A stretch of 64,000 nt of DNA from Tremella fuciformis (lineage: Eukaryota; Basidiomycota; Tremellomycetes; Tremellales; Tremellaceae): positions 2,046,001 through 2,110,000 of the forward strand of contig CP136492.1 in NCBI GenBank assembly GCA_032768795.1. The letters are read 5' to 3'. Of this stretch, positions 1 to 64,000 are shown one piece after another. Made by a program: the position numbers and the translations under genes. The notes under the pieces are model-generated. The model was not told the origin of the DNA. It saw only the letters and a program-made list of their open reading frames with translations, and made no database searches. Position 1 is the stretch's first letter, and each line of letters begins with the position of its first letter.

Positions 1-1907
1 CGCAGGCCATCGGGCTGCACCGCGATGGGACGAAACTCGGTCTCGAGTAAGTGCCGACATCCTATCCGCGGTGTCCGCTGAAGTATCAGTCCGTTCCAAA
101 CAGAGTATCGACGACGCCTCTGGTCGTACCTCTACCATGCGGACAAGCTGTCAGTCGTACCTAATCTTCGCGCAAGACCAAACTCATCAACCTCAGCTAC
201 TCGCTCATCCTTGGACGCCCGCCAAGTATTTCAGATGCATACACCGACGCTCTCCCTCCATCCAATCTCGAAATGTCTGAGCTAGACGCCTCTATTGACC
301 CTGCCAAACCACCACCCGAAGCAAAGCCTCTATCGCAGCCCACCACAGCAACCTTCCTCATCCTTCGCCGAGACCTGGCCGGTATTGTAGGGAGAATAGT
401 CCACCATTTTCAAAAGCTTCACGAGCCGGCACAGTACAGTGACGTGGAGAAGCTGCAGCATGAGCTTGATCAATTTGTCGAGCGGCTTCCGCCTCACTTC
501 CGGATGCACGAGCCGGACAAGAGCCTTGACCAAGGTAGGTCATATGTCTGGAATCTCCAATTGCTTGACTGACTATTGAGAACACTGGTGGCTGCCCGTG
601 CATCGTTTCTTGCTCTTGACGGAAGTTCTGGTAACGACCATCCTGCTTCACGTGAGCTGCCTGACCTGTGCAACGGCGGATCACTGAAGAGCAGCGACCG
701 TGGCTTCTCCGCAAGTTGTCCAGCAACCGATATGCCGTGCGTCTTTGAATACATTTGTGGTCCAGCTCATCGATAGGCATCCCGAACTGCTTGCTTCGAG
801 GCGGCCAAGCTCGACTTCCGCATCAGGTGAGTCCAGACCAGCCGTTCAGATAACCGTGACTTATTTTCAGGCAAGACTTCCGTCGCGAAGTGCCCGAACA
901 TCGCTTGTTTGCCATTGCTTCGCAATTCAAAATGTTCAACAGCGCAATGATCGCTGGGATATCAGCCATCATCGATCCCCGCGGTCCAGACTCGGACGAG
1001 ATGCGCAGAATACTGGCTGCTTTCCTGGAGCAAAACCCTTGGCACGAGGTCGTGAGCATGGATGAGACCACGCGGAAGGAGGTCCAGATCGTGAGGCTGC
1101 AGCTTTCCTTCGGGGCTACCTGCTGAATATCCCAGATCCACACCTTGTCTAAGCGCGCGGCCAAGATCTTCGAGGACTCTTTCCCGCCAGGGGAGACATC
1201 GAGAGGCGACTCTGATTCTGCCGCTCTCTTGCTCGCACTCCGACAGGCGGGCGATGGTCCAGCTTCCACTCCTCTGATGGGTCCACCGCAGATCCCAGCC
1301 GACTTCCACCCACCTCTCGTCCCGCCACCATCCCGCCCTCGAAAGGCTCGCTCTACAAACCACTCGAATGCCGCTCCTCCGCTGCAGGCAATGCCAGGAC
1401 CTCTGCATATGGGCGGCATCATACAATCTCCCGCATCCTCACTTGGCGGCCACGAAGATGACCACTCGCAGCGCTTGCTGGACCACTGGCTGCTCACCAA
1501 CTCTGCCATGCCGGCGTCCTCCATGACGCCGCTAGGCTTCGAGAACGGCGGTTACCTCCCGATGCCGTCCGTACCAATGGGGATGGGCATAGGCGCACTG
1601 CCCATCCAGCCCTCGACTCCTGTGGCCGGGGCACCTGGGTTTCCTGACCCCGGAATGGCATTTGGCGGCTGGACCGGCACGCCAATGACACAACCTGATT
1701 ATACGGGTCAGGGCTATCAGATGGCTATCGACAGCCAGCTTGCGCCAACTCTGCCTCTTGGCGTCGGGGGAGATGGACTGGAGGGCAACAGTGACGAGTA
1801 CTGGAATGCTCTGATCGATGGTGAGTCGTTACACTGTCGCGTGCGAGGCGTGAGACTGAGACCAAGGCATTTTGGGCACGACCGGGACGGTCCCGAGTCA
1901 GAGCTGA
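1..1907 (+). CDS. Fungal-specific transcription factor, C-terminal part (5' end outside window)
   Basis: The gene enters from the left edge, so the Zn2Cys6 DNA-binding domain expected at its N-terminus is not visible. Splicing 1-46, 84-149, 197-534, 581-653, 695-736, 777-826, 871-1090, 1136-1820 and 1867-1907 gives one open frame. It reads GLHRDGTK, then RRRLWSYLYHADK, LILGRPPSISDAY and SRTACFEAAKLDFRIRQDF, which is the pattern of the Fungal_trans regulatory domain (PF04082 family). The tail is Pro/Gly/Met-rich and ends WNALIDGILGTTG, a common C-terminal block in this family. Introns are 37-47 nt. The target genes cannot be inferred. Family assignment is firm; the exact splice sites of the first two introns are inferred. 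Confidence 0.85.
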
Positions 1908-2007
1908 TCAATCAGGAAAGGAGCAACGCCTATGTCTACTGGCAGTGACACTTATGTGTTTTTTCATGAAGCATATAGCGTTGAGGCATGCATAGCGGTG
2001 CAGGAGA

Positions 2008-2715
2008 CTAACCTCGATATGTCTCTGTGCGATTGTACCTACAGTAATTCCTGATATGATTCGGGAGCTCATCAGGATACGTCTCGTTCAGCCGAGACCC
2101 CTGCGGCGAACCAGGGATCTCCACCAAGCTCGAAAGGGCGGCCGGGTCCCACAAAATCTCCTCCTGCTCCGGCGTGATACTGTTGTTCTGGCAACACACG
2201 GTCGTCCCATGCGTCCCATGCGTCGGATCGCCGTACGTCCTATTCATATATGCCCCTCCGGGCGCGCACACCTGGTGCTGCGGGCCCCTGTGGTCCGCCC
2301 ATTCCGGTATCTTGTCGAAGAAGAGATAGCACAGGCCGCCCGCAGCTGAGAGCACGGCGACGGCACCGCACCCTGCGCAAATACACGTCGCGCATTTTTT
2401 CAAGGTCCTCCTGGTAATTGTCGGGGTTCTGGAACGCCTGCTCCGGTGTTGGTGGCCGTGACTGCGGCCGTGGGCACTTTCACCTGTAGCTGCAGTGGTG
2501 GCGGCGCTTTGTCGCGACCAGATGTGGGTATGGGTTGCCGATGAGGGGTCAGCAGTGATATCAGCAGCGGTATCAGTCGGGGCGCGCTGGGTGATGGTGC
2601 TGCCGGACAGGGTGGGCTCGAGGGTGATTTGGGAGAGGTCGTATTGCCCTTCCACGTCCGTGTCGCTGTCGAATGTCTCTCCTGGGCCACTATGAGATTG
2701 TGACTTGTAAGGCAT
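2008..2715 (-). CDS. Cys-cluster single-pass membrane protein, array member 1
   Basis: A 235-residue frame without introns. I chose the ATG at 2715 (MPYKSQ) because paralogue 5408-6085 starts MSYKM; the frame itself stays open to 2886. The N-terminal half is acidic and Ser/Thr-rich with a basic stretch before the membrane. A Cys cluster (CATCICAGCG) leads straight into one hydrophobic segment (AVAVLSAAGGLCYLFF). The tail after it has several N-glycosylation sequons (NRT, NNS, NET, NRT). No signal peptide is seen, so topology is probably N-in/C-out with palmitoylated cysteines; this is inference. Unlike its neighbours it lacks an obvious PPxY motif. Function is unknown. Confidence 0.7.
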   Translation of the reverse strand: MPYKSQSHSGPGETFDSDTDVEGQYDLSQITLEPTLSGSTITQRAPTDTAADITADPSSATHTHIWSRQSAATTAATGESAHGRSHGHQHRSRRSRTPTITRRTLKKCATCICAGCGAVAVLSAAGGLCYLFFDKIPEWADHRGPQHQVCAPGGAYMNRTYGDPTHGTHGTTVCCQNNSITPEQEEILWDPAALSSLVEIPGSPQGSRLNETYPDELPNHIRNYCRYNRTETYRG

Positions 2716-3843
2716 GCTGCTATACTGTGCGAGAGACTGATCTCGTTGAACAAGAACCGGCGGAGTGGTCGTTAGGTGCATAGGGTGGATGGGGCGAGCC
2801 ATATGCCTGTTGAATAGCAGCAAGTGTCGGACGGGCATAATGTGTGCGTGTGAGATGCGAGTTATGCGACCCGTTTCAGTGGCCAATTCCTCTCATTCGG
2901 AATGCATGTTTCAGACCGCGGACCCGGACTCAGATTTTCTCTCAGCCTGGGCGGATGTGTCTCGTCCGTGCGCAGCACGGCATTCTCCTCTTCTCACTGA
3001 ACGTCGCGGTTCCTTTGAAGTGTCACATTCGTGACGGAGGTGAGTGGTTTCAGCTGCATTGGCTCAAGTGGTCCTCTACATGTCCCAAGTGGGAATCATA
3101 CCAAGCTGCGAAGCGCCCATGAAGAGACTTCAACGGTGTCCGAAATCAGGCGACATGCAGATGCGCGATTTGGCCGGAATTTTGGCACACAATCACGCTC
3201 ACCAACTTTGAGATGGCACTGTTCTGCGATTCCCATACATATAGGACTGTAACAGATAGGAGGAGAAAGAGCGTGCTCTCCTGACTGATTCAGACCTAGT
3301 TGTCAAGATGCATAAGCCAATAGGCGATGCAACAATTGCCTGGGTTTTCCGCATAAAGCTGAAAGTGCGCCCAAAATCCTTTTTCACAGCGGATTTTGAG
3401 CTGTCTTGCAGCAAGATCAGGCAAGTCAAGTCACAAAATGACTTGAACAGCTGACTATGTGTGGTCTCTATAGCAGAGGTGGGCAGTCACAGCCATTAAA
3501 TTCCGGTATGCATGGTCTGACAAGACACGCGAAACGTACTATAGGAAAGTCTCAGCCAAATCGACGGTTTGATCGTCGCCTGATTTCTGACACCCGACTG
3601 TAACGATGCTCCTCAAAGCGATCGAAACCAGCCGGACGGCGACTCTACCTTTTTGCGCGGTATGATCACTGCAGCCAGGCCGTACAGCCTTTCCTAGGCT
3701 GACTTCCATCCTGTGACGTGGGTTGTTCACACAGGCTGGGGCTTTTACGTTACATACCATAGCCGAGCGGAAAGACGAACACTCGGGTCGGTGTAAATTA
3801 CAATACGTGCATGGATGTATATATTTGCACACGTAGATTGGTT
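2716..3843. other. Intergenic, no gene recognised
   Basis: This 1.1 kb stretch lies between array members 1 and 2. Only short frames without family resemblance or plausible splicing are present. Confidence 0.5.
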
Positions 3844-4479
3844 CTAATCTGCGTTGTGGTCACTGACCCCTTTGTTGCGCCTTCCTCTCCGCCGAGCCGT
3901 CTCGTTCACCACCGTGGTATCTCTCGCCGTGGTGTGATTGAAGAAATCGCTGGCGGGCCTCGTGTAGGGCGAAGTCTCATTCCATACGGGCGCGTAGGCA
4001 TGTGTCATGTTGACCTGTGACGAAGACACAGCGGCGCTGTCCGACGCGTGCCTGTCGTCGTGCTTGGCCCACTCGTAGAGCGCGTCGCCGGCACGGTACA
4101 GCCCGTAGCCCGCGGTACCCAGCGCACCTACCACCAGGAGCGGCACGGCCACGGTGCATGTGCAGCCCACACAGCCGGCGCAACAGTCGCCGCAGCTTGC
4201 TCCGCCTCCACGGAGAAACGCCCCGTCGTCTGCCTGGGTCGCCTCCCCGTCGGGATCGCCCGTGGCCGTGGCCGTATCGACGTCGCCGAGCTCTACGTCG
4301 TATGTCATGTTTGTCGCCGGAGCGTACGCGTAGGTGTCGCCCTCGAAGCGCCCTTTCGTCGTGTCCTCGTTGACGGTGGTGGACTGCGCATGGGGATCGT
4401 CCGTGTTGTATGCAGAATAGAGCGGAGGCGAGTCGGTGAGCGTGCTGTTGTTCACAGAGTACTGTTCTTCGTATGCCAT
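3844..4479 (-). CDS. PPxY Cys-cluster membrane protein, array member 2
   Basis: A 211-residue intronless frame. The N-terminal tail carries SPPLYSAY, a PPxY motif of the kind bound by WW domains such as those of Rsp5/Nedd4 ubiquitin ligases. A dense Cys cluster (CGDCCAGCVGCTC) runs into a hydrophobic segment (VAVPLLVVGALGTAGYGL). The C-terminal part has NMT, NET, NHT and NET sequons and ends in a basic patch (RRRGRRNK). The layout matches the neighbouring minus-strand genes, which makes a tandem paralogue family likely although sequence identity is low outside the motifs. A TATA box lies about 110 bp upstream. Function is unknown. Confidence 0.75.
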   Translation of the reverse strand: MAYEEQYSVNNSTLTDSPPLYSAYNTDDPHAQSTTVNEDTTKGRFEGDTYAYAPATNMTYDVELGDVDTATATGDPDGEATQADDGAFLRGGGASCGDCCAGCVGCTCTVAVPLLVVGALGTAGYGLYRAGDALYEWAKHDDRHASDSAAVSSSQVNMTHAYAPVWNETSPYTRPASDFFNHTTARDTTVVNETARRRGRRNKGVSDHNAD

Positions 4480-4584
4480 TGTAGACTATAACTTCGGTCC
4501 GTGCGGGTTTGGAGTCTTGCGGTTTCTGTCAGGAGATGTAGTTGTAGATGCGGCTTGGTTCGAACGGGCCAATGTCTTGCACAG

Positions 4585-4592
4585 TATTTATA
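4585..4592 (-). promoter_or_regulatory. TATA box of array member 2
   Basis: TATAAATA read on the minus strand, about 105-113 bp before the ATG at 4479. Confidence 0.55.
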
Positions 4593-5407
4593 CACCTTGG
4601 TCCGCGGCCGCGGAGCGATGAGCAAGAATGGCGCGATGGGTGGTGATATCTGTGTGAGCATGGCAAACACCACTCTCCTTCCATCGAGGCTGACATGAGC
4701 TCCATAGGCCCGTGTATCCTTTTAGTGACATGCGTCAAAGGAATACCAAGACATGATGTCAACACACCGGGCAGTGCTGTGATAGCGGCAATCCCACACG
4801 TGTTCGGCTGCTGCTACGGCCGTCCTACCTGCCCGGACACGTGCTGTAGAGTATGCTGACACAGTCCGTGCGATATGACGCAATGTCCTCGTCGTGTCTC
4901 GCAAAAAGCAATGACGTCGTCCTTGAGCTCTCCCAGCAGTTCGGCCTTGCTAGGCTGGGCCAAGTCCTGATCGAGCTTCATATGAGTTGGCGAGAATCTG
5001 CATTGCAGCACTGACATTCAACGCCAAAAACCCCGCGAGATTCTGTCAACGCGCGTGCAATTTGTTATCGCTTCTTGCCTGTCTCTCTCCCCGTCGTACA
5101 CCGGCGCCAAAGCAGGCTACTTTTATCAGGAGGGAAAAAAGAGGGCAAGTCAAATCTTTTCATACATGAGCGATCTCAGTTGTCCGTCTCTTGCCACCCA
5201 AGTCATTCGGGCAGTCGACCAAGAGTTATGGGATCTTGTCCTCTGCGATCTGAATGCCCCTACAAGCTAGACCTGTGGGTACAAGCTCTGCCCGAGAGGC
5301 TCAAGCTTCGACTTTCAGAAAGCGTGAAACATGTATACAGTACAAATTCAGAAGCGGGAAGACATCACCGACGCGCCCTTTACTTACACATCAGGTCCTT
5401 CATTCGT
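4593..5407. other. Intergenic, no gene recognised
   Basis: Between the TATA box of member 2 and the stop codon of member 3. Short frames only, with no family match. Confidence 0.5.
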
Positions 5408-6085
5408 CTACGGCTTGCGATCGCGCCTTGAAGCGGCTTGAGACCACGTCACTTCGACAGCAGTCGAGGTGTTGCTGGGCAGCTCTTCCGCTACTTGCGT
5501 CACATTGCTCAGAGTCGCATTGCCGTATGTGGCATTGTTGAGCGTCGCATTTCCGTCAGCCACAGATCCGTAGGTCATGTTGGGAGGTGAGTAATAGGCT
5601 GCAGTGTTGTTGGTCAGGTGACTGACATCTTGCTGGTTGGTATCATGATGATGTAGGTGTTTTACGGCAAGATCGATGCCCCAAATTGCAACACCAAGCC
5701 CTGCACAGGGCAGCACGACACTGCAGCAAACGAGGCAGGCTTTGCAGCAATCGCCGCAGCTACAGCCCTCACAACATCCAGATTGCCCACTGTGCACCTC
5801 TGCTCGAGCCGCCGAAGATACTGATGACCTCGTGTGGGCGGCCACCTGTGTGTCGTCAACCACAACCGCGGAGGGGGATCTCATGTCCGATGGCCATTCA
5901 TAGGACTGAGTGTATTCATCCGTGACCGTGATAGGGGTCCCAGTAACGCCATACACACTGGTCGAAGTCCCAGCAAATCGACCTGCCTGCAAGGTGCTTT
6001 CGGCCTCGGTGGAGTAGGGTGGCGGCGGGCCGGCCTCGAGGTCGATGTCGGCATTCTTCGAATGCCCGGTCATCTTGTACGACAT
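5408..6085 (-). CDS. PPxY Cys-cluster membrane protein, array member 3
   Basis: A 225-residue intronless frame from the ATG at 6085 (MSYKMTGHS). The N-terminal tail has DIDLEAGPPPPYS, containing a PPxY motif. A cluster of about ten cysteines (CCEGCSCGDCCKACLVCC) precedes one hydrophobic segment (VVLPCAGLGVAIWGIDLAV), followed by a His-rich spot and a tail with eight or more N-glycosylation sequons (NMT, NAT, NVT and others). It ends SRRDRKP. It is the same length as array member 4 and alike along its whole length, so the two look like a recent tandem duplicate. The frame continues upstream to 6433, but the paralogue comparison supports the ATG at 6085. Function is unknown; a palmitoylated, Rsp5-regulated surface protein is a guess. 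Confidence 0.8.
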   Translation of the reverse strand: MSYKMTGHSKNADIDLEAGPPPPYSTEAESTLQAGRFAGTSTSVYGVTGTPITVTDEYTQSYEWPSDMRSPSAVVVDDTQVAAHTRSSVSSAARAEVHSGQSGCCEGCSCGDCCKACLVCCSVVLPCAGLGVAIWGIDLAVKHLHHHDTNQQDVSHLTNNTAAYYSPPNMTYGSVADGNATLNNATYGNATLSNVTQVAEELPSNTSTAVEVTWSQAASRRDRKP

Positions 6086-6170
6086 CGGTACCGTTTGCTT
6101 GCTATCTGGAGTTGTTCTGGTAGAGGCGACGCGCGGATGAGGTGGGCGACCATGTTCGCAGGATGTCGCA

Positions 6171-6178
6171 CTTATATC
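6171..6178 (-). promoter_or_regulatory. TATA-like box of array member 3
   Basis: GATATAAG on the minus strand, about 86 bp before the ATG at 6085. Confidence 0.45.
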
Positions 6179-6985
6179 CCTTGTCGAGGTTCTGCAGCTG
6201 ATGCGTAGAGTACTGATGATATCACGGCCATGAGGGGTGTTGCGCAATGGTGACGAGATGCCTTTACGTGCGTCCCACCCATGTGGGAGGGATTGCCCAC
6301 TTCCTTTCAGAGCAAGCCCCTCTTGCCCCGTTGCCCACCCGTTTCGTTCTACGGTGTCTTCATGTGTGAGTGAAACGTGCCCTGAAACAGAGGGGCGCGA
6401 GTGCCCGCTCAGTGCCCGCACAGTGTCGCACATAGTGTGTTTTGAGTGCAGACGAATGATGGATTACCGCCTGTCTCATGTGGTGCCCTCGATGAGCGTG
6501 GCGCCCTCAACGAGTAACTGGCCGCGGCTGCATTCTTCTTCCAGATTGTAGCACGTGTACGCGCTGCTAGATTTGGCACTCGGGGCCGGGATGATGGACA
6601 TGAAATCCTCATGAAATCGCAAGGCAGTCATTGTTGAACCGTGCGCATTCAATCGGCAGTGTAGCGGTTGTGTGATATCCTCCTGGAGGAAGGATCTTTT
6701 CGCCGTTAGCAAGTACCGATGATGTCTTGTCTGTGAGCCCCCCATGATCGTGTCTAAAAGGCTATTCCGTAATCTCCTGAGCTGAGATAAGGAATAGGAT
6801 ATAGTTGAAGGACATTCATAATTTGGTGTGGCCGTTGTCTCTCGCAAGGTTGCACCGGCCGCAGCATGTGGCACGGAGGCCAAGCCTGGTATATAGCGTC
6901 ACATATACTGAACCAAACGAGCTTCTCATTGTTCCTTATCTACTCCATCTGCAAGCTAATAAAGGACCGACTCTTGACTCGTTTG
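6179..6985. other. Intergenic, no gene recognised
   Basis: A minus-strand frame of 135 codons (6476-6883) is present but has no Cys cluster, membrane segment or family motif, so I do not call it. Confidence 0.45.
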
Positions 6986-6989
6986 CCCA

Positions 6990-7160
6990 ATCGGCATCAT
7001 CTTCCCTTGGCCTTGACTTTTGGGTCTTCGTGTGCCGTGTAGCCGTCCGTTTCCAATCAACTGGGAGGCCGTTACAGTAGCGATACCGGTCTCTTGAGCG
7101 CAAACGGCTCCGAATGTTGGCGTGATAGTCGCGTTGAAGGTGGAGGACTTGCGGTTCCGT
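6990..7160 (-). pseudogene. Truncated relic of an array member, related to 8817-9447
   Basis: The minus-strand reading contains RKSSTFNATITPTFGAVC and QETGIATVTAS. It aligns with the C-terminal part of the gene at 8817-9447 (RNSSYFNATTKPAVETVT, RETDITTVTGS). At DNA level the block around 6991-7025 also matches 8823-8850. The start, Cys cluster and membrane segment are not found upstream, so only the 3' part of a former paralogue remains. Confidence 0.6.
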
Positions 7161-7883
7161 CTGCCTACGAGATCCGTGCGATACTTCGGTATATCCTCGT
7201 CGTGTCTGGGAGTTTGTATTCACTCCGTCTCAAGGCCCTGCGAGGCCTTCGGCCACCTTGCTGGCCCAGGTGGAATATTGTCGGTCAAGATGCACGCCTT
7301 CAACAAAGTAGCTGCTCTCAGATGCAGGCGGCTCCAAGCTCCCGTTACGGCCTACTCCATAAGCCATACCGAGCCGACGGATCGTCGCGATCAGTATCCC
7401 AACACTCATGACTCCTCATGCCGGGAAGCACCTTCTTGTCAGATTCTGAATTGCAGATGCGGAGAAGCTGGTCATTCGACGAGGGCCGCAGAAACCCAAA
7501 CACCGGGTGTATGTTCATGCGTGGGGCTTTGTCATCACGCTTGGGACCCATGTTAGCATCCTCTTTGCCTTCCTATCTCCGCGACTTCGTACATAGTCAG
7601 TGCTGTAAAAAGCGAATGGAGCCAAGTCACATGAATGTGCACGAGAGCGGAAGGCTACGGCGTCTCGATTCTCTCTTGCTGCTGGAACCACCTGATCTGC
7701 CTGATGGCCCTTGGGTTCAACACCGGGAGGCGCCCAGCAGACAGCCCAAAGGGGGAAGAGTGCAATGAATGATACATATATATAGTACGGTGAAAGGAGA
7801 TGCGAGCCCTGGAGACGACTGGTTCACCTGATGCTTGCGCAGCCGCCTATACTGGCACGGCCGAGCCTTGCCAGCGCGAGAAC
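7161..7883. other. Intergenic, no gene recognised
   Basis: Lies between the relic and array member 4. The 5' part of the relic gene could once have lain here, but I see no Cys cluster in any frame. A plus-strand frame at 7418-7768 has no supporting feature. Confidence 0.45.
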
Positions 7884-8561
7884 TCAAGGCTTGCGGTCGT
7901 GCCTTGAGGTGGGCTGAGACCAGTTCACTTCGATAGCGGTCGAGGTGCTGCTGGGGAGCAGTTCGGATACTGATGTCACCGATGTCGCGTTGCTGATTGT
8001 GGGATTGCTGAGCGTCACATCGCTGAGTGTTGCATTTGTATCAGCCACATGCCCGTAGGTCATATTGGGAGGTGAGGAATAGGCTGAAATATCGTTGATC
8101 AAATGATTGACATGTTGCTGATTGTTATGGTCACGCAGCGCCTTTGCAGCTTCTACAACGCGCCAAACTCCGAGACCAGTCCCTACAAAGGGCGCCGCAA
8201 CTTCACAGCAGAGAAGGCAGCCGGCGCAGATGCAGGCACAATCACAATGGTCACAGCATCCCGAGTGTTCTCCGGCATGTGTCGAATCTCGTCTGGTCGC
8301 CGAAGCTGCCGAGGGCCCAGCTCCCGTGGCAACTTGTGTGTCGTCGACGACAAATGCGGAGGTGGGTATCATGTCCGATGGCCGTCGATAGGGTCGGGTA
8401 TGTCCATCTGGGCCCGTGACAGGAGTCTCTGTGAAGCCGCCATACACAATGGCCTCGCATGCAGGCCGTTGCGAGGTGCTTTCGGGCTCGGCCGAGTAGG
8501 GCGGAGGCGGGCCCGCTTCGAGGTCGATGTCGTAGTCAGTGGGCATGTCGAAGTCGGCCAT
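7884..8561 (-). CDS. PPxY Cys-cluster membrane protein, array member 4
   Basis: A 225-residue intronless frame, the closest paralogue of the gene at 5408-6085. The N-terminus carries YDIDLEAGPPPPYS with a PPxY motif. A Cys cluster (CCDHCDCACICAGCLLCC) is followed by a hydrophobic segment (VAAPFVGTGLGVWRVV) and a tail rich in sequons (NMT, NAT, NAT), ending SRHDRKP like its paralogue. The conserved parts are the PPxY region, the Cys cluster, the PPNMTYG block and the basic end; the linkers vary. This suggests selection on motif layout. Function is unknown. Confidence 0.8.
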   Translation of the reverse strand: MADFDMPTDYDIDLEAGPPPPYSAEPESTSQRPACEAIVYGGFTETPVTGPDGHTRPYRRPSDMIPTSAFVVDDTQVATGAGPSAASATRRDSTHAGEHSGCCDHCDCACICAGCLLCCEVAAPFVGTGLGVWRVVEAAKALRDHNNQQHVNHLINDISAYSSPPNMTYGHVADTNATLSDVTLSNPTISNATSVTSVSELLPSSTSTAIEVNWSQPTSRHDRKP

Positions 8562-8816
8562 ACCTAGCTGCTGCGAACGATGTACTGTAATGGTGTGGGA
8601 TTGTAGGTAAGATGAGAAGCCTTGATCAAGCCTGTTGCATTAAAGGGCGAATGTCAGGAGAAGCCCGAGGGCTGCTGTGCACTAAGGATCACCATCCTTT
8701 ATGCACTACATAGGTACGCTTCTCGCGCAAGTGACCGCCGTCTCTTGCAAAGCGAAGCGATGTTGCCTCAGCCCTCACCTGTTGCATACACTTATTTCAT
8801 CTTGTTAATTGTGCGC

Positions 8817-9447
8817 TCACTCGGTGTCATCTCCCCCAAGCCTTGACTTTCGGGGCTTACGGAGCCGTGTGGCAGTGTGCATCGACCCGAGAGAAGAGCC
8901 CGTCACAGTGGTGATATCGGTCTCCCGAGCCGTGACGGTCTCGACTGCCGGTTTGGTAGTCGCGTTGAAGTACGATGAGTTGCGGTCGGGGATAAATTGA
9001 TAGTCCGTGGCGTTGGAGTATGAAGGGACCTGAGACGCCCCTTGAGTGTTATTGAGTGCAGAGGGCTGACTCTCGTGGTCATGTCGGTTCTCGTTGTTCC
9101 TAAGAGCTGCGATGGACCCCCCAACAGTGCCGACAACTGCGAAGCCTACTAACCACGGCGCTACACGTGTGTAACCGGGCCGGGAGACAGACACATTGCA
9201 TCGTCGCTTTCCCGCACGCTTCACAGCCCAAGACGCACCCGGTACAGGCGGCTGAAGCGCCGTCTGCGCACGCAGCACCCAGCGAGGCCACACATGTGTT
9301 TAGTCGACACCGGTTTGAGGGGTCAAGGATTCCGTGTTCGAGACTGCCGGTGCTGGCCAACTGCGTCTTGTATTCCATACCCGCCTTGTTGGATTCATAC
9401 GGGCCTAACCGCCAGTCGGAGACACTGGACGAGTCGGCGGCCTCCAT
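8817..9447 (-). CDS. Cys-cluster membrane protein, array member 5 (34-nt intron or frameshift)
   Basis: Two overlapping minus-strand frames make one family-like protein. Exon 1 (9447-9195) holds the Cys-rich block (CADGASAACTGCVLGCEAC). Exon 2 (9160-8817) holds the hydrophobic segment (PWLVGFAVVGTVGGSIAAL), N-glycosylation sequons (NAT, NSS, NAT) and a basic/acidic end (RLRKPRKS). A 34-nt GT-AG interval (9194-9161, GTGTCT...GTGTAG) joins them in frame to give 198 residues. That is very short for an intron, so a one-base frameshift that disables the gene is the alternative. No PPxY is seen. Start is the ATG at 9447; an in-frame ATG lies at 9489. Confidence 0.6.
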
Positions 9448-10124
9448 GTCAGTGGTTTGCTGTGTGCGAGAGCCTGTCTGCGTGCGCATATCTGGTTATG
9501 GGACTGGGAAGGCGAATGCAGGGTAAACGGAGGGAAGGGGGGGTGGATGGGGGGATATCGCTCAGCTCGGAGGCCATCTTATCAAGACCCTCTTCTTTCT
9601 GCATTGCGCCTGGGCGCTTCTCACATTCCCACAGCATACACAGCGATTTTGCGGTGTCCTTTCACTTGTGATCCCGGCCAGCCACGGTATGCAGCCTCCC
9701 GCATCGAGATTACGTGGACAAGACGCGTCTGACAGTCGACTTATGGTTTCAGGCTCCCACGAAGCAGCAGCAATGTCAGACGGGGCTGAGACGTTTCTCA
9801 CAATCTTTGGGCTATGGGGATGCCCGCGCGATGGCCGACGGAGCGGGGACACTTTGTCAGACCTTTCCATGTCGAGGTTGACATGGTTCCGCAGTCAGCG
9901 GGGGTTTCATATGTTGAACAGCCGCCATCGCTCGTGGCAACATCGCCCATGAGAGCCACCCGGTCATTCAGTAAGGATTTGCATCAAAAAAGATGGTCGC
10001 TCTCGAATATGAGAAGCTCATATTCATCGTCTATCGACGTAGCGCTCAAAAGGCATCAGAAACACGCACACGAAGCACTCGACCGATAATTGAACCGAGT
10101 CTCGACTCGATACAATTAGTTGCG
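9448..10124. other. Intergenic, no gene recognised
   Basis: Contains a G-rich run near 9536-9555 and short frames only. Confidence 0.45.
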
Positions 10125-10706
10125 TCAGGTTTGGCTGGGAAGGGTACCGCCACGAGCAGCTTGCGAGGTGACGTCCACGGATGACTGCACTGTTACCGTG
10201 GGCCGAACCGTCGGTATACAGCTGACGGGATGGTCATCCTCAAAACAGGTCGGACTTGTAAGCGTCGTGTGATTGACCTCACGGTCGAGCTCATCGCCTT
10301 GCGAGGCGACGTCCGTCCCCTTGGTCTCGTTAAACGAGATGAAATGTGTCGTATTACCGGTTTGCGCAGCTTCGGAACGTAGTGTAGCGCGGCTACCCAA
10401 GACAGCGCCAAGTGTTACACCGAGAGCGATGGTGCCAAGGATTGCCACAGGGACACACGCCACCAGCATCGCCTGGGTCCCCGTTGAGCACGGTAGACAG
10501 GATCCCGAAGTTCGCCTCGGCCGCCTTGAATAGTGCCGGTCCGTATGATTGCGTCCACATTCGCAGTCAGACACAGGTCGCCGGGTCTTTGGGATCAGGG
10601 TGCGAAGAGGAATTGTAAGGGTGTTGCTCTTCGTAGCTTGGGCAGGTTCATCTACGTCACGCTTGAGTGTCGGAGCAGTAGACGACCAGCTGGTTTGCCT
10701 GTCCAT
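10125..10706 (-). CDS. Cys-cluster membrane protein, array member 6 (divergent)
   Basis: A 193-residue intronless frame. The N-terminal tail is basic and Cys-containing (CECGRNHTDR, later CLPCSTG), then one hydrophobic segment follows (AMLVACVPVAILGTIALGV). The C-terminal part has NTT, NET and NHTT sequons. It is the most divergent member of the minus-strand array: fewer cysteines and no PPxY. Placement in the family rests on layout and position rather than on alignment. A TATA box lies 67-74 bp upstream of the ATG. Function is unknown. Confidence 0.65.
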   Translation of the reverse strand: MDRQTSWSSTAPTLKRDVDEPAQATKSNTLTIPLRTLIPKTRRPVSDCECGRNHTDRHYSRRPRRTSGSCLPCSTGTQAMLVACVPVAILGTIALGVTLGAVLGSRATLRSEAAQTGNTTHFISFNETKGTDVASQGDELDREVNHTTLTSPTCFEDDHPVSCIPTVRPTVTVQSSVDVTSQAARGGTLPSQT

Positions 10707-10772
10707 AATGATCTGATGAGCCAGCGACGAGTGATCACTGAGTAGTCAGTGTCCGGAGAGCCTCTGAGTTGC

Positions 10773-10780
10773 CTTTATAG
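10773..10780 (-). promoter_or_regulatory. TATA box of array member 6
   Basis: CTATAAAG on the minus strand, about 70 bp before the ATG at 10706. Confidence 0.55.
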
Positions 10781-11257
10781 TCGCTGCTGGTCAAGCGACG
10801 CGTATGCAATTGGCTCTCCGACATCACCTTTGACAAAGTGAGGAGAGAGACGGGATCAAAGTCACGTGTGTCTCAGGTGTGGGGTTTCAGGGTCCAAGGT
10901 CTGAGCGGCCCAAACGAGGGGAAAAGCCGGCGGCTTTGTGACGTCGGCCCCACGTAGCAATTCTCCCTCTCTCTCCGTCTCTCTTCGACGTGTCGTCTCT
11001 GACTTGTAACGAGCAGCGACCGGAGCATCACTGCAACGACAGCAGTGCAGCGCTAGTAGACGACCCCCGCGTGAGTTGCTGCCTACACCCATCACCGCCC
11101 CCGGCCCCTCCGCCCCGCGTGATCCGGCCAAAGGGGGGCTTCCTTTGTAGCCTAGGGGGTCTTAGCGTGACCCATCTTCTCACTGCCCTCATTGCATCAC
11201 CAGCTTCGATTCTCTGCTTCTTCTACTTCTCATCTCATCATCGTCTTGCAACTCACA
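10781..11257 (+). promoter_or_regulatory. Upstream region of hexokinase
   Basis: Lies between two divergent genes. It has pyrimidine-rich runs on the plus strand (around 10964-10987 and 11212-11250), typical of fungal housekeeping promoters and leaders. No TATA box was seen for the hexokinase. Confidence 0.4.
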
Positions 11258-13667
11258 ATGATAGACACCCTTCGCCCCCTCTCAAGCATGTCTGGCGGCC
11301 ACGAGCCCAACCCGAGTCAGCTGGCCAACCACCTGGCCGGACTCAAGACCGCGTCGCCCGAGCCGGACCCGCATCACTACCTCGAGCGCACCACCTCGGG
11401 CAACGTCCTGGCTGGGGTACAGGACAACGGCACCAACATTGGCACCATGGGACGCAAGGCCAGCATCCCGGGAAACAGGACCAGTTTCTCCATGGAGCGA
11501 AGGACGAGCCAGCAGGGGAGCGGACGGATCAGCAGGAGAGGCAGCGGGGCAGTATTGACCCCGGGTGGCCAGATGGCCGTGTTCCACACGAGGACAAATG
11601 TGCGTACATCTCTGACCATAGGGACCAGCTGATGAGCCACAGGAAGACGTCGAGTTCCCCCACGCGGAAAAGAGTGGGTGAAAACAATGCTTTGATGGAG
11701 GCACTGACGGCCAGAAACTATCGCCGACCAGCTCCGAAAATACGAAAGTCTCTTCACCCGTGAGCTATATACTTCGAACTCCGCTAGGGGGAAGGCTGAG
11801 TCCAGTGACGCCACAACGCATGCGCATGATTGTCCATGCAATCGAGGAGACTCTGGACAAGGGCCTGCAAAAAGATGGAGAAATAGTTGTGAGTCGACCT
11901 ATGTGTGCGTCACACTAGCTGATAAAATCTAGCCTATGAGTGAGTCGTGATGGCCTGTCGTGCGGGGCTAAGCTGACACCGGCAGTCCCAACCTTCGTGT
12001 TCGGCGTGAGTCAAGCTCTTTTGACGTGATGTGTCATGGCTCACTCGTGCAGTGGCCGACCGGCGAAGAAGTGGGCGAATATTTGGCTCTGGATCTCGGA
12101 GGAACCAACTTGCGAGTCTGCTTGGTCACCTTACAAGGCCTTGGCAAGTTTGAGGTCACCCAGACCAAGTATCGCCTTACAGAGGAGCAGAAGCAGGAGG
12201 ATGGGCAGAAACTGTAGGTCAACCCGCGCCGGGTCGACTGTACTTACAGGCAGGATCGACTTCTGCGTCGAGTGTCTTGACAGCTTCATTCGAGAGACTC
12301 TGGGTCGGACCGAGGCGGATGGTATCCTGTCGCTTGGCTTCACGGTACGCAAGTTTGCCTCCACTCAGAAGGACTACCTGACCGACAGTTCTCCTACCCA
12401 TGTTCTCAGCTCAGGATCGATCACGGAGGTCGGTCTACTCACCTCGTCGAAGCTATACGCTGATATCCCAGAACTGATCAGATGGACAAAGGGTTTCGGC
12501 GCCCCCAACATCGAAGGCCACGACGTCGCTGCTATGTTCAAGGATGCGCTTGTCAGACTGGTCAGTCGGTCTTGCGCCCTTGTACCAGGATCTGATCGCT
12601 GCAGAAAGTCCCGGCAGAACTCGTAGCCATCATCAATGACACGACCGGAACCTTGATTGCATCCAACTACGTTGACCCGAACACCAAAATTGCCGTCATC
12701 TTCGGTACAGGTTGCAATGCCGCATACATGGAGAACTCCGAATACATTCCGAAGATGAAGTCCGTCGGATTGCCGGATGGGCAGGGAATGGCCATCAACG
12801 TGGGTTATGAAGCGGCGCCGAGCTGCCGGCTCTGATCAGCAGTGTGAATGGGGCGCTTTCGACTCATTTGACCACCAACACCTGCGTAGATCTCCCGATG
12901 CTCTGGGTATGCCATGGTCTGACCCACAGCTCGCACGAAGTACGACATAATCATCGATGAGTCGTCGAACAAGCCCAATGAGCAGGCTTTCGAGAAGATG
13001 ATTGCCGGTCTTTACCTCGGAGAGGTCTTCCGTCTCATCTTGTGCGAGCTCATCGACTCGGGAGAGCTGTTCCTGGGTCAGAACACATACAAGCTGGAGA
13101 AGGCATACGCATTTGACACGGCTTTCCTCAGCTTGATGGAGAGGTGAGCATGGCAAATCTGCGACCTGTGAGGTCCGGTAAACTAAATCTCAGTGATCCA
13201 ACAGACGAGCTCCTCACCATTATCGGCGTTTTCACCCACTTCTTCGGTATCGAGACCACCCAAGAGGAGCGAGTCTTCTTCAAGAAGCTCGCGGTGCTCA
13301 TCGGCACACGTGCTGCGAGGTTATCGGCTTGCGGTATCGCCGCCATCGTAAGCAAGAAGGGATATCTAGAAAAAGGATGCAGTGTCGGCGCAGACGGTTC
13401 ATTGTACAATGTGAGTCCTCAACGTCGTCTCTGGTCACGTCTGATCAGCAGAAATACCCTCACTTCGCCGACAGGGTTCATCAGGCGCTCGTGGACATCT
13501 TTGGGGAGCAGGGAAAGAAGATCACTACACATCATGCCGAGGACGGATCCGGAGTGGGAAGTGCTATCATTGCTGGTGAGTGCCCCGAGTCAGTACCCCA
13601 TGATTTGTGCTGATTTCCAGCCATGACAAAAGCGAGAAAAGACAAGGGATTCTTCACAGACTATTAA
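11258..13667 (+). CDS. Hexokinase
   Basis: Phosphorylates glucose and other hexoses with ATP at the first step of glycolysis, in the cytosol. Sixteen coding exons join into 582 residues: 11258-11599, 11643-11673, 11715-11759, 11806-11888, 11933-11939, 11986-12005, 12053-12213, 12254-12344, 12389-12428, 12472-12560, 12605-12799, 12843-12885, 12930-13143, 13194-13410, 13452-13575, 13621-13667. Visible motifs in order are LALDLGGTNLRV (phosphate binding), LGFTFSYP, WTKGFG, INDTTGT, GTGCNAAYME, NCEWGAFD and GADGSLYN. An N-terminal extension of about 110 residues rich in Ser/Arg precedes the catalytic core and could be regulatory. Exon 5 is only 7 nt. An in-frame ATG at 11288 is an alternative start. 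All conserved parts are intact. Confidence 0.95.
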
Positions 13668-13949
13668 GAATGTAGAGTGTACTCGAGTACTGCATGCAAT
13701 GACGTTTTGCTCTGACAAGAGCGTGAATCTCGAGGCGGACAGAAGTATCGCGAGCCGGGCATGATACTTCTGTCGCCTTGCGCTGCGGTGCAGACGAAGA
13801 TGATTGTTCGCCAAAGGAGACAGTGCCGAGAAATGCGCCCTCGGGTTGGCGTGCCCGCTCCACACACAGACACACACACAAAAAGAACATGCGTCGATCA
13901 TTGTTGCGGAGGAAGTTCTCATTGCTTCTCACTTCCGCAATCGACCATC

Positions 13950-14816
13950 ATGAGCGAATCCGAGACAAAGACGAAGGAGGAAGAGAAGCGGGAGCCAACG
14001 CTGCATGACAAATACCGAGAAGGCGACATCGACCTCGTCTCGAGCGACAACGTGCTCTTCAAGGTACACAAATATCAATTGATGGCTGCCGGGTACAGTA
14101 CCGTCCTACACCGACATCTCGACGTGCTGAACAGCAGAGCGGGCTTCCGTGATGCTTTGACTTGCCCCATCAATTCGAATGAAGCGAACCAGAAGAGCAA
14201 TGCGATCGAACTCGAACTGGTCGATAAGGATATCGAGACTTCGCGTGTCATAGGGGGATTCTTTGACTTCCTGGAGATCGGCACAATTTCCATGGCGGAT
14301 GTTTCCGCCCTCGGTTTGGTTCGTGACGTCTTACGCTTTGCACGCAAATGGCAGTGTACTGCGGCGGTCCGAATCTTGCTCGACTGCGCGAGACTTTCTC
14401 TTCTGTCCGAACCTGAGTCTGTGGATCCGAGTGTTTATTTTCGCATTGGTGCGGAAGCGGAGGATATAGCGCTTTGTCTGACTGCCATTCGGAATACCGG
14501 GCTCTGGAAATGGACCGGAGAGTCGAAGTTTGTGGGCGGCGATCGAATCAATTGCTCGGTCATGGATCCGACGGTATGGGAAGAGATCGACTTCGAGTGC
14601 AATCCTCGCTACTTTTGGGCGTTGACAGTGGCATCCCACAACGAGCTCGGACCTAGCGCCCAGCATGATCAAGCCCGATGGAAGCGTATCGCCGACAAAT
14701 TCGAGATCGTCGTCAAGTCCAAGAAGAGCGGTATGTGCTCGATCCATGACAGCAGGCGGAAAATGAGGCGCAGGTGTCTGAGCAGAGTTTTGGATCTGCC
14801 TCAAAGCTCGAGTTGA
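13950..14816 (+). CDS. BTB/POZ-like protein, cluster member 1
   Basis: The N-terminal part reads GDIDLVSSDNVLFKVHKYQL, the opening strands of a BTB/POZ fold, a protein-interaction domain often linked to cullin-3 ligases or transcription. The frame is open over 288 codons. A 42-nt GT-AG segment (14093-14134) is a multiple of three and lies at the position where the paralogues have their intron. Removing it gives MAAGRAGFRDALTCP, which matches the paralogues better (274 residues). The C-terminal region has MDPTVW and YFWAL, echoing the DPRTW...Y.WAL.RA block of the other members. No DNA-binding domain is seen. The partner is unknown. Confidence 0.75.
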   Translation: MSESETKTKEEEKREPTLHDKYREGDIDLVSSDNVLFKVHKYQLMAAGYSTVLHRHLDVLNSRAGFRDALTCPINSNEANQKSNAIELELVDKDIETSRVIGGFFDFLEIGTISMADVSALGLVRDVLRFARKWQCTAAVRILLDCARLSLLSEPESVDPSVYFRIGAEAEDIALCLTAIRNTGLWKWTGESKFVGGDRINCSVMDPTVWEEIDFECNPRYFWALTVASHNELGPSAQHDQARWKRIADKFEIVVKSKKSGMCSIHDSRRKMRRRCLSRVLDLPQSSS

Positions 14817-15036
14817 GATCACCGGATATGAACGGAAAGATTGACACATAATGACGCAATGACCATAAGACGACTCGTGAAACCCGCGATGCAATCCATA
14901 TCGCCAATTTGTGAAGGCGGAGGTAGCAATAGGAGGGATCCCGAGGTCGATGGTGGGTGAAATCAGAGCGGCGGGACCGCAGTCACTGGACCGCTGTCCT
15001 TCCATCCTCACTGGTCTCCTGTCTTTCCTGTTGCTT

Positions 15037-15816
15037 TCACGGGACCTGTGCCAGCTCGAGAAAGTCCTCAAAGCGCTTAGCGATCCTGCCCCAGTCCGTG
15101 TCTCTGGCAGACCAATCGAGTCCGAGTGTCGCCCTGTCCAGCGCCCAGCGGTACTCCGCCGAAATATCGCCCAGCTCTCCCAGCTCCCATGTCCGCATGT
15201 CCAGGCTATCCCGGCCAGCCACCTCCTTCTGCAGCACTCTCCACTGCGGCCGCGGCTTGCACGCAGTGTGCTCGTTCGTGATGACGCTCTTGGCCAGCTC
15301 GACATTGTGGTACTTTGACGCCAAGCGCAGGAGGCCCTTGGTAGACTGACATTTGCCCATCAGAACGCTGCGGTGCAGGTCGGCGAGAAAGTGCCGCTGG
15401 ACGGTCGTGCAGCCCCACTTGTCGGTGAAGCCGAGCAGGGCATCGACCTTGGCGAGATCTCTCGTCTCGGGCAGGCTGACGACGAGGCCTCCTGCATAGC
15501 GCACAAAGCGCCGTATGACGTCGGACGACTCGAGCTCCCCGTCGTCAAAGGTGATCTCGGCGGGGACGGCGTCACTTGAGGTGGCCCACGCATCGCGGAG
15601 AACGTCACTGAAGCGTCAGCGTCAGGCTGTTTGATGCGTTGCAAATAGGCCATACCTCGCAGCCCACAGCTTGTACGCCTCGATGTCGAACCGCCCTCCG
15701 TCGCTGGCGACAAGAGTGACCGACATGGTGGCGGACGACATGCGCGCTCTCGGGGCGCTGGCCTCGTCCTCGTCGTCGCTTTCTACAACACGGGCGCGGG
15801 CCCGCTTGCCCAGCAT
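15037..15816 (-). CDS. BTB/POZ-like protein, cluster member 2
   Basis: Exon 1 (15816-15656) and exon 2 (15607-15037) are joined by a 48-nt intron that removes the stop in the unspliced frame. This gives 243 residues. The N-terminus has a basic patch (GKRARARV) and then SVTLVASDGGRFDIEAYKLW, the first BTB strands. The C-terminal half carries GRDSLDMRTWELGEL and YRWALDRATLGLDW, shared with the member at 27237-28019, its closest paralogue. The intron lies at the same site as in the other members. It is convergent with the gene at 13950. Function is unknown beyond a likely protein-interaction role. Confidence 0.8.
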
Positions 15817-15964
15817 CTGAGAGGTTGACCAGAGTTGCGTCCAATAGTCAGAAGACGGTCGCTTTACAACCCATAGTTAGGCGGTGAACAGCGATGAAAG
15901 GGGACATCTCGTGCCTGACGGTCTCGGTTACATGGTCGCGACGCTATAGTATGGCGAGCCGCCT

Positions 15965-16100
15965 GTGCCAAAATTGATTTTGAGCGTCATTTTTTACTTC
16001 TCCATCGACGCTTTCCTTCATATCCATTTTTCTCGCGTCGTATGCATCGTAGAGCCTCCAAACCACCACCAATCGATTCAGCGCATCAAATGACACGTCC
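15965..16100 (+). repeat. Left terminal inverted repeat region
   Basis: Begins GTGCCAAAATT; the block at 16059-16085 matches the right end inverted at 25 of 27 bases, and TAGAGC just before it is also shared. It presumably acts as transposase binding site and as promoter of the integrase gene. Confidence 0.7.
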
Positions 16101-17990
16101 ATGGACCCCTTGATCGCCTCTGGAGGCCATGTAGAACGCTCACGACATGGTGGGTTGAATGATGACGGGGGCCACCGTGTAAATGACGGTCAGAGCACAC
16201 CTACCTTGCTTTCAGCCGCCGACATAGGCAACATCGAGCTCAATGTCGCTCGGTACACCTCTGCAGCCCTCGTATGGGTCAACAGCAGCCCCTCTGACAG
16301 AGATCCGAGGTCTCTGCCGCCCTACATCGCCTCCATCACCCGTCTCATTGTCGACCTTCGGGCTATCGAGATGGCCCTACCCGCTCAGACCTTCGCACCG
16401 CTGCATATACACCTCACTCTGGTTCAGGACATGCTCAAGGCCGCTCAGCGCACCATTGACAGCCTTCTGGGACCCCTGGGATGTCCGCAGAGCAAGTGGC
16501 GGACATGGGGAACCGTCCAAACCGGGGAAATCGGCCGCCCAGCGATAGCTTGTCCTGAAGCAATGTTGAAAGACCTGCACAGGCTCGGGATGAACACCAG
16601 GAGGCAAGCAGAGCATCTACACGTCTCCCGGAGGACGCTGTATAGGTGGAAGAAGGATCTAGGCCTATCTATCGCTGCAGAGAACGAGCTCAGCCCGCTT
16701 CAAGTCCAAGCGGTGAGATCTGCTCTGTTACCTCTGTTACTTCATCTGAGCCCGGTGCAGACCTCATGGGACGCCGGAAAGCTGACTTATAGGAGGTGGA
16801 TCGTTGCTGGAAAGAAGGGGGAGGGATGGAGGGCTACCGCTTGATCCTGGCGGCCTTCAAGAGGAAAGAGATCGCGGCATCACGAGCACAGGTCAGAGAT
16901 GCGATCCGGGCTCTTGACTCTGACGAGGCCCGACGCCGTTTCGCTCAGACAACCACACGCCGCGTGTACGACGTTCCATTTGCCAACAGCCTGTGGCACA
17001 TAGACGGCCATCACAAGCTTATAGACGTCAAGATCGTCATACACGGCGGGATCGACGGCAAGTCCCGAAAAGTCGTCTTTCTCAAGGCTAGCACAAACAA
17101 CCGGGCCGCCACTGTCTTTGAGAGCTTCCAAGAGGCCGTGAGACGCTTTGGGATACCCAGCCGTGTTCGTGGAGACTATGGAAAGGAGAATTTGGACGTT
17201 AAACGGTTCATGGAAGCAAAGCGAGGTAGGTTGCGCACGGGCCGCCCAATTACCCGTCAATGTCGCTGACCCAAATTTAGGTATAGCTCACCATGCATTC
17301 ATCCAAGGGCCATCAACCCGCAACCAGAGGATAGAGCGGTTCTGGCTGGACCTCCAGTGGCGCTGTACATTCCGATACCACATGTTGTTCGACAGCTTCA
17401 AAGAGAGAGGCCTTCTCAGCGTCGACAACCCTTTTGACATTTGGTGTTTACACCTGTGTTACCTCCCGATGCTCAATCTGAGCCTTCAAAACACCATGAT
17501 CGACTGGAATGGGCACAAGATGGATGACCTAGGAGGTCAGAGTCCGGATCTGATGTGGTGGGACAGTGAGCAACTCGCACAAACGATTTATCAGCTGATG
17601 AAAGGTGTGCTGGACGCCGAAGACCGTGGGATCGACATTATTGGAGATCCTGGGATGGCAGGCGGCTCAGAGGTCCAGGAGGGCCTGGGGAACAACCTCC
17701 AACGGCCACTTGGCTTTGCTGAGTACGGGCTAGACGATTACGGGCGGAGAGCAGATGGTCAGATTTCGAGCGACGATCCACTGGTTGAAGTTCAGCCCGT
17801 CCTAGGTCATATTCCGCCGGAAATCGCCTCTTACCTTGAAGACGAAGGCCTGCAGGCTACCCTGCTGTCACGCATAGGCGCCTGGGCTCTGGGGATGGAC
17901 GACTGGGGAGAGCAACGGTATGTGCGCTGTCGGGCAGATCTTGATGAGATCCTGCGATCCCAATTTCCGTCAGTGCTCGGGCTACAATGA
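16101..17990 (+). CDS. DDE integrase/transposase with helix-turn-helix
   Basis: Three exons (16101-16712, 16793-17225, 17281-17990) give 584 residues. About 160 residues in, RRQAEHLHVSRRTLYRWKKD looks like a helix-turn-helix. An integrase core (rve-type, RNase H fold) follows. The likely catalytic residues are D in WHIDGHHKLI, D in VRGDYGKEN (56 residues between them) and E in NQRIERFW (34 further on). HGGIDGKSR and STNNRAATV are typical of the integrase-core proteins scattered in fungi and animals and related to Ginger-type elements; that family placement is from memory. It would cut and join the transposon ends. The frame is intact, so the enzyme may still work. The C-terminal 200 residues are acidic and unrecognised. 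Confidence 0.8.
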
Positions 17991-18068
17991 CTCTTTATGC
18001 ATGAAATTTGCATGGGGTGGTAGAGCAGACCGTGCTGATGCCTCCAGTGCCCATTTCATGCATGCACC

Positions 18069-18073
18069 ACATG
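18069..18073. repeat. Target-site duplication of the Ty3 element (left copy)
   Basis: ACATG directly before the left LTR; the same five bases follow the right LTR at 24397-24401. Confidence 0.9.
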
Positions 18074-18641
18074 TGTCACGCCTGGGCTCCCTTGGGTAGT
18101 GACGAAGGAGGAACGGAGCAAGAATGTTGGGGCGGTAACCCAACAAAGTCGTCACTGGCTCGTCGAGCAAGGACACGGACTAGGAGGTTCAACTCCGACG
18201 AGGTCGAACTTGACCGAATGGGATCGGACTGGGATGAGGGACTGGGACTGGAGGGGAAGTCACTGGGAGATGTGAAACTGATCCATCGCTGGGGCATCTA
18301 CGAGAAAGTTGCGGGTTTATATATACAATAGGCGTTCAGGTGAACGGCACAAGTGTTCGGGTGATCGTTCGGATGAACAGTCAAATACTGCTTCTTCTGG
18401 AAGGCGTTCATGTGACCAAAGGGGGTCGGGTGAACGCTGCTTGCGTTCAGGTGAACGTGGCAGGCATGTCGTCCAAGGCTAGTGTTTGTTCGGGTGAATA
18501 GGATTTGTGTTCAAGTGAACACTTGGGTGAACGGTGATGTCATGGGTAGATGTCCCAAGGATGTGGAGACGGAGCGGAGCGAAGATTACTTGAAGTTGAG
18601 TCGGAGGTCGGAGCAAAGTCGGAGTTTGGTCGTTCATGACA
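18074..18641 (-). repeat. 3' LTR of the Ty3 element
   Basis: 568 bp, matching 23829-24396 except one base (A at 18187 against G at 23942). It holds a run of degenerate GTTCAGGTGAAC dyads at 18334-18532. Confidence 0.95.
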
Positions 18642-18682
18642 GGAGCTCCCCCTCTAAAGGCGAAGTCCTCTGAGCCTGGAGC

Positions 18683-21600
18683 TCAAGTCTTTTGGTGTGC
18701 CGAGTTTGGCGGGAAGTGGTGTCGAGGGTTGCGGAGATGTTGTCGACGGAATGCTTTGTAGGCCGTGGTGTCGAAGATGTTTTCCCATGGTTCCCATGAA
18801 TCGTGGGCATCGGAGTAGTCTTTCCAGTGGACAAGGTAGTCGTAACCATTGTCTTCACTGATGCGAGAGTCAATGATCCGGTCGATTATGTATTCTTCTT
18901 GACCTTGGATCTCGATTTTGGGCGGAGGGTCCTGCTGTTGATGTTGATGTCCTGGTCGGACAGGCTCGAGCAGGTTGACATGGAAGACGGGGTGGATCGG
19001 AAGTGTCGGAGGAAGATCGAGTTTGAATGCAAGTGGCGAAGATGTTGTGCCAATGATAGTGTAGGGACCCAACATGCGTTGGTCCAACTTGAGAGAAGGT
19101 CGGAGCGAAGTGATGTTTCGTCTGTTGAGGAAGACTGAGTCGCCAATTTTGAATGTCGGAGTGGAATCCGAGTTGGTGATGGCTTTGGCTCGCTTGTTGA
19201 AGTGGCGGACATAGCTGGCCTGTGCCTTCTCGAGATTGGAGTGTAGCTCCTTGTGGATTTTCTCGAGTGATTGGAGGTGCGAAGTTGCCGCTGGAACCAA
19301 GGAAGGTGGTGGAGATGCCGGAGAGAGCGGGTGGTAACCGTAATTTGCTTCGAAGGGACTGTGTTGGGTGGCGGAGTGTGTCGAATTGTTATAGGCAAAT
19401 TCGGCAATGTCGAGGATTGTTGACCAATCGTCCTGGTTGTGGTTGCAATAGGTGCGAAGATATGTTTCCAAGACTTGGTTGACTCGTTCGGTCTGGCCGT
19501 CGGATTGCGGGTGGAAGGCGGTCGAGAAGTTTGGTGTGATGCCAAGACCGTTGACAAATGCTCGCCAGAATTGGGAGTTGAAGATCGCTCCTCGGTCGGA
19601 GACAATGTTGGAGGGTATGCCGTGAAGTCGAACAATGTTTTGGCGGAAGAGTGAAGCAAGGTGCGGAGAATCGAATCCTTGTTCTTGATAAGGGACAAAG
19701 TGGGCTTGTTTTGTGAATCGGTCAACGAAGACCATGATTGAGTCGAAGTTATTCGATTTTGGGAGTTTGACAATGGCGTCCCTGGAGATCGACTGCCAAG
19801 GTCGGGTCGGAATTGGAAGTGGCTGGAGTGGTCCATACGGTTTGTGTCGAGGTGTTTTGTTTCGTGCACAGGTATGACAACCGTTGACGTAGGTGTTGAC
19901 AAATGATCGAAGACCAGGGAAGTAGAAGTGTCGGGAAGCGAGGTCATAGGTTTTTGCCTGTCCTAGGTGACCTGCAGTCGGAGCGTTGTGAACTTGATGA
20001 AGAATGTCGAGGCGGAGTTGGTGATTATCGGGAACATAGACTAGATTGGCGAAGTGGATAACTCCGTTGTCGATGGAGTATGACGGAAGTTCGGTCGCAA
20101 TTGAAGTTGGCGGAGTAAGATGGGGATTTCCCAGATAGGGTCGGATTTGGCGGAGATGAGGGTCGACAAGTTGAAGTTGGCGGATGCGATCGATGATGGT
20201 CGAAGTGATTGTTGAAGATTCTGAAGTTTGACGTTTGCGGTTGGTGGCTCCAATGACAAGTTGACCTGGTTTCAGGAGAGTGTGTGGCGGTGCTTCAGCA
20301 GCTCTACTCCCCCCCTGAAGGTCTTGACGTCTCGTCAAGGCATCGGGCTTGCCCATTTTGGTGCCAGGCCGGTAGTGAATCTTGAAGTCGAAGTTGGCGA
20401 GAAGTTCTGCCCACCGTGCTTGTCGGCGATTAAGCACTCGAGAGGTGGTGAAGTATTCGAGATTTTTGTGATCGGTGAAAACCGTGATTTCGCTTGATCC
20501 TTCGAGGTAGGATCGCCAATGTTTGAACGCTTCGACGATTGCAAGCATTTCTTTGTCGTATATTTCGTAGTTGAGTTTGGCTGGTTGGAGTTTCCTGGAG
20601 TAGAAGGCAATCGGATGAAGGTTGTTGGAATTGTTGGCAGCTGGATGGGATAGGACACCCGCTATGGCGTAGTCGGAGGCGTCGGTTTCAAGAATGAGAG
20701 ATTTGCCGGGCTTGAAGTGTTGTAGGATTGGTGCCGAAGTGAAGGCGGACTTGAGTGATTCAAAAGCTTCGGTTTCCTTCTCTCCCCATTCAAACTTCAC
20801 TTCCTTTCGGAGGAGTCGGGTGAGCGGAGCGGTGACCTTTGAATATGACTTGATGAATCGCCGGTAGAAGTTGGCAAAGCCGAGGAAAACTTGAATGTCG
20901 TGGACCGAAGTTGGTTTTGGCCAAGAAGTGACTGCTTCGACTTTGCTTGGGTCCATCCTGATTCCCTTGTCCGAGACAAGATAACCAAGGAAGTCCACTT
21001 CATGTCGGAAGAAGGTGCACTTCTCTGCCTTCGCCCAGAGTTGATGTTGTCGGAGGCGATCCAGGACTTGTTGGACGTGTCGAACATGATCTTCGCGGGT
21101 TTTGCTGAAGATCAAAATGTCGTCCAGATAGACAATGACGAAGATATCGAGGAAGTCGCGAAGAGTGTCGTTAATGAGATTTTGGAACGATGCCGGGGCA
21201 TTTGTTAGGCCGAAGGGCATGACCAAGTATTCGAAGAGGCCGTAGCGTGTGCGGAAAGCGGTTTTCCACTCATCGCCAGGTTTGATCCGGATGAGGTTGT
21301 AGGCGGCTCGAAGATCGATTTTGGTGAACCAGGATGCGCCAGAGAGGCGGTCGAGTGACTCTTGAATGAGCGGGAGTGGGTATCGATTCTTTCGAGTGAT
21401 TGAGTTGAGGGAGCGGTAGTCGACACAGAGTCGGAGGCTGCCGTCGGATTTCTTGACAAAGAGGATCGGAGAGCCAGCTGGGCTGGTGCTGGGTCGGATA
21501 AATCCTTTCTTGAGGTTCTCCTTGAGGTATTCGTCCAGAGCTCGGAGCTCGACTGCAGACAAGGAGTAGATCGGTCCGAACTTTGGTTGGGCGTCCCCTT

Positions 21601-22771
21601 CCAAAGGGATTGCGTGATCGTATGGTCCATGGTCTGGGAGCTTGTCGGAGTTGGATTTGTTGAAGACGTCAAAGTAGGAGTGAAACTCGGTTGGGATCTG
21701 GGTTCGGAGTGAAGCAAGGTCGGGAATGGTATTGTCGTCATCGTCGCCTGTCGATGGGGTTGGATCGATGAGACCTGAGACTTGATTGGCAGATGTAATG
21801 CCGAAGATGCTAGCGGTTTTGATCGCTTGGCGGAAGGCTTTCCCGCTGATTAGGGATACCTGAATCGGTCGACTCGATGATTGATCGTAGTGCCGAGTGA
21901 CTGGATGGGGCGGACTTGAAGCGGAGTTGCTTGGCAAGTTGCGGACTGGAGTTGTCGAACATGTCGGAGATGTCGAAGATGTGTTTTGCGTACCCGAAGT
22001 GTCGATACTTGGCGGGTTGCGGACTCGGAGAGGCGATGTTGCCTGTGACTGGAATGGCGTATCTGCAGCTTTGCTGGACAGATTACCGGAACTAGGACTG
22101 GAATCTCGACCCTCAGGCTTGCCTTGCCTGATGCACTGTGCCAGACAGTACTGGGAGGAGAAGACGATGGTCTGGCGGGACCAATCGACGACTGGATTGT
22201 GCTGGGATAGCCATGGAAGGCCAAGGATGACTGGATAATCGCCAAGTGAAGTGATGTCGAAGGAAATCACTTCGGAGTGATCAAGAATGGCGAGTCGGAC
22301 TGGAGTTGTGTGATGGGTGATGGCGCCGGATTTGATCGGTCGACCATCGATAACTTCGATTGGAACGGCTTGTTCCTTTTGGACTTGTTGAATGTTTGTG
22401 GCGGAGAGGAACGACTTGTTGATGAAGCTGCCGGTAGCTCCAGAGTCGATCATAGCATAGGTGTCGAAGGAGGTGTTGTTGATCGAGAGTGTGATCGGAA
22501 CACACAGGTGCGGGATAGAGTGGTTGGAGGTAGTGGACAGAAGCGTTGTAGCCGATATTTGATGACCAGATTGGATTGAACCGGAGGTATGGTGCCCACG
22601 TGTGAGCCCCAGAGGTGGGGGCACATCTAGGCCTGGGGCTTGGTGTTTTTTGCCGGTTCGGAGGTGGATCGTGCGTTGATCGCACTGACTTGAGTAGATC
22701 GATTGTTGCCTCGGTTTGGTCGGATTGGACATTGGCCTGCGCTGTGACCAGGTTTGCCACAGTAGAGGCAA
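18683..22771 (-). CDS. Ty3/Gypsy Pol polyprotein (protease, RT, RNase H, integrase, chromodomain)
   Basis: An open frame of 1,362 codons. In order it shows an aspartic protease (MIDSGATGSF), reverse transcriptase (catalytic VYLDDILIFSK), RNase H (LETDASDYAIAGVLSH), an integrase zinc-binding region (AGHLGQAKTYDLA...CHTCARNK) and a catalytic core (SDRGAIFNSQFW, FHPQSDGQTERVN). A C-terminal chromodomain-like segment (YIIDRIIDSR, YLVHWKDYSDAHDSWEPW) follows, which in chromoviruses steers integration to marked chromatin. The frame is -1 relative to Gag and overlaps it by 145 bp. Its first codon in the overlap is not ATG, so it is probably made as a Gag-Pol fusion by -1 frameshifting. No inactivating change is seen. 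Confidence 0.95.
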   Translation of the reverse strand: MPLLWQTWSQRRPMSNPTKPRQQSIYSSQCDQRTIHLRTGKKHQAPGLDVPPPLGLTRGHHTSGSIQSGHQISATTLLSTTSNHSIPHLCVPITLSINNTSFDTYAMIDSGATGSFINKSFLSATNIQQVQKEQAVPIEVIDGRPIKSGAITHHTTPVRLAILDHSEVISFDITSLGDYPVILGLPWLSQHNPVVDWSRQTIVFSSQYCLAQCIRQGKPEGRDSSPSSGNLSSKAADTPFQSQATSPLRVRNPPSIDTSGTQNTSSTSPTCSTTPVRNLPSNSASSPPHPVTRHYDQSSSRPIQVSLISGKAFRQAIKTASIFGITSANQVSGLIDPTPSTGDDDDNTIPDLASLRTQIPTEFHSYFDVFNKSNSDKLPDHGPYDHAIPLEGDAQPKFGPIYSLSAVELRALDEYLKENLKKGFIRPSTSPAGSPILFVKKSDGSLRLCVDYRSLNSITRKNRYPLPLIQESLDRLSGASWFTKIDLRAAYNLIRIKPGDEWKTAFRTRYGLFEYLVMPFGLTNAPASFQNLINDTLRDFLDIFVIVYLDDILIFSKTREDHVRHVQQVLDRLRQHQLWAKAEKCTFFRHEVDFLGYLVSDKGIRMDPSKVEAVTSWPKPTSVHDIQVFLGFANFYRRFIKSYSKVTAPLTRLLRKEVKFEWGEKETEAFESLKSAFTSAPILQHFKPGKSLILETDASDYAIAGVLSHPAANNSNNLHPIAFYSRKLQPAKLNYEIYDKEMLAIVEAFKHWRSYLEGSSEITVFTDHKNLEYFTTSRVLNRRQARWAELLANFDFKIHYRPGTKMGKPDALTRRQDLQGGSRAAEAPPHTLLKPGQLVIGATNRKRQTSESSTITSTIIDRIRQLQLVDPHLRQIRPYLGNPHLTPPTSIATELPSYSIDNGVIHFANLVYVPDNHQLRLDILHQVHNAPTAGHLGQAKTYDLASRHFYFPGLRSFVNTYVNGCHTCARNKTPRHKPYGPLQPLPIPTRPWQSISRDAIVKLPKSNNFDSIMVFVDRFTKQAHFVPYQEQGFDSPHLASLFRQNIVRLHGIPSNIVSDRGAIFNSQFWRAFVNGLGITPNFSTAFHPQSDGQTERVNQVLETYLRTYCNHNQDDWSTILDIAEFAYNNSTHSATQHSPFEANYGYHPLSPASPPPSLVPAATSHLQSLEKIHKELHSNLEKAQASYVRHFNKRAKAITNSDSTPTFKIGDSVFLNRRNITSLRPSLKLDQRMLGPYTIIGTTSSPLAFKLDLPPTLPIHPVFHVNLLEPVRPGHQHQQQDPPPKIEIQGQEEYIIDRIIDSRISEDNGYDYLVHWKDYSDAHDSWEPWENIFDTTAYKAFRRQHLRNPRHHFPPNSAHQKT

Positions 22772-23652
22772 TGATTGTTCTTGAATCGATGTTCCCTTTC
22801 CTGAGGAGTGAGGGGCGTGAATCGTGGTCGAACAGCATTGATTTCCATTGGAGTTGGAGTGAAGGTCAATGTGTTTTGGGTCGAAGATGTTGGAGTGCGG
22901 ACGAAGTTGTTGGTCCGTGGCGTTGGATTGGTGTTGGTGATCCGTGCGTGCGTGGTTCGGATGGCGGAGTTGGTGAATCCTCTTCTTCGCTGGAACAGGA
23001 GATCATCCCATTTGATGGCACTGTCGATCAAGTCGGTGATGGTGTCGAAGCCATTGGGAGTAAGGAGTTTGTCCTTGACATCCTCCTTGAGTCCATCGAA
23101 GAAGGAGTGTCGCATTGCTTCGTCACCCCAGTGGAGGTGAGCAGCATGGCGCTGGAACTCGGTCGCGTAGTGAGTCGCTGAACCGGTTTGTCGAAGGACC
23201 TTGAGTTTTTGGCGAGAGGTTTCGATGATGTTTGAGTCGCCAAAGATTTTCTTGAATTCGACCTTGAAGTTGTCCCATTGTTGGACCCACATAGGTTGTT
23301 CGCTCTCTGCAAGGAGCAGATGCGGCATGACCCACTGATAGGCCTGGTCCTTCAATAGGTTCGTGACAAATGCAAGCTTCGCTTTGTCGGTCGAGTAGGT
23401 TCGGGGTTGAACAGAGAATACCATGTCACACTTCAGGATGAACTCCGCTGCCTCATCCTTGCGGCCAGTGAAGGCGGTTGGATGTGAGACTTTGGGCTCC
23501 TTGCTGAAGGCAACAGGTTGAGGAGTGGGGGTGGCCATGACCTGGGCTTGGGTGTTGGTCAAGGCTTGCTCGAGTTGAACGATCCGGGCTTGCATAGCCT
23601 CAAGGACGTCGTTGTAGTCTTGAGTGTTGGTGGGAAGTTCGAGGTCGGACAT
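22627..23652 (-). CDS. Ty3/Gypsy Gag
   Basis: A 341-residue frame from the ATG at 23652. The middle has the capsid-like retrotransposon Gag region (AEFILKCDMVFSVQPR, WVQQWDNFKVEFKKIFGD). Near the end is one CCHC zinc knuckle (CLYCGKPGHSAGQC) for RNA binding. It would form the particle that packages the element RNA. It lies directly upstream of Pol, with a 145-bp overlap. Confidence 0.93.
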   Translation of the reverse strand: MSDLELPTNTQDYNDVLEAMQARIVQLEQALTNTQAQVMATPTPQPVAFSKEPKVSHPTAFTGRKDEAAEFILKCDMVFSVQPRTYSTDKAKLAFVTNLLKDQAYQWVMPHLLLAESEQPMWVQQWDNFKVEFKKIFGDSNIIETSRQKLKVLRQTGSATHYATEFQRHAAHLHWGDEAMRHSFFDGLKEDVKDKLLTPNGFDTITDLIDSAIKWDDLLFQRRRGFTNSAIRTTHARITNTNPTPRTNNFVRTPTSSTQNTLTFTPTPMEINAVRPRFTPLTPQEREHRFKNNHCLYCGKPGHSAGQCPIRPNRGNNRSTQVSAINARSTSEPAKNTKPQA

Positions 23653-23828
23653 GGTGAAGGTGGTCGGATTGTCCTAGAGTATGATCGAAGATGGCGAAGT
23701 TTGTCGAAGTGTCCTTGTATATTATCGAAGAGGGTGAAGGTATGTCGGATTGTCGAAATAAAGAGTGTGGTCAAATCTATGTAAAGAGTGAAGAAACCGA
23801 GCGAGGACGAAGGGGTAGCGATGGATAC

Positions 23829-24396
23829 TGTCACGCCTGGGCTCCCTTGGGTAGTGACGAAGGAGGAACGGAGCAAGAATGTTGGGGCGGTAACCCAACA
23901 AAGTCGTCACTGGCTCGTCGAGCAAGGACACGGACTAGGAGGTTCGACTCCGACGAGGTCGAACTTGACCGAATGGGATCGGACTGGGATGAGGGACTGG
24001 GACTGGAGGGGAAGTCACTGGGAGATGTGAAACTGATCCATCGCTGGGGCATCTACGAGAAAGTTGCGGGTTTATATATACAATAGGCGTTCAGGTGAAC
24101 GGCACAAGTGTTCGGGTGATCGTTCGGATGAACAGTCAAATACTGCTTCTTCTGGAAGGCGTTCATGTGACCAAAGGGGGTCGGGTGAACGCTGCTTGCG
24201 TTCAGGTGAACGTGGCAGGCATGTCGTCCAAGGCTAGTGTTTGTTCGGGTGAATAGGATTTGTGTTCAAGTGAACACTTGGGTGAACGGTGATGTCATGG
24301 GTAGATGTCCCAAGGATGTGGAGACGGAGCGGAGCGAAGATTACTTGAAGTTGAGTCGGAGGTCGGAGCAAAGTCGGAGTTTGGTCGTTCATGACA
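23829..24396 (-). repeat. 5' LTR of the Ty3 element
   Basis: 568 bp. On the minus strand it contains TATATATAAA at about 24072-24082, the likely promoter of the element. The dyad array lies at 24089-24287, upstream of that TATA on the transcribed strand. Confidence 0.95.
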
Positions 24397-24608
24397 ACAT
24401 GATCCTGTTGAAGGATCAGAGAATTTGAGATACCTCGGCCTCATCAACACCTCCCCGAGCAGCCTTTCCTTCCTACCCGTCCGCCCATCGTCCTTTGGCT
24501 ATGTCGAGCAGCCGAGAAAGGTGATATCTGCTTTTCAGCTCCAATTTCCGCAATTCTGCATCGATCTTGATGATCCAGTGACTGGGATGTACAGCAGGCT
24601 CACCGGGA

Positions 24609-26232
24609 TCAGGCCACCACACCGGCGGCGTTATCGACAACACCGGCGCGGGCGGAATTCCTGGTGGGCCGCGGCATCGATTCTTCATGCGTCGAAAACA
24701 GCGGTGAGAGCTCGATCCTTGCTCTCTTGGTCCTAGGGGTGCGCCTGCGGCCTGTGCTTGCTGTGAGGACGGTGATAGGCGTGCCCAGACCCCCCAGCGG
24801 GGTCCCAGAGCGTCCACGGCGGGCTGGGCCGGTGATTTCCAGAGGAATCGACGATCCTGCGTTGTCCGTCTCTATCGAGGTGTCGGACAGCGTCATGGGC
24901 TGTCCTACATTGGCCCCTTCGGCCCAGGAGACTGCTGCCACAGCCTCCTTGGCCAACGGGGCCAGCGTAGCCTTGCCCCGCATTGAAGTCCGAAGCCCGA
25001 CCCGCCCACCAACTCGTCTCTGTAGGGCAGCCTGGGCGTTAGCTGGAGAGGCTGCCACCTCTGCAGTCCCGCCCAGGACAGCCTGCAGGCCGTCATTGGA
25101 TGTATCGTCCGCATCACTGTCGGCTGAACCGTCTAGTTCGTGCAGTGCCGTCTTCCAGGCCTTCAGGAACTTCCTGTGTTCGGTGTCGCCCGTGAAGACA
25201 GGGATGATAGGAGTAATGATCATTGAGCCACCATCCTCAAAGAAACGATCTAGATTGCGACCGGCAATGACTTTAGATCGTGGGCCTTTATACAGGTCTG
25301 CTCCGTCTTCAGACGATAGGATCCAGCGGCTAGGTCAGCCAACCGTCTCTCGGCGTCCCAAGAGACACGCACGCATATTCAGTGATGTCCAGAGTGTCTA
25401 CCTCAGGCAGGGATCGCACCACTTCGGCTTGGACGTCCTCTACCGTCATGCCGTAGGAGAATGACGGATAGCCCACAAACTCTCGCTTGCGGCACAGCTT
25501 GCGAAGGGCCTCGAGCTTCTCCTCGGTCCAGGGGGCAGATTCCTCGAAGATCTGACAAGCAGGAACATAGAGAAGCTGAAGCAATGTCAGCTCTCGGCCT
25601 ATCACTCTGTAGCGCAGACCCACACCTCCCGAAGGCTGATTCTTGAGCGGTAGGTCATGATCCTTGGCCAGACGAGTCAGGATAAGCTTCTCTGCAGTCT
25701 GGGGAGCATCCAGAGGCCTAGGGACGAGTGACGGGGCTGTAAGCGTTGCTCCACGGCTGACATTGGACTTCCTGCGGCCACGGGCGGCCGCCCAACCGGC
25801 TCGAATGTTACCTGCGGACTGTATGTCGAACCGAGGCAGCCCTTCGGCCCGGACTTGGTTGGGAGGTTGCAGGAGCGTCCCCTCTGTATAGAACAGGTCG
25901 TTTCCAGCCGCTGGGGACGATGTAGCCCGACTTATGTCGCCCGGAGTGGCGACAACAGTTGTCGATGGGACCAAAGGGGTAGGTCCCGTAGACGCAGATG
26001 TCGCCTGTGAGGGCCCGGTCGACCCCATGGCGCTCAAGAGAGCAGGTAAGGCTCCTGGGTTGCTCTGGGCAAGGTGCGCGACGACTCTGACTAGCTGAAT
26101 GTCCATTGGGGACTGTCTATGAGTGACTGCAAGTCCCGCTACCTCATAGAAAATCACGCAACCCACCATGTCGGAGCTACCTTCCGCCGAAGACGTCCCA
26201 GAGGCCGTATGCATGGAATTGACGCGTTGCAT
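24609..26232 (-). CDS. Transposon-borne protein of unknown function
   Basis: Exon 1 (26232-25373) and exon 2 (25329-24609) join over a 43-nt intron into 526 residues; the join reads EYARWILSSEDGADLYKG. The first part is Ser/Pro/Thr-rich and low in complexity. The middle (PLKNQPSGGVGLRYRVIGRE, LRKLCRKREFVGYPSFSYGM) is well structured and has no motif I recognise. The tail is basic and probably disordered (RRTPRTKRARIE). It has no integrase, helicase or zinc-finger signature. Its 5' end is part of the right terminal repeat, which ties it to the transposon and suggests a role in mobility, targeting or regulation; that is inference. Confidence 0.7.
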
Positions 26233-26366
26233 TACGTGTAATCAAGTGCGCTGAGTCGATTGGTCGTGGTTTGAGAGCTCTATCGTCAAAACTGACAGAG
26301 ATACAGCGAGTCTGCGATATGCAGAGGTGGAAGGTGAATTTAAAAATGGTAGCGGAATTTTGGCAC
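26233..26366 (-). repeat. Right terminal inverted repeat region
   Basis: Inverse counterpart of 15965-16100: GTGCCAAAATT at 26366-26356 and the 27-bp block at 26273-26247, read on the minus strand. Confidence 0.7.
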
Positions 26367-26422
26367 TCGTGGCCCGTCGTCATACGACGCGACTGCTTTC
26401 TTCTACTCGCTCTCATCACAAC

Positions 26423-27123
26423 ATGCCAGCCCAGCGTCGCACAGCCAAGCAGCCCCGTACTAGCGCTGTATGTCCACGATAGCAGCTAGGCAAAACGCAG
26501 TACCGCTGACCCGACGCAGAAGCGCGCCAAGCGGAATGCGCCTCCCGAACCCGAAGGAGAGCTTCATCCCAAACATCAGACGGGGAATCTCGTCCTTCTC
26601 TCAAGCGACAAGATCAAGTTCAAAACCCACGACAACGGGTTCTACAGGACGTGGTTCGTGCTGCTCTTGCTACGACTCCTGTATCTACTCTGACTCGAAC
26701 AGCCCCGATCTTTGCAACCTGGGAAGTCCGGTCATATTCGGCGCCAGCTGGGTGACAGGGGAGGTGCTCGCCTGCTTTCTGGCCTATCTGCACTGCAGAG
26801 CGCATGAGCTCAGCCCCCTTCCCGACGTGTCGGTGCTTCGCAGGGTTTTGTTCCTTACCGAAATATTCGAGACACCTGGGACCAATTACCTCATGCTGCT
26901 CGATATCTTCGCGAATGCCAGGGCGGGCGGCGATATCCCTCACTCGTTCGTCAGGTGGTGCGCGATCCGGTACGACCACGAAGAAGTACTCGCCGAACTC
27001 GCCGAGACACTAGGTCAGGAGGAGTCCGCCGCGGCAGAGGATGACTCGGACAGCTCGGATGGGTATCGCAGCACGTTCACCGAGCTGCCCCGGCTAAATG
27101 CTCGCTGGCAGAACGCCGTGTGA
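26423..27123 (+). CDS. BTB/POZ-like protein, cluster member 3 (divergent)
   Basis: Three exons (26423-26467, 26520-26653, 26703-27123) join in frame to 199 residues. The N-terminus is basic (RRTAKQPR). GNLVLLSSDKIKFKTHDNGF follows, the opening BTB strands as in the paralogues, with an intron at the same site. The rest keeps the BTB-like length, but the C-terminal DPRTW block of other members is absent and the protein ends in an acidic tail. The ATG lies only 57 bp outside the transposon end, so the insertion replaced or moved its promoter. Function is unknown. It may be degenerating. Confidence 0.65.
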
Positions 27124-27236
27124 GTCTGCCTCTGCCCCGAAGAGACTTTTAACAGATACGGACAGACTTGCATGATCATCATGCTCTATGATGTACTCTT
27201 CTCACATTGATGTTCGAGTGACCCTCGGGAGAGCTA

Positions 27237-28019
27237 TCACTTCTTAGCTATTTGGAGGAATGTTTGGAATCGATTCGCCACCTTCACCCAATCGGTATCC
27301 TTCGCCTTCCAGTTGATGTCCAGGGTAGCCCGCTCAAGGGCCCATCTGTACCGCAGCGGAATCTTGGCCAAATCTTCTATTTCCCATGTCCTGAGATCCA
27401 AGGCATCGCGGCCTGTCACCTCTTTCTGCAGCTCGGACCAACTGGGTTGCTCGCCAATCGTCTGATGAGACCGACTGATGAGGGTCTTGGCCAATCGGGC
27501 GTGGTCGTAGATTGCGGCGATCTCGAAGAGCGACTTTGTGTCGTGGTCCCGCTTCGAAAGAACTCTGCAAGACAAATCGGAGAGGACATGCCTCTGGACC
27601 GCCAGACAGCCCCATTTGTCGGTGAATCGGAGCAGCCCCTGGAATAGAGGCAGCTTGCTTCGGGTAGGCAGGGCGACCGGCCTCCCTTCTATGTAGGCCA
27701 CGAAGAGATCCAGAATCAGTGAGGTCTCGATCTCAGTGTCATCGAAGACAATCTGCGTCGGTGTGGGATGTGTGAAAGCCCATGCGTCTCGTAGAATATT
27801 GCTGAGAACCATCAGACGTGCAGCATGTGTGAATCGTTGGGCCCACCTTGCGCCCCAGAGATGGCATGCCTCGACCTCCAATGTCCCTCCATCACTCGCG
27901 ACAAGCGTAATGGTCGTGCCTCTCTTGGGCGCCTTGCGCAGGGGTTGGGCGCCGCATTCATCACTGTCGCCTTCGTCGAGCTCCCCTTCGGTACTTGGGT
28001 GTTGTCGCTTGGCGCTCAT
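27237..28019 (-). CDS. BTB/POZ-like protein, cluster member 4
   Basis: Exon 1 (28019-27847) and exon 2 (27801-27237) give 245 residues; the 45-nt intron could be read through without a stop. After an acidic, basic-patched N-terminus, TTITLVASDGGTLEVEACHL begins the BTB fold. SNILRDAW follows the intron, then the shared C-terminal block GRDALDLRTWEIEDL and YRWALERATLDINW. The closest paralogue is at 15037-15816 across the transposon. It is convergent with 26423-27123 and divergent from 28239-29061. Confidence 0.8.
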   Translation of the reverse strand: MSAKRQHPSTEGELDEGDSDECGAQPLRKAPKRGTTITLVASDGGTLEVEACHLWGARWAQRFTHAARLMVLSNILRDAWAFTHPTPTQIVFDDTEIETSLILDLFVAYIEGRPVALPTRSKLPLFQGLLRFTDKWGCLAVQRHVLSDLSCRVLSKRDHDTKSLFEIAAIYDHARLAKTLISRSHQTIGEQPSWSELQKEVTGRDALDLRTWEIEDLAKIPLRYRWALERATLDINWKAKDTDWVKVANRFQTFLQIAKK

Positions 28020-28238
28020 GCCCGCGGTGGTCTGTCGACCAACAGGTCGGGGAAAGGAAAGGTGAAGAAGATGATTCGATGAATCAACGCTGCGCTCTGA
28101 GCAGTCTAATGATTGCGCACAGACCTTTCAATACCATGTCAACATGGCCTGTGCGCAAACTGACCGAAGACCGCTTCTCATGCTTGCTCTCGTTTCTGTC
28201 TCTCACTTCCGCTGACCATTTCTCGAGCGCCGCACATC

Positions 28239-29061
28239 ATGCCTGCGATACGCAATGTCAAGAGGGAGGCCCGCTCTCCTTCGACCCCGACAAAGTCCAG
28301 CACCAAAACTATCGCTGCTGGGGAACTCGTCCCTGCGCAGCCGCAAGCTCATCCAAGACACCTTCAGGGCGACTGCACTCTCACCTCGAGCGACGGGGTC
28401 GTGTTCAAAATCGACTCGATTCTTTTGTTCGCAGCGAGGTGGGCCAGTAGAATGCTAAGCGCAGCCTGTACTGACAAAAGACAGTCCCAAGCTCGCTGCC
28501 TTGGATAACGGGACTCATTCATACAGACTACCTGGTCTGACCGCCGACACGCTGGCCACCTTCCTGGACTATGTGCGCAACGAGCCGACAGAGCCCCTGA
28601 CAAAAGCCAATCTGGACAAGATGTGCGCGATCTTGCGGTTCTGTGACGACTGGCGTTGTGATGGGGTTCGACGCAACATCCTGGGCGACATTCTGCGAGG
28701 TGCACTCACCCAAGACAAGATCTCTCCTTACCGCTTGTTCCGCGTCGCTGGCGTGTTCGATGACCCTGCAATAGCCATGTATGCCATTCGGTATGGTGGT
28801 GAGAATGACTGGACTTGGAAAGGTCCCACCCGCAAGGATTCCAAGCCCGATAGACTAAAAGAACGATACAAGCGGAATGTTATTGACCCGCGAACCTGGC
28901 CGGCAGATATGTTTGAGAAGGCTTCTCCTCTATACATTGGCGCGTACCTTCGAGCTCTGCTGCCGTTCGACCTGAACAAGATGCGAGGAAATTCGTGGCG
29001 CGAAGCCGCAACGCGTTTCGAAGAGTTCTTGAAGTTGGGGCGGATGCCGGAGCACAAGTAG
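28239..29061 (+). CDS. BTB/POZ-like protein, cluster member 5
   Basis: Exon 1 (28239-28438) and exon 2 (28485-29061) give 258 residues. GDCTLTSSDGVVFKIDSILL opens the BTB fold, and the 46-nt intron falls at the family site. The rest has LATFLDYVRNEPTEP, MCAILRFCDDWRC and the C-terminal block ERYKRNVIDPRTW with PLYIGAYLRALL. The closest relative is the member at 29286-30160. The intron lacks a multiple of three, so it must be removed. Confidence 0.8.
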
Positions 29062-29285
29062 GTTTCCCGGATCAGAGTATCGCGCGAGCACCGTTGATCG
29101 TGAAGGTACAACTAGGCAGGCGTCTTTTGCACCAGCGAATAAGGATAGGGATCTGCCCAGATCTGGATTGGAGCACGAATGCGGGACAATGTATGACTGC
29201 TCCAGACTGAGGAGTCGACGCGGGCCCGGGCGGTCACCTTAGCTGCTTCTGTTGCTCAGCGGCGGTGTATGCAGTATCCTGAGAC

Positions 29286-30160
29286 TCAGAAGCACCTGTG
29301 CTCGTCCTTCCTCCCTAGCGCCAACAAATTCTCAAAGCGCACTGACACCTCTTCCCACTTGGCGTCCGTCATCCTATCCAGGTTGTACCCCAGCAATGCC
29401 CTCTGCAGCGCCCAGTTGTAGAGCGGCGTGACGCAGGCGTACATGTCGAGCGTCCACGTCCGCGGGTCCATGCAGTTCCACTGATACCTCTCTTTGAGGA
29501 TATCGGGACGATTATCCTCTCCTGCAGGTGGACGCCATCTATGCTGTCGGATGCCGAACGCAAACTTTGCCAGGGCGGGATCATCGTACTGCGCCGCGAT
29601 GCTGAACAGCTCGTTGGGCGACATCTGGTGGGCGGCGATGGCCCCGCGGAGCACGTCGCTGAGGATGAAGCGCACCACCCCGGTGCACTCCCATTCCGCG
29701 GCGAACTGCAGCACGCTCCGGATACTCGGCAGACTGGCCGCGCTGACCGATGCTGTCGGCTGGTATCGCACATAATCGAGAAACAGAGCCATGATATCGC
29801 TCGAGACGCCGTCATCTTCCGCAAAGGTGATGGGGCTCTCCAAAGCGCCGAGTCGAGCGCTGCTCCCATCAGCAGAGTCCGCGCGATCGGACCGGCGGCT
29901 TGCCTTGCTGCTTGCAGATGGTACCGATTGATCTTGAACTCTGTCTTGTCGCTCGATACCAACGTGCAGTCGCCTTCGGTATATCGCGAGTGGACCGTCT
30001 CTTCGGTCGCCGAAGCCAGCTCGTCGGCGTCCTCTGACGCAGGTGACAACTCGATCTTGACCCGTTTCTGCCGTGGTCAGCATGCTTGAGGTGCTAGATC
30101 CAGCCTCACGGTGGCTTCCGATTCGCCTTCCGAGACAGACGAACTCCGTGTCGGCCCCAT
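29286..30160 (-). CDS. BTB/POZ-like protein, cluster member 6 (GC-AG intron)
   Basis: Three exons (30160-30110, 30067-29904, 29859-29286) join to 262 residues. The start MGPTRSSSVSEGE and a basic patch (KRVKIE) precede GDCTLVSSDKTEFKINRYHL, the first BTB strands. The second intron (29903-29860, 44 nt) starts GCAAGC instead of GT. It lies at the family intron site and restores the frame to SARLGALESPITFAEDD. The C-terminal block is ERYQWNCMDPRTW with PLYNWALQRALLGYN. It is convergent with member 5, its closest paralogue. Confidence 0.8.
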
Positions 30161-30244
30161 AGTGGAAATGACTGTGTCGATGTCGATGCGAAACAGAAAT
30201 CATTCGCGGCCGCGAATTCGCAGTTTACCTCCTTCCCTCATATC

Positions 30245-30910
30245 ATGTCCACCCAAAGTCCACCTGGAATCTCAGCAGCGACCCTCATCCCGCTCTTCGG
30301 ACTCTCACCCACCGACGCTGCATTGACGGCCTTCCTCGAATCCCTCGCGCCGTCTGTACCCCAGCCAGAGATCGCCACCTACCCAGACGAGGCATTCTAC
30401 ACTTACGCCCCCCTCGGCCTCGTGCTTTCCTTCGTCCCCTCTTCGACCAAAGTCCTGGGGCTGGACCGTATCGACTTCTTCGCCCCGTCTCCGCCTCTTC
30501 CACCACCCTCACGCCATCGGCGCAAAGTCCAGCCGACGTTCTCAACTCCGCCGGCGGTGACATTCACGTTTCCGTCCACCACCCTGGCCCTGCCCCCAAG
30601 AGACGGCGAACCCGGACCCACCATCGACCGTCCAGGGCAGCTGGTCGTCAAGCCCCGGACGACAGGCCGGGAGTTCGTCTCGTGTTTCGGCGGGCCGAGC
30701 AAGAGGGGCAGACAAGCGGGCTTCGTGCCGACTTATCTGGAATGGGGCAGGGTGGACATTGTGGGCTGTCAAGGAGAGGAGGTGGGGTTGGGGGTGATGA
30801 TTGAGCTCAGGGAGAAGATGGAGGATGGGCTGGATGTGACGCCGAGCGATGTCTGGACCAAGGCGGCTGATTGGGAGTGGAGCTGTTTGAAGATCTTTAA
30901 GGCGAGCTGA
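30245..30910 (+). CDS. Hypothetical protein
   Basis: A 221-residue intronless frame with ATG at 30245. It has no signal peptide or membrane segment. The N-terminus (ATLIPLFGLSPTDAALTAFL) is helical-looking, the centre is Pro-rich and the C-terminal half (FGGPSKRGRQAGFVPTYLEW, VGLGVMIELREKMEDGLD) looks like an ordered domain. I do not recognise the family. Codon use and lack of stops across 666 bp, plus its tight fit between two genes, argue that it is real. It is convergent with the proteasome gene. Confidence 0.65.
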   Translation: MSTQSPPGISAATLIPLFGLSPTDAALTAFLESLAPSVPQPEIATYPDEAFYTYAPLGLVLSFVPSSTKVLGLDRIDFFAPSPPLPPPSRHRRKVQPTFSTPPAVTFTFPSTTLALPPRDGEPGPTIDRPGQLVVKPRTTGREFVSCFGGPSKRGRQAGFVPTYLEWGRVDIVGCQGEEVGLGVMIELREKMEDGLDVTPSDVWTKAADWEWSCLKIFKAS

Positions 30911-31143
30911 GACCTCATTGAGGCTGTACCTCTTGGCGAGAGTCAAGATCCAATGGACGGCGCAACAGCGCTTCTCAGGTCAACGGTCCATCTGATATAG
31001 GCAAGCACTACGACCTTGAGCGACCAAAAAACCTTCGCGGTCGCTGGGGTTGCGACCCAGCCTGGATGCCCCTTTACACGACAGAGCCCCTGGCCCAGAG
31101 CCAACGGACAGTTGCTATGCACATGCATCATGCCCTATCATGC

Positions 31144-32272
31144 TTATGCCGCAATGCCCTCGATGAGCTGCTTCAGCTCGGCCTCGCTGATGATCTGGAA
31201 TCCGTTCTCCTTTGTGACCTGTGGATCAGCCTCGACACTGCGTCAAAGCATGACTCACCTGAGCAAGCTGAACATTGTTGTCGTCTAGCTTCTCCTCCAT
31301 CACCTGTTTGAGCACTTTCAGAGCCAAGGCGTGGGCTTCTTGCAGTGTCATTTGCTGCGAGTCAGCTGGTCCATCCTCTGCTTGGCAGAAAATGCGGGAT
31401 GCAGACCTTGTGGAAAGCATCCTGCAAGCTCTGTTGTGCAGCGTCGGATCCTGATCCAATCGCTTTGGCGTCATACCGAGTGAAAGTACCAGAGGGGTCT
31501 GCGTGGAAACTGCTCATTAGATGTGCGTGGCACAGCCCGTCATCTGCACGAACAGTTGTGGTCCTTTCTCGTCGATACCGGCAATGAGCAATGCGACGCC
31601 GAATGGCCGGGACTGGGCATCAGCTTTGTCCGACCTCGCCCTTCCAGCTTCAAACAGTTATGGCAAAGATGGGATGTATAGGGTTGGGGGCTCACCATCA
31701 ACGCATCATCATCCTCGACACTCTCTCCAAACCGCAATGCCAAGTCGCACACCGCCTGAGTACAGCTCTCCACCCCTATCGGCTCATCGTAGGTGAACGC
31801 GTGCATCTGTCCCGTCACTCTTGCGTGGTCCACCATTGTCCGCGCGTCGGCCGTGAGTCCCGACATGGCACATCCGATATGGGTGTCGATCTCCATGATC
31901 TTCTCGATAGTGGAGGTCTCGAGGAGGGGAGAGGGGACGCGTTTTTCCACAGCGAGGATGACGCCGTGGGGTGTCGTGATGCCGACCGTTGTGGAGCCGA
32001 GCTAACGTGTGAGCATGGACACTTCAGCCAGCGGCAAGGGGCTCACCTTGATGGCCTCCATAGCATATTCGACTGAAATGTCAGCTTGGCCCTGTGACGA
32101 CTTCTGTGCGGCGGACCTTGGAACAAGCGGCCCTGCGTGTCAGCTTTGTCCTGCGATACCACAGGGAGGCCCCACCTCTGGTGAGAAGGTGTTGACGCCG
32201 CGGTCATACTCTGACCTGACACTTGTGAGCTCCTGCTTCTGTACCAAGTTGCACTTACCGTGTGAGGAACAT
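31144..32272 (-). CDS. PUP2: 20S proteasome subunit alpha type-5
   Basis: One of seven alpha subunits forming the outer rings of the 20S proteasome, which gate substrate entry. Nine coding exons (32272-32259, 32215-32176, 32132-32117, 32072-32047, 32001-31696, 31612-31554, 31509-31407, 31354-31259, 31218-31144) give 244 residues, the normal length. The N-terminus [20 protein letters not shown] and then [19 protein letters not shown] is the alpha-subunit signature. [21 protein letters not shown] and [10 protein letters not shown] are all in place. As expected for an alpha subunit, the catalytic Thr of beta subunits is absent. Two coding exons are 14 and 16 nt. The symbol follows yeast naming (PSMA5 in animals). 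Confidence 0.95.
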
Positions 32273-33648
32273 GTCGAGCTACAGTCGTATCGGGCTGATT
32301 TCGGCGCAAGGATGTCTTGGAATGGCCTTTGTGTTCTCAAGACGTTACGGTCGCGCGATCAAGCTCGATGAGAAAGTAAAGCTGTGATGGAATGACTATG
32401 GTCAACGCTGTCGCGGTCAAAGACAGGAGCTGCTCGTGACGACGAAGCGTCGTCAATATTACGTAATTGTGTGAGATCTAAGGATGAACATGTCGCCGTC
32501 GCAAGCTGCATGCATGCTGTCGACAGCGTGTCGAGATGCCTTTGCATTTTACTCGCAGCATGACCACAAGCTCATGCTACCCGCTGCTCTACGACCTGCG
32601 TGTTCGCCGACCTGACACCATGCAAAGCGGGCAAAATACCTACTGTCCAAGGTGTCTTGAGTAGTGGTGCCTTAAAACCCGTCTTCAGGAACCATGACCA
32701 GACAATAGCATCTCTGGTGCCATGCAGCCCTGCCCGCACCGAGCGCAATGGGACGCCCGTCATGCACATGGTTTTCCAAGCCACGGTCGGTGACAACGGG
32801 TGCCGCTGGCCGTCGACCATCCACGATGCACGGGTGTCAGCCGTGATTTTCACCGCTTTGGGGTGTTTCCGGTGCTCGGATGCCCTCACGGCGAGACATG
32901 GACACGACACGGAGAGTCGGAAGCAAGCGTATATAAGGGGGTCGGATGTGCTTCTATCTTCATTGTTCTTTCCCCCTCTTCCCTTTCGACCACCAGCGAC
33001 CATCCTCGACTACATCTCTTTGGTCCTTGACAAACGAGTAAGGCGACGGCAAAAGAGTGAGTGTCTCTGTCTTGGTTGGATTGATTATCGGCTGTTCCGA
33101 TAACTGAGTGGGCCGTGCCTGGAAACGTTGCTCTCGCCGCCGCGACTGACCGGACCTCTCTGCACACCTAACCCACTTCCGCTTCTTCTCCTTCCTCTTC
33201 GTCCTTGTACCCCCTTCCCCTCGACCAACGCTCGTTCTGCATCGTGACTGTCTCGCTGCGAGCCCTTGCCGGCCCTCGCCGAGGTGAGAACACTGCGCGA
33301 AGGACGGCCGCGGTCTCCCCTCGCCCCGGCCGGGTGGCGAAACGACCTCGGCACGGGGTTGAGGGGTTGATCAGGAGCGAGTCAGCGGTCTGTGCGGTAT
33401 CGACATAAGTTACATCACTTTCACCTTCTCTCATTGTGGTGTTGCATCTCTATTCTCCATCTTGGACTGTACTGGGAACGTTGCCGAGACTGCGTTGAGA
33501 CACCTCTGCGACCGCTGCATTCGGTCGAACATCCTTTGACCGCCAGGATCCCGTACCCACCAACGCTTCTCGGCTGGGTTCAGATTCCTGGCTCATCAGC
33601 GTATCCGACATCCCTCCCGCTGCCCGTCTTCGTCAAGAAGGGCTTACG
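32273..33648 (+). promoter_or_regulatory. Shared upstream region of PSMA5 and the RBR ligase, with a TATA box
   Basis: A divergent 1.4-kb spacer. TATATAAGG at 32930-32938 lies about 710 bp before the RBR ATG, followed by pyrimidine-rich leader sequence and possible donors (GTGAGTG near 33057, GTGAGAA near 33284). An intron-containing 5' leader or a separate non-coding transcript is possible. No coding frame is convincing. Confidence 0.4.
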
Positions 33649-36525
33649 ATGCAACCCGCCAATGATATCTACACCATCGATTCCGACGACGACATTATAC
33701 CCCTCAACGAGGCGCCCGAGCTGTTCAAGAAGAAGCCAGCCAACCGCTCTGATCCTATTGAGATCCCCGACTCGCCGGAGGCGCTAAGACCAATCATCAG
33801 GCGCACGACAGAGCTACCTTGTCCGCTCAAGAAACGTTCCCACCAAGTCGCTTTTGATGATGAGGAGGATGAACTCGATCAGCCCGGCCCTTCGAAACGT
33901 GTGGTCGACCGCAAGCCGTCTCCCGCCGCGCTCGCTCTGGGCTGGGATCTCTCGCCCGACGACCTCGCTCCGCCCCATGCCCCATTGTCCGACGACGCTT
34001 CTCAAGCAGGTTCGTCTACAGAACCTTTGGCCCCGCCAGTCGGCGACGCCAAGTCTCTTCTCCCCGGCGTGCTAGAGATTCTGCCTGATCTATGCTCAAC
34101 TTGGGCAATGGAGAAGCTGGAAGCGCAGCTCGCCCAGGGTCAGCTCGGCAATTGCGTCGCGACCGTTCTTGCTATGGCTCTGGAAGTCGAAGGCGGTTAT
34201 CCGATTGCGCAAAAGTCGGAGGTGGCCAAGCCAGCGGCCGTCCGGCCTATCGACTACAAGTGCAAGACTTTTCGGGTGAAAGAGAGACGGGGATTCGAAT
34301 ACTCCTCGCAATGCTTAGCATGGCTAGACGCGCACTTTCGCTTCATCCCAGTCCAATTGTGAGTATTTGTCACTCTGCACGCTGAACCTGAGAGCTCAAA
34401 TCCAGTATCAAAAACACCTGGATGAGAAATCCTCAACTCGTGACCGGCTACTACGCCCTCAAGGAAGCTTCCGCTCAACAACCGACGCCATTCCAGGTAT
34501 TGCGTAAGGCGCGTGCTCGGTGTGCATACAAGGGGAAGGCGAAAGAGGAGGCTCCCGTCTTGGAAGACGGGGATCCGTTTGTGCTGCCGGAGACGACTTC
34601 CCCCGACCAAGGCAAGGGGGAATTCGAGAGGGAGCGAGCGGCCCTACTTCGGCTGATTGGTGCGTCAAATATCCCAAGCCCTGCGAGAAGCTTACAGGCA
34701 GATGATGAAGAGAAGGTGATCGCGGCCGCCGACCAAAAGCAACAGGCCATCGAAGAAGCCATAGCCGATGGGTCAGCCGTGCAGTGTTGCATATGCTTCT
34801 CAGAAGATGTTCCCGTGAGTCGCCGAATATCCGGGCGATCAAGGCTGACGAGCAGACCGACATGTTTTATTGCCCGAACGAGCATCCTTATTGCCATGAG
34901 TGCGCCCAAAAGCATGTCGAAATGCACCTCGAGCGAAGCAGTTACATCATCGTCTGCGGACATCAAGACGGGTGCGACACGCCGTTGACCGAAACAGAAA
35001 TCAATCGCTTCTTGTCCGCGACATCCCTCAAGCTGTACAACCGGATTAGACAGGCAAAAGAGCTTGATGAGGCAGACATAGAAGGCCTCGAAGGATGTCC
35101 GAGATGTCCCTTCGCCATGGTTCTGGACAACCCCGACGAGAAACTGTTCCGATGCCTCAATCAAGAATGTGGAGCGGTCACCTGCAGAAAATGCAAGCGC
35201 CTCGTGAGTCCTCTTTAGTGATACTTTTATGACTACTGACATCGCCAGGACCATATCCCAAAGATCTGCGCCGAGATGGAGGCCGATAGCAAACTCAACA
35301 AATTGCACGCCATAGAAGACGCTATGTCCGAAGCCTTGTTCCGAAGGTGCCCAAACGCGAAGTGCAGAAAGCCTTTTACGAAAGAAAGCGGGTGCAACAA
35401 AATGGTCTGCTCATCCTGCGGGGTGACCTCCTGCTACATGTGCCGCCAAATCATCAACAATGGGTATCAACATTTCGATCAAGACCCGCATGAGCCGGGT
35501 GTACCTCGCAAGTCCAATAAATGCCTGTTGTGGGATCGTGATCTCGCGCAGCAGGATGCTCGCGCCGTAGGTCGCCTTGCTTTCTGATCGCATATGGCTG
35601 ACAAACAGGTCATGGCAGCTCGAGATGCCGCTCAGGCCGAGGTTCGTGCGGCTGCTTCCGCCGAGGGTCTGATCCTAGAAGACCAGGAGATCGATGTGCA
35701 CGTCGATATGCCTGCTCCAGCGCCAGCGCCAGCCGGACGCGTCCCTCCTCCACCTGCGCAACTTCCGAACGTAGCAGGCGCAGGCGCTCGAAACCTCCCG
35801 GGAAATCTCCCGGTCCTAGGCGACTTGGTACCGATGGCCGTACAGAGGCAATTCCAGAACTTCAACTGGAATCAGTGGCCTGCATTCCCTGACGTGGGCT
35901 TGCCTCTCCCAGGGGTGGCTGGTATGGAAGGTGCCCCCGCACAGCCTTTGCAAAATGCTGCGGGCAATGCCGCGAATATGGCCCGCCGACTCGGCGATGC
36001 GGTGCCTTTGCAACGCCTGCCACCGGTCCCAGTCATGCAAGGAGCTCTGAACAGACCGAATTTACCTGATATGGCGCCTAATCTGCAACTTGCCCAGCAT
36101 CGTTAGTCTTCCTCGATTTCGGACCTTTGTATGTCACCTAGGGACTGCGCCGACCTGCAGGTGCCAATCAGCCTGATCTGTTACAACAAGCGCGCCAACA
36201 GCAAGCCGACATCGCTGGCGCGCTCGTCCGCATGCGCCAAGTCCTGGCGCCACAAGCTCCTCGAGGAGCTCCTCCAGCCGAAGTTGTCAATCATCCACAA
36301 CCCGTTGCACTCCAGCCCAACGACCTTCGTCATGTTCGATTCGACGAGCCTCCCGCTCCGCCGGCTCCCGATGCGGCCCAGAGGAACGACGATATGCAGC
36401 AAATTCTCCGCCATCGACACGAGCGAAACGAACAGATGGCCAGACTCCGGCAGGCTAGACGTGCTCTACGACGACAGCGCGAGGAGCGCGAACAGCAGCT
36501 CGGGGCTGCCGCCGCGTTGACCTGA
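33649..36525 (+). CDS. RBR-type E3 ubiquitin ligase, RNF216/TRIAD3-like
   Basis: Six exons (33649-34358, 34406-34814, 34856-35203, 35249-35566, 35609-36101, 36161-36525) give 880 residues. The N-terminal third is acidic and low in complexity (YTIDSDDDIIPL). RING1 is CCICFSEDVP...FYCPNEHPYCHEC. An in-between-RING region follows (CPRCPFAMVLDN...CRKCKRL). RING2 is CPNAKC...SGCNKMVCSSCGVTSCYMC; by analogy with other RBR enzymes the Cys of SGCN would take ubiquitin from the E2. NNGYQHFDQDP after RING2 resembles RNF216. The C-terminal 250 residues are Pro/Ala/Gln-rich and end in a basic coiled-coil-like helix. Substrate unknown. Confidence 0.88.
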
Positions 36526-37110
36526 ATACACCTTTTAGAGTCGAGTCTCGTCTCTATCCCCCGATTTTGGACAATACTCCTTCACTGCAGCATTCACTTC
36601 GCCCTCGCTCCCTCATTAGGTCGAGCGTTATTTACGATCCCTACTCATCAGAAGTCCGCGAAACGATCACGAAACCCACGTCCTCACGACCACTCGACCT
36701 GCTACGTTCATACATCCCTTGGTTTCTCCAGTCTTGTCTTTTCTTTTTGGTTCTAGCTATAGATGAGGCGGTACGCGACGAATAGATCGCGTCATGCATG
36801 GCACGTTCGTTATATATCTGAATCAAAGCCTTGGCCGAGGTGGAAATGATCAGCTGATTTCCAATACGCGCCAAGTGACGCACGCTTCTGGGCGATTGAA
36901 AGTTCCAGGATCTCTGCTGACCTTGAACTGCCTGCGGCTTCGCCTGTATCTTCCTCCTTTGTCTTTTGGATTTGTTACATGTCGGTGGCCTCAGTCACCA
37001 GCCCGAAATGCTTCGGGCTCGACCACCACGAACGTTCCGCCTCGCTAAAGGCCGAGACCGCGAACAACAGAAGCGCTCAAGTGGGCTTCTTATCATAGGG
37101 TAAGAAATTG
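36526..37110. other. Intergenic, no gene recognised
   Basis: Downstream of the RBR gene; only short frames without supporting features. Confidence 0.5.
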
Positions 37111-37119
37111 TATATAATA
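37111..37119 (+). promoter_or_regulatory. TATA box of the gene at 37208
   Basis: TATATAATA, 97 bp before the ATG; the following bases up to the ATG are pyrimidine-rich. Confidence 0.55.
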
Positions 37120-37207
37120 GAGTGAACAGGGAGACTGTCAAGACCCACTTCCCTTCCGCTTTCTTACTGCTGTTGCACGTCTTTTACCGCACAATCACTT
37201 ATACATC

Positions 37208-37922
37208 ATGGACGATAACAAATACAACTCTGACCACCAGGACAGCTCGTCACACGGCCGATACTACACAAGTGGGCATCCGTCAGATGACGACAAGGAC
37301 GACGCACGCACGGATCAGAACAGGGAGGCGCAGCCGGGTGCAACTTATCGCGCGAGGGCCGCTGCCCCGACTCCCCTGCGCTTCACTACAGTCGCACCGT
37401 CGGACTCGAGCACAGCTGGTCCACCCCCGCCTAATTATGATAAGTCCCTGCCCCAGAGTCCTACCAGTGCTACCAGTCATGCTTCCTCGCAAGGCACAGG
37501 CGGATTTATACCCCTTGGCGGGAGTCGAGGAACTTTCCTGGGGCCTGAAGGCGTACAGATGAATGTGAATGTGGCAGAGAATGGATTCATCTTTTACAAC
37601 TTCCGAAGCCCCACCGGTGCGTCCTGCCATCAATGGCTTCCACTCACGTGATGATCGGCGTGCTGACCTCTGCTCAGCCTCGCTGGCGGCTTCAAGCCCG
37701 CGGTCCCCTGTGTCGCGGCGACCATATCCCGGTTCCCCTCTGTCTGGGCGTTTCTCCGACTCTGGGGGACAAGGTCGTCCAACCTCTCCGACTGGTGGCT
37801 TCGAAGACACGGACGCCGCTCCGTATTACACACTCTCGGAGAAGGAGCGCGAAGATCGATGGAAACGTCAGTCTGACCAATCCCAGCAAGAGCGTGGCGA
37901 CTCCGGCGGGTTCCGCCCATAG
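37208..37922 (+). CDS. Ser/Pro-rich disordered protein, array gene A
   Basis: Exon 1 (37208-37616) and exon 2 (37678-37922) join over a 61-nt intron into 217 residues. The N-terminus is Asp/Ser-rich. PPPPNYDKSLPQSP is followed by a short ordered-looking part (FIPLGGSRGTFLGPEGVQMN, ENGFIFYNFRSPTG). The C-terminal half is Ser/Pro/Gly-rich and ends in a charged segment (YTLSEKEREDRWKRQ). No signal peptide or membrane segment. First of ten head-to-tail plus-strand genes of this style. Function is unknown. Confidence 0.7.
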
Positions 37923-38562
37923 TAGCATACATAGCATACAATACACATCATGTATACATGACTCGTTCATCGCCATTGCCAAGGCCCAGGGGCTTATGTG
38001 GAAGGAATCAAAACCAATGGGGGCGTCATGACCAGTGCACTGTCCGGCGTTATCGATTGGAACTACCTTCTCATGGCAGTCCTGCTTCCGCTTCAGAAAT
38101 GGTGGCCCATGTCAGCGGTCACACTTTACAGCTTGTGCATTCCCATCGGCAATCTGATCTAAGACTGCTTGACAGGTCACTTGCCCACACGGATCTTACA
38201 TCTCGCCCTTGCAAGTGTATGGCACGGAGTCATCACCGAATCATCGCCGAAAAAGGAGAGTCTCGGTCTCGCTCAGTAGGGCTTGCTTGCCGCTGGGCCG
38301 TACAGATATTCAATGCCGACTGAGCTGATTCTGCTCTGCGAATCTTGGCTCTCTTCCTCCTTTCTGCTTCGGACAAGCTTCGACTCGGCGCCGCGGGCAT
38401 GGGCGAGACCTGTCGGAAGCTTGGCTTGGCGCTTGAAATCTCGTCGGGCTCCCGGCGAAGCGAGCGACTTTCTTTGCGCTCCGACGGTCCCAAGAAAGGA
38501 GCGACTTGCTTCGGAGCCCGAGGTGGCCGAAGCGATGTGATTCGACGAGAGCTTGACACGGG
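37923..38562. other. Intergenic, no gene recognised
   Basis: Between array genes A and B; no frame with family-like composition. Confidence 0.45.
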
Positions 38563-38569
38563 TATAAAG
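38563..38569 (+). promoter_or_regulatory. TATA box of array gene B
   Basis: TATAAAG, 94 bp before the ATG at 38657. Confidence 0.6.
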
Positions 38570-38656
38570 CCGCCTGACTGGTCTGATCATTCAGTGTTTA
38601 AGTTTCCACCCAATACATACAACGCCCTCGTTGCATAGCGAAGTCGCTGTCTCGTC

Positions 38657-39086
38657 ATGAAGAACACATTGAAGAAGATGTTCTCCAGGTCCAACATGAC
38701 CAAGAGAGATGGCACTGCTCCGGACAACGACCCCCCATCGAGCCGCGGTGGAGGGGATGATGATAATGGGCAGGCCGGATCTGCCTCGAATGATGCAGGG
38801 TCATATGGAACGCCTGATTGGCTTAAGAAGGCGGCGGCTGATCCAAAGCCACCTGCGCCCGCGCAATCAGAACCGCCTACTGGTGAGTAAGACTGGGGAG
38901 CCATCGCGTTCCAGCCCCCTTGGATCCACGCTGACAGTCGTAGACACTCGGCGATCAGTCTACCTGGACTCCAGTAAAGATGATGCTTCTGGCGCTCCTG
39001 CTGGCAGCTCGACAGTTGCACCATCGTCTACAACGCAGCCCCCCTCGTACGCGCCATCCTCTAGCTTCGGAGGGCGCTTGAAATAG
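38657..39086 (+). CDS. Small Ser/Pro-rich protein, array gene B
   Basis: Exon 1 (38657-38882) and exon 2 (38944-39086) give 122 residues over a 61-nt intron. The N-terminus (MKNTLKKMFSRSNMTKRDG) is basic and could form an amphipathic helix that touches membranes. An Asp/Gly/Ser stretch, PDWLKKAAADPKPP and a Ser/Thr/Pro tail ending SSFGGRLK follow. It has no cysteine and no signal peptide. Function is unknown; the basic start recurs in array gene D. Confidence 0.7.
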
Positions 39087-39848
39087 TTGTTCGACTCTCA
39101 ACGGGACTATCAGCCTCGAGCAGGCAAGAGGAGGCGTTGGTAGAAGGTTGCGGCAGCAAGGGCATAGCGTTCTGCACTGCCTGACCCTCCTCTACACCCC
39201 TCTAATGTACCATTCTTGGAATTATGCACCAATCGCACTGAATCTCATATTCGTGTGACCGGAAGTTGTCCATTTCTGAAGGCGGATACCTTCTCGAACC
39301 AGAAATCGTGTGTGATACGTAACATTACTCTATCACTTCTACCAGAGACACCCGTTTCCAAAGAAGAAGGCTAAAGGAGGAACGTTAGCCATCGTTGCCG
39401 ATGGCGTCTGCACTCGCGGCCTTGACGCCCACTCAGTGATAGTAAAGCCTAGCAATGCGAAGCCGGGTAGAGACCACTCCCTTGAGACAGGCCAGCATGC
39501 CCTATTCGCCCTTCGCAAGAGGCTTCTCTGACCCGGATTGAACAGGACACACGTCACATCCGAGTCGGAGTGACTTGGACAAGACTCTTTGCCACACGTA
39601 ACAACTTGTGGCGCAGACGCCGGGCGGAGCGCCGAACTCAGGTTTCGATACAGGAGGTGTTGCGCCGCACGCATCTTCCGTGAAGGCTGGCATTTCCGGG
39701 CCGGCGATCACGGCCATGTGAAACGGCCGAAGTTCTGCTGTCTGCTCACTAGCTCCGGCCGTGCGCAAGAAACCCTCTACAACCGACAACGTGAAACCGA
39801 TCGGAGTCTTCCGTGCGTGTTGGAGAGCCCCTAAGCCTTATCAGTGAA
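39087..39848. other. Intergenic, no gene recognised
   Basis: No frame with convincing features between array genes B and C. Confidence 0.45.
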
Positions 39849-39855
39849 TATAAAG
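39849..39855 (+). promoter_or_regulatory. TATA box of array gene C
   Basis: TATAAAG, 116 bp before the ATG at 39965. Confidence 0.55.
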
Positions 39856-39964
39856 GGTAGATCGCTTAAGAGATGAAACAGAATTCGTTTGCGAGCGGAG
39901 AACTCAACCTAGACAGCCGCTTCCGCTCACGGCGGGCTCCCGCTGATCAGAGTACGGTATAAGA

Positions 39965-40680
39965 ATGAGGGCGAGTAAGCGACCGGGGGAACATCCCCGT
40001 CCGTTCGAGACCTTTGCGCCGAGTGACGACAAGATTGCCATACACCCTGAGATCATGCCCTTCCTCAGGCGCTCGTCTGGCTCATCCAGCACCAGTAGAG
40101 AACCCTCTACTCCGGCACCGACCGCAACGGTAGTCAGTTTGGACTCTGCAACTGCTCTTGGACAGGAGGTTCCAATCTCAACTAGGTCTGTTGGGTCGCC
40201 GGCATCGCCCCCACGGGCCTCCGTCACGCAGCCAATCTCGTCTTACTCGCCTTCCGCCTCACCCACCCAAGCTTCGGTGAGCTCGCTGAGCACTGCCAAA
40301 GGTTCCTCTGTATCTTGGCTTCGAAAGCTCAAGACCGGTTCTGGGACGAAGATCGAGGATAAAGATCTTCTTACGCCACTGACAACACTCCCTGAGACCC
40401 AATCGCCCCCATCCCATACATCAGGTGACTCAATCGTAGGAAGCTAAAGGTCAAATCAGTGCTGATAAATTCAGGCGACACGCACCCGACGACCCAGGCG
40501 AGCCAGACGACCCCAACGAATCCGACAAGCCTCACGAGCCCGACAACGCCCACGAGCCCCACAAGGCGGAAGAGAACCACGGGATCGGGGCCGACGTCGC
40601 CTGTGAAGGGTTCAGCAGACGACGCCAAGAAGAGGTCTGGCGGGGTGTTCCGTGAGGAGTTTGAAGAACCGTGGATCTGA
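39965..40680 (+). CDS. Ser/Thr/Pro-rich disordered protein, array gene C
   Basis: Exon 1 (39965-40424) and exon 2 (40475-40680) give 221 residues from the first ATG, or 191 from the in-frame ATG at 40055 (MPFLRRSSGSS). The body is Ser/Thr/Pro-rich with one basic patch (SWLRKLKTGSGTK). Exon 2 opens with a low-complexity run of TTPT/TSPT units and ends acidic (FREEFEEPWI). The choice of start is unsure. The TATA position slightly favours the first ATG, but similarity of style to genes B and D favours the second. Confidence 0.65.
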
Positions 40681-41961
40681 GGGTCGAACCGTCAGCAAGA
40701 TAAGGCCGCCAAGCGGAAGGGTTACACTCGTTGCCGAATAGGACAGGTACTGTATACATACCGGAACAACTTTCATCAGGCCAGAGTGACTTTTACTTTG
40801 TGCATTTGACCTTTCTCAGATGTGAGCCTCACCTTAGTCATGCGGATGATCATACACCGTCGCGGCGCCGTCTCTGCGGTGGAAGTGACAGACTCTCGAC
40901 GGAGTGCGCGCGGGAGTATGGACGGGATCGTGTCCAAAACACCGTTGAGCGCTCGTTTCCAAGACGCCTCATATTTGCGGCGTGCTTCTGCTCGTTTCCT
41001 ACTGTCCGTAAGGATCCCATTCAAGTCCCTTTTTCTGTTTGGAAGGGAATTTCCGAATGACTCGCGATAGTCGTCCACTTACATTCTATGTCGTGCAGAT
41101 CGTGATGATCGTGAGGTTCGGTTCACAGACTCTTTTGGTCGCTGAGAGGTAAGGGGTCTGTAAACTGGATGTATGCGAAGGTACTCCAGGAATATTGCAC
41201 CCGTGCATCATATGGTCACTTGCGAAGGTTCCTGGACGCACACTGTCGCGACTCAAGCTGTATGAAGCTGCGGCGGGTCCGACTCGATGCGTATGAAGAT
41301 CAATGGGAGGACCCTCGAAGAGGTGGGAACCGTGCCCCAAGGGAACGCTTAGGGATTGAATCGGGACACGAAATGATACAGCAGGCCCGCCCGTGCGGTG
41401 CTGCTAAGTTCAGACAACAAAGCCTGATGCCAATGACTGGCATTATGTAGACCATTCAACAATCGCTTGAACATCATGACAAGTGGCTGTGAGGTTTCAG
41501 TCCCTGCTCGCGAAGCTGGGCATTGGTGATTCGTCTTTCGCGGAGATGCCTCTGGCCCCAAGCAGACCTCGCGAGCTGCAGGCTCCTCTCTCGGCGAAGG
41601 AGTAATGTGCTCACACGAGGATCTGTGCAGGGAGCTGGAAAGAGGATCTTTGCAATGCTGCCACGGAAGCCACCTAGTTTACAAGTCGACTTCGGGTCAG
41701 AAAGGTCCTTCTGCACCACCCCCAACGTACTGTAAGCTCCCTTCTGCTTGTAAGCGCGAGAGCATCCTCACCCTTGACTGGACATTGGCAACAGCGTAGG
41801 GCTTCTCCGGAACCTTTGTCGGGACGTTGAAAGGCTCGACCTGTCAAAGGAAGCGCTAAGAACCACAAACCGAGTACAGCTTGGATTGAACAGGAGAGAA
41901 ATGGGCCTTTGAGCATTGCTCTTGTTCACGCCTTTCACGAACGACCGTCTCATCTCTCTCA
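40681..41961. other. Intergenic, possible gene remnants only
   Basis: Short frames at 41169-41450 and 41605-41799 include a GPSAPPPTY string reminiscent of array proteins, but neither has a convincing start and splice pattern. They could be decayed copies. Confidence 0.35.
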
Positions 41962-44900
41962 ATGCCGAACACGAACCTCCTGAAGAAAGCCGCCAATATT
42001 TTCCGTGGCACGTCCAAGAGTCCGTCGAATGCGGAGGATCGCAGACAGCAGCTATACGATCGCGTCTCGCAAAATCATAGACTGATCGGTAAGCCGAGCG
42101 CGCCAGATATAAGCTCAACTTGTTACACAACGATGAGAGCGATGCATTCATCCATCTCTGCAGCTCTCCGTATATGAGCTGTCGCTCTGCTCAAGCTATC
42201 TACATAAGGTTACTCATTTGGCCGCAAGAGGCAATTCTGACCCTATGAGGCGTCCCTCGGGGCTTATTGTTCAACACTCCCCCTCGAAGTCTGCAGGCTG
42301 CAGGTGGCCGCGACAGGTCTGGCGGTTGTGCCAAGGACCTACCGGGCATCCCCAAGCCTGCTGGTCTTCGCTCCAGGACAATAGAGGCCCGAGACCGCGC
42401 GTCGCGAGCGTCGCACGGTCCAGACCAACACTTCCTTCAGGCTGATGGGAAGGCGTCCGGCCGTTCTCCATCAATACCGACCCAAAATCGATGATCTTGG
42501 TGTCTGCCGGTAGCCCTGATCCTCTTTGGGATCCTCTGGCTCCCCCTGCATGCCTATCCTCTCTGATTCTCCGTGCGCATGCAGCAAAGCATTGCTCATG
42601 ACGAGCGAGCTGATGGATCGGCTGACCAGCGGCATTTCGGCGTTTTGGCCCAACCACGTGGTGTGGCATGCGACTCGGAGCGCGACTGACTTTGTCATTC
42701 AACGTCTTCTCGATACCGCCGACGCCTTCTAGATCGCTGAATGCAGCCGCTAGGTGGACGAGAGCGCGCTCCGCGCCGGCAGGCGGACGCCCCAGACCCA
42801 GAGCTTCAAAATGGCGGGCGTGCGCGGCGGCGGGGAGCGACTTGGTGAGGATGTCTGCCTTCTGGTCTGCAGAGCTGACGTACCGCAGGCTGACTTTGCC
42901 TGTGTCAACAAGTTCCCGGATCAAATGATGCTTTATGTCGATATGTTTGGTCCGAGAGTGAGTGGTAGGCTGTCCTGCAAGTCGGATGGATCCTTGGTTG
43001 TCGCAAGAAAGCGGCGTTGGTGATCTCTGCTCGAGTCCTAGCTCACAGAGCAGATTCCTGAGCCAAACCGCCTCCTTGGCTGCTTCTGCGACGGCGATGT
43101 ATTCGGCCTCAACGGTCGATGTCGAGACGGTAGCCTGTCGGCGTGACGACCAGGTGATCGGCGAGCCCTTGAACTCCATCAACCAACCCGTGGTTGACCG
43201 CCGAGTCTCCTTGCAGCCCGCCCAGTCGGAATCTACCCACCCCTGCAGCCCGCCGTCTCTTTCGCCGCCTAGCTTGAGCCCGACAGTGCGTGTGTGGGCT
43301 AGGTAGGTCAGGACACCTTGTGCGAGGTCCCAATGCTGACGGGTAGGTGCTGCGAGCGCCCTGGAGAGGTATGAGGCCGCGAACATGACATCCGGACGCG
43401 TGCAGCCCGCTAGCCATAAGAGACATCCGACAAGCTCTTGATAAGGCGTTAAGGCTGTCGACGCGTCCTCTGCATCGATCTTGGCGTCCTGCGGCAACGG
43501 TGTTGATCTGGTGCGTCGCCGAGCGTGCTCTGGGAACCTCTCGAGCACTCTGTCGACATATGCGGGCTGACTCAGCCAGATCGTCCGTCTAGCCTTGTCC
43601 TGCGATACCTTCATCCCAAGCACTGTTCCGACGTCGCCTATGACGGTGATCGTCCACTCGGCCTTTAGGGCTGTCCACAGGGTGTCGATCTCCCCCTGCG
43701 ACGGTGCGGCAATCACGATGTCGTCGACATAGACCAGAACAAGTACAATTCGGCCTTGTCCTTGGGACTGCCGAACATACAGTCCCCAGTCACCGTTCGT
43801 CCTCAGGAAGCCTTGACGATGTAAGACTCGTCCTAGCTCTTCCCACCAGTTCCTGGCTGACTGCTTTAGACCGTACAGGCTTTTCAAGAGCAGCAGGGCG
43901 TCGCAGCCTGACTTCCGCCGCATGCCGTCCGGATACCGAATGTAGACCTCGGTGTCAATAGGGCTGTTCAAGTAGGCCCCTTCGACGTCGGCCTGTGCGA
44001 CAATCATACGGTCGGCTGCAGCGATGGCTAGCAACAGTCTCAGAGATCCGAGACGGCCTACCGGCGCGAACGTCTCTTCAAAATCGACGCCCGGCACCTG
44101 CGAGAAACCCTGCGCGACAAGCCGAGCCTTGTGTTTGACCACGTTGCCGTCCGCATCGGTCTTGACCTTGAATACCCATCGCGAACCGACAGCCTTGCGG
44201 CCTGCAGGCAGCTTCACCTCGCGCCAGGTCCCTTTGCCCTCAATGTTCGAGATCTCTTTCTCCATGGCGGCAATCCACTCTGCCCTGTCGTCGCTCGCCA
44301 TCGCCTCTACTAGGTTCCTGGGATCTACAGGCATTACGGGGCCATCAGCGGCGTTGGCGGAGAGGAATGCGAAAGGGCTGTGCAGCCGCTCGACGATCGC
44401 CCCGAACTTTGGAGGCGGTCTCTTGTCTCGGATCGGCCGCCCGGCTTCATTCGTGGCCACGGGCTGTGGCTGAGGCGTCGGTGCGACCGGCACATACGTC
44501 CAGCGCTCGGCAACAGGGATCCTGGAACGATTGGTGGCCACTGGGAGACGGGACGGACGAGGAGCCCGAGGCTGCTCGGGTGTGTTGGAAACGGTGACTG
44601 CGGGATCGTTGATTGTGAGCTCTTCTCCCAATGCATCCGCCCCAGCGACATTTTTCTGGGCTTGCCCGGAGTCCTGCTGATCCTCAGATACCTCCAGATC
44701 GTCTCTATCATCATCCTGGCTTGAATTACTGGCGATCTTCCCTCCCATCGATCCAACCGGTATGAGCTGTGCTTGGTCGCTTTGGGTCACGTGACCGAAA
44801 TCGGCCCCATCGTCCTTCGACATCTCGAGCACTTTGACGTCTCTTCGATGGGCAATCTCACCCGTGCCGTCGAGCTGCACGATCCAGCCGCTCTGGGCCT

Positions 44901-47900
44901 CACTCTGACCGAGCACCCGACACGCCTCGCCGCGCTCCTGCGTGAAGGACGCCTTACGGCGGATTTGTGACGGGATCTGCGCATGACACCTTTGCCCGAA
45001 TCGCAGGACGGAATCTAGGCCTCTCTCTCGCCCTGTGAGTGCGCTCCATGCTGATAGGCCTGTCTGGGCTGACGTCGATAGCTTCATGAGGATTACTGCG
45101 GCATAACGGGCCGCAAAAGACCAATAGGCGTGCGGTAAACGGCTGTCGGCTAGCATCGCGGCCGTCATGTCTTTGATGGTGCGTATCGCTCGTTCAGCCG
45201 CCCCATTGAGCTCGGGCGTGTACCTAGGCGTCATGTAATGTTGAATGCCGGCTGACCGATAGAACGCTCTTGCCTCGAGACTGTCGAACTCGCCGCCGCC
45301 GTCGCTGCGAATGACTCGGACGCGGTCTCCGAGTTGCCGCTCGATCTTGGCAATGAACTGCTGCAAGGCGTTGAACGCCTCTGACTTGCGACCTATCGGG
45401 ACCACGCCTAGGATCTTGCTCGAGCGCTCGATAGCTATGAGCATGTTCTCGCACCCGTCGATGGACGTTTCAAATGGCCCGGTAATGTCGACATCAACGC
45501 CGACACCGTCGCCGCCGCCTCTGAGCAGCGGGGCGTCACCAGCCTTGGGCGGCCTGGTAATCTTGGTGCGAGCGCATACCTCGCATGCAGCGGTAACGAA
45601 CGGATCGTTTTTATAGGCGCGCCAGGGCTCGGTAAGTAAGTCTTTCCTACCCAGCTCTTTGAGTCGCTCGACGCCTATATGACCTAGACGCTGATGTTCA
45701 GCTTCTAGCGGCGAGCGCGTGTCGACGGCAGTTGTGAGCAGAATCGTCGGTCGTGTCGTCCCGAGCCGGACGGTCCAAAGCGATCCTCTCTTCCTCAGAG
45801 CTAGCCTTTCCTGCCGTCGCTCGAGCGTCCCGCCGTCGCCCTTGAGATCCGCCCGCCAGCCCCATCGCAGCAGCCTCGACAGGGAGCAGAGGCTGATTCG
45901 AGCCGTCGGGACGTGGTAGACGTCTCGGAGCGTGAGGCGTTGCCCAGAGGACAAGACCAAGTCTACCTCGCCTACCTCGACGGCCTGCATTGTGCCGGTG
46001 TCGCTGGCTAGCCCAAAGACCCGAGGCGACTCGAGACGGCGGACGCGCTTTAGAATCGACCTGTGCGGGGTCAAATGATCGGTGGCCCCGCTATCGAGCA
46101 CCCAAACGGGCTCGACGGCCTCTGACTCGACTTGCAGAGTGTCTGCGGTGAACAGAGCGTCATTACTAGCCTCTGCAGATCCGTCCTCGAACCACGGATC
46201 ATCGAGCTGGTCGGGAAAGACGATGCGATCGTCGCTATCGTCATCAAGCTCGGCCCATTCGGTGGTCGCGACGGTCAAACCGGCCCAAGGATCCATGTCA
46301 ACTTCCAGGGCTGCAGCGAGCAGTCCGGAGTCGGCTTTAGGAGGAATCGTGATCCTCTTATCGGCTGCGGCGGCGGTGTCTTGACGGTCTTGGACGCCCT
46401 TACGTTCACCGCGGCCGCCTCTCTGTCGTCCAGGACGCCCGCCGCGGCCCTGCAAGCCACCGCGCTGCAGCTCTGCGACTTTCTTTCGGCAATCACGCTC
46501 CCAATGGCCCTTCTTGCCGCAATGTCGGCATTCGTCATTGGTCTTGTCCCTCTCGAACCGAGGACGACGCTCGACAGCCATCGCGAGCGGTTTGACTCCA
46601 TTACCTTGCCGTTGAGGCGGCCTAGCCCGTCGTCGCGCGATCTCGGTGGTGTATTTCGAGAGCACGACGGCCCAGGACTGCTTGTCCTTGGCGATGGGGG
46701 CCAATTCAGCCCTCACAATGTTGAAGGCGGGGTCAAGGATCGTGGCAAGGAACCTCTGAGCGCGCTCGGTGTCGCTCAGGACGATCCCGACGCGCTTGCC
46801 GTCCGAGATCGCCTTCGAGAACGTCTCTACATGAGCGCTCATTTCGTCCGCAGAGGCGTCGCCTCTGAGATCGAGCGTCCACAGGCGCGCGTGCACGATC
46901 CTCTGATTCTCGAGCAGGTCGGCCTCGTGCATCTTGTCGCAATACAGCCACATATCGGCTGCAGCGAGCAGATCCTCAATGTCGAGCCGGACGGCCTCTG
47001 ATACCGTCCCCTTCAACATCGCCTGCGCCCTGCTCTCTCGGGCTTGCCACCTCTCCCAGTCCTTCTTATCCTCGCTGCTGAGCCCGCCAGCCTCGGGTTC
47101 CGTCGGCATGACAGACCCGGCTCGAGTGCGGCGCTCGGTGGCTGCAACACGCCCTGGCTCAGGATCGAGGCCCAAGGCTGCATTCCAGCAGTCTCCGAGC
47201 TGCAGGGCGACCTCTACGGCCGCCCGCCATGGTGCGTATGACGAGGGATCATGCGAGAGCTTGGGAATCGCGTCTATGTTGACTCTGGTGGCAGACATCG
47301 CGATAACGGTAGGTAAAGGTGGTCTGTGCGCACGCGGGGGTGCTGATTTTGATAGATATGACGGCACGGTGTGCGTCAGCGGAACGATACCTCACAGGGG
47401 ACGACTTTCGCGATAGAGCGCCTGTTACTAGGCCCGACGCTCTCCCTGTGTGCTTACGAGGTATCCTCGTGTCCTAGTTCTCCCTCTAGCCTTGTCTGAC
47501 GGCTAGGAACTTCCTCGAGCGTCCGCGGCGATGTAGACGGCGACGGCTCGGTTTGTGGCGGTGTCTAGAGCGTCTGCGGCAGCGGCGACGGCTCGATAGA
47601 CAGCCAGCGGTATGCTCTCTGTAGTCTCGGGCTGAGACTTGGGACTTTTAATCTGTTACACAACGATGAGAGCGATGCATTCATCCATCTCTGCAGCTCT
47701 CCGTATATGAGCTGTCGCTCTGCTCAAGCTATCTACATAAGGTTACTCATTTGGCCGCAAGAGGCAATTCTGACCCTATGAGGCGTCCCTCGGGGCTTAT
47801 TGTTCAACACAACTGGCCGGGTCTCTTCGGACTTTGAGCGGCCCAGGACAGCAACGAGACCGGGCGCTTCTCCAGGCCAGAGTTGCCCAGATGAAGCGAC

Positions 47901-48084
47901 TGTCGCTTCGGCCACGTGCGCCACGAGGCCCTTCCCCTCTAGTAAGTCTGAACTTGGGCTGATCGAAGAGCTCAGCACTCAGGACGTGCTGACCTTCAGG
48001 AGACGCCTCAAACCCGAATGCAGCAGTGACTGGCGAGATTGCCGCGGCGCCGCGTGCGACTACGCGGGGCGGTTTTTCTCATGA
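41962..48084 (+). CDS. Small basic protein, array gene D (intron 1 carries a Ty1/Copia element)
   Basis: Exon 1 (41962-42088), exon 2 (47847-47941) and exon 3 (47983-48084) join in frame into 107 residues. Intron 1 (42089-47846) starts GTAAGC and ends CCCAG, and contains the whole Copia element on the opposite strand. Without the element and one CAACT copy it would be 64 nt, a normal size here. The protein starts MPNTNLLKKAANIFRGTSK, a basic amphipathic-looking helix like that of array gene B, and is Arg-rich with four cysteines near the end (CSSDWRDCRGAAC). The coding parts are intact. Whether a 5.8-kb intron is still spliced in this compact genome is unknown. Confidence 0.65.
42121..42276 (-). 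repeat. 3' LTR of the Copia element
   Basis: 156 bp, identical to 47654-47809. The Pol stop codon (TGA, 42273-42271) lies inside it, at its fourth to sixth base on the minus strand. Confidence 0.95.
42271..47298 (-). CDS. Ty1/Copia Gag-Pol polyprotein
   Basis: One frame of about 1,675 residues from the ATG at 47298 (MSATRVNIDAIPK). In order: a Gag region, a CCHC knuckle (CRHCGKKGHWERDC), an aspartic protease (WVLDSGATDHL), an integrase zinc-binding part (HQRLGHIGVERL...CEVCARTK), the catalytic core (VDITGPFETS, IRSDGGGEFDS, NGAAERAIRTIKD), reverse transcriptase (LVYVDDIVIAA) and RNase H (WVDSDWAGCKETRRSTTGWL, STVEAEYIAVAEA). All domains are uninterrupted. The order protease-integrase-RT-RNase H defines Copia. 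About 150-170 residues after the RNase H have no counterpart that I know in the family. Confidence 0.95.
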   Translation of the reverse strand: MSATRVNIDAIPKLSHDPSSYAPWRAAVEVALQLGDCWNAALGLDPEPGRVAATERRTRAGSVMPTEPEAGGLSSEDKKDWERWQARESRAQAMLKGTVSEAVRLDIEDLLAAADMWLYCDKMHEADLLENQRIVHARLWTLDLRGDASADEMSAHVETFSKAISDGKRVGIVLSDTERAQRFLATILDPAFNIVRAELAPIAKDKQSWAVVLSKYTTEIARRRARPPQRQGNGVKPLAMAVERRPRFERDKTNDECRHCGKKGHWERDCRKKVAELQRGGLQGRGGRPGRQRGGRGERKGVQDRQDTAAAADKRITIPPKADSGLLAAALEVDMDPWAGLTVATTEWAELDDDSDDRIVFPDQLDDPWFEDGSAEASNDALFTADTLQVESEAVEPVWVLDSGATDHLTPHRSILKRVRRLESPRVFGLASDTGTMQAVEVGEVDLVLSSGQRLTLRDVYHVPTARISLCSLSRLLRWGWRADLKGDGGTLERRQERLALRKRGSLWTVRLGTTRPTILLTTAVDTRSPLEAEHQRLGHIGVERLKELGRKDLLTEPWRAYKNDPFVTAACEVCARTKITRPPKAGDAPLLRGGGDGVGVDVDITGPFETSIDGCENMLIAIERSSKILGVVPIGRKSEAFNALQQFIAKIERQLGDRVRVIRSDGGGEFDSLEARAFYRSAGIQHYMTPRYTPELNGAAERAIRTIKDMTAAMLADSRLPHAYWSFAARYAAVILMKLSTSAQTGLSAWSALTGRERGLDSVLRFGQRCHAQIPSQIRRKASFTQERGEACRVLGQSEAQSGWIVQLDGTGEIAHRRDVKVLEMSKDDGADFGHVTQSDQAQLIPVGSMGGKIASNSSQDDDRDDLEVSEDQQDSGQAQKNVAGADALGEELTINDPAVTVSNTPEQPRAPRPSRLPVATNRSRIPVAERWTYVPVAPTPQPQPVATNEAGRPIRDKRPPPKFGAIVERLHSPFAFLSANAADGPVMPVDPRNLVEAMASDDRAEWIAAMEKEISNIEGKGTWREVKLPAGRKAVGSRWVFKVKTDADGNVVKHKARLVAQGFSQVPGVDFEETFAPVGRLGSLRLLLAIAAADRMIVAQADVEGAYLNSPIDTEVYIRYPDGMRRKSGCDALLLLKSLYGLKQSARNWWEELGRVLHRQGFLRTNGDWGLYVRQSQGQGRIVLVLVYVDDIVIAAPSQGEIDTLWTALKAEWTITVIGDVGTVLGMKVSQDKARRTIWLSQPAYVDRVLERFPEHARRRTRSTPLPQDAKIDAEDASTALTPYQELVGCLLWLAGCTRPDVMFAASYLSRALAAPTRQHWDLAQGVLTYLAHTRTVGLKLGGERDGGLQGWVDSDWAGCKETRRSTTGWLMEFKGSPITWSSRRQATVSTSTVEAEYIAVAEAAKEAVWLRNLLCELGLEQRSPTPLSCDNQGSIRLAGQPTTHSRTKHIDIKHHLIRELVDTGKVSLRYVSSADQKADILTKSLPAAAHARHFEALGLGRPPAGAERALVHLAAAFSDLEGVGGIEKTLNDKVSRAPSRMPHHVVGPKRRNAAGQPIHQLARHEQCFAACARRIREDRHAGGARGSQRGSGLPADTKIIDFGSVLMENGRTPSHQPEGSVGLDRATLATRGLGPLLSWSEDQQAWGCPVGPWHNRQTCRGHLQPADFEGEC
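47654..47809 (-). repeat. 5' LTR of the Copia element
   Basis: 156 bp, identical to the 3' LTR. It is short for an LTR; no clear TATA box is seen in it. Confidence 0.95.
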
Positions 48085-48958
48085 TGAACCCCCTAAGAAA
48101 CACGCAATATCATCCCCAAGCGACACGAAATGGGGCCAGCAATCCAGCTGATCATAGCCGGGATTGTCAGATCTGACTGTATTTCTTGCCCACCACATGC
48201 ATTTTGTTTCTAAAATGAAGTGACGAGTGCGGATCTCCTTGTGCGACACAGATCGACAGAGGTCTATCGGGCGTGTAATGAAATACGTACACCGTTCTAA
48301 GACTTCGGTTCGCGACTGGTGTACCGTCGAGATACCGTAGTGATCGCTGGTGGGGCTTCAGGTGTCATCTGCTTTCAGGACAGCACAATCTCGATTACAC
48401 TGTCGTCGGATGCTATCATTCTGCCTGCCCCTCCATCCTGACCGGACCATTCCCAAGCGAAGGAGTTTCGCGGGCTATCGCCTAGTCTATCGCTTCGATG
48501 ACAAAGACCCCTTCAGCACAGATCGATGAGACGAGTTTCAGCTCTCTGAGTCGGTTGATAGCGGAGCTCAAGCGATGGGAGGGTCCGATGATGTGCAAGT
48601 CCATGCTGTCTTCGATGCCATGTAGACACCCCGCCCTGCATATGCGTAAAAGCACAGTCGACTGAAGGCGATTTGCAGATATCTCGGGGTCTCCTTTGCC
48701 TTTCAAAATGTGATTTCTATTTGCCTTTCAGCCCTTTGCACATATGAGCCTTTGAGCATTTCTCCTGCATGCAAAAGGATCTCCCTGGAACACGTCAGAC
48801 CCCAAAGGCTGATCGAGCTCCAGCAAAGTTGATAGAGCAATCGAAGTGAGGCATCTCGACAGCCCTTCCAACCGAGCTGCCAATTGCCACCAATCTGTGG
48901 CCAAAAAGTCCCTGTTAACCGCGATAACAACGTTGTGTTGGCGGAAGCAAGTCTGCTA
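48085..48958. other. Intergenic, no gene recognised
   Basis: Between array genes D and E; AT-richer than the genes around it, with no supported frame. Confidence 0.45.
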
Positions 48959-49792
48959 ATGGTTAAGCTCCGGAGTCCGAGGACAGGGCTGCCGGAGAGC
49001 TCGAAACCAAGGGAAGATTCCATCCCGCGAAGACCGCATACCACCAAGCAAATTCGAGGGCGTATAGGTCGCCCCCAATTGCGTTCATCTAGTCATTCCA
49101 TCTTGTTGGACGATGAAGATCTCATTGTAAAGGGCCGTCTCGATGATAGCTCGAGTTTACCCTGTCCTGTTGGCGACATCATCCTCCCAATAGGGGCTAC
49201 CTCCTCAGCAGCGACCATGGACTGTGGTGCTGTTTCTAGCTATCGTGACTCTCAAGTCTTCGGTAACGAGCACGCTGGGGCCCGCACGCTTTCGAACTGG
49301 GAGGGAACAACCTCTCCAGATCTGACAGAGGTGACAGAAGAGCTCAACAACTGGAAACAAGAGTGGGGTCAGCCTCAAAGCCCAGGAAGTGATGGTTCTC
49401 CCGGACTTCCAATCGATCTGGAACTTACAACCCACTTCTCTCAAGATTCCTCCGAGATCACGCAAAGCTACGACCCGAAAGGCACTGGCACGGAATCCAC
49501 TGAACCTCCCCCAATCCCGGCCCGCAATCCCAAACGTCCGAGACCAAAGACTCCAGCCAGGAGCGAAAGTCGTACGCCGCCACTTCCACCGCTTTTCGAC
49601 TCCAGATCAGAAGTGCTTGACCCAGCAACGAACCAGTCTCCAACAGCTCAAGGCCATACAGACATATCATGGAACTCAGGAGGAGAGCTTTCGGCAAGTG
49701 CCACAGCACCCCCGGACTCGAGTCCGCCTCCTAGCTCTGCCCGACGACCTGGGCATGTGCGCAGACATGCAGTGAGCCACATCTCTCAATAG
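48959..49792 (+). CDS. Ser/Pro-rich disordered protein, array gene E
   Basis: A 277-residue frame from the ATG at 48959 (MVKLRSPRTG); the frame is open further upstream but without an ATG. A basic start (TTKQIRGRIGRPQLRSSS) is followed by an acidic/Ser part (LDDEDLIVKGRLDDSSS), one possible short ordered segment (EVTEELNNWKQEWGQP), and a Pro-rich tail with PPPIPARNPKRPRPKTP, which could bind SH3 domains. No intron is needed. Function is unknown. Confidence 0.6.
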   Translation: MVKLRSPRTGLPESSKPREDSIPRRPHTTKQIRGRIGRPQLRSSSHSILLDDEDLIVKGRLDDSSSLPCPVGDIILPIGATSSAATMDCGAVSSYRDSQVFGNEHAGARTLSNWEGTTSPDLTEVTEELNNWKQEWGQPQSPGSDGSPGLPIDLELTTHFSQDSSEITQSYDPKGTGTESTEPPPIPARNPKRPRPKTPARSESRTPPLPPLFDSRSEVLDPATNQSPTAQGHTDISWNSGGELSASATAPPDSSPPPSSARRPGHVRRHAVSHISQ

Positions 49793-50949
49793 TTTGACAG
49801 TGGCATATCTTGAGCATTGGTTCCGCTTTAGAGCTAGGTGCCCTGGCGGTATCGGCGTCAGAGAGCCTCAGTTTGAGTCTTGACATCCCTGTCCATCTCG
49901 CCACATAGAGTCTGTCGTCGCTTTAAGCAGCCGTAAGAATAATGGCTTTTGCCTGCACTGTGAATATATGTAAATATATGCGCCGTACCAAGCAGGCGTC
50001 GCAATGGGCACATCACATACAGCATCTTGATCGAGGGTTTGCAGCGAGCGGCTTCAGCTCTGAATCTTTCAAGATGATGAGCCGCTTCGTTACCTTGTGC
50101 ACGCAGGGGCTCTCAGTCAGACGGACTATTCGCGTCAAGGACTGGTAACGAGCAATCCCTGTCTCCTCCAGGCAGGTCCGGCAGCCGGGGTTACCTGTCA
50201 CCCCTGCCGCGGACTCAACTCGACCGCCTCGCAAACATGATGGGCTCAGTGCACCCCCAAATCTGATGCGCGGTGTGGCAAAGAAAGCGCTCAGACGATA
50301 CGTTCGACATATCGTCTCGGCATATCGTCTCTGGTAGTATCGCATCAGGACCCGTTCAAGGCAGAAGGATTTCCGTGCGAGCGAATCCTCCACCGCGTGC
50401 GTAGGCCCTTATGAGCTGGCTGTTACCCAACTGTGGCACTTTTTCATACCCCGTTCCGTTTTATGCAGCATCCACAGTTGCTACATCCTTGCGTCGAGTT
50501 ATACTCCCGGCTGAGGTCACTCTTCAGACAGTGACACTGGATGCCCTTTGACCGCCCCAATGTTGTCGAGTTCCAAGCAGGGAGGGTAGGGGGTGTATGC
50601 AGATGTCCAGTCGATGTTTGGGGCAAAGCGGACCAAGCGCGTGCTCGGGTCACAATTTCGAGCCAGGGACCAAGCCTCTGCGACACCTGAGAACGTGATC
50701 TGAGGTTGTGGCGCCAAGGCGAAGCAAAGAATCGCGTTTGGAGAAGGTCGAGAAGTTGAAAGGGCGAAGAGAAAGGCTTGAGCCGTGTCGACTTCAAAAG
50801 AGAGCTTTGCTTCGCGATTCAGACGAGACGCTACGAATGGCGGGCTGTGTAGCCGAGCTCAAGGATCCCCCCTCTCTTCTACTGCTCAGCAACGCGAAAT
50901 CGGACGACTTTGTGCCTGTGCTTGCGGGTGTTGAGACTCTACAAACCTT
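49793..50949. other. Intergenic, no gene recognised
   Basis: Two minus-strand frames (50013-50393, 50444-50797) lack supporting features. A 10-bp direct repeat (ATATCGTCTC) occurs twice near 50310-50333. A frame at 50708 upstream of array gene F starts with GTG and is not called. Confidence 0.4.
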
Positions 50950-51875
50950 ATGCACGCCATTGCGCGAATCTCTGAAGCCGTCAAGAAGGGTAGCCAGGCG
51001 CTTGACCGTCGAGCTCTGTGGAGCCAAGACAACAACAGAACCAAACGCTCAACACATGCCGATAGCGCCCGGCCCCGAATCAGCAATCCAGTGTATGTGT
51101 CCTCGACCAATCCTTTCGGTTATAACGTCACTTTACGCACGGCTACACCTGCACAGGGAGACTTACTCCACTCCCACTGTGTGGACCAGAATCCGCCAGC
51201 ATTGTCCTCTGGTGTCAACCCACAGCCAAGGAGTCCAGCGGATATACTCGCCTGCAGAGCCGGTGCAACAGGCGAAGAGCTTGGCGATGAGGACTACGTG
51301 CTTGAGAACGAGTACACCTTCCACGATCTGGACTTGACGGCAGACGAGGTGCAGAGGCATGCCCCATGCTCCTCCTGCGTGAGGTCTCTCGACTCAGTCC
51401 GCGAAACAGTCCTGGGTCCGCAAGTGCACCAGGAGGCACCCTCGCATGTCGCTTGCCCCGTGCCCCAGCATCCCAAAGATGTATCGAATCTCACTCATCA
51501 GCGCAGCTCAATGCTTCTGAGATGTTACAGTGCGTACAAAGCGGCAAAACGGGGGCTCCTGGGCGGCTCCAAGACTGCGCCCGCTAGCTATAAATTTGAT
51601 GTTCATCTTGGCGACTGGCAGGATAACAGCCCAGAGGCACAATGGTATCGATCGTATCGATCGCAACCCAGAGCGTCATTTCCGCAGACAGATCGCCATC
51701 CGACCCAGGCTGGGAGTGCTGATGATGATCTTCAGTTCGCTTTCCGTAAGTCGCGTTGCTGCGATACAGCTGACACCGTTCAGAGTGCCCAGTGGAGGAT
51801 GAGTGCAGCGGCAGCGACTCGGAGGACTCACAGCGCAGTATAACAATTGCTAACCGAGGCAACGCCACTTCCTAA
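50950..51875 (+). CDS. Disordered protein, array gene F
   Basis: Exon 1 (50950-51745) and exon 2 (51784-51875) join over a 38-nt intron. This changes the end to FQCPVEDECSGSDSEDSQRS, more in keeping with an acidic tail than the unspliced basic one. Total 295 residues. The start MHAIARISEAVKKGSQALDR is a likely amphipathic helix. The middle has an acidic part (GEELGDEDYVLENEYTFHDL) and scattered cysteines. No known domain. It may have an additional 5' exon. Confidence 0.6.
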
Positions 51876-52987
51876 CCTGTCCGGCTTGTATCGTCATGTA
51901 ATGCTTTGTATAGTCATGTATCGCTCTGTGTCAACCTTTGGCGATGAGGAGAGTCAGTACAGGCAAGGAGCATGGGATATCTGCCTTCAGCCACAGTTTA
52001 TATGCGTTTGGCTTTTGCCTCCGCTCCCCGATGACATTAGGACCGGTGAAGTAGTGGTACGAGTCGGCTCTGAGTTCAAAGAAGAAGATGGTTCCGAGTC
52101 ATATCAACGTTGGTCGCATCCTCGCATCCAGCTCACATCGACGGCTCCTCTAGGCAAGAAATCCCGTACCGTGCGCGACTACACTCATGCGACTCTGGCA
52201 GTGTTGTTTCGGTGGTCCATCTACTCCCAGAGAGCCGACGAGCCGCTGTGACCCGGCCTGCCGGGGGAAGTCTGTCGGGTCATACGGCGTCTGGGCTTCA
52301 GTTTGTGAAACGTGTAACGACTTTTATCAGTCCGACGAAAACAAAGGATCGCGGCCACAATGTTCGCTCCGCCAATGCAGCCGGTCTCCCATCGCAAACG
52401 GGCCACCCGGGTCTCACGTACATACATCAACCGCCTTTATCATTGCTTCCTCAGAGCCCTTCATAAGAGAGGCAAGAAAGTCAACATAATCCCAGCTGTT
52501 CAACGGTATAAGCAGTCGAAAATGCCTTCATGCCTACATGTGCTTTGTCTTGTCCCTGGGTACTCGGTCAGACTGTGATAGCGTCCGGATACCGCATGCC
52601 AGACAGCCGATCTGCCGAAACACTTAACTTTGAACTTCAGCTCGACTCGTGCCAGAGCTGTAACGTCTGACCGCAGCCCACGGAGAGGCTCTTTCTCATC
52701 CCCGGCCAGAGCAGTGCGACCAGTGCAGAGTTTCAGGGCAATGAAGGGAGAATCGTGCTTCAAACGTCGCCACGCTGAGATACTGGTAGTCCCTTGTGCC
52801 CCTCGTCTACCGAACATGCTAGATGTCGGCTCGAAGCGGAAGAATCGCTTGATCGAGAAGCAGGGAGCCGGAAGGTCTTTCGCTTAAGCTGATCAGTCCT
52901 GATAAGGGCTGCTGTAGACGAGGCCTTATCATGCCCTTTGTGGTCCTTCTTTGTTCTGCAAGCGAAGCGCTCGAGAAAGCAGTAAGC
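51876..52987. other. Intergenic, one weak coding candidate
   Basis: A plus-strand frame from the ATG at 51901 to 52251 (117 codons, with GEVVVRVGSEFKEEDG) has no family match, and its start overlaps the presumed 3' end of array gene F. A frame at 52630-52887 lacks an ATG at its start. Neither is called. Confidence 0.4.
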
Positions 52988-52994
52988 TATAAAG
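52988..52994 (+). promoter_or_regulatory. TATA box of array gene G
   Basis: TATAAAG, 83 bp before the ATG at 53071. Confidence 0.6.
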
Positions 52995-53070
52995 CCTGGG
53001 AAACGCTATCAGGGCCCGGCTTAGAGCAGAATCTCTTTTTTGAATAAGACAAACAAGCAGAGGATACAGA

Positions 53071-53440
53071 ATGGCTCAACTCCCTTCCGGAAACTCCACT
53101 CCTACTCAGAGTGGCCGCAGTCTCACTCCAGCTGACAGAGATCGTCAAACGCAGACGAGTTTCCCTTCGTCTTCCACCCCGACGGCGGCCGTCGAGAGAG
53201 GAAAGTACAGTGAGCCGAGATCGATCTTCCATCAGACAGGGATGGCGAATCCGCATTTGCTCACACTGAACAGATCCTCGTAACAAATGGTATGAGTCCT
53301 CGGTCGGCCGCTCCACCAATGTTTACGCCCAGACTCTCTGGCCTCCTCGACCTCAGACGGATAGGACGGCGACTGGTCAAGGTTCATCCTATCAGGCAGG
53401 CCAGGGCCCTGAGTCGTCTGCGTCTAGACGGAATGATTAG
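53071..53440 (+). CDS. Small Ser/Thr/Gln-rich protein, array gene G
   Basis: Exon 1 (53071-53209) and exon 2 (53274-53440) join over a 64-nt intron (GTGAGC...ACAG) into 101 residues. The start MAQLPSGNSTPTQSGRSLTP is Ser/Thr/Pro-rich. Exon 2 reads KWYESSVGRSTNVYAQTLWP and then a Gln/Ser/Gly-rich end. Read without splicing the frame stops after 70 residues. Function is unknown. Confidence 0.6.
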
Positions 53441-54287
53441 CATAGAATCAATCAGGTTGTCGGACGTTTTAAGCACGCCTTGACACGGTTTCAAACAGCT
53501 TGTTCTTGAGATTCGTTTGCGCCAGCACTTTTACACTTTCATGTTCTTACCTTTTTGTTTCTTCTTTGCGAACATACTTTAGCTTGGGTTATGTCTAGCT
53601 TCCTATGCTGCCGACCCGTATGTTTTACACAATGCATGCAGTTAGTCACCTCTTACACGGTCGCGCGCCTAACAGAGGGAAGCTCCCGTGCTATCGAACC
53701 CCTTGCCTGTAAAGTCGTTTACGTATCCAACACTTTCCGGCAGCCCCCGCCCCAGGTAAACTAGATCCGATGGTCAGTTCTTTTTCAGTTGAATTGCGTC
53801 AAAAGCCCCGTGATCTTCCTCAAACTCGCATCACGCGATCAAGGCAGCCCGAGGTGACAGTACTTGGCGCTGACTTCATGATTGGAAGACGTCATAGTCC
53901 GACCCTATACGTGCACATTGTGCATTACGCGTCTATTGTCGTCCGTGATAGTCGGCGAAGCTACCGTCGGGACCGGCCGATCCAGATTCCCCTTGGGCTT
54001 CTGAGGGCATTGGACGAATACTGAGCCCTACTCGCAGTACAGGAAGACCGGAAGCCGCGCCCGAGTTTTACGAATCTTGAAGCTATGCTCGAGACCTCGT
54101 ATGAGGTCATCAACAGATAATGACGTGCAACAAATAGCCCCGACGGGTCGGACGAGGAAAATTCTGGTCTTCCGTGCGTCAATTTCTCAAAGTGTGCAGC
54201 CAGTCAAGAAAGCGTGAAACGATCTGTACCGCCCCCATCTGCACCTCACACCCCCTCCACCTCATCTTTGATTCCCTGATTGTGGCC
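53441..54287. other. Intergenic, one weak coding candidate
   Basis: An 84-codon plus-strand frame at 53770-54024 (ending PIQIPLGLLRALDEY) is open from an ATG but has no other support. The region 53500-53570 is T-rich. Confidence 0.4.
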
Positions 54288-55225
54288 ATGTCCTCGTCCT
54301 CCCGCCACAATCTTTCTCGTCGGATTGATAGCGGCATCGGTGGCCTGTCGCCGATCTCTCCCGCCTTTTTCAGTGCTCCCACGTCTCCCACCTTTGGTAA
54401 GTTCACATGGCAGCGAACTAGGCCGTACTGATGACTCCACAGCGAGCACCTTTGGTAACATATCTAGAGACGACCTCCTCTCTCTGCGACCTGAGGTTGT
54501 TTCACGTACACCCGACTCATCACGAGGGACTCAGAGATCGACGACGGCGCTCTCTTCTCGCTCAGGCAACAAGGGAGAGGGATCGAAAAGGTCATGGAAG
54601 TTCTGGAAAAGTCGTAGCTCTACTCCCAGCGGACAGACTTCCCCACGTCAACGCCAGCAACCATTCAGTCCGGGAAAGACGGGAGGCCATTTTCCCGCTT
54701 CGGCTTCGCCTTCCTTCCACACGACGCAGACCGGCCTCAGCGAGTCTAACGCGTCGCAGATCGACTGGTGGCAGCCTCAAGAGCCAACCCGCTCGACCAA
54801 GCCCAGGCCTAAGGTCCTTTGTTTCAGCCATGTGAAAGTGCGTCGGGTATTCGGCTAGCGGAAGGTGTTTTGTGCTGATGCTCCCGTAGGACGTGCAACG
54901 CACTGCTAGCAACCTCGTCCGCGAAGACTCATCGTTCCTGCGCGAGGAGTCTTCCGAGGAAGATGAAAGAGGGAGCACAATGACGTCGTCCCGGGCGAAT
55001 CACCACGCCTCCGCTCAGGACTGCGGTCCGCACGGACGAAGCCAGAAGGCTGACCCGCTCGCGAGACCGGATAGCGGCCTGTTCTTGATGCCTTCTCCGA
55101 CTGGCGCCGTTGATCACGGACTCCACGGACATCTTCCAGGAGCCGCGCTGACGATAAATCAGCCAGCGGAGTTGCGCACAGCCAAGGGAATTTCGGGGGG
55201 ATATGTCGTGCGGGGAGAAGCCTGA
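54288..55225 (+). CDS. Ser/Pro-rich disordered protein, array gene H
   Basis: Three exons (54288-54396, 54443-54837, 54890-55225) join in frame into 279 residues. The start is MSSSSRHNLSRRIDSGIGGL with PISPAFFSAPTSPTF, a string of possible proline-directed phosphorylation sites. A basic patch (KRSWKFWKSRSSTP) and a Trp motif (QIDWWQPQEP) follow, then an acidic Ser/Glu stretch (REESSEEDERGS). The basic patch resembles SWLRKL of array gene C. No membrane segment. Function is unknown. Confidence 0.7.
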
Positions 55226-55590
55226 TGACTTCTCCTACGCTTCTCGCATATTCGTTGCTAGACACTCCTTTATGCTAGACTTACTGTTTCTGATGCTTTT
55301 TCAGTGATTCCCAGTAGCCCGCACAATTCACCTGGGCCGCCGAAAGCGGACAGGTCACTCGGAGCACGGCGCGTTTCGGCAGATAGCGCAGGTCGCAACG
55401 AGGGAAGCCACAATAAAGGTGTTCAGAGCGCCCAAGTCGTTCTGTCAGACTGCGCCCGCTTCGCAGCCTTTATAATCTTGACCTGGCGCGGTTAACTTCC
55501 CACCGCCCGCAATCTGTTCACCACCTTCACCAGTCGCCTGTCCTCGGCTCATTTTTGCTAACGTCCATTCCTGGATAACACCACCCCGAG
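55226..55590 (+). promoter_or_regulatory. Upstream region of array gene I
   Basis: TATAATC at 55471-55477 lies 120 bp before the ATG at 55591 and may be its TATA box. No coding frame of note. Confidence 0.35.
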
Positions 55591-56322
55591 ATGAGCGGTT
55601 CTCCTTCCCAGCGTGATTCGCGCGGGTCGAATCAAAGCCAGAATTCAGTTCACAGCTCGGACAGACAGAGTTCATCGGATGATGAAACGCCCAGCAGGTC
55701 TTCGTCTATGCCAAGTGGGAAGTCGCGGAGGTCCACAGAGCAGCGAAACCACATGCCGCTTCTGTTGAGCGAGACTCCTCGTGCTGCGCCCTCCTCGAGT
55801 AGGAAGAAATCAGACAACAACTTATGGAACTTCCCACCAGCTCGCGGACCCCGTAGTACGGTTCTGCCCGTTGATCTGTACCCCAAGGTGTCGGGGCCCG
55901 ATACGACGGCTGCGCCCAGGCGACCATCTGTTCCACTCTCCCGCTACGCCCCCACCGAGGGGACAATTCCAGAAGACTCAGAGGCTACTTCTGACCACAC
56001 ACCCACTCTGCTTTCAGTAACAGAGGCCCGACAGCTGCAGAGGGGCGAGTTCCCTCCACGCCAGAGCTCAGTAACCGGCCCCATTCGAAGGATCGGCACA
56101 GCTCAGCCATCGTCATCGACTCGGCCAAGCACAAGCTCGACGCGTCTTGCTTCGTCGACCTCCCCTTCGGGCTCGCTGTCTCGTAACAAAGGCACGAGAA
56201 CCCCAACAACGAGGAGAGCGTGGGAAGCTGAGACCGCTCAGCATTTCGCCGAGATTGTCGATGCTCTGGAAGGCAAACTGTCCAACGGGCGGCGCGACAA
56301 GATCTACAATTTCGATGACTAA
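55591..56322 (+). CDS. Ser-rich disordered protein, array gene I
   Basis: A 243-residue intronless frame. About a quarter of residues are Ser or Thr. It starts MSGSPSQRDSRGSNQSQNSV, has short basic stretches (GKSRRSTEQR) and a Trp/Phe spot (NNLWNFPPARGP). It ends in a possibly helical segment (AWEAETAQHFAEIVDALEGK) followed by an acidic end. No known domain. Same orientation and style as its neighbours. Confidence 0.68.
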   Translation: MSGSPSQRDSRGSNQSQNSVHSSDRQSSSDDETPSRSSSMPSGKSRRSTEQRNHMPLLLSETPRAAPSSSRKKSDNNLWNFPPARGPRSTVLPVDLYPKVSGPDTTAAPRRPSVPLSRYAPTEGTIPEDSEATSDHTPTLLSVTEARQLQRGEFPPRQSSVTGPIRRIGTAQPSSSTRPSTSSTRLASSTSPSGSLSRNKGTRTPTTRRAWEAETAQHFAEIVDALEGKLSNGRRDKIYNFDD

Positions 56323-56637
56323 ACACCCCGAAAAGACTTCCGTAACTATGCATCATGCTCTGCTACTCCTGTCCCGATCTCTGAAGTGCCCTTGCTCGCG
56401 ACCCCCTACTGCACGGCCGTGCTGGAGGAACGCCTTCCGCCGTCTAAGATATTCGAAAAGCCTCGGGAGAAACTAAGAACCCCGACATAAAGGAGCAAAC
56501 CGCAAGGCAGTTCTGGACCGCCGTGGAGTGTACGAGTACCGCATCATCCGAAGGCCACCAGGCTCCTCTCAACAGCGTATCTGGAGCCGGTGGATATAGC
56601 TAGCTCCTGACCGCTTTTAATCCTCCCCATCGAAATC
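56323..56637. other. Intergenic, no gene recognised
   Basis: Spacer of 315 bp between array genes I and J; nothing recognised. Confidence 0.45.
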
Positions 56638-57223
56638 ATGGCTACTTACGACAAGGCTCTGGATCCAGCGACCCGGTAGACACGGGACTCACCTACCGCC
56701 ACGAGGCCGAGGGTGTACGGCAAGTCCCTTGCACCGCTGTTCGAGCTGACTTGACAGAAGCTGCCCTGCCCCTCGCCCTCTGGAGCCCGGGGAGACCTTT
56801 GATGTCATGGATCTGCTGATGCGTGGGGAAATCACATACATCCCAAAGTTAGGGAGGAAGACGAAGACCGACAACTCGTCCCCAGAGACAAAGGCCTCGA
56901 AGACTGGAATCAGAACCCTGCTCGACCACATCGGCCGATCACCTCCCCAGGCCTCGTCAGTCGCACAGCCCAGTGCGGACTCATCCCCCGTCTCGACTCA
57001 CAGCGAGACGGGTGCCAGCGAACAGCCGCTCACTGTTGAGTCTCCCCCAAGCCCAAGGAAGCCATCTCGTGGGCACGCCCGGACACTCACGGCGCTGCTG
57101 CCTGATAAGATCTTTGCGGAATACCCTCAGACGTCCAGTGCTACGCTTGCTTCGAGCCAGCGGGACTCTCCCTGTGAGAAGACTCAGCGCAGCGCAAGCG
57201 CCGCCTCGACCGAGCAGCCTTAG
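56638..57223 (+). CDS. Ser/Pro-rich protein, array gene J
   Basis: Exon 1 (56638-56675) and exon 2 (56758-57223) join over an 82-nt intron into 167 residues. MATYDKALDPATR is followed by RPLEPGETFDVMDLLMRGEI and TYIPKLGRKTKTD, the only part that looks ordered. The rest is Ser/Pro/Thr-rich (SPPSPRKPSRGHARTLTALL). It is the last of the plus-strand array and is convergent with the DUF1349 gene, 84 bp away. Function is unknown. Confidence 0.65.
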
Positions 57224-57307
57224 CGCAACCTCGTAGATTCAGAGCCTTGTGCTCCAGCATCGCTCCTTGACACCTGTTAAGATGCATCATCTCCAGACTT
57301 GTCTCTG

Positions 57308-57997
57308 TCACTCGTGCACCGACCTCGCCCCTTCCCTCACCTGGAACCCCTTGAAGATGGCCGCCACACCCCCGCCTTTCGGCGAGCAGGCCATGACGCC
57401 CACCGAAACCACCTCGTCTCCCTTGGCACCCAGCCCAAACGCCCTCACTTCGCGCATCATCCTGTCTCCTAAGAAGACGCGCAGCACGCCGGGAGCGAAC
57501 GAGATGGTGAACCGTTTCTCCCCGACGTGTGGCTGGATGGACCAATCCGACCACGTGTTGGAGGAGACGACCGAGTCGTACAGCTTGCCGCTCTCGAACT
57601 CTTGGCCGGCTTTGACCCATCGGTCTCCTAGCTGCAGGATGATGCACGCTTGGTCACTGCGTCTCAGCTTATCCCTCGAGAGTACTCCGAATCAACTTAC
57701 AACTGCCCGTCAGCATTGGACAACTCTATGTTCCGCGAGATCAGGTTGAGAACGCACTTGGGCCTGGTGGGCGATGCTCAGCTCGACGCTGACCTCGAAC
57801 CCTTCCCCGATTTCCCGAGCGAAAGAGTACAGTACACCGTCCGACGAGTCTCGCTCTGGGACCCGCCACCAGTCGGTGCCCGGCTCAGTGAGGAGAGTGA
57901 GCTCTGCCCCGTCACTCGACACCTGGGGCTTCTGGCTCGAATTGGTGAGCAACCATCGGGGGTCGGCGAAGGATACGGATGTCCGCTCGGAGGGCAT
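57308..57997 (-). CDS. DUF1349 family protein (concanavalin-like fold)
   Basis: Three exons (57997-57758, 57723-57701, 57656-57308) give 203 residues, the usual size for the family. WWRVPERDSSDGVLY, EGFEVSVELS, FDQACIILQLGDRWVKAGQE and then SDWSIQPHVGEKRFTIS follow the DUF1349 pattern. In that family the DQAG.ML and W.KAG parts form strands of a jelly-roll domain that may bind carbohydrate. The first intron would be only 34 nt and exon 2 is 23 nt; the homology supports both. Probably cytosolic, since no signal peptide is seen. TATATAA lies about 65 bp upstream. Confidence 0.82.
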
Positions 57998-58060
57998 CTT
58001 GTGATGTGCACGTATCCCAGACAGAATGCGGAATAGCCGCTCGTCGACAGTGGCTCCCTT

Positions 58061-58067
58061 ATATACG
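58061..58067 (-). promoter_or_regulatory. TATA box of the DUF1349 gene
   Basis: TATATAA on the minus strand, 64-70 bp before the ATG at 57997. Confidence 0.55.
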
Positions 58068-58633
58068 TTGTAGCAGCGCGTATCGCGCGTCTATAGGGGG
58101 AGGCCAGACAGAGTGGAGGTGGGGAAGCGGACACTTGGTGCGGGGCAAATGGGCGGTGGGATATGTAACAGCCTCGTCTATATGTCTCGCCTTTGTCAGC
58201 TCGAAGCTGCTAGTCGAGATCATTATGACAACTCGGCCATGGCCAGTTGTACAGCTGACAAACCCCGCCCCAGCTGCGCCAGGGAGAATGAGAAGCCAGA
58301 GTGATTCAAGGTATACCCCGCCTAGCAGATCACACTTTCTGCGTCACCGAGGCTAAACCCGTTCAAAAGGCCAAGGCCATTCGCTCAGACCGACGATAAA
58401 CTGAAGCTACGCCGAGGACCTACCCCGTCAGAAGTCATATGGTACACGGGAAGCCACGGGTGCATGTGTGCTACAGTGCAGACCGGATGCTGAGAAGAAG
58501 AGATACGGGCACATGCGGGGTGTACATTTTGCCATTCTGAGTGTCAGTATTTTGCAGTGTATTGGAGCTGCGAAGGCGGTAAGGCTCGTTGGGTACGCGG
58601 CACAGCGATCCTGGCCTTCGACAACGATAACTC
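58068..58633. other. Intergenic, no gene recognised
   Basis: Holds the 3' untranslated region of the eIF1A gene and the DUF1349 upstream region. The long minus frame through 58428-58670 is read-through of eIF1A intron 4. Confidence 0.5.
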
Positions 58634-59354
58634 TTCTGACCCAACGACGAGTATCGAAGCAAGGGAAACGCAACCCACAAATATCGTCAATCTCGGCCTC
58701 TTCGAAGTCCACACCGCCCTCTTCCACGTCACTGCCCTCTCCACCCTCTTGTGCGTTCTCGTGGATCTGGAAATCGCTCTTGAGCTCTCCGTACGTTTTG
58801 AGATTCCGAGCCTCGTCCGCGGTGTATTTGTGGATCACATCGGCGCGGTCGTCTTGGAAGTCACGGAGGGAGATGAGGATGATGTCGCCTACTACGATCC
58901 ATACCTGTCCCAGTGTGAGCTTTGCAACACGTCTGAGGGAGGGAAGAGACTCACCTTTTTCCGCATTTGACCTCGGATCTGGCATAGACGTGTCTCGCCG
59001 TCTTGGCATTTTGCCTCGATACGGCCGTTACCCAGCATCTTGTTGACCTGTGCGTATTCTTGAAGTCAGTCTCAGTCTACGACTCGTTGACGCTGCTCCC
59101 CGCCCCGCATGGCACGCGACAGAGACGCGCTCGCGGTCCTGAGTTCCTGTGACCCCTTCTCCGCACTCCGTCGCCCGCCAGAGACGTTGACGTCGGGACA
59201 ACAGACACTCACCCTGCCCGTCCTCCTTGAAGATCAACTCGCGCTTGGCAAGATCGTCGTCGTTCTTCCCTCTACGCCTGTTCTTGCCACCCTTTCCTTT
59301 GGCCTCATCGTCAGCTCTGCCACACCGGAGTCACGTTTGAATCACCTTGGGCAT
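58634..59354 (-). CDS. TIF11: Translation initiation factor eIF1A
   Basis: Binds the 40S ribosomal subunit and helps scanning and start-codon choice. Five exons (59354-59346, 59303-59213, 59058-58955, 58904-58679, 58635-58634) give 143 residues. [18 protein letters not shown] starts the protein. The OB-fold follows with [34 protein letters not shown] and [19 protein letters not shown], then [17 protein letters not shown] and the acidic tail ending EIDDI. The first coding exon is 9 nt. The stop codon is split: T ends exon 4 and AA starts exon 5. Without that splice the protein would gain an unrelated tail of about 80 residues. The symbol follows yeast naming. Confidence 0.93.
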
Positions 59355-59746
59355 ACTGCTGTATCGACTGCTCTGTTCGGGGGCGTTCTAACTGCGAGGT
59401 ATTGAGGGGATTGTGGTTCTATCTGTAGTTCAATCTCAGAAGCTGTGGTGGCGAGTTGGGGTGCGTGAGTTGCAAAACGTCCCCTGTCACAAAACTGGAA
59501 CGAGCCTATTGCTGCCAACCCGATCAGGGGGGAGGAGTAGGCTCGCGCGTGGACCTCGGATTTGTGACGCAAGCAGGGGTTGTCTCCTATTGAACCTTTT
59601 CTTCTCCCTCTGCCTCTTGCCATCATCTCTTCTCCCCTCCATCACCCTCTCTCCCGACCCGGCAAATGGCCAAGCACGATCGATTCATCTGCCTGCTCTA
59701 GTGGACACGTTGCCGACGGCGAGAAGCCTATCAAGCTCGGACAGAC
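59355..59746. other. Divergent promoter region of eIF1A and the RING protein
   Basis: A 392-bp spacer, pyrimidine-rich on the plus strand before the RING gene (59590-59660). No TATA box is evident. Confidence 0.45.
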
Positions 59747-61110
59747 ATGTCCCTTCGACCTCCTTCCCCTGGTCCGCGACCTACGGTGGCTGATGTACCC
59801 CTCATACCCCGTCGACGCAAGCGTACAGGCTCCACATCTACTTCCGCTACCGCCTCCACGTCTTCCTCCCGTGGTCGAGGCGCTCGCCGTGGCTCAGCAT
59901 CACTGTCACGCGGTACATCAAGACGCCCATCAACCCGCTCTCGATCTTCCGCCACGGCCGCTGCTCCTGCCCCCGCCCCACCCGCAGCATCGAGAACCCG
60001 CCGCTCATCCGCTGTCGAAGAATTTTTCGACGGGTCTCCTTCGCCACTCCTCGAAGACTCGTTCGATAGCGTTGCAGACGAATATCTGCCCATGTTTTCG
60101 CCGCTCACGCGAGCTCCGTCTCTTCCTCTCGATCGGCAGTCTATCGCGTCTGCCTCATCGTCGCAGCAGAGCATCACGGGCGAGCGGCGGTACACGGCGG
60201 CAGAGAAGGGCAAAGGGAGAGCTGTGGTGGAGCCGATCGAGATTGAGGATGATGAGGGCGATGAGAGCTTTCAGGTGGTAGGCGTGCAGAAACGACCGAT
60301 TGCGACCCATAGCGTCCCGGACGAGGATGAAGAGGACGACGAGGACATGGACCTGGAAGAGCACGATGAAGATGGCGAGGAAGCTGTCCCAGAAGAGAAC
60401 TTGATAAGTGCATACAGTGAGGAGTTTTGTTTTGCCGGCTGAGAATGATGCTAAACGTTTCCAGCTTGTCCTGTGTGTTTCTCCGAGCCCACTCGCCCAA
60501 TGATCACTCCTTGGTATGTTTCTTGTGGGACAGGACCTTGGGTGCTGACTCCCAGTGGCCACATCCTGTGTGCAAAATGTCTGCACGGCTCCATGCGAGC
60601 TGCCGTCGCTCGTCAAGTCAATCCTTTCCCTGCGTTCCAGCCCCGAGGTCGAGGACGCGGACGAGGTCGCAGCATCGCATCTCGTGGCCGCGGCAGCGCA
60701 AGAGCAAGGGGCGCTAAAGGAACGGTGACCCATGGCGCTCTCCCTCAACCTGCACAATGGACAAAGGAATTACTGCAAGACGCGCTGTACGAGCACAAGA
60801 GAAGGCTGGCGGAGAAGGAATTAGATGGGATGATGGATGATCCGATCGTCACGATCGATCTGCTCGGCGAGAAGGACGAGATCAAGGTGGAGGAGGTCCT
60901 TCGAGGCTTGTGGAAGCTCGACAGTGGCTGGGTTGTCGAGGGCGAATGTCCGGTGAGTCTCCATATGGCGGTGCTCGTGACCAAGGCTGATGTCAGGTAT
61001 GTCGCAAGCCCATTCCTGGCGGCTTTGGACCGCCCAACAGCGGCGTCGGGGGTGTCATTCCGATTCACGTCAAACTGCATCAGCCGTCTGCTCGCTCGGC
61101 AAGACGGTGA
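59747..61110 (+). CDS. RING-finger protein, probable E3 ubiquitin ligase
   Basis: Four exons (59747-60416, 60465-60513, 60556-60953, 60997-61110) join in frame into 409 residues. The N-terminal 220 residues are Ser/Arg/Pro-rich, then strongly acidic (DEDEEDDEDMDLEEHDEDGE). A RING finger follows, split by a long insert. The first half is CPVCFSEPTRPMITPCGHIL with CAKC; the second half is ECPVCRKPIPGGFG about 140 residues later, after an Arg/Gly-rich (RGRGRGRGR) and helical insert. The acidic part followed by a RING recalls SUMO-targeted ligases such as Slx8/RNF4 (EPIEIEDDEG looks like a SUMO-interaction motif), but that link is a guess. Confidence 0.8.
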
Positions 61111-61668
61111 GCAGGAGCAGATCCGGGACCTCCAGCATTGTAGCGTTAGGTATGATGATTCCCCTCTTGTGTGTGTATAGTTTGGACACGGGCTGTGTCC
61201 CTCGCGGCGGTGCATGGCATGTCGTATCATGTCGTTTGTGTTGCGGTTGCGGTTGCGGGTGGTCCGTCGCCGACGTTGGCCGAGAGTGCCCGAGGGGAAT
61301 ACCAAATTTTGGCTATTCCAATTACTAATGAGCGGACTTCGGCTTGCATCGGAGAATACGACGGAACCTAATCACCCATTAGCCGGTGTTCTTTGCGATG
61401 TAGTCCGAAATTTGCTCCGCCGAGAATGTTGAAAGACTTGCGCGGCTCGAGCCGAGTCGACTTTGGTCTCTCTAGCCTATTCCATCTCCCTCACCTGTCT
61501 CTGGGCAAGGTCTACATCCCCGTCCGACTCGACCCGGACACCGGTGACTCCCCATCGTATCATCACCTTGACTCCTGGCGCATCATGAGCACATAGATCC
61601 TTTGCCCGATCCATCATCGGTCCACTCGCCCCTTTCGCATCGGCCACCTGGAGTCACTTTGAGCGACC
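61111..61668. other. Intergenic, no gene recognised
   Basis: Spacer between the RING gene and the PPR-like gene; short frames only. Confidence 0.45.
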
Positions 61669-64000
61669 ATGATGTTTGGCAAGGCAGCGTGGGTCTCCTA
61701 CATGAAATGGGTGTGAGGATGGCTGACCCCACAGAGGCCATATCCGGCCGTACCTCCGCCTACACGTCCCATCCCCCGAACACTTCACCTCCAACCCCTC
61801 CCTCCTCCACACCCTCCCCAACGGCCTCGGCTCGACCGGCACATCGCTAGTCGGCGCCAAATCATCCCCGGCATCGCAGACGACCAACGGCGCTAGAGGC
61901 GCGTACGGGTCATCTTCAAACTCGTCAGCCGGTGGGGGGTACCACGGTCATGCGCGCGCATTCCTCTCCCTGCCCCAGACCAGCAGCGTCGATCCGTCCC
62001 AGAGCTTGACGGGCAATGACGACAGCCAGCAGAAACGCCGCGAGAGGCGGCTCTTGGTCCGACAGCAGAAGGATGCATCGGCTGCTACGACTCGACCCGG
62101 ACGCGAAGTGCGCATCGTCGACTTGCGCGCCCCGACCTATAAAGAGTGGAAAATACTGCAACTCGATGATGTACCCGAGGACAGCCAGGAAGATCTGCGG
62201 CGTGCGATCGAGTGGCGCTCGTTTGCCGCGAGCGAAACGCGTGTAGTGGAGGAGCAGGAGCAGGAGCAGATTGCTGGTCCGAGCCGCCCCAGGACACCGC
62301 CCAGGTCAAAAGCTCCTTCCCGTGCCAGCAGCCCGAGCTCGGCATCCCGCCGCCGTCGACCGGAGAGTGCGCTGGGAAGGTCGAGGAGCACCGTTGAGCT
62401 GTGGCAAGTGGGCCTCCCTACCCCTGCGTCGCATAGTATTGTGCGGACGTACTCTTCCCGCGCAACAGAGGTCCTTGTTCCTGCCACAGACGAACAAACC
62501 TTGGACCTTGCCCGAGAGGCAGAGACGGACGCGCTTGTTGTGGCCGTCACCAAGCCCACGCTGGCCAAGAACGGAGGACGCATAGAGCAAGATCTCGCAG
62601 GCGTATTCAGCACCGTCTCCTCCATCGGTCGACCACGTCGGTACTCGGTCGCAGCCGTACAACGCCCTTCGCTTGACGACCCGCCGAACCGTGTCCAGAC
62701 GTCCACCTCCCCTCCTCGGGTGCGACAGCAGACCCCTCACAAATCGGCCGAAGACGACAAGGACAGGAAGATCTGTGACGCCCTCATTCGAGCTCGAAAG
62801 CAGAACGATCGCTCTCACGCCGAGGCCCTCATTGCGCACTACCGATCCCCACGCACATCTTCGCCCTTCATCTCCGAAATCGACTCACAGCCTCAGCCTC
62901 AGGCAACGGGTGTCAATCATCTCCCACTGCCCGCCGGATATGATGTGCGCACTTACAATGCATGTCTCTCGGCTCTACTAGCGCTCCGCCGAACGGGCGA
63001 GTCCATTGCGCCCATACTCGACATATACAACGAGATGCTCGCGCGGGACGTCATCCCCAACGGACGCACGTATGCCCATGTCATCCACGCCCTGTGTGCG
63101 CGAGAGGCGGACATACAGTCCAGTGCTGCCCGATGGGGAAAGGCCAAGTACTGGGGTCAATGGCGCGCAGCGAATCTCGGCACTCCATGGGACGCGTCGC
63201 AAGCTGCCGAGCAAGATGCACTCTTCGAAAGCTACAAGTCTGAGGAGAATGCCGCCGCTGCCCTTCGTCTGTTCAAAGCTGCCATCCTCAAGCACGGCCG
63301 CGGCTGGGCGTTTGCCGCTACCACGTATTCGCATGTCCTCGGAGCCTGTGCGGCGCAGAACCCCCCCGACGTCCAAGGTGCGAGCGATGTCATGCGCAAC
63401 GCTCTCGCTCGTAGTCGACCGATTGCCGGAGTCGAATCGCTTTATCGTTTCGTCTTCAGTCTTTACGGCCGAGTGGGCGACAAAAAAGGTGTCGAGGCGA
63501 CCTGGACCGCTTTCCAGCATGCCCTTGCAGCCATCCCGCCAGCTGAAGTCAACGCCGCCGATGTCATCGAAGATGCGGAAGACGAAGCTCAGGCTTCCTC
63601 GGGAGACTCCGCCGACGATCGCGAGGGTTCTATTGCTTCGGAGAGACGAGTGCAGGCACGTCTTTCAGGTAACATCCGCCTCGCATACGCATCCGCAATT
63701 GAAGCCTTTGTCAGTGTGTCCGAAGTCACCCGTGCCAGCGAGATATTCCAGTCAGTGCTCGACTCGCTGTCCGCTCCCGGGTCCACGCCTGGCCTGCCGC
63801 CGCCGGCGGATGCCCCGACATTCAGGACCTTCGTTGTTTCGCTAGCGCGAACTGGTCAAGTCGACGAGGTCGTGAAGTGGGTTGAGAAAGTTTCGTCCAG
63901 CAAGGCCTATTCGAGCATAGTGCAAAGCAAGGAATTCGTCTCGGGCATCCTGATTGTCTGCGAAATGTTCAGCAGGTCTGGGCACTGGCTCGAAGCAATA
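61669..64000 (+). CDS. PPR-like, probably mitochondrial protein (3' end outside window)
   Basis: Exon 1 (61669-61688) and exon 2 (from 61735, open to the right edge) are joined by a 46-nt intron; over 760 residues are visible. The start MMFGKAAGHIRPYLRLHVPS is basic and amphipathic, as in mitochondrial presequences. A long disordered Ser/Arg part contains VRIVDLRAPTYKEWKILQLD. From about 63000 helical repeats appear, such as YDVRTYNACLSALLALRRTG with ILDIYNEMLARDVIPNGRTY, the 35-residue pentatricopeptide pattern, and later SYKSEENAAAALRLFKAAIL. PPR proteins bind organellar RNA and control its processing or translation. The RNA target is unknown. Because the frame has no stop in the window, length and domain count are incomplete. 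Confidence 0.75.

What the first reader, a model, noticed from the sequence alone, without database searches (positions are those of the whole stretch)
15965..26366. Two-gene DNA transposon with an integrase and a convergent companion gene
Unrelated genes at both ends begin 134-136 bp inside matching inverted repeats: GTGCCAAAATT at each end, and a 27-bp block with 25 identities at 94 and 93 bp from the ends. The left gene is an integrase with DDE residues in place and the right gene is unrecognised. This layout (integrase and companion, convergent, about 4.1 kb once the nested element is removed) does not match a fungal transposon family I can name. Known parts: the DDE integrase fold and TIR structure. 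Inference: both genes move together.
Basis: partly seen in the sequence, partly recalled or inferred. Interest (0 to 1): 0.85.

Follow-up and report, generated by a model that had tools for sequence, protein, structure and literature searches.

The report
Two-gene fungal IS3EU-type DNA transposon
This stretch is a real jumping DNA element of a fungus, belonging by its ends and its cutting enzyme to a known group (IS3EU), and every copy with both ends carries the same second gene, a fast-changing protein with almost no relatives that I could find.

Summary
The finding is real. Of 17 loci examined (window included), 11 have both ends, TATG...CATA, each with a 6-bp duplication; the other six lack at least one recognisable end. 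Three uninterrupted copies are about 4.1 kb. Eight longer ones (9-32 kb, window copy included) carry nested retrotransposon-like insertions.

The left gene is an integrase-type transposase (Pfam rva_4). The right, convergent gene encodes about 500 aa and occurs at 13 loci, all of which also have the integrase. Both genes show purifying selection, strongest on the integrase core. An intron-free companion protein in a public collection suggests transcription.

Termini, duplication size and transposase fit the IS3EU/GingerRoot superfamily, already known in fungi; a tree with reference elements was not possible. TET-bearing fungal IS3EU elements also pair the transposase with an oppositely oriented gene, an alpha-kinase. 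This companion matched no Pfam family or solved structure, so I file it as a new variant of a known kind. Its role in transposition is inferred.

The parts
15945..26384 (.). Whole transposon copy (IS3EU type), with a nested LTR retrotransposon; about 4.1 kb without it by subtraction
   Evidence: Termini shared with 10 other two-ended copies, each with an exact 6-bp duplication
15939..15944 (.). Left target-site duplication CGACGC
   Evidence: Equals 26385-26390 when the five bases TATAG (15945-15949) are counted as element; no match directly at TATGG
26385..26390 (.). Right target-site duplication CGACGC
   Evidence: Equals 15939-15944
15945..16098 (+). Left end: imperfect inverted repeat of about 150 bp, TATAGTATGGCGAGCC...; the first five bases are extra in this copy
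   Evidence: Alignment of both ends of five copies, against shuffles
26234..26384 (-). Right end: imperfect inverted repeat, read inwards TATGACGACGGGCC...
16059..16085 (+).
   Evidence: Read; genome pattern search
26247..26273 (-). Subterminal 27-bp block, right, 25 of 27 identical to the left one
   Evidence: Read; genome pattern search
16101..17990 (+). Integrase-type transposase gene with introns; HTH domain, then rva_4 core with D at 17003, D at 17174 and E at 17334; exact start codon uncertain
   Evidence: Pfam HTH_23 4e-6, rva_4 1e-36 and 7e-19; frames in other copies; dN/dS 0.05-0.12 in the first core exon, 0.13-0.48 in the other two stretches
24609..26232 (-). Companion gene, 492 aa; exons 26232-26167, 26112-25624, 25575-25373, 25329-24609
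   Evidence: Gene model; splice pattern agrees with the intron-free protein P0122
18074..24396 (-). Nested LTR retrotransposon, Ty3/gypsy-type by eye; LTRs 18074-18641 and 23829-24396 (1 mismatch in 568), duplication ACATG

Best explanation
A cut-and-paste DNA transposon of the IS3EU/GingerRoot kind with two convergent genes. The integrase binds the ends through its HTH domain, with the TATGRCGRGC terminus and the subterminal block as likely sites. It cuts the element out and joins it to target DNA at positions staggered by 6 bp, which leaves the 6-bp duplication. The companion is a transposon-owned accessory protein. My best guess is a nuclear protein that helps assemble the transposase on the ends or counters silencing of the element. 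Shown: ends, duplications, copies, both genes together, selection. Likely: a spliced companion transcript. Inferred: the cut-and-paste steps, what binds the ends, and the companion's role.
For: Eleven of 11 two-ended copies have a 6-bp duplication at TATG..CATA (in the window copy after five extra bases). Integrase rva_4 domain. All 13 loci with the companion also have the integrase. Between subfamilies dN/dS is 0.05-0.12 in the first integrase core exon, 0.13-0.48 in the rest of the integrase, and 0.2-0.5 in 26 of 30 companion comparisons (range 0.10-0.66, chosen representatives only). Copies 98-100% alike at distinct sites suggest recent movement. Left and right ends share subfamily-specific variants in the five copies aligned. 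An intron-free companion protein is in a public collection. IS3EU is described with TA..TA termini and usually 6-bp duplications (PMC10045372, section 3.3 read).
Against: No IS3EU reference sequence was available, so the placement in that superfamily is untested by phylogeny. The right terminus (TATGA) departs from the TAYGG..CCRTA reported for rust families. The companion has no recognisable domain, its AlphaFold model is poor (mean pLDDT 36.8), and nothing shows directly that it acts in transposition. Eight integrase loci lack the companion. Synonymous sites are near saturation, so dN/dS values are rough.
Confidence: 0.85

Rival explanations
1. The companion is a passenger or anti-host factor that is not needed for the cutting and joining, as suggested for TET/JBP genes of other fungal transposons. 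It would ease expression or survival of the element.
For: Fungal IS3EU elements carry other extra genes, TET/JBP and alpha-kinase (PMC12730594). The companion (36-66% identity between subfamilies over its three exons tested) evolves much faster than the integrase core (82-92%), though only a little faster than the integrase N-terminal part (52-68%).
Against: It is present at all 11 two-ended copies, which points to a standing role. No enzyme domain is found.
Confidence: 0.4
2. The companion is a highly diverged version of the second gene of other fungal IS3EU elements (alpha-kinase) that lost its recognisable motifs.
For: Both are second genes in the orientation opposite to the transposase (PMC12730594).
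Against: No Pfam match up to E = 10 in any of 5 subfamily members and none in the PDB. The genome search for PF02816 found nothing, but its controls did not ring either, so it is uninformative.
Confidence: 0.1
3. Two unrelated genes lie by chance between inverted repeats, or two elements are nested.
For: The window alone could not exclude it.
Against: The same two genes and ends recur at ten other sites, each with its own 6-bp duplication.
Confidence: 0.01
4. The element belongs to another integrase-like group: Ginger1, Ginger2 or IS481EU.
For: All use related DDE integrases.
Against: Ginger1 has an HHCC zinc domain before the core (PMC10045372); here the N-terminal part is an HTH and no zinc domain was listed. 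IS481EU has TG..CA termini and duplications around 4, 15 or 25 bp; here they are TA..TA and 6 bp. Ginger2 was not tested apart.
Confidence: 0.04

Closest known systems
IS3EU/GingerRoot superfamily (Repbase; PMC10045372)
   Same: TA..TA termini, 6-bp duplications, integrase-type DDE transposase without HHCC domain
   Different: No reference sequences were at hand for a tree; I found no described counterpart of the companion gene, but Repbase could not be searched
TET+ IS3EU elements of rust fungi and Tuber (PMC12730594)
   Same: 6-bp duplications, TATGG-type left terminus, second gene in the orientation opposite to the transposase
   Different: Their second gene is an alpha-kinase, with a TET/JBP gene between; here it is a protein of about 500 aa without known domain and no third gene was seen. 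Right terminus TATGA, not TAYGG as in the rust families
Styx of Zymoseptoria (PMC10853768, passages)
   Same: Fungal IS3EU-like transposase, 6-bp duplications, an ancestor proposed to encode two proteins
   Different: Styx has four genes and a 36-bp inverted repeat; the passages I saw do not say what its second protein is

Membership tests
IS3EU | 6-bp target-site duplication | tested here: met
   11 of 11 two-ended copies; in ten, of the lengths 3-11 only 6 fits; the eleventh, the window copy, fits only after counting five extra terminal bases as element
IS3EU | TA..TA termini | tested here: met
   TATG...CATA in 11 of 11; in the window copy the left end is TATAGTATGG
IS3EU | Integrase-type DDE transposase without HHCC zinc domain | tested here: met
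   rva_4 core and HTH_23, no zinc domain listed up to E = 1; 56 residues between the two D, 34 between D and E (counted by eye on the spliced frames)
IS3EU | Falls in the IS3EU/GingerRoot clade | not testable with these tools
   Repbase sequences are not held. A tree of 105 rva_4-type proteins without labelled IS3EU members groups it with the only named fungal protein (Tulasnella), apart from fish, cnidarian and sea cucumber ones
TET+ IS3EU of fungi | Alpha-kinase gene opposite to the transposase | tested here: not met
   Companion matches no Pfam family up to E = 10
TET+ IS3EU of rusts | Termini TAYGG..CCRTA and inverted repeats over 30 bp | tested here: inconclusive
   Left TATGG met, right TATGA not; the inverted repeat is about 150 bp but imperfect
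Ginger1 | HHCC domain upstream of the core | tested here: not met
IS481EU | TG..CA termini and duplications of about 4, 15 or 25 bp | tested here: not met

The most novel reading that the evidence does not exclude
This is a distinct two-component branch of IS3EU in which a fast-evolving orphan protein is an obligate partner of the transposase, for example binding the subterminal block present at both ends, a division of labour like that of other two-protein eukaryotic transposons (recalled, for example Harbinger).
Probability: 0.35. Interest if true: 0.6.

Novelty: new variant of a known kind. Interest (0 to 1): 0.42.

Why it matters
Fungal IS3EU elements seem to pair the transposase with a second gene of changing identity: an alpha-kinase in the TET-bearing families (PMC12730594), this orphan here. 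A compact 4.1-kb element with clear ends and a companion that is probably transcribed makes the question of why these elements need a second protein testable.

Tried and rejected
Companion as a ubiquitin-like domain: suggested to me by eye, but a profile comparison with ubiquitin gave a probability of 0.1%, so I dropped it. Companion structure: an AlphaFold job on P0122 with two window frames gave mean pLDDT 36.8, so I ran no fold search. Companion relatives: a full-length search found one protein, P0122 (only the 7995 candidates sharing most words were scored). A search with the conserved middle returned none, and since it missed even P0122 it is weak evidence of absence. Integrase against solved structures: no match. 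Cargo in the long copies: not supported; all eight long copies contain long direct repeats that bound an insertion, TG..CA LTRs in seven and repeats of about 320 bp in the eighth (C4a); I did not account for every inserted base. A second integrase family of the same genome (L051, L052) was examined: left end TATGGTACGCC, no right end with a 6-bp duplication in the 5 kb held, one further frame on the same strand without Pfam match. Target preference: the 6-bp duplications start with C or G in 11 of 11 and end with C in 10 of 11; suggestive, few sites. A putative transposon of Agaricus (PMC10051438, passages) proved unrelated: 9-bp duplication, no integrase mentioned.

Full report
What was checked. 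A search of that genome with 501 bases of the left end gave 20 matches, and with 701 bases of the right end 16 (such counts are lower bounds). I fetched the 16 loci besides the window that hold them. In ten of them both ends could be located; in six (C9a, C4c, C10a, C1b, C10b, C10c) at least one end was missing or unrecognisable. Counts on ends use the ten plus the window, 11 of 17.

Ends and duplications. All 11 two-ended copies have TATGGCGRGC at the left and end in CATA. Ten have an exact 6-bp direct repeat at that point, the only fitting length between 3 and 11. The window copy has no match directly at TATGG, but CGACGC on both sides once five further bases, TATAG, are counted as part of the element. 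This is a fit after the fact; C4c, the nearest one-ended relative, has TACAG there. The eleven hexamers are all different. They begin with C or G in 11 of 11 and end with C in 10 of 11, which looks like a target preference, but with eleven sites I only note it.

Inverted ends. The two ends form one imperfect inverted repeat of about 150 bp with two conserved parts, the first 30 bp and a block near 105-150. Local alignment scores between left and right are 31-52 in the five copies tested, against a maximum of 20 in 200 shuffles each. A pattern from it hits the genome 17 times, 16 times at ends of this family by coordinates; the seventeenth (C8:297692) was not examined, and the reversed control gave none. 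Inside the terminal part each of the five subfamilies aligned has its own variant (GTGCCAAAATT, GCGCC, CCGCCAAAAGT, GCCTCA with differing flanks), and the two ends of a copy share it. This fits recognition of both ends by one protein. That is inference.

Size and nested elements. Three two-ended copies are uninterrupted: 4070, 4107 and 4098 bp. The other eight are 9-32 kb. All eight contain long direct repeats bounding an insertion: TG..CA LTRs with nearly identical copies in seven, repeats of about 320 bp only in the eighth (C4a). I did not account for every inserted base. The window copy contains one LTR element, 18074-24396, with 1 mismatch in 568 bp of LTR and the duplication ACATG.

Left gene. 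Pfam finds rva_4 (integrase core) over two exons, E = 1e-36 and 7e-19, and HTH_23 before it; no zinc-binding domain was listed. There are 56 residues between the two D and, counted by eye with the intron removed, 34 between D and E. The start codon is uncertain because the first exon is not conserved in frame among copies. Between chosen representatives of the subfamilies (four to six copies per stretch) the first core exon is 82-92% identical with dN/dS 0.05-0.12; the N-terminal part has 52-68% and 0.19-0.48, the last part 58-74% and 0.13-0.22. A tree of 105 proteins (100 of the 120 listed relatives, chosen by length, plus five from this genome) puts the family on a long branch with the only named fungal relative (Tulasnella) and a second family of this genome, apart from fish, cnidarian and sea cucumber proteins. 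It contains no labelled IS3EU element. The proteins came from a list of 120 out of 398 hits.

Right gene. The model has four exons and 492 aa. The sole database relative found, P0122 (502 aa), is an intron-free version of another copy type: exons 2-4 match copy C3b at 98.8-100%. Since the genomic copies seem to have introns there, P0122 most likely comes from spliced RNA; I have not seen the record's sample type. Five subfamilies share conserved stretches (QSASNIRAGWAA, an NQP motif, a middle part of about 120 aa, and a basic C-terminus ending TRNSARAG). No Pfam family and no solved structure matched up to E = 10, and the structure prediction was poor. dN/dS lies between 0.10 and 0.66 over 30 comparisons, 0.2-0.5 in 26 of them. 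This is purifying selection, much weaker than on the integrase core and a little weaker than on its N-terminal part. Many synonymous distances exceed 1.

Do the genes belong together? A genome search with P0122 (E up to 0.1) gives 43 matching pieces at 13 loci, all of which also have integrase matches; 11 are the two-ended copies and two are decayed copies on C10. The reverse is not true. Eight integrase loci lack the companion: C10a (similarity stops inside the integrase), three members of a second family at 53% identity (two of them read in part, L051 and L052), and four further pieces on C10 that I could not fetch. So within this family the pair moves as a unit.

Comparison with what is known. 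IS3EU elements are described with TA..TA termini and usually 6-bp duplications, without HHCC domain (PMC10045372: first part read, passages, section 3.3). TET-bearing IS3EU elements of rust fungi have 6-bp duplications and TAYGG..CCRTA termini, and all TET-bearing IS3EU families have transposase and alpha-kinase genes in opposite orientations (PMC12730594: passages, abstract, section 4.2). Styx of Zymoseptoria is IS3EU-like, with an ancestor proposed to encode two proteins (PMC10853768, passages). IS3EU is listed among repeats of Ganoderma and Phlebopus (PMC8955403 and PMC12411881, one passage each). I found no description of this companion in seven paper searches, but Repbase itself was not searchable and may hold it.

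Verdict. A real two-gene DNA transposon, by its features an IS3EU element and by the likeness of its copies recently mobile, with a companion protein that I could not relate to anything known. The element kind is known; the companion is the open part.

Noticed in passing
window 18074-24396: Young LTR retrotransposon, Ty3/gypsy-type by eye (1 LTR mismatch in 568), with a 1362-aa pol-like frame ending in a chromodomain-like stretch and a separate gag-like frame, nested in the transposon.
   Followed up: partly
L026, left ends at 984 and 3187: One copy has two left ends 2203 bp apart with the same flanking 40 bases and about 500 bp of element; it looks like a tandem duplication.
   Followed up: no
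L051, L052: A second rva_4 integrase family in the same genome, left end TATGGTACGCC; two copies 99.9% identical over 1490 bp with different flanks, one of them interrupted after that.
   Followed up: partly
G000 C10 around 327000-333000, 441000-450000, 540000-562000: Contig C10 holds several decayed integrase copies; some may be further subfamilies.
   Followed up: partly
window 13761-15500 and 27237-28019: Related-looking short protein genes (BTB/POZ-like by eye) on both sides of the transposon, possibly a local gene family.
   Followed up: no
11 insertion sites: The duplicated hexamers start with C or G (11 of 11) and end with C (10 of 11) in the element's orientation, which would mean an orientation-dependent target choice.
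   Followed up: partly
G000 C8:297692-297713: The one hit of the subterminal pattern (3 mismatches) that is not at a known copy; a solo end or chance.
   Followed up: no
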